Shown here: piece by piece, positions 1 to 31,365 of the stretch
Layout: each line of letters begins with the position of its first letter
Numbering within the stretch: position 1 is the first letter of the stretch
From: a virus
Reading direction: 5' to 3' (one strand)
IMG/VR virus record: IMGVR_UViG_3300030329_003761
Coordinates: 1-31,365 of that record
Length of the DNA stretch: 31,365 bases
Notes under the pieces: generated by a model
Database searches by the model: none
Told to the model about the DNA's origin: nothing
Seen by the model: only the letters and a program-made list of their open reading frames with translations
Position numbers and translations under genes: made by a program

Positions 1-123
<123 letters not shown>

Positions 124-150
124 TAAAATTCAATCACTGTGTTATATTCA

Positions 151-181
151 AGAGACCCTCACAAAAGGGTCTCTTTTTTTT
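151..181 (+). terminator. Rho-independent terminator after psbA
   Basis: AGAGACCCT (151-159) pairs perfectly with AGGGTCTCT (166-174) around a six-base CACAAA loop, and a run of T follows. It lies 28 bases after the psbA stop and separates psbA from talC. Confidence 0.93.
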
Positions 182-216
182 ATCTTTTTTATAGATACAT
201 TAGTTAAATTATTCTC

Positions 217-870
217 ATGAAAATCTTTTTGGATACTGCTGACACTGAAATTATTAAAAAGCATTTTGCTACAGGATTGATAGATGGTGTGACAACTAAC
301 CCAACTCTGATTAGGAAGAGTGGTAGAGACCCCGAAGAGGTCTACCAGGAACTTGCTGAAGAGGGTGTAAGGGACATTAGTATGGAAGTAGTAGGAAACA
401 GTGAAACAATGACCTCTGAGGGTCTTAGACTTGCTGCTAAGTTCCAAGAAGTAGCAACTATCAAGGTTCCTTGTTCACCCGATGGTCTTCTTACTTGTGC
501 TCATCTATCAAGGGATAATATTAAGGTCAATGTTACATTAATTTTTGATGCTGCACAGGCAATACTTGCTGCCAAGGCAGGTGCTACATATGTTTCACCA
601 TTTGTAGGAAGACTTGACGATAACTCGGTGAATGGGTTAGATGTAATAAAAGATATTCATGATATCTATCAAACTCATTGGGTTAAGACTCAAATTCTTT
701 CTGCTTCTATTCGAGGAGTGAAAGCAGTATCTACATCATTTGCTCTCGGTGCTCAAGTAGTTACAATGCCACCATCAGTATTTGAGAAGATGTATAATCA
801 TGTTCTTACTGATAAAGGATTGCAATTATTTGATGCAGACTGGGCTTCTGTAGTATCTAATACTAAATAA
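217..870 (+). CDS. talC: Transaldolase, small TalC/fructose-6-phosphate aldolase type
   Basis: This 217-residue protein has the length of the short TalC/FSA family rather than host TalB transaldolase. Family signatures are FLDTADTEII at the N-terminus, DGVTTNPTLI at about 23-32, ATIKVPCSPDGL at about 80-91 (the IKVP lysine sits where FSA/TalC enzymes form the Schiff base), KVNVTLIF at about 103-110 and YVSPFVGRLDD at about 125-135. The enzyme moves a three-carbon unit between sugar phosphates in the non-oxidative pentose phosphate pathway. In cyanophages talC is a hallmark auxiliary metabolic gene thought to support NADPH and ribose supply for phage nucleotides. It lies just after psbA and just before glutaredoxin. 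I see no strong ribosome binding site before the ATG at 217. The TAA stop lies within a CTAAATAA motif. Confidence 0.95.
   Translation: MKIFLDTADTEIIKKHFATGLIDGVTTNPTLIRKSGRDPEEVYQELAEEGVRDISMEVVGNSETMTSEGLRLAAKFQEVATIKVPCSPDGLLTCAHLSRDNIKVNVTLIFDAAQAILAAKAGATYVSPFVGRLDDNSVNGLDVIKDIHDIYQTHWVKTQILSASIRGVKAVSTSFALGAQVVTMPPSVFEKMYNHVLTDKGLQLFDADWASVVSNTK
863..869 (+). promoter_or_regulatory. Candidate late promoter CTAAATA
   Basis: CTAAATA overlaps the talC stop codon and lies 18 bases before the glutaredoxin ATG. This is the cyanophage version of the T4 late -10 element TATAAATA. The motif is short and the region AT-rich, so chance is possible, but the same placement recurs at several junctions in this window. 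Confidence 0.4.
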
Positions 871-887
871 ATTTTTAAATAGACAAC

Positions 888-1124
888 ATGAATTTCACGG
901 TTTATTCTAAAGATGGATGCCCTTTCTGCACAAAAGTAGTTCAAGTGCTACATTTAGCAAAGTTAAACCATGTTGTATATAAACTTGGTGAACACTTTGA
1001 GAGAGATGCATTTTATGGTCAGTTTGGTAATGGATCTACATTTCCTCAAGTAGTTCTCAACGGAACTAATCTTGGTGGATGTACAGAAACAGTTCAGTAC
1101 TTAAAGGAAAACAAATTAGTCTAA
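888..1124 (+). CDS. nrdC: Glutaredoxin
   Basis: This 78-residue protein is the size of a minimal glutaredoxin. It has the N-terminal strand FTVYSKDGCPFC with a CPFC redox centre (residues 11-14), a TFPQVVLNG segment with the cis-proline at about 52-53, and the GGCTETVQYLKE glutathione-binding end. Glutaredoxin supplies electrons to ribonucleotide reductase, so the likely role is dNTP supply during replication; T4 nrdC is the analogous gene. The stop TAA at 1122-1124 shares its last base with the next ATG, implying coupled translation. A CTAAATA motif lies 18 bases upstream. The assignment is firm; the nrdC symbol follows cyanophage practice. Confidence 0.9.
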   Translation: MNFTVYSKDGCPFCTKVVQVLHLAKLNHVVYKLGEHFERDAFYGQFGNGSTFPQVVLNGTNLGGCTETVQYLKENKLV

Positions 1125-1483
1125 TGAAAGACGACTTTGAAAATGTATATGATATGATAGAACATGCAATAGAATTTGCGTTTGTAGGTAAAATGCAACT
1201 TAAGTTCTATGAGTTTCTAAAGTATCGGAAGACCACGAAAGCAGAGGTCGATGCTTTCCTTCGGAGTTCTACTGCAAAAGAACTTGCTGATGAAGTATTA
1301 GAACTACAAGAGTATGTTAAAGGAGGTAAAGACAACATACATCAACAATTGCGTGAGGCATATGGTCATATACCTAAACCTCAAGCAAGAAAAATAAAAG
1401 CATACTTGGGAGGCATCCTTGAAGATGCAGTGAGGTATAGTAATGACCGAAAGCCAGGAAGGAGAAAAAAGAACTCTAAATAA
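1124..1483 (+). CDS. Conserved cyanophage protein of unknown function, 119 aa
   Basis: I place the start at ATG 1124, which forms a TAATG overlap with the glutaredoxin stop. The frame is open back to 1079, but that start would run 46 bases into nrdC. The protein begins MKDDFENVYDMIEHAIEFAF, is helical by composition and has a very basic end (RKPGRRKKNSK) that could bind nucleic acid. I recognise no catalytic motif. Its tight coupling to nrdC suggests expression with the nucleotide-metabolism genes. The TAA stop lies within a CTAAATAAA motif. The reading frame is secure; the function is unknown. Confidence 0.75.
   Translation: MKDDFENVYDMIEHAIEFAFVGKMQLKFYEFLKYRKTTKAEVDAFLRSSTAKELADEVLELQEYVKGGKDNIHQQLREAYGHIPKPQARKIKAYLGGILEDAVRYSNDRKPGRRKKNSK
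1476..1482 (+). promoter_or_regulatory. Candidate late promoter CTAAATA
   Basis: CTAAATA overlaps the stop of the 119-aa gene, 14 bases before the ATG of the 49-aa gene. A T4-type start site would fall only a few bases before that ATG, giving a very short leader. Confidence 0.35.
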
Positions 1484-1496
1484 AGACAAACCCGAA

Positions 1497-1646
1497 ATGA
1501 ATCGGGGAGTAGAACTATTATTAAGAAACAGGAGAAGAACTGAAAAACCTAAAACCTTTCAAGTAAAGTTTGGAAAACTAATTGCTTTATGGAATAGAGA
1601 AATTATTTTTCACTTTAATTTTTACTTGGACATTAGAAAAAAATAA
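1497..1646 (+). CDS. Small conserved basic protein, 49 aa
   Basis: The open frame extends upstream to 1443, but ATG 1497 is the better start because it lies beyond the end of the preceding gene. The product begins MNRGVELLLRNRRRTEKPKT, continues with an aromatic-rich segment (FGKLIALWNREIIFHFNFYL) and ends DIRKK. Arg/Lys-rich ends around a hydrophobic, aromatic core would suit a small nucleic-acid-binding or membrane-surface protein, but this is a guess. It has no recognised domain. A stop-rich 18-base gap and a strong ribosome binding site for the next gene follow. Confidence 0.6.
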   Translation: MNRGVELLLRNRRRTEKPKTFQVKFGKLIALWNREIIFHFNFYLDIRKK

Positions 1647-1664
1647 AACTCTTGGAGGAGTATT

Positions 1665-1901
1665 ATGGAACAGACCATAGTAACATTGACACTTATGACA
1701 TTAGTGTCTATTCTTGCATTATTAGTAGGAGGTATGATAGGATGGATGGCAAGACAACATTCATATGAAACTACACCTCAGTATGCATACACTCATCCAG
1801 AAATGTATGATGAAAATGGTAACCTTGTTCCCGATGAAATTTTAGCAGTACGTTTTGAAAACAATTATGACACAAACACCGAAAACGAAGAGGAAGAGTA
1901 G
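1665..1901 (+). CDS. Small single-pass membrane protein, 78 aa
   Basis: Residues about 4-28 (IVTLTLMTLVSILALLVGGMIG, then WMARQ) form one clear membrane helix with a short N-terminus in front. The rest is polar and ends in an acidic run, ENEEEE. A strong ribosome binding site, GGAGGAG at 1654-1660, precedes the ATG by four bases. The 3' end overlaps the next gene by 35 bases in another frame. Small membrane proteins of this kind are common in T4-like cyanophages without known function. Topology suggests N-terminus out and acidic tail in the cytoplasm, but the evidence is weak. Confidence 0.75.
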   Translation: MEQTIVTLTLMTLVSILALLVGGMIGWMARQHSYETTPQYAYTHPEMYDENGNLVPDEILAVRFENNYDTNTENEEEE

Positions 1902-2388
1902 CACTGTTGTAGCAAAAACTCCTAGAAAGAGAGCTTCTAAACCAGCACTTCCACCTAATCCATTTGTTCATGAGATTTTAGAGTATGTTTCTAAACAGAA
2001 ATCTAAAATTGCAAAGGTAGAAGCACTCAAAGAGTATCGTAATGATGCATTAGTTTCTATTCTTATATGGAACTTTGATGAGACAGTTGTTTCTATGATT
2101 CCAGAAGGAGATGTTCCTTTTACACCTAATGAGAGTCCATTGGGAACCGATCATACTTCTCTTCGTAGAGAAGGAAAGAATCTATATCATTTTGTGAAAG
2201 GTGGTAATGATACTCTGAATGGTATTAGACGTGAAACTATGTTCATTCAGATGCTTGAAGGACTTCATCCTGATGAAGCAAGAATTGTAATTCTTACAAA
2301 AGATAAGAAATTATCTGATGAGTATTCAATTTCATATGAACAGGTTAAGGAGGCATATCCAGATATTAATTGGGGTGGTAGGTCATGA
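1867..2388 (+). CDS. Conserved cyanophage protein of unknown function, 173 aa
   Basis: I chose ATG 1867; a TTG at 1855 would add four residues. The N-terminus is basic and low-complexity (TPKTKRKSSTVVAKTPRKRASKPA). A folded part follows with YVSKQKSKIAKVEALKEYR, the acidic stretch IWNFDETVVSMIPEGDVPF and a C-terminal helical segment ending INWGGRS. The middle resembles uncharacterised cyanophage proteins that I can place by style but not by function. The gene overlaps its upstream neighbour by 35 bases and the next by four (ATGA). It therefore belongs to a coupled series running to purN. Confidence 0.7.
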   Translation: MTQTPKTKRKSSTVVAKTPRKRASKPALPPNPFVHEILEYVSKQKSKIAKVEALKEYRNDALVSILIWNFDETVVSMIPEGDVPFTPNESPLGTDHTSLRREGKNLYHFVKGGNDTLNGIRRETMFIQMLEGLHPDEARIVILTKDKKLSDEYSISYEQVKEAYPDINWGGRS

Positions 2389-2732
2389 CTACTAAAGTAG
2401 AGAAGGAGGAAAAATTGGCTGAACCACCTAAGAAACCAGAACCTAAATTTGATCCATCAGATTATTGTTGTGAGATTCTCCAAGAGAAAACAACTCTGGA
2501 GAAATCAAATGATAGGAAACTTCCTAGAGATGCATTTAATGTAACTTATATTGTTGAGGGTGAGACACGTTTAGATGTTACTCGTTCAGGTAAGATGGTA
2601 AATGTGTTTGATATGTATTGTGATAGGTACGGTAAAGGTTCGGTTCAGAAAATTGATTATGGTTATGGTACGGTAAACCCTAGTCAGTATGGTTATAAAC
2701 CACCATCTAAGAAGGTGAAAAAAAGAAAATGA
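2385..2732 (+). CDS. Conserved protein of unknown function, 115 aa
   Basis: The ATG overlaps the previous stop as ATGA and the stop overlaps the next start the same way, so translation is coupled on both sides. The product has a charged, Pro/Lys-rich N-terminus (KEEKLAEPPKKPEPKFDPSD), a central region with YCCEILQEK and MYCDRYGKG, and a very basic end (PPSKKVKKRK). Cysteines occur at two places (CC near residue 28 and C near residue 79), too few for an obvious zinc finger. No family is recognised. Confidence 0.7.
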   Translation: MTTKVEKEEKLAEPPKKPEPKFDPSDYCCEILQEKTTLEKSNDRKLPRDAFNVTYIVEGETRLDVTRSGKMVNVFDMYCDRYGKGSVQKIDYGYGTVNPSQYGYKPPSKKVKKRK

Positions 2733-2971
2733 GCGACGAACTTCGGGATCAAATTAATGATATCATTGAAGGTGAGATTCAGAATGGCATCAATGATTAC
2801 ATAGAACAACAAGGAAAAGGTTTTAAAGGACAGGAATTAAAAGTTAATGTATCACAGGATGAAATTGATAAGATTATAAAGGAATATAAGAGAATAAAAA
2901 AACAAGAAAGATCTAATTTATCTCAAGTAAAGAAGATGGGATTGACTGATAATGATGGGAAACCCTTATGA
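2729..2971 (+). CDS. Small charged helical protein of unknown function, 80 aa
   Basis: The gene starts and stops in ATGA overlaps with its neighbours. It is rich in Glu, Lys and Ile and predicted largely helical, with a basic patch (IIKEYKRIKKQERSN) and a polar end (MGLTDNDGKPL). I recognise no domain. The overlaps and lack of independent signals imply stoichiometric expression with the surrounding unknown genes. Confidence 0.65.
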   Translation: MSDELRDQINDIIEGEIQNGINDYIEQQGKGFKGQELKVNVSQDEIDKIIKEYKRIKKQERSNLSQVKKMGLTDNDGKPL

Positions 2972-3231
2972 GTGAAAAGATTGATACTCAAGGAATGAGT
3001 GGACCCTCAACTAAAGGATGTAAGGATAACGTTTTTCCAAAGGATGTTAATGGTAATCCCATTTATCCACCGTTCAATCCCACACCATTACCTTTGATTG
3101 AACCTCAACTTAAGCAAGAACTCAAAGAATTAATCAATGAGGTTCTTGATGAAAGGGAATATCAAAAGAAACTTAACGGTCCTTATGATGTACCTGAATA
3201 CACTTATCGTTTAGACGAGTTACAAGAATGA
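2968..3231 (+). CDS. Small Pro-rich protein of unknown function, 87 aa
   Basis: The ATG overlaps the upstream stop and the stop overlaps the purN start, both as ATGA. The first half is Gly/Pro/Asn-rich (FPKDVNGNPIYPPFNPTPLP) and looks extended; the second half is a charged helix (LKQELKELINEVLDEREYQK). This layout suggests a flexible linker joined to a short oligomerising helix, but no family is recognised. Coupling to purN suggests co-expression rather than shared function. Confidence 0.65.
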   Translation: MSEKIDTQGMSGPSTKGCKDNVFPKDVNGNPIYPPFNPTPLPLIEPQLKQELKELINEVLDEREYQKKLNGPYDVPEYTYRLDELQE

Positions 3232-3773
3232 GATTAGGAGTTATGTGTTCTGGTAACGGAACAAACTTCGAGAACATCGTCAACAATTGCACTGAGCATG
3301 AAGTTGTCTTGATGGTTCATAACAAAAAGAACTGTGGTGCTGTAGAAAGGGCAGAGAGATTGGGTATCCCACATGTTCGTCTTAAAACTAAACAAGATGA
3401 TGAGAGAATTGAACTATTTAAAGTATGGAGAGTGGATTATATTATCCTTGCAGGATATATGAGAATACTATCTCCAAAATTTATTGATGCTTTTCCAAAT
3501 AAAATTATAAATATTCATCCATCTCTTCTACCAAAGTTTAAAGGATTGAATGCTGTTGAACAAGCTTTGGAAAGTGGAGATAAAACTACTGGATGCACGG
3601 TTCATTATGTAACAGAAGAGTTGGATTCTGGTGCTATAATAGATCAATCGGTAGTTCCAATTTGTTTTGATGATAATGTTGAAACGTTAACTCATAGAGT
3701 TCAGCAAGCAGAGCACCGTCTTTTACCCTTAGTAATTAATAACCTAGAGGAAAGTTATGCCATTAAGCACTAA
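3228..3773 (+). CDS. purN: Phosphoribosylglycinamide formyltransferase (GAR transformylase)
   Basis: This 181-residue protein transfers a formyl group from 10-formyl-tetrahydrofolate to GAR in purine synthesis. The phosphate-binding loop is MCSGNGTNFENIV at about 6-18. The catalytic Asn and His lie in NIHPSLLPKFKG at about 97-108, and the catalytic Asp in TEELDSGAIIDQ at about 133-144. Length is slightly below the bacterial norm of about 190-215. The gene overlaps the previous ORF by four bases and the next by 17. purN is a common cyanophage auxiliary gene; with thyX and glutaredoxin it points to raised nucleotide production during infection. Confidence 0.93.
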   Translation: MRLGVMCSGNGTNFENIVNNCTEHEVVLMVHNKKNCGAVERAERLGIPHVRLKTKQDDERIELFKVWRVDYIILAGYMRILSPKFIDAFPNKIINIHPSLLPKFKGLNAVEQALESGDKTTGCTVHYVTEELDSGAIIDQSVVPICFDDNVETLTHRVQQAEHRLLPLVINNLEESYAIKH

Positions 3774-3942
3774 TTATCGTAATAAAATTATTGACATATG
3801 TTGTCGCATGATTTCAACGGATGGTGAGGTTGAATTATCTGAGAGAATATGGATGAATAAATTGTGTGAGCATAACCATCATGCAAAAGAACTTGTAGGT
3901 TCTTTACTATGTCCAGATCTTGTAGAAGACATGGATGTGTAG
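3757..3942 (+). CDS. Small conserved protein of unknown function, 61 aa
   Basis: The gene overlaps the purN 3' end by 17 bases, and AGAGGAAAG just before its ATG is a reasonable ribosome binding site inside purN. The product has a CCRMISTDGEVELSERIW segment, a helix with His/Cys residues (LCEHNHHAKEL) and an acidic end. The DGEVELSER stretch resembles the TerB-like pattern of a helix followed by DGxxxxxE, but the protein is too short to assign to that family. It is the last gene before an RNA-rich gap. Confidence 0.65.
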   Translation: MPLSTNYRNKIIDICCRMISTDGEVELSERIWMNKLCEHNHHAKELVGSLLCPDLVEDMDV

Positions 3943-3968
3943 TTTTGTATCAGATAATACACATTTAC

Positions 3969-3997
3969 TTGCATATATAGTATACATGTGTTAATAT
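3969..3997 (+). promoter_or_regulatory. Sigma70-like promoter for the riboswitch/DUF4278 unit
   Basis: TTGCAT (3969-3974) and TAATAT (3992-3997) are separated by exactly 17 bases, a good fit to a host vegetative promoter. Transcription would begin near 4004, immediately before the first strand of the first aptamer at 4006. That placement is what supports an otherwise ordinary match in AT-rich sequence. Confidence 0.5.
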
Positions 3998-4005
3998 GCA
4001 CATAT

Positions 4006-4050
4006 CGTTCAACCTCATAGGAGGTCGCAAGTAAGCCGACTCGGAACGGG
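4006..4050 (+). ncRNA. Glutamine-type riboswitch aptamer, copy 1 (glnA/Downstream-peptide class)
   Basis: CGTTC (4006-4010) pairs with GAACG (4044-4048) as the closing stem. Inside it ACCTC pairs with GAGGT around ATAG, and the conserved CGCAAGTA element at 4025-4032 follows, then AGCCGAC. This arrangement matches the glutamine-binding glnA and Downstream-peptide (glutamine-II) RNA motifs known from marine cyanobacteria and their phages. The Downstream-peptide form sits before short protein genes, as here. Class assignment is from memory of the consensus; I cannot distinguish the two subclasses firmly. Confidence 0.72.
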
Positions 4051-4052
4051 TT

Positions 4053-4098
4053 CGTTCATCCTCTTCGGAGGACGCAAAAGCCGACTGAAGGAACGGGG
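4053..4098 (+). ncRNA. Glutamine-type riboswitch aptamer, copy 2 (divergent)
   Basis: A second copy follows after four bases. CGTTC (4053-4057) pairs with GAACG (4091-4095), and TCCTC pairs with GAGGA around TTCG. The conserved loop reads CGCAAAAGCC instead of CGCAAGTAAGCC, so it lacks the GT dinucleotide seen in copy 1. GGGG at 4095-4098 is followed by CCC at 4106-4108, which could form a further short helix near the ribosome binding site at 4118-4121. Confidence 0.65.
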
Positions 4099-4128
4099 CA
4101 AAAATCCCTACTACTTTGGAGAAAGCCA

Positions 4129-4272
4129 ATGGCAAAAGTCACTTATCGTGGAGTCGAGTATGACTCTGCAGAGTACAACAAAAAAGTACTCGAAGAAGCA
4201 GCTCAGCACAGAAACCATGATCTTATGTATCGTGGAATCAAGGTAGAACGCAAGTTCGCATCTAAGAGTTGA
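4129..4272 (+). CDS. DUF4278-like small protein, 47 aa
   Basis: The product starts MAKVTYRGVEYDSAEYNK and ends KVERKFASKS. It carries two short repeats, TYRGVEY and MYRGIKV, typical of the cyanobacterial DUF4278 family of small proteins. A ribosome binding site GGAG (4118-4121) lies seven bases before the ATG. Two glutamine-type aptamers precede the gene and a strong terminator follows, so it is a self-contained single-gene unit. The context suggests glutamine-dependent control, and the protein may act on nitrogen metabolism, for example like a small glutamine synthetase regulator, but that role is inference. The family has no established biochemical function that I know. Confidence 0.85.
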   Translation: MAKVTYRGVEYDSAEYNKKVLEEAAQHRNHDLMYRGIKVERKFASKS

Positions 4273-4293
4273 GCATAACCTTACTTGGTTGGA

Positions 4294-4322
4294 AGAGGAG
4301 TGGTTGACACTCCTCTTTTTTT
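4294..4322 (+). terminator. Rho-independent terminator after the DUF4278 gene
   Basis: AGAGGAGTG (4294-4302) pairs perfectly with CACTCCTCT (4308-4316) around the loop GTTGA, followed by six T. It lies 21 bases after the stop and closes the riboswitch unit. Confidence 0.95.
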
Positions 4323-4500
4323 ATGCCATAATACTTTTGTTGAGTTGACGAACCCAACACGGGAGTGACTGAATAAACTTGCTGGCATAAGGCTAGTTAA
4401 GGTGATGAGACACAGGTGGTGCTGCACCTTGAAAAGGTGAATCGACTTACCAGTCGGGTCTCAGACAGTGAGGTAAAAATCTACTAATGTAGCAATGCCC
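4321..4500 (+). ncRNA. Unassigned structured RNA region before tRNA-Asn
   Basis: This stretch has no credible gene but is dense in complementary segments. TGAGAC (4406-4411) pairs with GTCTCA (4458-4463). Within that, CGACT/AGTCG forms a hairpin at 4443-4456, and AGGTG/CACCT at 4414-4429 competes with CACCTT/AAGGTG at 4425-4439. Other pairs are GTTG-GTT with AAC-CAAC at 4339-4358, TTATGCC (4321-4327) with GGCATAA (4384-4390), and CTAC/GTAG at 4481-4492. It could be a processed small RNA, a tRNA leader or one of the riboswitch-like motifs (manA, wcaG) reported from cyanophages. I cannot assign it. The remaining bases 4501-4543 are C-rich and show nothing clear. Confidence 0.55.
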
Positions 4501-4543
4501 CTTACTTGTTGGTATACATTAATCCAACCTCCCACCCCCACAT

Positions 4544-4616
4544 TCCCCTGTAGCTCAGTTGGTAGAGCAGGTGACTGTTAATCACCCTGTCACTGGTTCG
4601 AGTCCAGTCGGGGGAG
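4544..4616 (+). tRNA. tRNA-Asn (anticodon GTT)
   Basis: All arms are present: acceptor TCCCCTG with CGGGGGA, D arm GCTC/GAGC, anticodon stem GGTGA/TCACC with loop CTGTTAA (anticodon GTT at 4577-4579), variable loop CTGTC, and T arm ACTGG-TTCGAGT-CCAGT. Discriminator base 4616 is G, as expected for Asn, and CCA is not encoded. Phage tRNAs of this kind may adjust decoding to the AT-rich phage genes. Confidence 0.96.
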
Positions 4617-4619
4617 TAT

Positions 4620-4626
4620 CTAAATA
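4620..4626 (+). promoter_or_regulatory. Candidate late promoter CTAAATA
   Basis: CTAAATA begins four bases after the tRNA and directly abuts the ATG at 4627. A transcript starting at the usual distance would begin inside the gene and could use only the in-frame ATG at 4639. Confidence 0.35.
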
Positions 4627-4809
4627 ATGAGAAAACTTATGGAAAAAGAAAGACTTAAACTCATTGTTAGAAATCTAAAGCAACTTGTGGATGCTTTAGA
4701 ATCTGAAGTTTATTCTGATGTTGATGCTTACAGAAATTCACATGCATTCTCTTCCCCCGATACTTCTTATGACGAAATGTATGACGACGATGATGGATAC
4801 GCAGATTAA
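4627..4809 (+). CDS. Small acidic protein of unknown function, 60 aa
   Basis: The gene starts ten bases after the tRNA 3' end. A second in-frame ATG at 4639 gives a 56-residue version, and neither start has a separate good ribosome binding site; the purine-rich GGGGGAG before 4627 is the tRNA 3' end itself. The first half is a basic helix (KERLKLIVRNLKQLVDALES); the second is acidic and Tyr-rich (SYDEMYDDDDGYAD). No domain is recognised. The stop overlaps the thyX ATG by one base (TAATG), suggesting coupled translation with thyX. Confidence 0.7.
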   Translation: MRKLMEKERLKLIVRNLKQLVDALESEVYSDVDAYRNSHAFSSPDTSYDEMYDDDDGYAD

Positions 4810-5447
4810 TGAATAAGGATATTAATTTAATCAGTGTCACTCCTGATGCTGAAAAACACATGGCATATGTTGCTCGTGTTAGTAATCCTAAGAACCAAGA
4901 CAATGAAAAGTTTGCTGGTCTTCTTAAGTATTGTATCCAGCACGGACACTGGAGTGTCTTTGAGCAAGCATTCATGACTCTTGAGATCAATACTACAAGA
5001 GGAATTGCTGCACAGATTTTAAGGCATAGAAGTTTTACATATCAAGAGTTTAGTCAGAGGTATGCTGATAGTAATCTTCTAGGTGATATTGAATTACCTG
5101 AACTTCGTAGACAAGATAGTAAGAATAGACAGAATAGTATTGATGATTTAGAACCAGAGATGGTTGATAAGTTTAATAGACAGATGAATACTCTATTCAG
5201 TTCTGCTTTTGGTTTGTATAATCAGATGTTAGAAGCAGGTGTTGCAAAGGAATGTGCAAGGTTTGTTCTTCCACTTGCTACACCAACTAGAATTTATATG
5301 ACAGGTTCTTGTCGTTCATGGATACATTATATCAATCTACGTTCTGCACACGGAACTCAGAAAGAACATATGGATATTGCTAATTCTTGTAAGAAGGTTT
5401 TTGTAGAGCAATTCCCTTCTGTGTCTGAAGCCCTTGAGTGGGACTAA
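4809..5447 (+). CDS. thyX: Flavin-dependent thymidylate synthase
   Basis: This 212-residue protein makes dTMP from dUMP using FAD, NADPH and methylene-tetrahydrofolate. The ThyX signature RHRx7S is present as RHRSFTYQEFS at residues 72-82. Other family features are the HGHWSVFEQ segment at about 45-53 (FAD/dUMP contacts) and ECARFVLPLATPTR followed by WIHYINLR in the C-terminal half. Length is usual for the family. ThyX rather than ThyA is typical of cyanobacteria and cyanophages. The gene is coupled to the small ORF upstream, and its stop lies within a CTAAATAA motif. With purN and glutaredoxin it supports phage DNA synthesis. Confidence 0.96.
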   Translation: MNKDINLISVTPDAEKHMAYVARVSNPKNQDNEKFAGLLKYCIQHGHWSVFEQAFMTLEINTTRGIAAQILRHRSFTYQEFSQRYADSNLLGDIELPELRRQDSKNRQNSIDDLEPEMVDKFNRQMNTLFSSAFGLYNQMLEAGVAKECARFVLPLATPTRIYMTGSCRSWIHYINLRSAHGTQKEHMDIANSCKKVFVEQFPSVSEALEWD

Positions 5448-5450
5448 ATA
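5444..5450 (+). promoter_or_regulatory. Candidate late promoter CTAAATA
   Basis: CTAAATA contains the thyX stop codon and lies 23 bases before the ATG at 5474. The spacing suits a T4-type late start with a leader of about a dozen bases. Confidence 0.45.
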
Positions 5451-5473
5451 ATCTTAAACCTTATTTTATTAAT

Positions 5474-5773
5474 ATGGCAACATACCCCGTTATTAACAAA
5501 GAAACTGGTGAACAGAAGGAAGTTAAGATGAGTATCCATGCTTGGGATCAGTGGAAAGATGACAATCCTGATTGGGATAGAGATTACTCTGACCCTTCTA
5601 CTATGCCTGGTTTAGGTGTTGAGGTTGGTGAATGGAAGGATAAACTAGTTAATAAGAATCCTGGATGGGGTGAGGTATTAAAGAAAGCTGAAAAGTCTGG
5701 AGGTATCTCTGGAAGACTAGCTAGAAGAGGATCTTATGAATCTTCAACTCAATCTGCCTTTGATGTAGACTAA
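5474..5773 (+). CDS. Conserved cyanophage protein of unknown function, 99 aa
   Basis: The frame is open from 5438, inside thyX, but ATG 5474 is the better start because it follows the thyX stop and the CTAAATA motif at a sensible distance. The product begins MATYPVINKETGEQKEV and is rich in Trp, Asp and Gly (WDQWKDDNPDWDRDYSDP, then MPGLGVEVGEWKD). The C-terminus is Gly/Ser/Arg-rich. Its start (YPVINKETGE) resembles the start of FmdB-type putative regulators, yet it has no cysteines, so no zinc ribbon can form. The function is unknown. It lies between thyX and phoH. Confidence 0.72.
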   Translation: MATYPVINKETGEQKEVKMSIHAWDQWKDDNPDWDRDYSDPSTMPGLGVEVGEWKDKLVNKNPGWGEVLKKAEKSGGISGRLARRGSYESSTQSAFDVD

Positions 5774-5778
5774 CTAAC

Positions 5779-6534
5779 ATGCCATCTAAATCAAAAACTC
5801 GTAAGCCAGTTGTTCCATACGGAATGAGTAATAAGCAAATGAAAAGAAAGAAACCAATTAATACGGACTTGATGAGGAAAATTACTCCTCTAACTCCAAA
5901 CCAAGAAGAATTATTTCGATGTTATGAGAACAACCAGAACTTAGTAGCATATGGTTGTGCTGGAACTGGTAAGACATTTATAACTCTTTACAATGCACTT
6001 AAAGATGTATTGGATCCTAAGACTCCTTATGAGAAGATCTATATTGTAAGATCACTTGTATCTACAAGAGAGATTGGGTTCCTACCAGGTGATCATGAGG
6101 ATAAGTCTTCACTTTATCAGATACCATATAAGAATATGGTAAAGTATATGTTTGAGATGCCATCAGAGTCTGACTTTGAAATGCTCTATGGAAATCTGAA
6201 AGCACAAGGAACCATTTCCTTCTGGAGCACTTCATTTATTCGTGGTACAACATTAGATAAAGCAATTGTAATCGTAGATGAATATCAAAACTTGAATTTT
6301 CATGAACTTGATAGTATAATAACAAGAGTAGGTCAAGACTCTAAGATTATGTTTTGTGGTGATGCCACTCAATCAGATCTTGTTAAAACTAATGAGAAGA
6401 ATGGTGTGGTTGATTTTATGAAGATCCTTCGCATAATGCCATCCGTTGATATTATTGAGTTTGGAGTCGAAGATATTGTTCGTTCTGGATTTGTCAAGGA
6501 GTATCTTTTAGCTAAAATGGAAACAACTTTATGA
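5779..6534 (+). CDS. phoH: PhoH-like ATPase
   Basis: This 251-residue P-loop ATPase belongs to the PhoH family, which resembles the N-terminal half of superfamily I helicases. Walker A is GCAGTGKT at 59-66 and Walker B is IVIVDE at 163-168, followed by the FCGDATQSD motif at 192-200. The basic N-terminus (SKTRKPVV, KQMKRKKP) may contact RNA or DNA. phoH is near universal in marine T4-like phages. Its name derives from the E. coli phosphate regulon, but its role in phages is unproven. The gene starts six bases after the previous stop and overlaps the next gene by four. Confidence 0.94.
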   Translation: MPSKSKTRKPVVPYGMSNKQMKRKKPINTDLMRKITPLTPNQEELFRCYENNQNLVAYGCAGTGKTFITLYNALKDVLDPKTPYEKIYIVRSLVSTREIGFLPGDHEDKSSLYQIPYKNMVKYMFEMPSESDFEMLYGNLKAQGTISFWSTSFIRGTTLDKAIVIVDEYQNLNFHELDSIITRVGQDSKIMFCGDATQSDLVKTNEKNGVVDFMKILRIMPSVDIIEFGVEDIVRSGFVKEYLLAKMETTL

Positions 6535-7214
6535 TGTTTGAACATTGTAATTACTTAGGTGACATTGAATTAAAAAAGAAAGAAACTCCAGGATGTAGAC
6601 TCTATCAACTTCCTGATAATAGTTGGGTTCCCTCTATTACTTCAGTAACTTCTTTTTATAACCGACAAATTTTTGTTGAGTGGAGAAAAAAAGTTGGTGA
6701 AGAAAAAGCTAATCGTATTACAAAGAAAGCAACCACTCGTGGAACTGATTTCCATGAAGCAGTTGAAGTTTATATGAGGAATAATGAAATAGATTGGGAG
6801 CAATTTAGACCTGCTACCAAGTTCATGTTTCATCATGCCAAACCATATCTGGACAAGATAAATAACATACATGCTATAGAAAGAACCCTTTACTCTGAGT
6901 ATCTTGGTCTTGCAGGTAGAGTTGACTGTATAGCAGAATATGAAGGTGAACTAGCAGTCATAGACTTTAAGACTTCTGAGAAGATTAAACCTGAGAAGTG
7001 GTTGGAAAACTACTTTGTTCAGGAAACTTTTTATGCTGCTGCTTACTACGAACTAACTGAAATTCCTGTCAAAAAACTTATCACTATTATGGTAACTCCT
7101 GGTGGTGAAGTGAAAGTATTTGACAAACGAAACAAAGGGGATTATATTAAATTATTAGTTCGGTATATAAAGGAATTTGTATCTCACAATACTAGGAGAG
7201 AGAATGGAGAATGA
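6531..7214 (+). CDS. PD-(D/E)XK exonuclease, RecB/MGME1-like
   Basis: This 227-residue protein has the motifs of RecB-type nucleases in order. RGTDFHEAVE is at 70-79 with His75, GRVDCIAE at 129-136 with Asp132, VIDFKTS at 143-149 giving the metal-binding Asp145 and Lys147, and QETFYAAAY from Gln164. This is the arrangement of single-strand exonucleases such as mitochondrial MGME1. In a cyanophage it probably acts in recombination, DNA end processing or host DNA breakdown. It is coupled to phoH by an ATGA overlap, and gp33 begins inside its 3' end, which places it in the replication/transcription block. Family assignment is firm; the substrate is not. Confidence 0.85.
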   Translation: MMFEHCNYLGDIELKKKETPGCRLYQLPDNSWVPSITSVTSFYNRQIFVEWRKKVGEEKANRITKKATTRGTDFHEAVEVYMRNNEIDWEQFRPATKFMFHHAKPYLDKINNIHAIERTLYSEYLGLAGRVDCIAEYEGELAVIDFKTSEKIKPEKWLENYFVQETFYAAAYYELTEIPVKKLITIMVTPGGEVKVFDKRNKGDYIKLLVRYIKEFVSHNTRRENGE

Positions 7215-7461
7215 ACTAGAAAAGGTGTTGAAGAGTAAGTTCTTCTCCTCTGCAGGTTTTGCACAAGAAATTGAAACTCTAGTGCAGGTAAATAAAGACA
7301 TGAATTACATTGATGCTATCATTCATTTTTGTGAAAAGAATAGTATTGATTTAGAATCAGTGCCTAAACTTATTCCCAAACCTTTAAAGGAAAAGATTAA
7401 GTATGAAGCATCAGAACTTAATTTCTTAAAACGTAGTTCACGAGCAAAGTTACCACTATGA
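7204..7461 (+). CDS. 33: Late transcription coactivator gp33
   Basis: I chose ATG 7204 because AGGAGAG (7194-7200) lies just before it; the frame is open from 7177. The 85-residue product resembles T4 gp33 in its middle and end: MNYIDAIIHFCEKNSIDLE, then PKLIPKPLKEKIKYEASELNFL, corresponding to the T4 segment MSYLEATTAFLEENSI and what follows. gp33 bridges RNA polymerase to the sliding clamp and activates late promoters. It is shorter than T4 gp33 (112 aa). The end (RSSRAKLPL) is basic and shows no hydrophobic-acidic clamp-binding tail of the T4 type. It overlaps the nuclease by 11 bases and the next gene by four. Confidence 0.82.
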   Translation: MENELEKVLKSKFFSSAGFAQEIETLVQVNKDMNYIDAIIHFCEKNSIDLESVPKLIPKPLKEKIKYEASELNFLKRSSRAKLPL

Positions 7462-7637
7462 CAGAACCCGATGATAATCCTTTTTGGGGTGAACCAACTC
7501 CAACTGATCTTTGGGAAGACATGAAGAAACTTGATGCCCTTTATGAAGAACTTGATTGGGATCATAGAGATTACCTAGAGTTTACTATAGAAGATAATCA
7601 CATTACTATTAGAAATAAATCTAGAGAAGGCAGGTAA
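7458..7637 (+). CDS. Small acidic conserved protein, 59 aa
   Basis: This gene starts in an ATGA overlap with gp33 and ends one base before gp59. The product is acidic and Trp-rich: DDNPFWGEPTPTDLWEDMKK, then LYEELDWDHRDYLEFTIED, ending NKSREGR. The coupling to gp33 upstream and gp59 downstream, and the clean 60-codon frame, make it a real gene despite its size. No domain is recognised. An acidic partner protein of the transcription or replication complex is conceivable, but nothing in the sequence demonstrates it. Confidence 0.75.
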   Translation: MTEPDDNPFWGEPTPTDLWEDMKKLDALYEELDWDHRDYLEFTIEDNHITIRNKSREGR

Positions 7638-8234
7638 ATGATGCCCTTTGATGCATACCGATGCTATTTGTCATTAAAAAATCACTTTACTAAAGACCAC
7701 TACGATTACATTAAATATCGTGGTAAAACCAGAGCAACAGTCCAAGCCTTTTATAAGAGGAAGGATAGGTTTTGGTTTGAAAAGTTTGCAAGACAGAAGA
7801 ATGATAAAGAAGTAGAAGAGTTCTTTGTTTCTAATTTTATATACTCTACTGATCCAGCAACAATGTGGATTGGTGAGATGATAAAGGAAGGAGAAGGAAG
7901 ATATACTGAATGGAAAAAGAAAGTTCAATCACTTACTTATATTTTTAAGGAAGAGACAGAGAGTGTATTTGAGGATAAGAAGGTAGATGATATGTTTGAT
8001 TGTAGTAAAGGACACCCACCAATTCTAAAGAGTTATCTGGGGGGTGACATATCACTTGAAAGTATGGTAATATATGATAGAATATTTGATTATGGGAAGG
8101 ATTTTGATAAACGATTGAAAGATCCTGTATGGGAAACCGTCAGTCGTAAAATTAAAAAGTATTCTCCCTTCCTAAATATTGATGTATCCCGTTACAAAAA
8201 AATTCTAAAGGAGGTAATTATCCATGGCTCTTGA
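7638..8234 (+). CDS. 59: gp59-like loader of the replicative helicase
   Basis: This 198-residue protein resembles T4 gp59 (217 aa) in length and pattern. It has MMPFDAYRCYLSLKNHF at the start, HYDYIKYRGK with a following KRKDRFWFEKFARQ (T4: YDVIKYN and KRRDKYFFQKLSE), VSNFIYSTDPATMWIGE in the middle (T4: ISNLVANQDAWIGD), and YKKILKEVI at the end. gp59 binds forked DNA and gp32 and loads the gp41 helicase. The gene begins directly after the previous stop; ATG 7641 is an alternative start three bases on. Its 3' end contains the strong ribosome binding site of the next gene, which it overlaps by 11 bases. Confidence 0.85.
   Translation: MMPFDAYRCYLSLKNHFTKDHYDYIKYRGKTRATVQAFYKRKDRFWFEKFARQKNDKEVEEFFVSNFIYSTDPATMWIGEMIKEGEGRYTEWKKKVQSLTYIFKEETESVFEDKKVDDMFDCSKGHPPILKSYLGGDISLESMVIYDRIFDYGKDFDKRLKDPVWETVSRKIKKYSPFLNIDVSRYKKILKEVIIHGS
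8208..8215 (+). promoter_or_regulatory. Near-perfect ribosome binding site AAGGAGGT
   Basis: AAGGAGGT lies eight bases before ATG 8224 and inside the gp59 coding sequence. It is the best anti-16S match seen in the window; most genes here have weak or no such sites, so the 73-aa protein is probably made in quantity. Confidence 0.8.
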
Positions 8235-8445
8235 AAATGGTGAAGTTCTGCAGAACCTTACAAATCAACTCCAAGAAGTCACACAGCAGTTAAACACTTT
8301 AGGTGAGACTCGTGTGAAACTTATTGGTGCAATTGAAGTTCTACAACAGATTGAAGAAACAAATAATCCTGCTCCCGTTGCAGAAGAAGCTCCTGTAGAG
8401 GAAGCACCAGTTGAAGAATCTCCAGCAGAAGAAGCATCAGAATGA
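8224..8445 (+). CDS. Small coiled-coil protein with acidic Ala/Pro/Glu repeats, 73 aa
   Basis: The N-terminal 45 residues (LQNLTNQLQEVTQQLNTLGE, then RVKLIGAIEVLQQIEE) have a heptad pattern suited to a coiled coil. The tail consists of repeats such as EEAPVEEAPVEESPAEEASE and is likely disordered. A strong ribosome binding site precedes it within gp59. It lies between gp59 and the DUF1825-like gene and overlaps the latter by four bases. Similar short proteins are common in T4-like cyanophages with no known function. An oligomer displaying acidic tails could mimic DNA or bind a replication protein, but this is speculation. Confidence 0.75.
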   Translation: MALENGEVLQNLTNQLQEVTQQLNTLGETRVKLIGAIEVLQQIEETNNPAPVAEEAPVEEAPVEESPAEEASE

Positions 8446-8786
8446 CTTTTTTTCAGTCACCAGTGGTTCGGGCGGAAATGGCAGAGATTAGTGAACTTCA
8501 AGAAGAAGTTTACTCAAATGTTTTTAAGTTTCCGTCAATGAAAAAAGAAGATCAACTTTATCATGTTGATATTCTTAATAGGCTGATTGAAAAACAGAAG
8601 ATTCTTTATGCACGTTTGAGTTTATCAGATGATCCAGATGCTAAGAAGATGAAAGAGCAAATCGTTGAATCTGCTTCAATGATGGGCATTCCATCGAGCA
8701 CGGATATGAGTAAAGTTTTTGAACAGATGAGTACTATGGTGCAAACCTTAAAAATTCAGATTGACAAAAACCAATTTTCCTTGTAA
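8442..8786 (+). CDS. DUF1825-like protein, 114 aa
   Basis: The protein begins MTFFQSPVVRAEMAEISELQ and has a helical body with LIEKQKILYARLSLSDDPDA and a C-terminal segment MGIPSSTDMSKVFEQMSTMV. This order, an N-terminal FF-S motif then a helix with K-I-L-Y-x-R-L-x-L-S-D then a Met-rich C-terminal helix, matches my memory of the cyanobacterial DUF1825 family (MAFFDSEIVQ..., RYRIFMKRFELSED..., MFDQMNITLERMK). The function of that family is not established. The phage copy lies between gp59 and gp32 and overlaps the preceding gene by ATGA, so a replication-related role is possible. The stop codon lies within a hairpin that may belong to the gp32 leader. Confidence 0.72.
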   Translation: MTFFQSPVVRAEMAEISELQEEVYSNVFKFPSMKKEDQLYHVDILNRLIEKQKILYARLSLSDDPDAKKMKEQIVESASMMGIPSSTDMSKVFEQMSTMVQTLKIQIDKNQFSL

Positions 8787-8832
8787 CATATAAAAGGGTT
8801 ACAACCAAAAGCCAAATCTAAAAACAAATCTA
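8781..8832 (+). promoter_or_regulatory. gp32 leader: hairpin plus A-rich unstructured tract
   Basis: TTGTAAC (8781-8787) pairs perfectly with GTTACAA (8798-8804) around a ten-base loop. The hairpin contains the stop codon of the preceding gene. From 8805 to the gp32 ATG at 8833 the sequence is A-rich with almost no pairing potential. In T4, gp32 represses its own mRNA by binding a folded 5' element and the adjacent unstructured AU-rich leader. The same layout here suggests autogenous control, by analogy. Confidence 0.45.
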
Positions 8833-9744
8833 ATGTCATTTAAAGACCTAAAAAAACAATCCTCTCTAGGATCATTGACTCAAAAATTAGTCAAAGAAGT
8901 GGAGAAGATGAACAACACAAGTGGAGGTGCTGATGAGCGTCTCTGGAAGCCTGAAGTTGATAAAACAGGCAACGGTTATGCCGTAATTCGTTTCTTACCT
9001 TCACCTGAAGGAGAAGAAATCCCTTGGGCAAAAATGTATTCACATGCATTTCAAGGACCAGGTGGATGGTATATTGAAAACTCTTTGACCACTACTGGTG
9101 GCAAGGATCCTGTTTCAGAATACAATCGTGAACTCTGGAACAGTGGTAATGAATCCGATAAGGATGTTGTTCGTAGACAGAAGCGTAAGCTTTCCTACTA
9201 TGCAAACATCTACGTAGTAAAAGATCCTACCAATCCTCAGAACGAGGGTGGAGTATTCCTCTACAAGTTTGGTAAGAAGATCTTTGATAAGATTATGGAA
9301 GCAATGCAACCAGAGTTTGAGGATGAGACCCCAATCAATCCCTTTGACTTCTGGCAAGGTGCAAACTTCAAGTTGAAGATCGTTAAGAAGGATGGTTATT
9401 GGAACTATGACAAGTCAGAGTTCGATAAAGTATCTCCTCTCTTAGAAGATGACGATGCACTAGAAGCATTATGGAAGAAGCAGTATTCTCTTGCTGCTGT
9501 CACTGCTGCTGATCAGTTCAAGTCTTATGATGATCTTCAGAAACGTCTGAAGTATGTTCTAGGACAAAGACCTCCTGTACGTCGTGTAGATGAGGACGTG
9601 GTTGATGAGGACAACACTCGTGGTTCTTATACACCAGACTTCAATGCACGTAAGGCACAAGAAACTGTGACTGCTGCTGTAGCATCTGGTAGTTCAGATG
9701 AGGACGATGCGCTGTCATACTTCCAGAAGTTAGCGGAAGAATAG
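8833..9744 (+). CDS. 32: Single-stranded DNA-binding protein gp32
   Basis: This 303-residue protein follows T4 gp32 from end to end. It has a short N-terminal domain with a basic-Ser motif (KKQSS, about 7-11) for cooperative binding. The OB-fold core contains WKPEVDKTGNGYAVIRFLPS, KMYSHAFQGPGGWYIEN, KRKLSYYANIYVVKDPTNPQ and FLYKFGKKIFDKIMEAM. The C-terminal tail is acidic (DEDDALSYFQKLAEE) and would bind gp59 and other partners. T4 gp32 uses one His and three Cys for zinc; the matching region here (SLTTTGGKDPVSEYNRELWN) has no Cys, so the zinc site is absent. The gene ends next to two hairpins before a convergent gene block. Confidence 0.95.
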   Translation: MSFKDLKKQSSLGSLTQKLVKEVEKMNNTSGGADERLWKPEVDKTGNGYAVIRFLPSPEGEEIPWAKMYSHAFQGPGGWYIENSLTTTGGKDPVSEYNRELWNSGNESDKDVVRRQKRKLSYYANIYVVKDPTNPQNEGGVFLYKFGKKIFDKIMEAMQPEFEDETPINPFDFWQGANFKLKIVKKDGYWNYDKSEFDKVSPLLEDDDALEALWKKQYSLAAVTAADQFKSYDDLQKRLKYVLGQRPPVRRVDEDVVDEDNTRGSYTPDFNARKAQETVTAAVASGSSDEDDALSYFQKLAEE

Positions 9745-9756
9745 CTGAGGGAAAAT

Positions 9757-9806
9757 CGACTTTTAATTCCAAAAAAGTCGCAAAAAAATCTCTGGTATTT
9801 TTTTGC
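9757..9806. terminator. Two hairpins between convergent genes (bidirectional terminator)
   Basis: CGACTTTT (9757-9764) pairs with AAAAGTCG (9773-9780). Sharing the base at 9780, GCAAAAAAAT (9780-9789) pairs perfectly with ATTTTTTTGC (9797-9806) around CTCTGGT. Both stems are rich in A and T runs, so each strand ends in a U-rich 3' arm. They lie between the gp32 stop and the oppositely oriented gp53 stop at 9823. Confidence 0.75.
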
Positions 9807-9822
9807 CCTATTACTTTTTTGA

Positions 9823-10491
9823 TTATTGATATAGTCTAATATTTTCTGCTCTTTTAAGGGTTTTATCGATATATTCGGTAGAACCCTTTTTATATGGCAT
9901 TATATCTTCTATGTCATCCATGACTACACTTACATATTCTTGTTTTAGAATAAAAATCTCTCTTTTCTTATTTTGTATTTTTTCCTCATATTGGTAATTT
10001 GTCACTGGTCGTGTAATATCTAGTTTTGTTACCATACCACTAATAAAGTAATCATAGAATGTGGTTGTAAAGTCAGCACTTACCTCTAATCCTGCAGGAA
10101 CTATTGTAACATTATTACTATCTTTGACTTCTACTGTTTCGTGGTGATGAACTCCATTATAGAGATTTTCATAAGTACCATACTTATCCAATAAAAACCT
10201 ATCAAAGTCATTTTGTGGCATTGGCCATTCTGTTGGAATATGAGTAATATTGTTAGATAGAAGAATTAACCAATCTAAAGTAGAATCTGAGTATATTCGA
10301 TGAGCAACATTATCAGGTCTATCATCTCCTTCAATATTATATTTTGTAAAATACATCAAATTGGAGTAAATATCTTCTCTTAGAGTAACTCTTTTAAATA
10401 GATTTTTAACTCGTGCATAATCAGATATTTTAGCATCTGGTAATCTGCTAACATAGTCAAAATCAGGTAAAAGATTAAAATAATTAGACAT
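9823..10491 (-). CDS. 53: Baseplate wedge protein gp53
   Basis: The 222-residue protein begins MSNYFNLLPDFDYVSRLPDA and contains VAHRIYSDSTLDWLILLSNN, EWPMPQNDFDRFLLDKYG and the late segment NKKREIFILKQEYVSVVMDD. These are the hallmarks of T4 gp53-type wedge proteins: an N-terminal Y-F-x-x-L-P segment, D-x-x-x-D-W-x-I-L-x-x-N-N, and a C-terminal EI-x-ILK region. The protein joins wedges in the baseplate and carries a LysM-like part in T4. It is the last gene of a four-gene minus-strand block, one base after gp48, and ends next to the shared terminator. Confidence 0.88.
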   Translation of the reverse strand: MSNYFNLLPDFDYVSRLPDAKISDYARVKNLFKRVTLREDIYSNLMYFTKYNIEGDDRPDNVAHRIYSDSTLDWLILLSNNITHIPTEWPMPQNDFDRFLLDKYGTYENLYNGVHHHETVEVKDSNNVTIVPAGLEVSADFTTTFYDYFISGMVTKLDITRPVTNYQYEEKIQNKKREIFILKQEYVSVVMDDIEDIMPYKKGSTEYIDKTLKRAENIRLYQ

Positions 10492-10492
10492 T

Positions 10493-11833
10493 TTAGAAAC
10501 CTATACTTAGTTTTTCAAGATTGTTAAATTCCTCACCATTACCATAATCATCATTGTATACAGGTTCTAGTTCTTGGAAACCCATTGTCACTTGATAAGA
10601 AGTCATTACACCATCTTCATATGTAGAATATTGTCCCGATGGTGTATAGTTAACTCCAAATCCATTTAAAGCACATTCTTTAAATTTATTTAAGAAAGGA
10701 TGATCTGTTTTTTTATTTCTCTCTGTTGATGATTTGCTTGCTTTATGTTTATAAGCAAGACGGAAAGTATGTGGTGATCTTAAGAATAATCTGGACTTAC
10801 TTCTGATAGGTGACATTCCTTGTTTAAAGAATCTAATAATTTTAATTATTGTCATTGCTTCATTTTTATCTCTAGGTGCTAATAGAAAACTAAAATTAAA
10901 ACTTCTTAAACTTGGACTATTGAAAAGCAATTCCATATTTGGGTTCATAATCGCACCAGTTGTTCTGGTAAGTAGTTTTTGAGCACCTGCAGCTGATCCT
11001 GCTATATTTGCTGCTAGTGCTGTTTTTATATCTTCTCCACTATTCAATGCTGCATTTACATTACTTTGAGCAGATTCAAATCCTGCACCAAATCCTTCTG
11101 TAATTGTTGATAGTGCAATATCTGCTAAAGCTATAGCAGCAGCATCCATACTATCTTGTCCCCATTGAACTTGTTGTTGATCCTGAAGACCACCAGGAAT
11201 TGGAAGAATTACAGTTCCAATAGATTTTCTATCTTTATTTCTATCATTAAATCCTAATTTACCTGCTGTTGTATTTTCTCCACCTGTAATTTTTTTAGGT
11301 TCATATTTCATCATATCAAATTTTAAGAAGTCTTGTCCATCATCACCTGCTCTTAAAGTTGTTGGAAATACGTAAAATCCAAAATCACTTTCTCTAGTTC
11401 CTTCAATAGCATCTATATCACCAAGTTCTCCACTAGATTCAGTAGAATCTGATGTAGTATCATTTCCTGCTGCTGCCTTATTATTATTACCTGATGCTTT
11501 ATTTAATGCTTCTTTTTCTTGAGAATTTTCTGTAACTTCATCTTGAATAGATTTAACTTGATTTGCTGAAGTTTTTCCTATCTTTTTTGCATTTTGTTTA
11601 TCTATTCCTGAAGCATTTTCATTCCATGTAATTTTGCTTGGATCATCACTTGTTCTTGTTCCAATTGTTCTAGCATTTTCACCTTTTGCATTATCATATT
11701 TTATGATATCCGTGATATAAACAGGAGGCGTTCCAATCGGACCAGATACTTTAGTAGCAGTATAAAGATTTCTTTTATTTCTACCAGTTCCTACCTGAGT
11801 GGGACTTATTTTACTCGTTACTTGTTCTGCCAT
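10493..11833 (-). CDS. 48: Baseplate tail-tube cap gp48
   Basis: This 446-residue protein has a long, low-complexity N-terminal part rich in Asn, Thr, Ser and Lys (about 40-140). A conserved domain follows with FGFYVFPTTLRAGDDGQDFL and SIGTVILPIPGGLQD. The C-terminal core contains NPNMELLFNSPSLRSFNFSF and LAPRDKNEAMTIIKIIRFFK, patterns shared by T4 gp48 and its tube-like relatives that cap the baseplate hub and start the tail tube. An Ala-rich helical stretch at about 228-290 separates the two. It is larger than T4 gp48 (364 aa), mainly through the N-terminal insertion. A minus-strand CTAAATA motif lies upstream at 11852-11858. Confidence 0.85.
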   Translation of the reverse strand: MAEQVTSKISPTQVGTGRNKRNLYTATKVSGPIGTPPVYITDIIKYDNAKGENARTIGTRTSDDPSKITWNENASGIDKQNAKKIGKTSANQVKSIQDEVTENSQEKEALNKASGNNNKAAAGNDTTSDSTESSGELGDIDAIEGTRESDFGFYVFPTTLRAGDDGQDFLKFDMMKYEPKKITGGENTTAGKLGFNDRNKDRKSIGTVILPIPGGLQDQQQVQWGQDSMDAAAIALADIALSTITEGFGAGFESAQSNVNAALNSGEDIKTALAANIAGSAAGAQKLLTRTTGAIMNPNMELLFNSPSLRSFNFSFLLAPRDKNEAMTIIKIIRFFKQGMSPIRSKSRLFLRSPHTFRLAYKHKASKSSTERNKKTDHPFLNKFKECALNGFGVNYTPSGQYSTYEDGVMTSYQVTMGFQELEPVYNDDYGNGEEFNNLEKLSIGF

Positions 11834-11846
11834 TACAACATGGTTT

Positions 11847-12239
11847 TTATTTATTTAGGATGAATTTTCCATAAGGAAAATTGAGAAGGTCATCTAGTTC
11901 ATTATATTCTACAATATACAGTTGTCCTGCTAGTTCTTCCCATGTATAATTACGAGATTGTCTCCAATGATAGTTAAGTCCTTTAAATCCCCATGCTTGT
12001 AAATCTGTGCAAGCAATTAGTGGATGTTGATCATAGGTAATATTAGGGGTTTTTGCATTGTATATAAATGTATAGAATTGTCCTACGTCAGGAATTGGAG
12101 TCACAGTATTATTTAGTGCTTCCATAATGATCATCATCATTTCTTCAGGATCATTAACTGCTGCTGCTAAATCTTCTTTTATCGGTTCTATCCGATTTGC
12201 ATATCTTTCTTCACCATTAAATCCGAATGAATCTGTCAT
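11847..12239 (-). CDS. Probable structural protein of unknown function, 130 aa
   Basis: The gene lies between gp4 and gp48 on the minus strand. Its start overlaps the gp4 stop by one base (TAATG), so it is coupled to gp4. The product has an acidic N-terminus, a Met-rich helix (DPEEMMMIIMEALNN), a YTFIYNAKTPNITYDQHPLI segment and a Trp-rich region (LQAWGFKGLNYHWRQSRNYT), ending NFPYGKFILNK. The pattern resembles conserved cyanophage proteins encoded beside baseplate genes, which I know only as uncharacterised. A virion or baseplate role is inferred from context. Confidence 0.72.
   Translation of the reverse strand: MTDSFGFNGEERYANRIEPIKEDLAAAVNDPEEMMMIIMEALNNTVTPIPDVGQFYTFIYNAKTPNITYDQHPLIACTDLQAWGFKGLNYHWRQSRNYTWEELAGQLYIVEYNELDDLLNFPYGKFILNK
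11852..11858 (-). promoter_or_regulatory. Candidate late promoter CTAAATA (minus strand)
   Basis: Read on the minus strand, CTAAATAAATAAAAA precedes the gp48 ATG (11833) by about 18 bases. It lies inside the last codons of the upstream 130-aa gene. Confidence 0.4.
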
Positions 12240-12679
12240 TATCTTATACCTAGTTCTCTTTCGGTTATAATCTTAAATTCAATTTTTCGGTCTTTACACC
12301 ATTCATTTGCTGCTTTCCATTTTGCCTGATTTACAGCATATGTCTGACATTCGTAAAGATATGATTTTGTCACTCTTTTCCTCTTTTTGGGTTCTTTGGT
12401 CTGTTTAAGGGGTTTTACTTCAATTACATAAGTTTTCAATTTCCCTGTATTTTCCTTTACTTTGATTATGAAATCTGGAAAGTATCTACGGACCCTACCA
12501 TCAGGAGCACGGTAAGGTATCCAAAATTCTTCACTTCCCCATTCTGTAATATTTTCATTTTTATCACAATAATTACAAAATCGTCTTTCCCATGAACTAC
12601 GGCAAATAATATTACTTACATCACCTTTATATTTCTTTGGTTTTGTAGGTTTAAATATACTCTTAATACTTTCTGCCAT
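12239..12679 (-). CDS. 4: Head completion protein gp4 (nuclease-like fold)
   Basis: This 146-residue protein matches T4 gp4, which finishes the head and allows tail joining. It has KPKKYKGDVSNIICRSSWER near the N-terminus, then GSEEFWIPYRAPDGRVRRYF, PDFIIKVK and YVIEVKPLKQTK. The order E31 (SWER), D69 (PDF) and E87-x-K89 (EVK) is a PD-(D/E)XK nuclease-like set, as in the TnsA-like fold noted for this family. The C-terminal half is very basic (KQTKEPKKRKRVTKS). It is the first gene of the minus-strand block, with a perfect TATAAATA motif at 12712-12719 upstream. Confidence 0.88.
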   Translation of the reverse strand: MAESIKSIFKPTKPKKYKGDVSNIICRSSWERRFCNYCDKNENITEWGSEEFWIPYRAPDGRVRRYFPDFIIKVKENTGKLKTYVIEVKPLKQTKEPKKRKRVTKSYLYECQTYAVNQAKWKAANEWCKDRKIEFKIITERELGIR

Positions 12680-12711
12680 ATCTCTTATACATAATATATA
12701 AGGTCAAAAAG

Positions 12712-12719
12712 TATTTATA
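12712..12719 (-). promoter_or_regulatory. Late promoter TATAAATA (minus strand) for gp4-gp53
   Basis: The minus strand reads TATAAATA, identical to the T4 late -10 consensus, about 32 bases before the gp4 ATG. It lies in a 42-base gap between the divergent gp4 and gp54 genes. Transcription would start about 20 bases before gp4. Confidence 0.7.
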
Positions 12720-12721
12720 AA

Positions 12722-13480
12722 ATGCCACGAGTAGTAAGAGTCTCAGACATCAAAGCCAATTTATTAAGACCAGCGACTACTTCTCATTTTGAAGTAGAGA
12801 TACCTATATCTTGGAATCCTGTTTTTCAAAATAGGTGGGCGGGTGTTGGTAAACAATATAAAATTAATTTAATGTGTTCAGAGGCATCATTGCCTGGATC
12901 TAGTTTGGCTACATTTGAAACTAATAATGATAGAACTGGTGTAACAGAAAGATTTGTGCATCGTAGAATATTTGATGAAAGAATTGATTTTACTTTTTAT
13001 GTTGACGCAGGATTATATCAACCGATTAAATTTTTTGAACAATGGATAGATTTTATTACTGGAGCAGCAACAGAAGGTGAGAATAAATTAAACAATGCAG
13101 ATTATCATTATAGAATGAAATATCCTAATGATTATATTGCTGATCAGGGATTGAAAATTACAAAGTTTGAGAAAGATCATCAAAATCCTTTAACTTATGA
13201 ATTTATTAGATCATACCCTCTTTCAATAACTTCAATGCCTGTTTCTTATGATGGGTCTTCATTGTTGAAGTGTTCAGTTTCAATGACTTATGTTAGATAT
13301 ATCATTCAAAATCTTGATAAGGTGTATACATTACCCCCATCTCCGATTCAACAAGCACAGTTTAATGGTGGATTCTTAAGTAATATTGCAGGTAATTTAG
13401 TTGATGCTGCAGTAGATAGAGTAACAGGTAATGATAGGTTGGGAGATTTTGCTGGAGCAACCGTCAGAACATTTTTATAA
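12722..13480 (+). CDS. 54: Baseplate tail-tube initiator gp54
   Basis: This 252-residue protein begins MPRVVRVSDIKANLLRPATT and is built like a tail-tube protein. It contains HFEVEIPISWNP, SEASLPGSSLATFETNNDRT (the lipid-clamp-like LPG segment of tube proteins) and RRIFDERIDFTFYVDAGLYQ. Later come FFEQWIDFITG and SYPLSITSMPVSYDGSSLLK followed by CSVSMTYVRY. T4 gp54 shares the P-x-S-I-S-S-P-x-L-S-Y-D-G pattern, as do tube proteins. In T4, gp54 sits on the gp48 cap and starts tube assembly. A gp19-like tube protein is the main alternative, but the place beside gp48/gp4/gp26 favours gp54. Confidence 0.8.
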   Translation: MPRVVRVSDIKANLLRPATTSHFEVEIPISWNPVFQNRWAGVGKQYKINLMCSEASLPGSSLATFETNNDRTGVTERFVHRRIFDERIDFTFYVDAGLYQPIKFFEQWIDFITGAATEGENKLNNADYHYRMKYPNDYIADQGLKITKFEKDHQNPLTYEFIRSYPLSITSMPVSYDGSSLLKCSVSMTYVRYIIQNLDKVYTLPPSPIQQAQFNGGFLSNIAGNLVDAAVDRVTGNDRLGDFAGATVRTFL

Positions 13481-13491
13481 AAACCCTTATA

Positions 13492-13499
13492 TATAAATA
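13492..13499 (+). promoter_or_regulatory. Late promoter TATAAATA before gp26
   Basis: TATAAATA is an exact T4 late consensus in the 40-base gap between gp54 and gp26, 21 bases before the gp26 ATG. Transcription would begin around 13505. It probably drives the long tail operon that follows. Confidence 0.72.
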
Positions 13500-13520
13500 T
13501 ATGACTTGTTATAAGACATT

Positions 13521-14240
13521 ATGCCTTTACCAAAAATTGCTACCCCAACATATGAGTTGGAGTTACCCTCGACAGGACAATCGATTAAATATAGACCATT
13601 TCTAGTTAAAGAAGAGAAGGTTCTTGTAATCGCTCTTGAGAGTGAAGATAATAAACAGATCACAACTGCAATTAAAGCAGTTCTTAAAAGTTGTATTCTC
13701 ACTAAAGGTGTGAAGGTTGAATCTCTTCCCACTTTTGATATTGAATATCTATTTTTAAATATTCGTGGTAAGTCTGTTGGAGAAGAACTTGAAGTTAATG
13801 TGATTTGTCCTGATGATGGAGAAACCACAGTTCCAGTGGTAATTAACTTGGATGAGATTGAAGTTCAAAAAGATGAAAATCATTCAAACAAAATCAAAAT
13901 AGATGATAGTATTATGATGGAGTTAAAGTATCCATCTCTTGATCAGTTTATTAAGAATAATTTTGATTTTAATGATAAGAATGCAATGGATCAATCATTT
14001 GAATTAATTGCATCATGTATTGATAAAGTTTATACTGAAGATGAAGTTTGGGCAACTGCTGATTGCACTAAAAAGGAAGTTAAAGAATTCCTTGAGTCAA
14101 TGAATTCCCAACAATTTAAAGAGATTGAAGAATTTTTTGAATCGATGCCTAAATTATCTCACACCATTAAGGTTACTAATCCTAATACAAAGGTTGAAAG
14201 TGAAGTGACATTGGAGGGATTAGCGTCTTTTTTCGTGTAG
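13521..14240 (+). CDS. 26: Baseplate hub protein gp26 (tail chaperone-like)
   Basis: This 239-residue protein belongs to the T4 baseplate family of gp26. It begins MPLPKIATPTYELELPSTGQ and contains IKYRPFLVKEEKVLVIALES, LPTFDIEYLFLNIRGKSVGE, VICPDDGETTVPVVINLDEI and a C-terminal FLESMNSQQFKEIEEFFESM. A CPDD segment sits where relatives carry a zinc or redox Cys motif; only one Cys is present there. In T4 it is needed for hub assembly. The last codons run TCT TTT TTC GTG TAG, so the gene ends on a T TTT TTC slippery heptamer five codons before the gp51-like ATG. A -1 shift would bypass the stop. Confidence 0.87.
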   Translation: MPLPKIATPTYELELPSTGQSIKYRPFLVKEEKVLVIALESEDNKQITTAIKAVLKSCILTKGVKVESLPTFDIEYLFLNIRGKSVGEELEVNVICPDDGETTVPVVINLDEIEVQKDENHSNKIKIDDSIMMELKYPSLDQFIKNNFDFNDKNAMDQSFELIASCIDKVYTEDEVWATADCTKKEVKEFLESMNSQQFKEIEEFFESMPKLSHTIKVTNPNTKVESEVTLEGLASFFV

Positions 14241-14251
14241 CCCTACTGCAC
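14228..14251 (+). promoter_or_regulatory. Probable programmed -1 ribosomal frameshift site (gp26/gp51-like)
   Basis: T TTT TTC at 14228-14234 is a canonical X XXY YYZ heptamer in the gp26 frame. After a -1 shift the frame CGT GTA GCC CTA CTG CAC runs straight into ATG 14252 with no stop, giving a 299-residue fusion. Immediately downstream, GTGTAG (14235-14240) can pair with CTGCAC (14246-14251) in six pairs, one of them wobble. The gp51-like ATG has no visible ribosome binding site. This mirrors G/GT tail chaperone shifts; it is not experimentally known here. Confidence 0.6.
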
Positions 14252-14419
14252 ATGAGTTTAGAGGATTACTTTAAACTAAATTTTGCCTTGATGCAGTATC
14301 ATAAATATAGCTTGACAGAGATTGAAAATATGATGCCTTGGGAACGAGACATCTACGTGGCTCTACTACAACAACATCTTGAGGAAGAAAAGTTAAAGCA
14401 GCAACAACAGAATGGCTAG
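14252..14419 (+). CDS. 51: gp51-like baseplate hub assembly protein, 55 aa
   Basis: This 55-residue product starts MSLEDYFKLNFALMQYHKYS and contains EIENMMPWERDIYVALLQQH before a Gln/Glu-rich end. The pattern of a short helix, then M-P-W-E-R-x-I-Y-x-x-L-L, is typical of the C-terminal partner domain in tail assembly chaperones and of cyanophage ORFs called gp51. It is far shorter than T4 gp51 (about 249 aa). The frame is -1 relative to gp26, and the gp26 end is a slippery heptamer. The gene may therefore be translated mainly as an extension of gp26. It overlaps the following gene by eight bases. Confidence 0.72.
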   Translation: MSLEDYFKLNFALMQYHKYSLTEIENMMPWERDIYVALLQQHLEEEKLKQQQQNG

Positions 14420-16679
14420 TAAAAAACCTAGTATGATAGATGCTCTGAGGGCAAAGCATGATCCTCACTATCAACTAGCGGGTAAAGTTGAAAGTCTTGG
14501 AAAAGATATACCTATTCAACTTGCTCAATTACATAAGACATTAAGTAAGTCCTTTGCAATGCAGAGGAAAACTTTAACGCGCGTTCTTGGTCTTGAAAAA
14601 AAAGTTGCTGAATTAGAAGAAGAAAGAGCAGTAGAAGAACAAGCAAAAAAAGGTATAGATGATATATTAGGTGATATACGTGGAGAAGAAGATGAAGAAT
14701 TTGATGCTGCTCATGCAACACCAGAAGAAGTAGAAGAATATAACTCTTCAGTTCCAATGACGGATGAAGAGAAAGAATTTGTTGGAGAAGAATCAAAATT
14801 TGATGCACAGGATAAATCTGTTTCTACAAAGACAAAACCAAAGAAAAAGAAACCAAAGATAAAAGCTAAAAAAATAAAGATAGATGCTGATAAATTTAGG
14901 AAAGGAACCGCAATAGATGATGGATTCAAATCGAGAGTGATGGGTGAAGATGAAAAGGGAGGATATCTAAGTCCTGAAGATAGGAAGTTTCGTTTTAAAA
15001 GGGGTAATGATGGAGCAACAGTAGATCCAAGTAAACTTCTCCCTACTGATGAAAATCAAGAAGGGGAAGCAAGTGGTCCTGTAAAGGATATTCTTTCGAG
15101 TGTTGTTTCTATAGAGGAAACACTGAATAGTCAATATCAATTGCAATTAGAAGGTGCAAAGGAACAAAAAGAAGAAGCAGAGAAGAAAAGAAGAGGTGCT
15201 CGTGAGAAAATGTTGGAGGGTGCTGGTAAAATATGGGACGGAATTAAATCAACTGGTGAAAAAGTAATCAAACCATTTCAAAGTATATGGAGTAAAATAT
15301 TAGGATTTATTCAAACAATCTTTTTTGGAAGAATATTTTATAAAATATTAGAATGGATGGGTAATAAGGATAATCAAGGTAAAATACAAAGTATTATCAA
15401 ATTCTTTAAGGATTGGTGGCCAATGTTACTAACAGCATATTTGTTGTTTGGTAATGCCTTTGGTCGAATGGCAGTCAAGTTAGGTGTGACTGTAACTAAA
15501 TTTGCCGTTAAACTTGTGACTAAACTTATACCTAAGATGTTAGCAGGGTTGGCTAAATTAAAAGCAGGTAAAATATTGAAAGGTGGTTTGATTGGTGGTG
15601 CTTTATTGGGTGCTGGTGTAATAGCTGGTAAAATGATGTCTGGTGGTAAAGATGAGGGTTCTCCTGATTTGCAACCTACTGGAGAGGATACACCACCAGT
15701 AGAAGCAGAAGGTGGTGGTTTAATAGAAAAATATGAAAGTGTTATATCTGAGTTTAAAGAAGGTGGTTTTGTATCAGGTCCAGGTGGAGTAGATAAAGTT
15801 CCTGCACGATTAACTGCTGGTGAGTTTGTGATGTCTAAAGGTGCAGTTCAGAAGTATGGTGTCAATACTCTTGCAAATATGAATGCTGCTGGAGGTGGAA
15901 CCAATAGACCAACAATAGGTAGATATAATGAAGGTGGTAAGGTTCAAACTATGAGCGAAAAGTTAGGACATACTAGGGGTACTGTAACTGATCCAAAAGA
16001 GAAAAAAGCACAAGAAGATTATATGCTTGAGTGGGTTAATAAAGAAAGAGTAGAATTTCTGGGATTGCCTCCTTTAGATAAATTGACTTATGCGGATGGT
16101 GTGGAACTTACAAAGGAGATGGGTGCAGATCTGCATAGAGTAAAAGAAGAATCACATACTGATATGGATTTTGATAATATGATTAAGACTACATCAAGAT
16201 CAAAAACAGTCGGTGATAAAACTATTTTTGAAGGATCAATGGGTTTATTAACAGAAGAAGATAAGCAGCAGTATCTTGCATCAAACCCTGGAGCAAGAAT
16301 GATGCTAGAGCTTAAGGAACAGGTTGAACTAGATGCTTTAGGTGCTGATATATCTGCAAGTGCAAAAATGAATGGTGGTGGTTTAGTTCAAGGATTACAA
16401 GGTGGTGGTCTTGTTCAAGGATTCCAAGGTGGTGGGCAAGTAAGGCAAATGGGTAGAGGAGCTTCAAATAATAGAATGAAATTATCTGCTCAACAAAAAA
16501 GAAGGAATACTCCTGGAACATCATCTGGAAAGAAAACAACAGTTGCTTATCAGGATCAAGGTGGTTCTATGAAGTCTGCTGGTGGAGCACGTCAACCAGG
16601 TAATAAGGAACTACCATCTTTTTCTGCAACAGCTATGAGATCTCCTGATAAAATAAGAGTATTGGGGATATCGGTATAA
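14412..16679 (+). CDS. Tape-measure-like tail protein 1, 755 aa
   Basis: The N-terminal 120 residues form a coiled coil with acidic parts, then a Lys-rich tract (about 139-160). A second coil is at about 240-280, and hydrophobic helices at about 292-316, 335-385 and 388-410 could be the membrane-active or tube-filling part. The segment GPGGVDKVPARLTAGEFVMS (about 456-475), then KGAVQKYG, is a motif often seen in phage tape measure proteins. Near the C-terminus GGGLVQGLQ/GGGLVQGFQ/GGGQV repeats occur at about 653-675. Position after gp26/gp51 and before the gp27-like hub fits the T4 gp29 tape measure slot. The adjacent gene is built alike. Which of the two sets tail length is unclear. Confidence 0.65.
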   Translation: MASKKPSMIDALRAKHDPHYQLAGKVESLGKDIPIQLAQLHKTLSKSFAMQRKTLTRVLGLEKKVAELEEERAVEEQAKKGIDDILGDIRGEEDEEFDAAHATPEEVEEYNSSVPMTDEEKEFVGEESKFDAQDKSVSTKTKPKKKKPKIKAKKIKIDADKFRKGTAIDDGFKSRVMGEDEKGGYLSPEDRKFRFKRGNDGATVDPSKLLPTDENQEGEASGPVKDILSSVVSIEETLNSQYQLQLEGAKEQKEEAEKKRRGAREKMLEGAGKIWDGIKSTGEKVIKPFQSIWSKILGFIQTIFFGRIFYKILEWMGNKDNQGKIQSIIKFFKDWWPMLLTAYLLFGNAFGRMAVKLGVTVTKFAVKLVTKLIPKMLAGLAKLKAGKILKGGLIGGALLGAGVIAGKMMSGGKDEGSPDLQPTGEDTPPVEAEGGGLIEKYESVISEFKEGGFVSGPGGVDKVPARLTAGEFVMSKGAVQKYGVNTLANMNAAGGGTNRPTIGRYNEGGKVQTMSEKLGHTRGTVTDPKEKKAQEDYMLEWVNKERVEFLGLPPLDKLTYADGVELTKEMGADLHRVKEESHTDMDFDNMIKTTSRSKTVGDKTIFEGSMGLLTEEDKQQYLASNPGARMMLELKEQVELDALGADISASAKMNGGGLVQGLQGGGLVQGFQGGGQVRQMGRGASNNRMKLSAQQKRRNTPGTSSGKKTTVAYQDQGGSMKSAGGARQPGNKELPSFSATAMRSPDKIRVLGISV

Positions 16680-16682
16680 GAT

Positions 16683-18938
16683 ATGGCTTTAGGAATTGTA
16701 GCAAAAGGTTTATTGGGTGCTGGTAAGGTAGTAGGTAAAGGTGTAGGTCTTGCTGGTAGAGGAGCTATGATGGCTGGTAGGACTGGAATGGCTTTGAGAG
16801 GTAGAAAAAAGAAGATTAATACTTCAAAATTGATGGGTAGAGAAGGTGGTGAAGAAAAAGGAGGAGCATTAGCAATACGTCCTAGTTCTAATATAGTTTC
16901 TTCTCCTGGTGGTGCTATTCAAAAGATAGAAAAGACAGAAGAAACTGGTTCAAAGGGAAATACTTTACTAGTAATTAAAACTAAACTTGTTAGTATAGAC
17001 ACTATACTAAAAGGAACTCTTGCTGCAGAAAAGAAAGCAGAGGATGTTAAAAGAAAAGCACAGGAAAGATCGGAAAGAAAAGAAGATGAGAAAGAGTTGG
17101 AAGATGATTCAAAAGAAGGAAAGAAAGCACAAAAATTTAAATTAGCACCTCCTAAACAAGTTTTAAGTTTTTGGGAAAAAATAAAAAGTTTTTTTGGTAA
17201 GGTTCTTTTTGGATGGCTTGCTGTAAGATTGATTGATTGGTTACCCAAACTAATGCCAATCCTTAAGTTTTTAGCTGGGTTTGCAGATTTTATTATTAAA
17301 GTTGGTGGTTTTCTTTTAAATGCTTTAATCACTTTTGTTGATTGGGGATATAAAGCTGTAAGTGCCACTAGAGGATTTGTAAAAAATTTATTTGGGGAAA
17401 AGGGGGCAAAAGCATTTGATGGTATTACAAAACATCTTACTACTCTGTTTAATATCATTGGTTCTATTGCATTAGGTGTTCTTGCTTTTGGTAATCAAGC
17501 TAATAAACAAAAGCAAAAGGATTTAGATAAGAGAACTAAAGGTAATAAAAAATTAAAAGATAGATATGATCGTCGGCAAAAATTTAAACAACAACAAAAA
17601 AGAATACAAAGAAAAAAATTCTTTAAGAAGAGAACTCCAAAAGCACTTCGTAAAACTATTCAACGTGGAAAAATAACTGCGAAGAAATTTACTAGAAGTC
17701 TAAAGAAGACTCCACAAAAATTAACTAAGAGTCTTAGTAAAAATGTTGGTAAGGTAAGTCAATCGGTTGGAAAAAATCTTAGTAAGGTAAGTGGTAAGAT
17801 AAGTCAATCTGCTGGTAAAATTGTCACCCGACTAGGGATGAAGATGAATACTGGAATGGTTCAGAGTATGAAAGGAATATCTAAAATGGCAAAAGGTGTG
17901 AGGATACCTATTATTGGTCCTATACTTGCAGCATTAACTTCTTATCTTGCAGATGGTAAATTAGATAAAGCATTATTCATAGGAATAGGAACTGCATTGG
18001 GTGAAATGCTTGGAACAGCAATTCCAATTCCTGTGGTAGGAACTTTATTAGGAGGAGCGATTGGATTTTATATTGGAGATTTATTATACACTTTATTCAG
18101 AGGTGGAGGTATTGGAGCAGTTCTTAACAAATTGAAAGAAGATTTGAAGAAAGTTTTCAATGTTGGTAAGGCAGTTGGTAAATGGGCAGGAACAGGATTT
18201 GCTAGGTTCTATGAAGGGATACCTAAAGTTTTGATACCTGATTTTCCAAAAGAACCTCCTAAGTGGATACCTGGATGGGTTCCTAGAAAAAAAGCATTGT
18301 GGAATATAGCAAAAACTGGATTGAAAGTGTTAATAGGTCCACTTTCTCTTTTAATGGGTAAAAAAATACCAATACTTCCTTGGTTAATGAATCCTTTTAA
18401 AACCACACCGTTATTAATTAAATCATTTTTTTCAAGAGATCCTATAAAAGAAAAAGTTTTTGATCCTGTGAAAGCGGTTTCTTCCTTTTTTAAAGGAGAT
18501 GAAAAAAAAGATAAGAAGGATAAGGCTAAGGATAAGGATAAGAAGGATAATAAAAAACTTGATAAAATATTTAAGATGAATGGGAAAGAATATGATCTTT
18601 CTCAATCAATGGGTGGATTGTCTAGAGAGGAATATGATTCTTTAAGTCGTGGGGAAAGTTCACGACTTAATTCGAGATTACGAGTTTATGCAAATCAAAA
18701 TAAAGAGGAATGGGTTGCTAATATAATGAAAGGTAATGATAATAATCGGAAGAAAATTTCTTCTGTGGAAGCTTATGCTTCTTATGAGAATGGTGGAGAG
18801 GAAGTTATTGTTATTCCTCCTCAAGAGAATACTGAAACTACATCACAACCTGAAAAAGGAACTGTTTATCCTGTAATGGTGGGTAGTGGTTCTGGAGGAA
18901 GTGATGAAATTTCAGCCCGACTATATGAACGTGGTTAA
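16683..18938 (+). CDS. Tape-measure-like tail protein 2, 751 aa
   Basis: The gene follows its neighbour after three bases. The N-terminus is Gly-rich and basic (GIVAKGLLGAGKVVGKG onward). A coiled coil lies at about 110-150, then LSFWEKIKSFFGKVLFGWLA and further hydrophobic helices to about 220 and at 255-270. A long basic helical region (about 270-390) carries repeats such as GKVSQSVGKN/GKISQSAGKI. A second hydrophobic block (about 408-472) includes LDKALFIGIGTALGEMLG and PIPVVGTLLGGAIGFYIGDL. A Lys/Asp repeat is at about 607-630. Hydrophobic blocks, basic coils and length suit a tape measure or hub-internal protein. It shares layout with the preceding gene, so an old duplication is likely. 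Confidence 0.65.
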   Translation: MALGIVAKGLLGAGKVVGKGVGLAGRGAMMAGRTGMALRGRKKKINTSKLMGREGGEEKGGALAIRPSSNIVSSPGGAIQKIEKTEETGSKGNTLLVIKTKLVSIDTILKGTLAAEKKAEDVKRKAQERSERKEDEKELEDDSKEGKKAQKFKLAPPKQVLSFWEKIKSFFGKVLFGWLAVRLIDWLPKLMPILKFLAGFADFIIKVGGFLLNALITFVDWGYKAVSATRGFVKNLFGEKGAKAFDGITKHLTTLFNIIGSIALGVLAFGNQANKQKQKDLDKRTKGNKKLKDRYDRRQKFKQQQKRIQRKKFFKKRTPKALRKTIQRGKITAKKFTRSLKKTPQKLTKSLSKNVGKVSQSVGKNLSKVSGKISQSAGKIVTRLGMKMNTGMVQSMKGISKMAKGVRIPIIGPILAALTSYLADGKLDKALFIGIGTALGEMLGTAIPIPVVGTLLGGAIGFYIGDLLYTLFRGGGIGAVLNKLKEDLKKVFNVGKAVGKWAGTGFARFYEGIPKVLIPDFPKEPPKWIPGWVPRKKALWNIAKTGLKVLIGPLSLLMGKKIPILPWLMNPFKTTPLLIKSFFSRDPIKEKVFDPVKAVSSFFKGDEKKDKKDKAKDKDKKDNKKLDKIFKMNGKEYDLSQSMGGLSREEYDSLSRGESSRLNSRLRVYANQNKEEWVANIMKGNDNNRKKISSVEAYASYENGGEEVIVIPPQENTETTSQPEKGTVYPVMVGSGSGGSDEISARLYERG

Positions 18939-18941
18939 ATA
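18935..18941 (+). promoter_or_regulatory. Weak candidate late promoter TTAAATA
   Basis: TTAAATA contains the stop codon of the preceding gene and lies 19 bases before ATG 18961. It departs from the consensus at the first base. AGAGGAAA just before the ATG is a fair ribosome binding site. Confidence 0.25.
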
Positions 18942-18960
18942 TAAGTAAGAGGAAATAACT

Positions 18961-20400
18961 ATGGCAGGACAAGGAAACAAAAAAAGAAAACCACATCTAT
19001 CAGCTAAAACCTCTGAACCAGCTTTTATTAGGAAATTAGATATTGCTTCAAATAAAAGTTCTACAGATGCTAGTATTGTAGGAGGAACAGTTCGTCTACA
19101 ATATTGGGAAAGTATTCTTCAGGATAGTATTAGAGCATCAGTAGTTTTTACAGATACTGGTAATACACTTCCTAAACAAAAAAGAAAATTTGGTACTGGT
19201 AGTGGAGGAAAGATTGGTGTTGTTGAAGGATTGCCAATTATTGGTGAAGAGCAAGTAACTTTAAAGATAGAAGATAATCAAGGAAATGCACTTGATTTTA
19301 GTAATGAAAATGATAATCCCTTTTTTATTAATAAGATAACTTCTATTCCAACTTTAGGAGAGACTACTAATAAAGCATATGAACTTAAGTTAGCATCAAA
19401 AGAATTTCTTGATAATGAACAGGGATGGTCAAGAGTTAGAACTTGTTTTTCTGGACAAGTTTCTGATCATGTTAAGACTATACTAGAAGATAATTTAAAA
19501 ACAGAAAAGGATTTGGATATTGAGGAAACTAAAAAACCTTTAGATTTTATTGGTAAAAATAAGAAACCATTTTTTATTTTAAATGATTTGGCAAAGAAAG
19601 CAGTTTCTTCTAAAATTGAGGGAGAAGGAAATACTGCAGGGTATTTCTTTTGGGAAACTGCTAACGGATTTCATTTTAAATCAATTGATACTTTGTTGAC
19701 TGGTAAACAAAAATTATCTATCATTTATAATGAAAGTGCAAACCCAGATCCTCCTGCTGGATATGATGTAAAAGCATTGTCATTAGATATGGATAATCGT
19801 ATTGATGTTCAAAAGAAAAAACAAATGGGTGCATATTCTACTCGTAGTTTTTTATTAGATCCATTTAAAGGTATTTGGGAGAGTGTAACAGAAAATGCTT
19901 TGGGGGAAGAAGGTAAGCAAAAAGTTAATAATGAAGAAATAAAAACAGCAGGTGAGGGATTGCCAGAATTAAATAAAGCATTTGATAAGAATGAGGCTGA
20001 TACTGGATTTACTAGAACAACTTGGAATATGATATCAACAGGACAACTTAATTTTGGTCCAATTGCTGATCAACTGGATAAGTCAAAGAAAATAAACTTT
20101 GACTATAGTAAGGTTTTCAATCAGTCAATAAGGCGTTATAATCAATTATTCGCATCTCAGATAACTACTGTTATACCTGGTAATTTCTCTTTACATGCAG
20201 GTGATACAGTCTTTATGGATATTCCTGAATCAGGAACCACTCAAAATAAAGCCTGTTCTGATGAAGTAAATAAAGAGGAAGGTGGTTTATATCTTATAAC
20301 AGATTTATGCCATTTTATTACTGCGAAAGAAACTTACACTAAATTAGTGTTAACCAGAGATTCCTTTGGTAGGGTCGGAAGTCCCAGTCCAAAAGAATAA
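18961..20400 (+). CDS. Baseplate hub protein, gp27-like
   Basis: This 479-residue protein begins MAGQGNKKRKPHLSAKTSEP, then IRKLDIASNKSSTDASIVGG. The N-terminal half has a hub-ring pattern (VRLQYWESILQDSIRASVVF, QVTLKIEDNQGNALDFSNEN, ELKLASKEFLDNE). A middle part reads PFFILNDLAKKAVSS and GYFFWETANGFHFKSIDTLL. The C-terminal end has VIPGNFSLHAGDTVFMDIPE and GLYLITDLCHFITAKETYTK followed by LVLTRDSFG. This succession is typical of gp27/gpD-type hub proteins, in which tube-like domains form the trimer ring that holds the spike. The location before a gp5-like OB protein agrees. No T4 gp27 identity is obvious by eye, so the call rests on architecture and context. Confidence 0.65.
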   Translation: MAGQGNKKRKPHLSAKTSEPAFIRKLDIASNKSSTDASIVGGTVRLQYWESILQDSIRASVVFTDTGNTLPKQKRKFGTGSGGKIGVVEGLPIIGEEQVTLKIEDNQGNALDFSNENDNPFFINKITSIPTLGETTNKAYELKLASKEFLDNEQGWSRVRTCFSGQVSDHVKTILEDNLKTEKDLDIEETKKPLDFIGKNKKPFFILNDLAKKAVSSKIEGEGNTAGYFFWETANGFHFKSIDTLLTGKQKLSIIYNESANPDPPAGYDVKALSLDMDNRIDVQKKKQMGAYSTRSFLLDPFKGIWESVTENALGEEGKQKVNNEEIKTAGEGLPELNKAFDKNEADTGFTRTTWNMISTGQLNFGPIADQLDKSKKINFDYSKVFNQSIRRYNQLFASQITTVIPGNFSLHAGDTVFMDIPESGTTQNKACSDEVNKEEGGLYLITDLCHFITAKETYTKLVLTRDSFGRVGSPSPKE

Positions 20401-20403
20401 ATA
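20396..20403 (+). promoter_or_regulatory. Candidate late promoter AATAAATA
   Basis: AATAAATA spans the stop of the hub gene and lies 21 bases before ATG 20425, one mismatch from TATAAATA. It would give the CP12-like gene and the spike genes their own late start. Confidence 0.45.
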
Positions 20404-20424
20404 TCAACGTAAGGGATTACTTTT

Positions 20425-20694
20425 ATGACAACTAACACTCCAGAACACGATTTAAACCATGAGGTTTATATTGATCCAAAGGATGGTAAAGAGCATGTCA
20501 ATCATGGTATGCTTGAATATTCTAAAGAGGATTTAGAACTTCACAATGATGCTTTTCATGCTCATGAAGAGAATGAAGAAAATCCTGGTGGTGCAAAGAT
20601 TAATGATTGGCACACACGTCATGAGGATCAACATTTAGAAGTGTATTGTGATAATCATCCAGATTCATTTGAATGTAGAGTATACGACGATTAA
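20425..20694 (+). CDS. CP12-like Calvin-cycle inhibitor, 89 aa
   Basis: The C-terminus LEVYCDNHPDSFECRVYDD (71-89) matches the C-terminal module of CP12, with Cys75 and Cys84 spaced C-x8-C and the closing RVYDD. In hosts this disulfide loop enters GAPDH and helps lock GAPDH and phosphoribulokinase in an inactive complex, shutting the Calvin cycle. The N-terminal Cys pair and the AWDxVEEL core of long host CP12 are missing. The N-terminal 70 residues are acidic and His-rich (KEDLELHNDAFHAHEENEE), as in short phage CP12 proteins. The unusual point is its place between hub genes in the late tail operon. A virion protein with a look-alike tail is the alternative. Confidence 0.72.
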   Translation: MTTNTPEHDLNHEVYIDPKDGKEHVNHGMLEYSKEDLELHNDAFHAHEENEENPGGAKINDWHTRHEDQHLEVYCDNHPDSFECRVYDD

Positions 20695-20697
20695 AAC

Positions 20698-22596
20698 ATG
20701 TCTGAAGGAGGAGGATTTAATTTAGGGTTTATTGGCCAAGATTTTCGTTGGTGGCTGGGACAAGTCGCTGACGATTCTTATTGGCGCGATAATATAATAC
20801 CTGGTAAATTTAAATCTCCTGAAACAATTAGAGGATGGGGATATAGGTATAAGGTAAGGATTTTTGGTCTTCATGATTTAGGTGAAGAAGTTATTAAGTC
20901 TGAAAACTTACCTTGGGCTAATGTAATGTATCCCATAACAGCGGGAGCATACTTACAAAATTCTGGTCAGAGTCCAATGATCAGACAAGGTAATATTGTT
21001 TTTGGATTTTTCTTAGATGGTGTAAATGAAGAACAACCTGTTATTATGGGAGTGTTGGGAAATAATTCCCAAACTAATTTAAGGACTGAGATTGGTAATA
21101 ATGATGTAACAAATACAACTTCTGAAAAGAGTGTATGTGTTAGTGGATATTCTGAGGGAAATATAGATTATGATGGTAATTCTAAACCAGCTCCTCCTGA
21201 TGGTGATAAGAAAGTAACTAAACCAATTGATAAGCAAATAGAAGAAGAATCTGCTAAACCATCGCCAGGAGTCCCATTAAATCAATTTGGATTACCTATT
21301 AATAAGGATTTAAATCTTTTTCAACAAGCAGATATTAATAGTGCAAGAGCAGAAGCTGAGAAAAAAAATTTAAGTCAAGGGGAAGCTACTGAGTTAATTA
21401 GAAAGAGAGTTCAAAAAGGAATTTCTGATAGAGCTAAAGAGGCAAATTCTCCAAGATCAGATGTTCAACCTGGTGCTACTATTGAAAGTGAAGCCACCAT
21501 GATACAAACGGCTGGTGATCTTAAGAGGGATAGAGTTTATTGTGAGAAGAGAGTTGTATTAAAACCTGATAATCTTGTCGAATCAACAAATAAAGCGATG
21601 AAGACGGATATGGATAATCTGGTTCAGAATATTGATAAAGCAATGAATGCATTGCAGAGTTATACTGATGCAGTGTCAATTACAAAAGAACAGAAAAATT
21701 TGGAAAAATTGATTTCAGATTCTTCAAAAAGACAGTCAAAATATATGAAACCTGTAATGGATAAGATGATGGAGTATAGTCAGAAATCAATTAATAAAGA
21801 AATGACCAAGGCAGTTTCTGCTTTACCTGCATATAAGAGAATGGAGTTTCTTGATGTTAAAGATGGAATAGGACAAAATCTTTTATCATCTTATCTTGGA
21901 ATGACGAATGGAAATGCTGGATTGATTGAAGGTGTTATTAGAAAAACATTAAAATTGGGTGAGATGTTTGAACAATTTAAAAATGCTTCAGTAGAGGATA
22001 CTTCATCAGATGGAGAAATTAAAAAACCTAAAGGAATGCCTAGAGTTCCAGTATGTAAATCTGAGGATGTAATATCTACTGTTTTAGCTGTTAATAAAAC
22101 TTTAATTGACCAAACAAATAATAATTTGATAGGAGGGATTGATGGATTCTTAACGGATGCTCTTGGTGATGTTGCTGATGTGAGTGGAGGAGTAACTAGT
22201 ATTTTTAGTAAATTGGGAAATATTAAAGGAAGTCTTACTTCTGCTCTTAATTTTGAAAATATTAAGATGAATGTTTTTCCTTTTGAACAACCACCCAATC
22301 CTGCTGTATCTGATTATTATACTCTTTGTGATGGTGGAGGAGCTCAAGCACAGAATGCATTACCTAGTCCAATGGCAATGGAAAAAGCTGCTACTAAGCA
22401 TATTACTAAAATTTCTCAACTTGCTGAAGGTGAAACATATGTAGATACATTTGCACAACCTGCCTTTGGTGAACCTGATAGGGCTACTAAAAATGTTACT
22501 TTGACTGAAGGTGGAGTTGTTCTTGATGATGATATTGCTGCAGCAGTTGCAGAGAATGCCGCTCAAGAATCTGAATTTAATTCATCTACTACTTGA
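20698..22596 (+). CDS. 5: Baseplate hub/spike protein with gp5 OB fold, no lysozyme
   Basis: Residues about 14-125 match the N-terminal OB fold of T4 gp5: RWWLGQVADD, YRYKVRIFGLHDLGEEV, LPWANVMYPITAGAYLQNSG, then MIRQGNIVFGFFLDGVNEEQ and PVIMGVLGNN. T4 has LPWMSVIQPIT and GTRVYGHFLD in the same order. After the fold there is no lysozyme domain; instead a helical, charged region (about 180-480) is followed by a Gly/Ser/Asp-rich part and an acidic end. There is also no repetitive beta-helix needle at the C-terminus. A separate beta-helix protein is encoded at 28524. The protein probably links the gp27-like ring to the spike. Confidence 0.8.
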   Translation: MSEGGGFNLGFIGQDFRWWLGQVADDSYWRDNIIPGKFKSPETIRGWGYRYKVRIFGLHDLGEEVIKSENLPWANVMYPITAGAYLQNSGQSPMIRQGNIVFGFFLDGVNEEQPVIMGVLGNNSQTNLRTEIGNNDVTNTTSEKSVCVSGYSEGNIDYDGNSKPAPPDGDKKVTKPIDKQIEEESAKPSPGVPLNQFGLPINKDLNLFQQADINSARAEAEKKNLSQGEATELIRKRVQKGISDRAKEANSPRSDVQPGATIESEATMIQTAGDLKRDRVYCEKRVVLKPDNLVESTNKAMKTDMDNLVQNIDKAMNALQSYTDAVSITKEQKNLEKLISDSSKRQSKYMKPVMDKMMEYSQKSINKEMTKAVSALPAYKRMEFLDVKDGIGQNLLSSYLGMTNGNAGLIEGVIRKTLKLGEMFEQFKNASVEDTSSDGEIKKPKGMPRVPVCKSEDVISTVLAVNKTLIDQTNNNLIGGIDGFLTDALGDVADVSGGVTSIFSKLGNIKGSLTSALNFENIKMNVFPFEQPPNPAVSDYYTLCDGGGAQAQNALPSPMAMEKAATKHITKISQLAEGETYVDTFAQPAFGEPDRATKNVTLTEGGVVLDDDIAAAVAENAAQESEFNSSTT

Positions 22597-22602
22597 TAAA
22601 TA
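22595..22602 (+). promoter_or_regulatory. Candidate late promoter GATAAATA
   Basis: GATAAATA overlaps the TGA stop of the gp5-like gene by two bases and lies 21 bases before ATG 22624, one mismatch from TATAAATA. AAGGAA at about 22611 could be the ribosome binding site. Confidence 0.5.
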
Positions 22603-22623
22603 GCTGTTATAAGGAACTAATAT

Positions 22624-25600
22624 ATGTCTTTCGATCTTTTTGGAGAAGCAACTAAATGTGATATTCGAGTCGGTTATATATCAACCGATAGGGGATTTGT
22701 GGATAATATTGGTATTCACGAAGCAAATCAATACGCTAAATTAAATCCAGGAACTCAATTTATTTTTAGAAATAGAGAAAAGGTTGATTATTTAAACATA
22801 AATGAAGTTAATAGATTACTACCAGAAGATATGTTGCCTAAGAGCAATGCTGGAGAGGGTGGTGATTGTAAAGGTATTACAGGTTTAAATCCACAAGGAG
22901 ATACTAGTGTTAATATTGATGAAGGTCTTGGATTAACTGATGTAGTATTTGATACAACTGGACAACAATTAATTAGAGATACTACTAGAGCTCATTTTTA
23001 TGGAGGTGGTGGAGTAGGAGTTCAGGGTAATCCTGTGGTTGGTGTTGATGGTTCTTTAATGAGTGTTGATGTCGTTCATCCAGGATTTGGATATCAATAT
23101 CCTCCTTTAGTTTCTATTGAAGATGATCGCGGAGTGGGATCTGGTGCGGTTGCAATTGCTATTCTTGATGATAGGACAGAGGGAGTTGAAGAACTTTATA
23201 ATAGGGAGGAAGATTATGAAGAATATGATTTAGATCAATGTATTCCTCCATTACAAGGAGTTGGATTTGGTAGAAGATATGGTCCTAATGGGGAAGATTT
23301 GGGTGATTGGAATCCAGGAATGTATATTGGAACTCAAAGAGATCCGATTGCTAAACAAATACAAAAGTATCAAGATCTTTTATCTAATATAAGACAAAAT
23401 GCTTATGTGTCAGATTTAGGTTCTGGAAGAAGACTTGATTCTACAAAAACAAAAATTTTAGAGTGGTGGACAACAAGAGATAAAGTTCCATTAAAAGTAG
23501 TTGGTCCTGAAGAAACAACTAGAACTAAGTATGATGTATTTAATTGGTCATGGGGTGCAAATACAGGAACTAATCCTATAGGTGAAATTGATAATCTTTA
23601 TATAAAATTATTGGGAAGAAGAGGTGAACCAGCTGGCCTTGAGTATTGGCAAAATCTAAGAGATAGTGGTCAGAGTCTTGCTCAGATTGAGGAGGGAATG
23701 AAATTACAACCTGAGTATAAAAATATTATATTGACTGGAAATAAACCAGTTATGCCAGATGTGACTTATCTTTATGGTCAATATTGGGAATATGATAAAA
23801 AATCTTTTATGAATAGCTTTGCTATATCACCAGTTCCACCTTCAAATGTGAAAGGAACTGATATGGCTGGAAAGACATATACATTTGAATGGCAAGAAGA
23901 TTTTCCTTGGGAAGGTGAATATACATTTAGAGTTCAAGCTGATAATGATGCAAGACTTTATTTTGATAATGAACCTTTATCTAAAGGTGATGTTAAAATA
24001 GGATCTGGTGGTGCTGCTGGAAATGTAATATCTAAACCATTAACATTTAAAAAAACTATAACTCAACCAGGAGTTCACAAAATTTCTATAGATTTATTTA
24101 ATCATCAGACTAAAGAGATAGTTCAAAAAACTACAAATTTAAGTGAAGTTACGCAGAATGCAGAGTCTGATGTAGTTAAATTTAAAATTACTTCAAGTGC
24201 TAGTTATGCAAATGGATTTCAAATTTTAGATCTTGATATTGATGTAGAAAAAAGATATAAAGGACCACAACTTAATGAAACAATTACAAAAACTGTAGAA
24301 TATGGAAGACCTTATAAGGTTCAGTTTCGATCTGCAGGAAAGGGTTCTCTTAAAAGTGGAAAACTAATTAAATTTACTGGATTACATTCTGCAAATGATC
24401 CTATTGAAGTTACTAATAATAATAAGAGATTATGTTTAAAAGATGGTGATGGTGGTGATTGTAATGCATCCTTTACTATTGATAAAGGAAATGTAAGATT
24501 TAGTGATGATGGAAAAACTATAGAGGGAACTGGAAGAGCAACCTTTACTTTAAGTTGGAATGATAATCCAAGGAGTGCAGGGACAGCATTGGGAACCATA
24601 GAGATTATGGATAAAAAATGGACTCAATCAGGTAGAAGTGGAAGTAAAACTCAAACTGTTACTATAAGTGCTCCTAATGATGGAGGTTCTTATGAATCTC
24701 ATATAAAATTAAGAAATAAAGGTGAAAAAGTTATTGAGATGGAGGAATGGACTGATGAAGATTGGTCAGATATTATTGCCTCTTGTAGTTCTGGAAAATT
24801 TTATGATATAAATGGTAGTACCTGTAAATTTATGGTTCCTACTCCACCAACTCAAATACCTTCTACTTTAAAAGATGAGAACTTAGATATAATTTTTAAT
24901 ACAGTTGATTGGATGGAGAAAGCAAATAGAAAATTATGGAAGATTAATCCTGGTGCTGGTAAAGATGCTAATTTTTTAAATCGTTTTGGTGTTCTTCCTT
25001 TTGATCCTACTGAAGTTGAAAAAATAGAAAAACGGGTGACTAGGGATGTTATTAAACAATCAAAAGCTTCTGTCAAATTCTTAAGAGGGGAAGATGGTAA
25101 AAATTATATGAAAGTGACTGGAACTGGAAAAGCGAAAGTTTTCTTTGAATTAAATGTAAATGATAGACCAGGAATATCTTCTTTAGCATTAACTGAGATT
25201 AAAATAAGAGCAAATGATGGAGATGTTATTTTAAGAAGAGATCCTAATAGAAGATTTGCTAATGAAAGAGCTAGTGGTGAATTTACTGCAGGTCAAAAAT
25301 ATTTGGTTAAAACTATTGGAGCCAGTAGTGGTGCTGGTTCTATAATAGGAGTTGATAAAACAACTATTGGTTATGATGATGATATTACTGGTGGATATGA
25401 TCAGAATGGACTTTTAAAAATTACCGCTGTTGCTCCAATTAATACAACTGAGAAAATTACTGAAGATGTGTTGGGATATCCTGATCATCCAAATGCGTCT
25501 ACCGATGATTATGCAGGAATTCATGATATATTATGGAACAATATTAAATTTCCTAATGATGGAAATTATTCCATAGAGATTATGGTTGATGATAATGTAG

Positions 25601-28518
25601 TTCTTACATTTATTCATCCTGGAAGAGAAGATATTGTTATAAGGAAGGATGGATTTAAAATTAGAGGAGATGGTTCAACTGGAACTGGTAAATCATTTGA
25701 TGTTAAGTATTTTAGAGAAGGTACTTATACTTTAAAAGCAGAATTAGAACAGTTAGCAGGTAAACCAATAGCAAAGGGAAATCCAATGGCTCTTGCTGTT
25801 CAGATTAAGACTGCTTTTATAGTTGAGGATGTTGAAGTTATTTCTATTAAGTCTTGGAATCAAAATCCTATGGGTGTTGGAATGGTTATTGATGCTCCCA
25901 TGCCTCCTATTCCAACAGAGATACCTCCAGTCCAACAAGGAAGATGTCCTAACAACCCTATTTGGACCACACGAACACAGAAAGGTGTAGAAGAAAATTG
26001 GTATCCAGTAAGAGTGGATTTTTGGGAACAATTTATGAATCGTTATGCTATTTCTCCTATCCCTCCATTAGGGGCAGATGGAAGTGATGGTGCAGGAGTT
26101 TCTTATATTAATAATTGGGAAGTAGAACTACCACATGAAGGATTTTATGGTTTAAGAGCAGCAATAGATAAGATTGGTAAAATTTTTATTGATGGTAATG
26201 AGATTCTTGGATCAAAGACAACACCAAAACTTAGTTTATATAACAATATCTCTCCTAACACTGCTAAGATATTTTTAACAAAAGGTACTCATCAAATAAC
26301 TGTTCAGGTAGAGAATGATAAGCAGTATGAATTTAATTTAATTGACAAAAAGATTTTTAATACAGCAGATTGGGCATCAAAGCAAAATACAAAAATAACT
26401 GAAATTATTGGTCCGAAGAATATAGATGTTACCTTTAAAGTAAGTATTGCAACAATGTATGGTGCTGGAATTAAATTATTTGTGGATAATACAACTTTAT
26501 TTGATGATAATAAAGGATATAAGGAACCTTCTGTTTCTGAAACTCATACTCATAGTATTGAGGTTGGTAAGGTTTATGATGTAGAATTTACAAGTACTAA
26601 TCAAACAGTTGTTCCTGGTAGTTTATCTCCTACAAGAAAAGCACTCATTATAGATGGTGAAGCATCGTCTGCTGGTGATAGAAGAATAAGAGCAGGAGGT
26701 AAAGTATATCAATTTGATAATGATGGATCAGATTGGGACATGAATGCAACATTCAGAATTACTGAAGGTAATGGAAGATTTGAAGAGAGTGGAGGTACTC
26801 CTACTATAGTAGGAACAGGAAGGCAAACTATAGAATTATGGTGGAATGATACAGGAGGAGAGGAAGAAAATCTAGCAAAGGCTATTAGAACTATTAGGAT
26901 AGGAAATGTTGCATGGGATGCTACATCGACTTATAGCAGCAATAAAGTTAATCTGGCAGATCGAACTCGTACTATTGAATTGGGTTCAGGTACTAAAACT
27001 GGAGATAAGACGCAGAATATTAATAATAATTCAGCCATACAACTAAGAACTAAAGGTAAGAATGTAGTTGAAATGGAAGATATACCTGGTGATTTTTCTG
27101 CAGGTACTGGTGGCACTAATAATGAGGCTTTTTTCTTTAAAGATGTTGTATGTTCTGCTACTGAGGGTGAGTTTTATGATTTAAATGGTAGAACTTGTAA
27201 ATTTAGAATTCCTTCTAAAGATAGAACTGAAATAGAATATGGTAAAGGTCTTGTTAGTGGTTCTGCAAAAGATGGAGTAACTTATACTGGACCATCATTA
27301 GCAACTTATGCAAATGGAGAGTTAGGTCCATTTATTACTCCTACTTGGAATACTGATGAGGAATATATTAGAACTCATAATGGAACCACATGGACAATGA
27401 CTTGGAGTAATGTTGATTTTCCTGAAGATGGAACTTATGATATTAAAGCAGAGGCTGATGATGAATTGACTGTTAAATTAAATGGAATTCAGATATGTAG
27501 AGCTACTGTTGATTCTCGTTATACTACTAGGCATGATGGGAAGGAATTAAAACCCATTGAGAATCATTCTTTTAGCGCACCAAAAGGAAAACAAACATTA
27601 GAATTAACTTTATTCAATCGTGATTTCCAATCACCTTTTAGTAGTAACCCTGCAGTAGCAGCAGTGAAAATTACTAAAAAAACAAATGTAGCAAAGATAG
27701 ACCCAAGAACAGGTAAGGCAAAAGGTAAACCTTGGACAGTTAACCCCATAGGTGTTTCTGCTATATTAATTCCTCCACCTTGTCCAAAAATGATAACTGG
27801 TATTGGTAGGGTTGATAGAGTTGAGATAGATGATCCTGGTAATGGATTCACACCTCCTGTTCTTCCAAGTGGAATAGAGAGTCCTAGTTATTCAGTAGGT
27901 TTGGGATTGGATGATATTAAAATTCTTGATGGTGGAATTAATTATGGACCAGGAGATGTTGTATGTGTTAAAGATAATATAACTGGTGAAGAAAGATGTT
28001 TTGAACCAGAATTTGGTCCTTTTGGTGAAATAACTAAAGTTGTTATTATTGATCCACCTCCAGGAGAACCAGATATAGCTCCTCCATCTACGGGAGAACC
28101 TATAGGAGAAGGATCACCTTTTATGCTCACTTCTACTCCTCAAGTAAGAGTTAGATCAAGAGGAAAGGTTCCTACAGGAATAAGTTTTAGAGGAGTACCT
28201 CAATATAGAATAATTAGGGATCCAATTATAATTCCTGCTCCTGATAGATTAATTCAAGTAACTGATTTGGTAGGATTGAAACGCACAGGATTTTATGATG
28301 GTAGACCTTATTATGGTGCTGTCTTCTATAAAAATGGTATTCGATATGCAGGTTATTATCAAACTACTGGTAAATTGATTCAGATATATGATACTTTACA
28401 GGAGAGTATCGATGCTAGAGTTACTACACCTCCATCTGCAATTCAGAGACAGGGTACTGACATTAATAGTAATAACTCAAGACTTAATATTCCTGGTACT
28501 CCTAATAATCTAATTTAA
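22624..28518 (+). CDS. Giant virion structural protein with DUF4214 and repeated PA14-like domains, 1964 aa
   Basis: A single frame of 1964 codons. The start (FDLFGEATKCDIRVGYISTD) looks like a baseplate attachment domain, followed by a HPGFGYQYPPLVSI motif (about 153-166). A DUF4214-like segment is at about 322-370 (LGRRGEPAGLEYWQNLRDSG, LQPEYKNI). PA14-like modules follow at about 399 (FAISPVPP, FPWEGEYTFRVQADNDARLY), 966 (FPNDGNYSIEIMVDD), 1141 (YAISPIPP, LPHEGFYGLRAAID) and 1589 (FPEDGTYDIKAEADDELTV). Between them run Ig-like parts with matching GTGR and YDxNGxTCKF motifs. PA14 and DUF4214 often bind sugars or surfaces, so a host-contact or baseplate fibre role is likely. Some cyanophage annotations use VrlC for giant proteins here; I cannot confirm that name. 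Confidence 0.75.
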   Translation: MSFDLFGEATKCDIRVGYISTDRGFVDNIGIHEANQYAKLNPGTQFIFRNREKVDYLNINEVNRLLPEDMLPKSNAGEGGDCKGITGLNPQGDTSVNIDEGLGLTDVVFDTTGQQLIRDTTRAHFYGGGGVGVQGNPVVGVDGSLMSVDVVHPGFGYQYPPLVSIEDDRGVGSGAVAIAILDDRTEGVEELYNREEDYEEYDLDQCIPPLQGVGFGRRYGPNGEDLGDWNPGMYIGTQRDPIAKQIQKYQDLLSNIRQNAYVSDLGSGRRLDSTKTKILEWWTTRDKVPLKVVGPEETTRTKYDVFNWSWGANTGTNPIGEIDNLYIKLLGRRGEPAGLEYWQNLRDSGQSLAQIEEGMKLQPEYKNIILTGNKPVMPDVTYLYGQYWEYDKKSFMNSFAISPVPPSNVKGTDMAGKTYTFEWQEDFPWEGEYTFRVQADNDARLYFDNEPLSKGDVKIGSGGAAGNVISKPLTFKKTITQPGVHKISIDLFNHQTKEIVQKTTNLSEVTQNAESDVVKFKITSSASYANGFQILDLDIDVEKRYKGPQLNETITKTVEYGRPYKVQFRSAGKGSLKSGKLIKFTGLHSANDPIEVTNNNKRLCLKDGDGGDCNASFTIDKGNVRFSDDGKTIEGTGRATFTLSWNDNPRSAGTALGTIEIMDKKWTQSGRSGSKTQTVTISAPNDGGSYESHIKLRNKGEKVIEMEEWTDEDWSDIIASCSSGKFYDINGSTCKFMVPTPPTQIPSTLKDENLDIIFNTVDWMEKANRKLWKINPGAGKDANFLNRFGVLPFDPTEVEKIEKRVTRDVIKQSKASVKFLRGEDGKNYMKVTGTGKAKVFFELNVNDRPGISSLALTEIKIRANDGDVILRRDPNRRFANERASGEFTAGQKYLVKTIGASSGAGSIIGVDKTTIGYDDDITGGYDQNGLLKITAVAPINTTEKITEDVLGYPDHPNASTDDYAGIHDILWNNIKFPNDGNYSIEIMVDDNVVLTFIHPGREDIVIRKDGFKIRGDGSTGTGKSFDVKYFREGTYTLKAELEQLAGKPIAKGNPMALAVQIKTAFIVEDVEVISIKSWNQNPMGVGMVIDAPMPPIPTEIPPVQQGRCPNNPIWTTRTQKGVEENWYPVRVDFWEQFMNRYAISPIPPLGADGSDGAGVSYINNWEVELPHEGFYGLRAAIDKIGKIFIDGNEILGSKTTPKLSLYNNISPNTAKIFLTKGTHQITVQVENDKQYEFNLIDKKIFNTADWASKQNTKITEIIGPKNIDVTFKVSIATMYGAGIKLFVDNTTLFDDNKGYKEPSVSETHTHSIEVGKVYDVEFTSTNQTVVPGSLSPTRKALIIDGEASSAGDRRIRAGGKVYQFDNDGSDWDMNATFRITEGNGRFEESGGTPTIVGTGRQTIELWWNDTGGEEENLAKAIRTIRIGNVAWDATSTYSSNKVNLADRTRTIELGSGTKTGDKTQNINNNSAIQLRTKGKNVVEMEDIPGDFSAGTGGTNNEAFFFKDVVCSATEGEFYDLNGRTCKFRIPSKDRTEIEYGKGLVSGSAKDGVTYTGPSLATYANGELGPFITPTWNTDEEYIRTHNGTTWTMTWSNVDFPEDGTYDIKAEADDELTVKLNGIQICRATVDSRYTTRHDGKELKPIENHSFSAPKGKQTLELTLFNRDFQSPFSSNPAVAAVKITKKTNVAKIDPRTGKAKGKPWTVNPIGVSAILIPPPCPKMITGIGRVDRVEIDDPGNGFTPPVLPSGIESPSYSVGLGLDDIKILDGGINYGPGDVVCVKDNITGEERCFEPEFGPFGEITKVVIIDPPPGEPDIAPPSTGEPIGEGSPFMLTSTPQVRVRSRGKVPTGISFRGVPQYRIIRDPIIIPAPDRLIQVTDLVGLKRTGFYDGRPYYGAVFYKNGIRYAGYYQTTGKLIQIYDTLQESIDARVTTPPSAIQRQGTDINSNNSRLNIPGTPNNLI

Positions 28519-28523
28519 CAATT

Positions 28524-29183
28524 ATGACAAACGGATCAGCATCTAATCAAAATTTAGATAGACTTGGAGATGAAAAGGATATAGGTAAGGAACCTAATCC
28601 TACTCTAACTGCCAAACAAAATTATAGTGCTGTAAAATATGGCACTGATAAAGGAACTCTTAAGTTTGGTTCTATTCATAAGAAAGGTGATGTTACTTCG
28701 GGTGTGATGCTTGATACTCCTGATGGTCGTCATCAGTTTTCTTTAGATATTGATGGTCAAAGAAGAGGTTGGACAACATCAACAAGTCCTGGTAATTTTT
28801 CATTAGTTGCAGGTGAAGATAATATTGAACCACAAGATACAATTTTTATAAATGCTGTTAATGGTAACATTGATATAGTTGCTACGAATGGTAAGATTAG
28901 ATTACAAGCAACTGATATAGAATTGATTGCTGTTGGTGAGGGTGGTTCTAAAGGTCATATTAAATGTACAGCTACAGAGACTTTTAGTGTTTATGAAACC
29001 AAGAAGATTATTTTGGATTCTAAATCATTGACAAAAATTACTTCTACGGGTAGTATTAATATAGCTGCTAATACTATGATGAAAATATATGGATCTTTAA
29101 TTAAAGCAGTGACGGATGCATCTGCCGTAAAAAATTCTAAAACGAATGGTCAAAATGATGTTGTTTCAAACAACGTTGTGTAG
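28524..29183 (+). CDS. Beta-helix baseplate spike protein, gp5C/Vgr-like
   Basis: This 219-residue protein has a polar N-terminus. Residues about 95-190 then form repeats of alternating hydrophobic residues with Asn/Gly turns: NAVNGNIDIVATNGKIRLQA, TDIELIAVGEGGSKGHIKCT, TKKIILDSKSLTKITSTGSI and NIAANTMMKIYGS. Such strings of I-x-I/L-x-A with N-G turns are typical of the triple-stranded beta-helix at the end of T4 gp5 and of Vgr spikes. With the gp5-like OB protein upstream lacking a needle, this gene probably supplies the membrane-piercing tip. The spacing to the giant gene is five bases. It could also be a short tail fibre shaft. Confidence 0.68.
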   Translation: MTNGSASNQNLDRLGDEKDIGKEPNPTLTAKQNYSAVKYGTDKGTLKFGSIHKKGDVTSGVMLDTPDGRHQFSLDIDGQRRGWTTSTSPGNFSLVAGEDNIEPQDTIFINAVNGNIDIVATNGKIRLQATDIELIAVGEGGSKGHIKCTATETFSVYETKKIILDSKSLTKITSTGSINIAANTMMKIYGSLIKAVTDASAVKNSKTNGQNDVVSNNVV

Positions 29184-29209
29184 TAAGTTCATCAGAAGGA
29201 GATTAAAAA

Positions 29210-30130
29210 ATGACAATGGGATTTGACGATCTAATCGTCGGAGGACAATTAAGAGTAGGAACAGGGTATTGTGCTCCTATTAAAGAGGGAGATTATAAAA
29301 TTAATGGATCTGCCCATATGGAAGGTCCAGTGGTTGTTGGATTGGGTAGTAAAATTAAACTTGGTGCTAGAGGAGGAGATCCTGATGATCCAGAGGATAA
29401 TACTGGAACTGCACCAGCAAATTTAATGATCACAAGAAACTATAATAAAGATAGAGATTGTTTTTCTGCTGCTATAAAGAGAACTCTTCTCACTGAAGGA
29501 AATGTTCAGATTAATGGAGATGATGGAACTCCTTGGGCTGTTAATCTTAAAGGTAATCAAGAGATAATAGGTAATGAGCAAACTGACCATGCTTTGTATG
29601 TAGAAGGAGGAGGAACTGTTGATTCGGTTTATATTGATGGTGATTTGTTTGTTACTGGTGCAGTAGATTGTGGTAATAAGGGCAGACTTGCTGCTAGATT
29701 TGCTGCTGCAGATGCGTCACCAAAACCATTTGATATGCAACACCCTACTAAAGGGGAAGGCAATAGACTTCGTTATGCATGTATTGAGGGACCAGAGGTT
29801 GGAGTTTACTTTAGAGGTAGATTGAGAAGAGGAAAGGAGATATTCTTACCAAACTATTGGAAGGGATTGGTTCATATTCAAAGTATAACTGTACAACTTC
29901 AACCAATAGGTGCTCATCAAGATATTATTATAAAGAGATGGGATGATCAAAAGATATATCTACAGTCGAATGGTGGATTACCAATAGATTGTTTCTACCA
30001 TGTATATGCAGAGAGGAAAGATTGCAATCCATTGGTTGTTGAATATCAAGGTGATGGATGGGAAGATTATCCAGATAAAGATTATAAAGATCCTAACTTT
30101 AGTGGTCCTCCGAATATTATTACTGTATGA
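29210..30130 (+). CDS. Tail fibre/adhesin-type virion protein, 306 aa
   Basis: The N-terminal half has beta-rich repeats of the fibre kind (DLIVGGQLRVGTGYCAPIKE, then HMEGPVVVGLGSKIKLGA). A second part reads HALYVEGGGTVDSVYIDGDL. The C-terminal domain (about 173-219) contains FDMQHPTKGEGNRLRYACIE, then GPEVGVYFRGRLRRGKEIFL and PNYWKGLV. That run (H-P-T-K, R-L-R-Y, E-G-P-E-x-G-V-Y-x-R-G, L-P-x-Y-W) is frequent at the ends of tail fibres in marine T4-like phages and may be a receptor-binding or trimerisation unit. AGAAGGAG before the ATG is a strong ribosome binding site. The stop overlaps the oxygenase start by four bases. Confidence 0.8.
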   Translation: MTMGFDDLIVGGQLRVGTGYCAPIKEGDYKINGSAHMEGPVVVGLGSKIKLGARGGDPDDPEDNTGTAPANLMITRNYNKDRDCFSAAIKRTLLTEGNVQINGDDGTPWAVNLKGNQEIIGNEQTDHALYVEGGGTVDSVYIDGDLFVTGAVDCGNKGRLAARFAAADASPKPFDMQHPTKGEGNRLRYACIEGPEVGVYFRGRLRRGKEIFLPNYWKGLVHIQSITVQLQPIGAHQDIIIKRWDDQKIYLQSNGGLPIDCFYHVYAERKDCNPLVVEYQGDGWEDYPDKDYKDPNFSGPPNIITV

Positions 30131-30699
30131 GGAAATTACTTTATGTTGAGGATGGTTTTTTAGATCCTCCTCTGTGCCAATCTTTTATAGATTTATTTGA
30201 TAAAGAAGATAGTTTTGTTGAGAGAGTAACTCACTCAAATCCAAATGAAAGTTTAACTGCTAATCCAAAGATACCAAAGTTTAAGTTTGATCAGAACTAT
30301 GGTGCGAAATATCTGGGTGGTAATGTAGATCCTATTCATCTTACTGAATCAAAGGATGAACTTTTTAGTAGTGTTATAAATGATGTAACCACACTATGTA
30401 AAACTTTTGATGACAATATAAAATTACAATATGTTGGAGTGGTTAGATGGCCAATAGGGACATTTATGAAACCTCATATTGATGATAATAATGTTCATGA
30501 ACCAGATGTATTTGCAGCAATGCTTTATCTGAATAATGATTTTACAGGTGGTTCTACTTGCTTTGAAGATATAGAAATAAAACCAGAGCCAGGTAAGTTG
30601 ATTATATTCTCTAATTCTCAACACCTTCATTATGTGAGTGAGGTGGGAGCAGCAGAAAGGTTTGTGTTATCTTTCTGGTATGCTCGACCAGCATCTTGA
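30127..30699 (+). CDS. 2-oxoglutarate/Fe(II)-dependent oxygenase, prolyl hydroxylase-like
   Basis: This 190-residue protein has the iron-binding triad and 2OG residue of the prolyl-4-hydroxylase type. His117 and Asp119 lie in KPHIDD, the distal His168 in QHLHYVSEV, and Arg178 in ERFVLSFWY. Other family points are YVGVVRWPIGTFMKPH before the triad, AMLYLNNDFTGGSTCFEDIE, and PEPGKLIIFSNSQHLH. Such enzymes hydroxylate protein or small-molecule substrates and are very common in cyanophages. The ATG overlaps the adhesin stop (ATGA), so both are made together, which suggests that a virion protein could be the substrate. That link is inference. Confidence 0.9.
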   Translation: MRKLLYVEDGFLDPPLCQSFIDLFDKEDSFVERVTHSNPNESLTANPKIPKFKFDQNYGAKYLGGNVDPIHLTESKDELFSSVINDVTTLCKTFDDNIKLQYVGVVRWPIGTFMKPHIDDNNVHEPDVFAAMLYLNNDFTGGSTCFEDIEIKPEPGKLIIFSNSQHLHYVSEVGAAERFVLSFWYARPAS

Positions 30700-30746
30700 C
30701 AAACCATCTCATCTGCTCTATAGTAATGGGATATTCAGGTTAATTT

Positions 30747-30929
30747 ATGGAAGATGAATATTTAACTCGGTGTGTTGTGGACACATCGAGAAGAACAGTT
30801 TACATTTACTCCAATGAAGGAGATAAAAAAACTGTGGAGTGTGATACTCCTGAAGAGTTTATGAGTGTATTAAATTACGTTCGTGAACATGCCCCTGTTG
30901 ACACCTTATCTTACGTTGATCCTTCTTGA
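30747..30929 (+). CDS. Small conserved protein of unknown function, 60 aa
   Basis: This 60-residue product begins MEDEYLTRCVVDTSRRTVYI and continues YSNEGDKKTVECDTPEEFMS, then VLNYVREHAPVDTLSYVDPS. The pattern of strand, strand, then one helix suggests a compact alpha/beta fold. There is no membrane segment and no recognised domain. It starts 47 bases after the oxygenase stop. Related small ORFs are common in T4-like cyanophages. Coding is supported by a clean frame and sensible composition. Confidence 0.7.
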   Translation: MEDEYLTRCVVDTSRRTVYIYSNEGDKKTVECDTPEEFMSVLNYVREHAPVDTLSYVDPS

Positions 30930-30931
30930 TT

Positions 30932-31012
30932 ATGATTTATTTTATTGGTTTCCTTTTGATTGTCACCATTTGTTTATTTGTTTACTATTTGGGTCTCTAT
31001 AATCCACATTGA
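30932..31012 (+). CDS. Very small membrane peptide, 26 aa
   Basis: The product starts MIYFIGFLLIVTICLFVYYL and ends GLYNPH. Residues about 2-22 form one strongly hydrophobic membrane helix. The ATG follows the previous stop by two bases, as expected for a coupled gene. No strong ribosome binding site is visible. Tiny single-helix proteins of this kind occur in cyanophages and in photosystem accessory subunits, but I cannot link it to a named family. It may also be a chance open frame in AT-rich DNA. Confidence 0.5.
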   Translation: MIYFIGFLLIVTICLFVYYLGLYNPH

Positions 31013-31014
31013 TG

Positions 31015-31022
31015 GATAAATA
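31015..31022 (+). promoter_or_regulatory. Candidate late promoter GATAAATA
   Basis: GATAAATA, one base off TATAAATA, lies 23 bases before ATG 31046, the spacing seen at the other late-type motifs in this window. Confidence 0.45.
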
Positions 31023-31045
31023 AGTCGGAAGAAATAGATAAGAAA

Positions 31046-31321
31046 ATGAAATACTTAATAGATACACGCTATTGCTGGTATGACAGTCAAGATGGGGAAA
31101 AACTTGTCTTTATGTATTTCATACAGAATGTTCCATTCACCTTTGACGAGTTACCTGAAATTGCCAAAGAAGATCTGGAAATAGTGACATTAGCTGACCA
31201 GGAGAAGAGATGGAAAATTGAAGACCTATATAAGGCATATTCATATTTGATGGAAGAAGAATGTAACCCTTTGGTGTTTGAATTGGAGTTAGAAAACCCT
31301 GAACTAGTACCTATCGATTAA
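31046..31321 (+). CDS. Conserved protein of unknown function, 91 aa
   Basis: This 91-residue protein starts MKYLIDTRYCWYDSQDGEKL and continues with aromatic strands (VFMYFIQNVPFTFDELPE). It then has a charged helix (EIVTLADQEKRWKIEDLYKA) and an acidic end with ELELENPELVPID. Strongly acidic overall. No recognised domain. A GATAAATA motif lies upstream. The stop shares a base with the next ATG (TAATG), implying coupled translation with the gene that leaves the window. Confidence 0.7.
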   Translation: MKYLIDTRYCWYDSQDGEKLVFMYFIQNVPFTFDELPEIAKEDLEIVTLADQEKRWKIEDLYKAYSYLMEEECNPLVFELELENPELVPID

Positions 31322-31365
31322 TGCCTAATATCAGACTGTGGCACTCAAGAGAGATGAAGCAATGG
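31321..31365 (+). CDS. Start of a gene cut by the window end
   Basis: ATG 31321 overlaps the preceding stop, and 15 codons (MPNIRLWHSREMKQW) remain open to the end of the window. The coupling makes a real gene likely. Too little is present to identify it. Confidence 0.55.
   Translation, partial: MPNIRLWHSREMKQW

Follow-up and report, generated by a model that had tools for sequence, protein, structure and literature searches.

A gp26 gene with a probable -1 frameshift site would encode short and long tail assembly chaperone forms in a cyanophage-like contig

In the 31,365 nt stretch analysed here (the window), which is an IMG/VR virus record and belongs to an uncultivated cyanophage-like contig, gp26 and the reading frame following it in the -1 frame very probably constitute one gene, from which two forms of a tail assembly chaperone (TAC) would be made through a -1 frameshift. 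A preliminary description of this DNA had proposed that the gp26/gp51 pair follows the G/GT logic of such chaperones. This is strongly supported by what is seen directly: the sequence and its conservation, the codon choice at the slippery site, selection on the -1 frame, a match to a chaperone fold, the gene order, and the presence in T4 of a long-form paralogue, gp51.

Slippery site at the end of gp26

The gp26 gene (13521-14240; all features given here are on the plus strand) encodes 239 amino acids, matches PF12322 (E 3e-77) and phrog_150 (E 1.7e-80), and is read by us as the short chaperone form, TAC-N. Its 3' end is TCT TTT TTC GTG TAG, where T TTT TTC (14228-14234) lies 10 nt before the stop and stands in the X XXY YYZ phase of the 0-frame, as a -1 slippery heptamer would. 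A -1 shift at this site would bypass the TAG at 14238-14240 and continue as CGT GTA GCC CTA CTG CAC into the ATG at 14252, in a frame that is open to 14416 and closed by the TAG at 14417-14419. The extension (14234-14419), annotated as gp51 in relatives, is the putative TAC-C domain (phrog_634, E 2.6e-27; pN/pS 0.38 in the part between the gp26 stop and the ATG) and the gp51-like frame also matches the C-terminal end of phrog_150. Joining 13521-14234 to 14234-14419 gives by translation a predicted TAC-NC fusion of 299 amino acids. The in-phase heptamer, the stop-free path and the length of the fusion had all been put forward in the preliminary description, and each agrees with the coordinates and translation obtained here. 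When the 43 window ORFs of at least 80 amino acids were compared, gp26 was the only one to combine an in-phase heptamer in the final 30 nt with at least 40 open codons in the -1 frame.

The T tract, its phase and the -1 path, whose comparison across gp26/gp51 junctions had been suggested earlier, are well maintained in relatives. We compared 84 homologues, consisting of 80 viral-contig loci and the phages S-SSM5, Syn1, phiM7 and Vibrio nt-1, a listing in which the window is also present. The same heptamer was found at position -10 from the gp26 stop in 83 of them, the exception being phiM7 with the variant T TTT TTT at -13. All 84 have an open -1 frame. The more general motif T TTT TTN is present in distant phages as well (Nitratidesulfovibrio SRB7757, Stenotrophomonas Bhz51, Aeromonas CC2, Vibrio V07, P-SSM3 and Delftia PhiW-14), in groups which include Menderavirus, Emmerichvirinae (CC2), Pootjesviridae and schizoT4. 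The site is T TTT TTG in Rhizobium RHph_I1_9 and T TTT TTA in Pseudoalteromonas XG4, while T TTT TTN is located at -13 in Agrobacterium OLIVR5 and at -7 in Synechococcus MA01. Positions -7, -10 and -13 in different phages indicate that the distance to the stop can differ by one codon, the heptamer and its phase staying the same. New loci were few or absent in homologue scans that used proteins of Ackermannviridae, Aeromonas, Vibrio, Desulfovibrio, Rhizobium and Stenotrophomonas phages, and a search of plasmids gave 0 matches.

Other types of sites were also observed. In Ackermannviridae (loci L106:2790-2965, L107, L108, L093 and L097) and in Vibrio phages (L092, L109) a gp51-like domain, often unannotated, lies 3' of gp26 in the -1 frame, and T TTT TTN is replaced by NTT TTC; in the Ackermannviridae loci no ATG precedes this domain. 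The site of Serratia phage Kevin is G GTT TTC, which we take to resemble that of T7 gene 10. In one Stenotrophomonas phage (L104:1700-1841) the gp26 ORF continues beyond the usual stop and the T tract is apparently one base shorter, a change which may be a homopolymer sequencing error.

Codon choice and the start of the gp51-like frame

The two phenylalanines at the slippery site are encoded by TTT and then TTC in 82/82 distinct cyanophage genes, sequences which share descent, as do those behind the 69/69 given below, so that neither count represents independent events. In the same genes TTC accounts for 26% of Phe codons, and other Phe-Phe pairs are encoded as TTC-TTT (57), TTT-TTT (24) and only once as TTT-TTC (1/82). 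The codon preceding the pair ends in T in all 82, compared with 49/82 expected from codon usage. By these codon statistics the heptamer is kept beyond what amino-acid constraint explains. A natural control at the sequence level is provided by the split-gene phages T4 and Erwinia COW86c, where the two phenylalanines of gp26 are retained, encoded as TTC TTT or TTC TTC, and the heptamer is absent.

Downstream of the site, the first -1 codon encodes Arg in 69/69 aligned sequences. Its third base varies freely; in the overlapping 0-frame codon this same base comes second, and that codon drifts among Ala, Gly, Val and Glu. For the stretch separating the gp26 stop from the ATG we obtained a pN/pS of 0.38 when read in the -1 frame, versus 1.2 and 4.0 for the two others. 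As judged from these substitution patterns, selection acts on the protein encoded in the -1 frame already upstream of any ATG.

This bears on the simpler possibility that two separate proteins are made, the T tract being incidental and gp51, as conventionally called (14252-14419, 55 amino acids), initiating after the gp26 stop at its own ATG, through reinitiation or a leaderless-like entry. It is in accordance with such initiation that the codon at 14252 is Met in 63/69 relatives and that stop and ATG are close, with a gap of 11 nt in the window and an overlapping TAATG in some phages, for example nt-1. If gp51 started there, however, the stretch with pN/pS of 0.38 would be untranslated, and the Arg codon and the hydrophobic -1 codons before the ATG are under selection; the invariant TTT-TTC also speaks against it. 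The preliminary description had noticed that the ATG at 14252 lacks a visible ribosome binding site and indeed no SD-like 4-mer was found before it, nor at 122 of the 127 candidate gp51 ATGs (5/127 with the 4-mer, versus 42/83 gp26 starts in 83 loci). Start codons are displaced in some relatives and missing in one (L056), which has no ATG, GTG or TTG within the first 14 codons. Separate initiation is for these reasons very unlikely, and the ATG at 14252 is possibly not a real start. In Aeromonas phage CC2 (L088, 3203-3370) the gp51-like -1 ORF is unannotated in the RefSeq record, and no ATG is visible 5' of its conserved domain.

Candidate stimulatory elements

The candidate stimulator of the proposed frameshift is an SD-like GGAGGG at 14213-14218, 9 nt upstream of the heptamer. 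Its predicted pairing with the anti-SD in 83 cyanophage genes is stronger than in synonymous-codon shuffles (-7.3 vs -6.0 kcal/mol; Wilcoxon p 9e-6, not corrected for phylogeny), and at seven control positions it is much weaker than here. The Glu codon within the element is GAG in 66/82 genes vs 27.6 expected. On this sequence evidence GGAGGG is a better-supported candidate stimulator than the small hairpin over the gp26 stop (14235-14251) described earlier. That hairpin does appear as the predicted minimum-energy fold, but it is not conserved, with 42.8% of cells pairing, which equals the shuffles, and it adjoins the heptamer directly, with the usual spacer missing. It was rejected as a conserved stimulator. 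Another predicted hairpin, of 9 bp (14255-14277, 20 nt downstream of the heptamer), is weakly conserved. RNAalifold predicted no consensus structure for 69 junctions, and no well-conserved structure downstream of the heptamer was established from the relatives' junctions and predicted folds.

Most cyanophage relatives possess a 5-bp palindrome around the gp51 ATG, GRTYC-AYAT-GRAYC, which starts 10 nt 3' of the heptamer (columns 18-31 of alignment A3 of the window homologues). It covaries beyond shuffles and slides and also beyond synonymous permutation (0/1000), but the tree-based covariation test had too few supported pairs, and the window forms only three of its five pairs.

A T tract at the gp26/gp51 junction could also lead to the fusion by transcriptional slippage, with RNA polymerase adding or dropping a U, and the apparent one-base change in L104, where the ORF runs beyond the usual stop, may be seen in this light. 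Such slippage normally needs tracts of about nine or more. The tract here is six T long, relatives do not have longer ones, it keeps a constant phase with respect to the reading frame, and the SD-like element points to a mechanism at the ribosome, all of which makes this explanation extremely improbable, even more so than separate initiation.

T4 and other split-gene phages

In T4 and 44RR genes 26 and 51 are divergent. Both T4 gp26 (208 amino acids) and T4 gp51 (249 amino acids) match PF12322; in gp51 the match extends over residues 1-201 (E 3.9e-52) and is followed by a phrog_634 tail. T4 gp51 aligns along its full length with the profile of the fusion (98.3% probability, E 1.3e-14). A gp26-like domain joined to the gp51 tail means that in the split-gene group each form, short and long, has a gene to itself. 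At the sequence level, a short form and a C-terminally extended long form are thus found both as a -1 fusion in many phages and as a single ORF in T4 gp51, a genuine fusion which also argues against gp51 being a separate protein in the window. T4 shares with the window a gp26-like domain and the same type of C-terminal tail, and differs in that its pair is separate and lacks the heptamer, the long form being a paralogue in one ORF.

Fold and gene neighbourhood

Modelling gp26 with AF2 gave a mean pLDDT of 85.9, and the structure that the model matched best was 2OB9, the tail assembly chaperone of HK97 (Z 7.9 over 84 residues at rmsd 4.0), followed by 3FGX (Z 7.8) and YqbN 3KLU (Z 7.2), the next match being at 4.9. 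The match to 2OB9 is of moderate strength, with Z under 8, and covers residues 1-86 only. Foldseek alone on the model gave a non-significant E of 0.9, and sequence searches of the PDB found no solved relative. The model supports, with moderate strength, a tail-assembly-chaperone fold for gp26.

On the 5' side gp26 is preceded by a clear tail-tube-like gene of gp54/gp19 type (12722-13480; phrog_45 E 1.3e-28, PF23849 E 2.3e-16). On the 3' side lies an ORF of 755 amino acids (14412-16679) which is weakly tape-measure-like: among the PHROGs it matches are several named "tail length tape measure protein", with a best E of 9e-8 and with part of the similarity in stretches that may be hydrophobic or of low complexity, and a Pfam search with it gave no match. 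The preliminary description had called gp26 and gp51 a baseplate hub pair. This is a legacy name, as is "hub assembly catalyst", and TAC-N/TAC-NC fits better.

Proposed mechanism and known systems

We infer the slippage, its efficiency and the action of the chaperone on the tape measure as follows. Most ribosomes would terminate at the TAG at 14238 and produce the short form of 239 amino acids. A fraction would pause on T TTT TTC, aided by the SD-like GGAGGG upstream, and the two Phe-tRNAs would slip one base back, from UUU UUC to UUU UUU. Reading would then continue with CGU GUA GCC to give the 299-amino-acid TAC-NC. By analogy with lambda gpG/gpGT, the extra helical domain of the long form (the gp51 tail) might recruit the tape measure protein, which the short form would coat.

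With lambda gpG/gpGT and other TAC frameshifts of siphoviruses and myoviruses the window would share the order of tube, short chaperone, frameshifted long chaperone and (here only weakly) tape-measure-like gene, and with the HK97 chaperone, as far as the model indicates, the N-terminal fold. The lambda heptamer is G GGA AAG, whereas that of the window is U UUU UUC. The window gp26 also differs from lambda-type TACs in its greater size and in having additional domains behind the chaperone-like N-terminus, and sequence similarity to them was not detected.

Closer systems are found among T4-like phages. Vladimirov, Gautam and Davidson (Virology 2022, 566:9-15) reportedly found frameshifting in several T4-like groups, with T4 genes 26 and 51 said to be a separate pair. 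Of the papers citing this work, one (PMC12846349) describes TAC-N genes of T4-like phages as having poly-T slippery sites, and another (PMC10885494) describes some T4-like phages in which the short and the long TAC each have a gene of their own. The preliminary description knew of no account of frameshifting at gp26/gp51; the principle was published for T4-like phages in 2022. The gp26/gp51 genes and the short/long logic are common to the window and the 2022 work, no difference is established, and the window is another uncultivated cyanophage-like contig. The frameshift signal of the window is already described in kind, and our independent set of sequences reproduces the known picture without a new mechanism.

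For T4-like and Ackermannviridae-type myoviruses as a whole we offer a tentative scenario, conceivable although somewhat more doubtful than not. An old frameshifted chaperone would be present in most of them, with more than one kind of slippery site: U UUU UUN and, in Ackermannviridae, whose -1 domain frequently lacks annotation, N NUU UUC. Stimulation by the SD-like element and by a small stem downstream would be an addition of cyanophages, and in T4-type phages two genes would have taken the place of the frameshift.

If gp26 and gp51 are one frameshifted chaperone gene, annotation would be corrected in many cyanophage genomes, which list them as separate baseplate hub proteins. T4 gp51 would gain an explanation from its sequence, as a long-form chaperone, and the gp26/gp51 junction offers an easily tested putative frameshift site.
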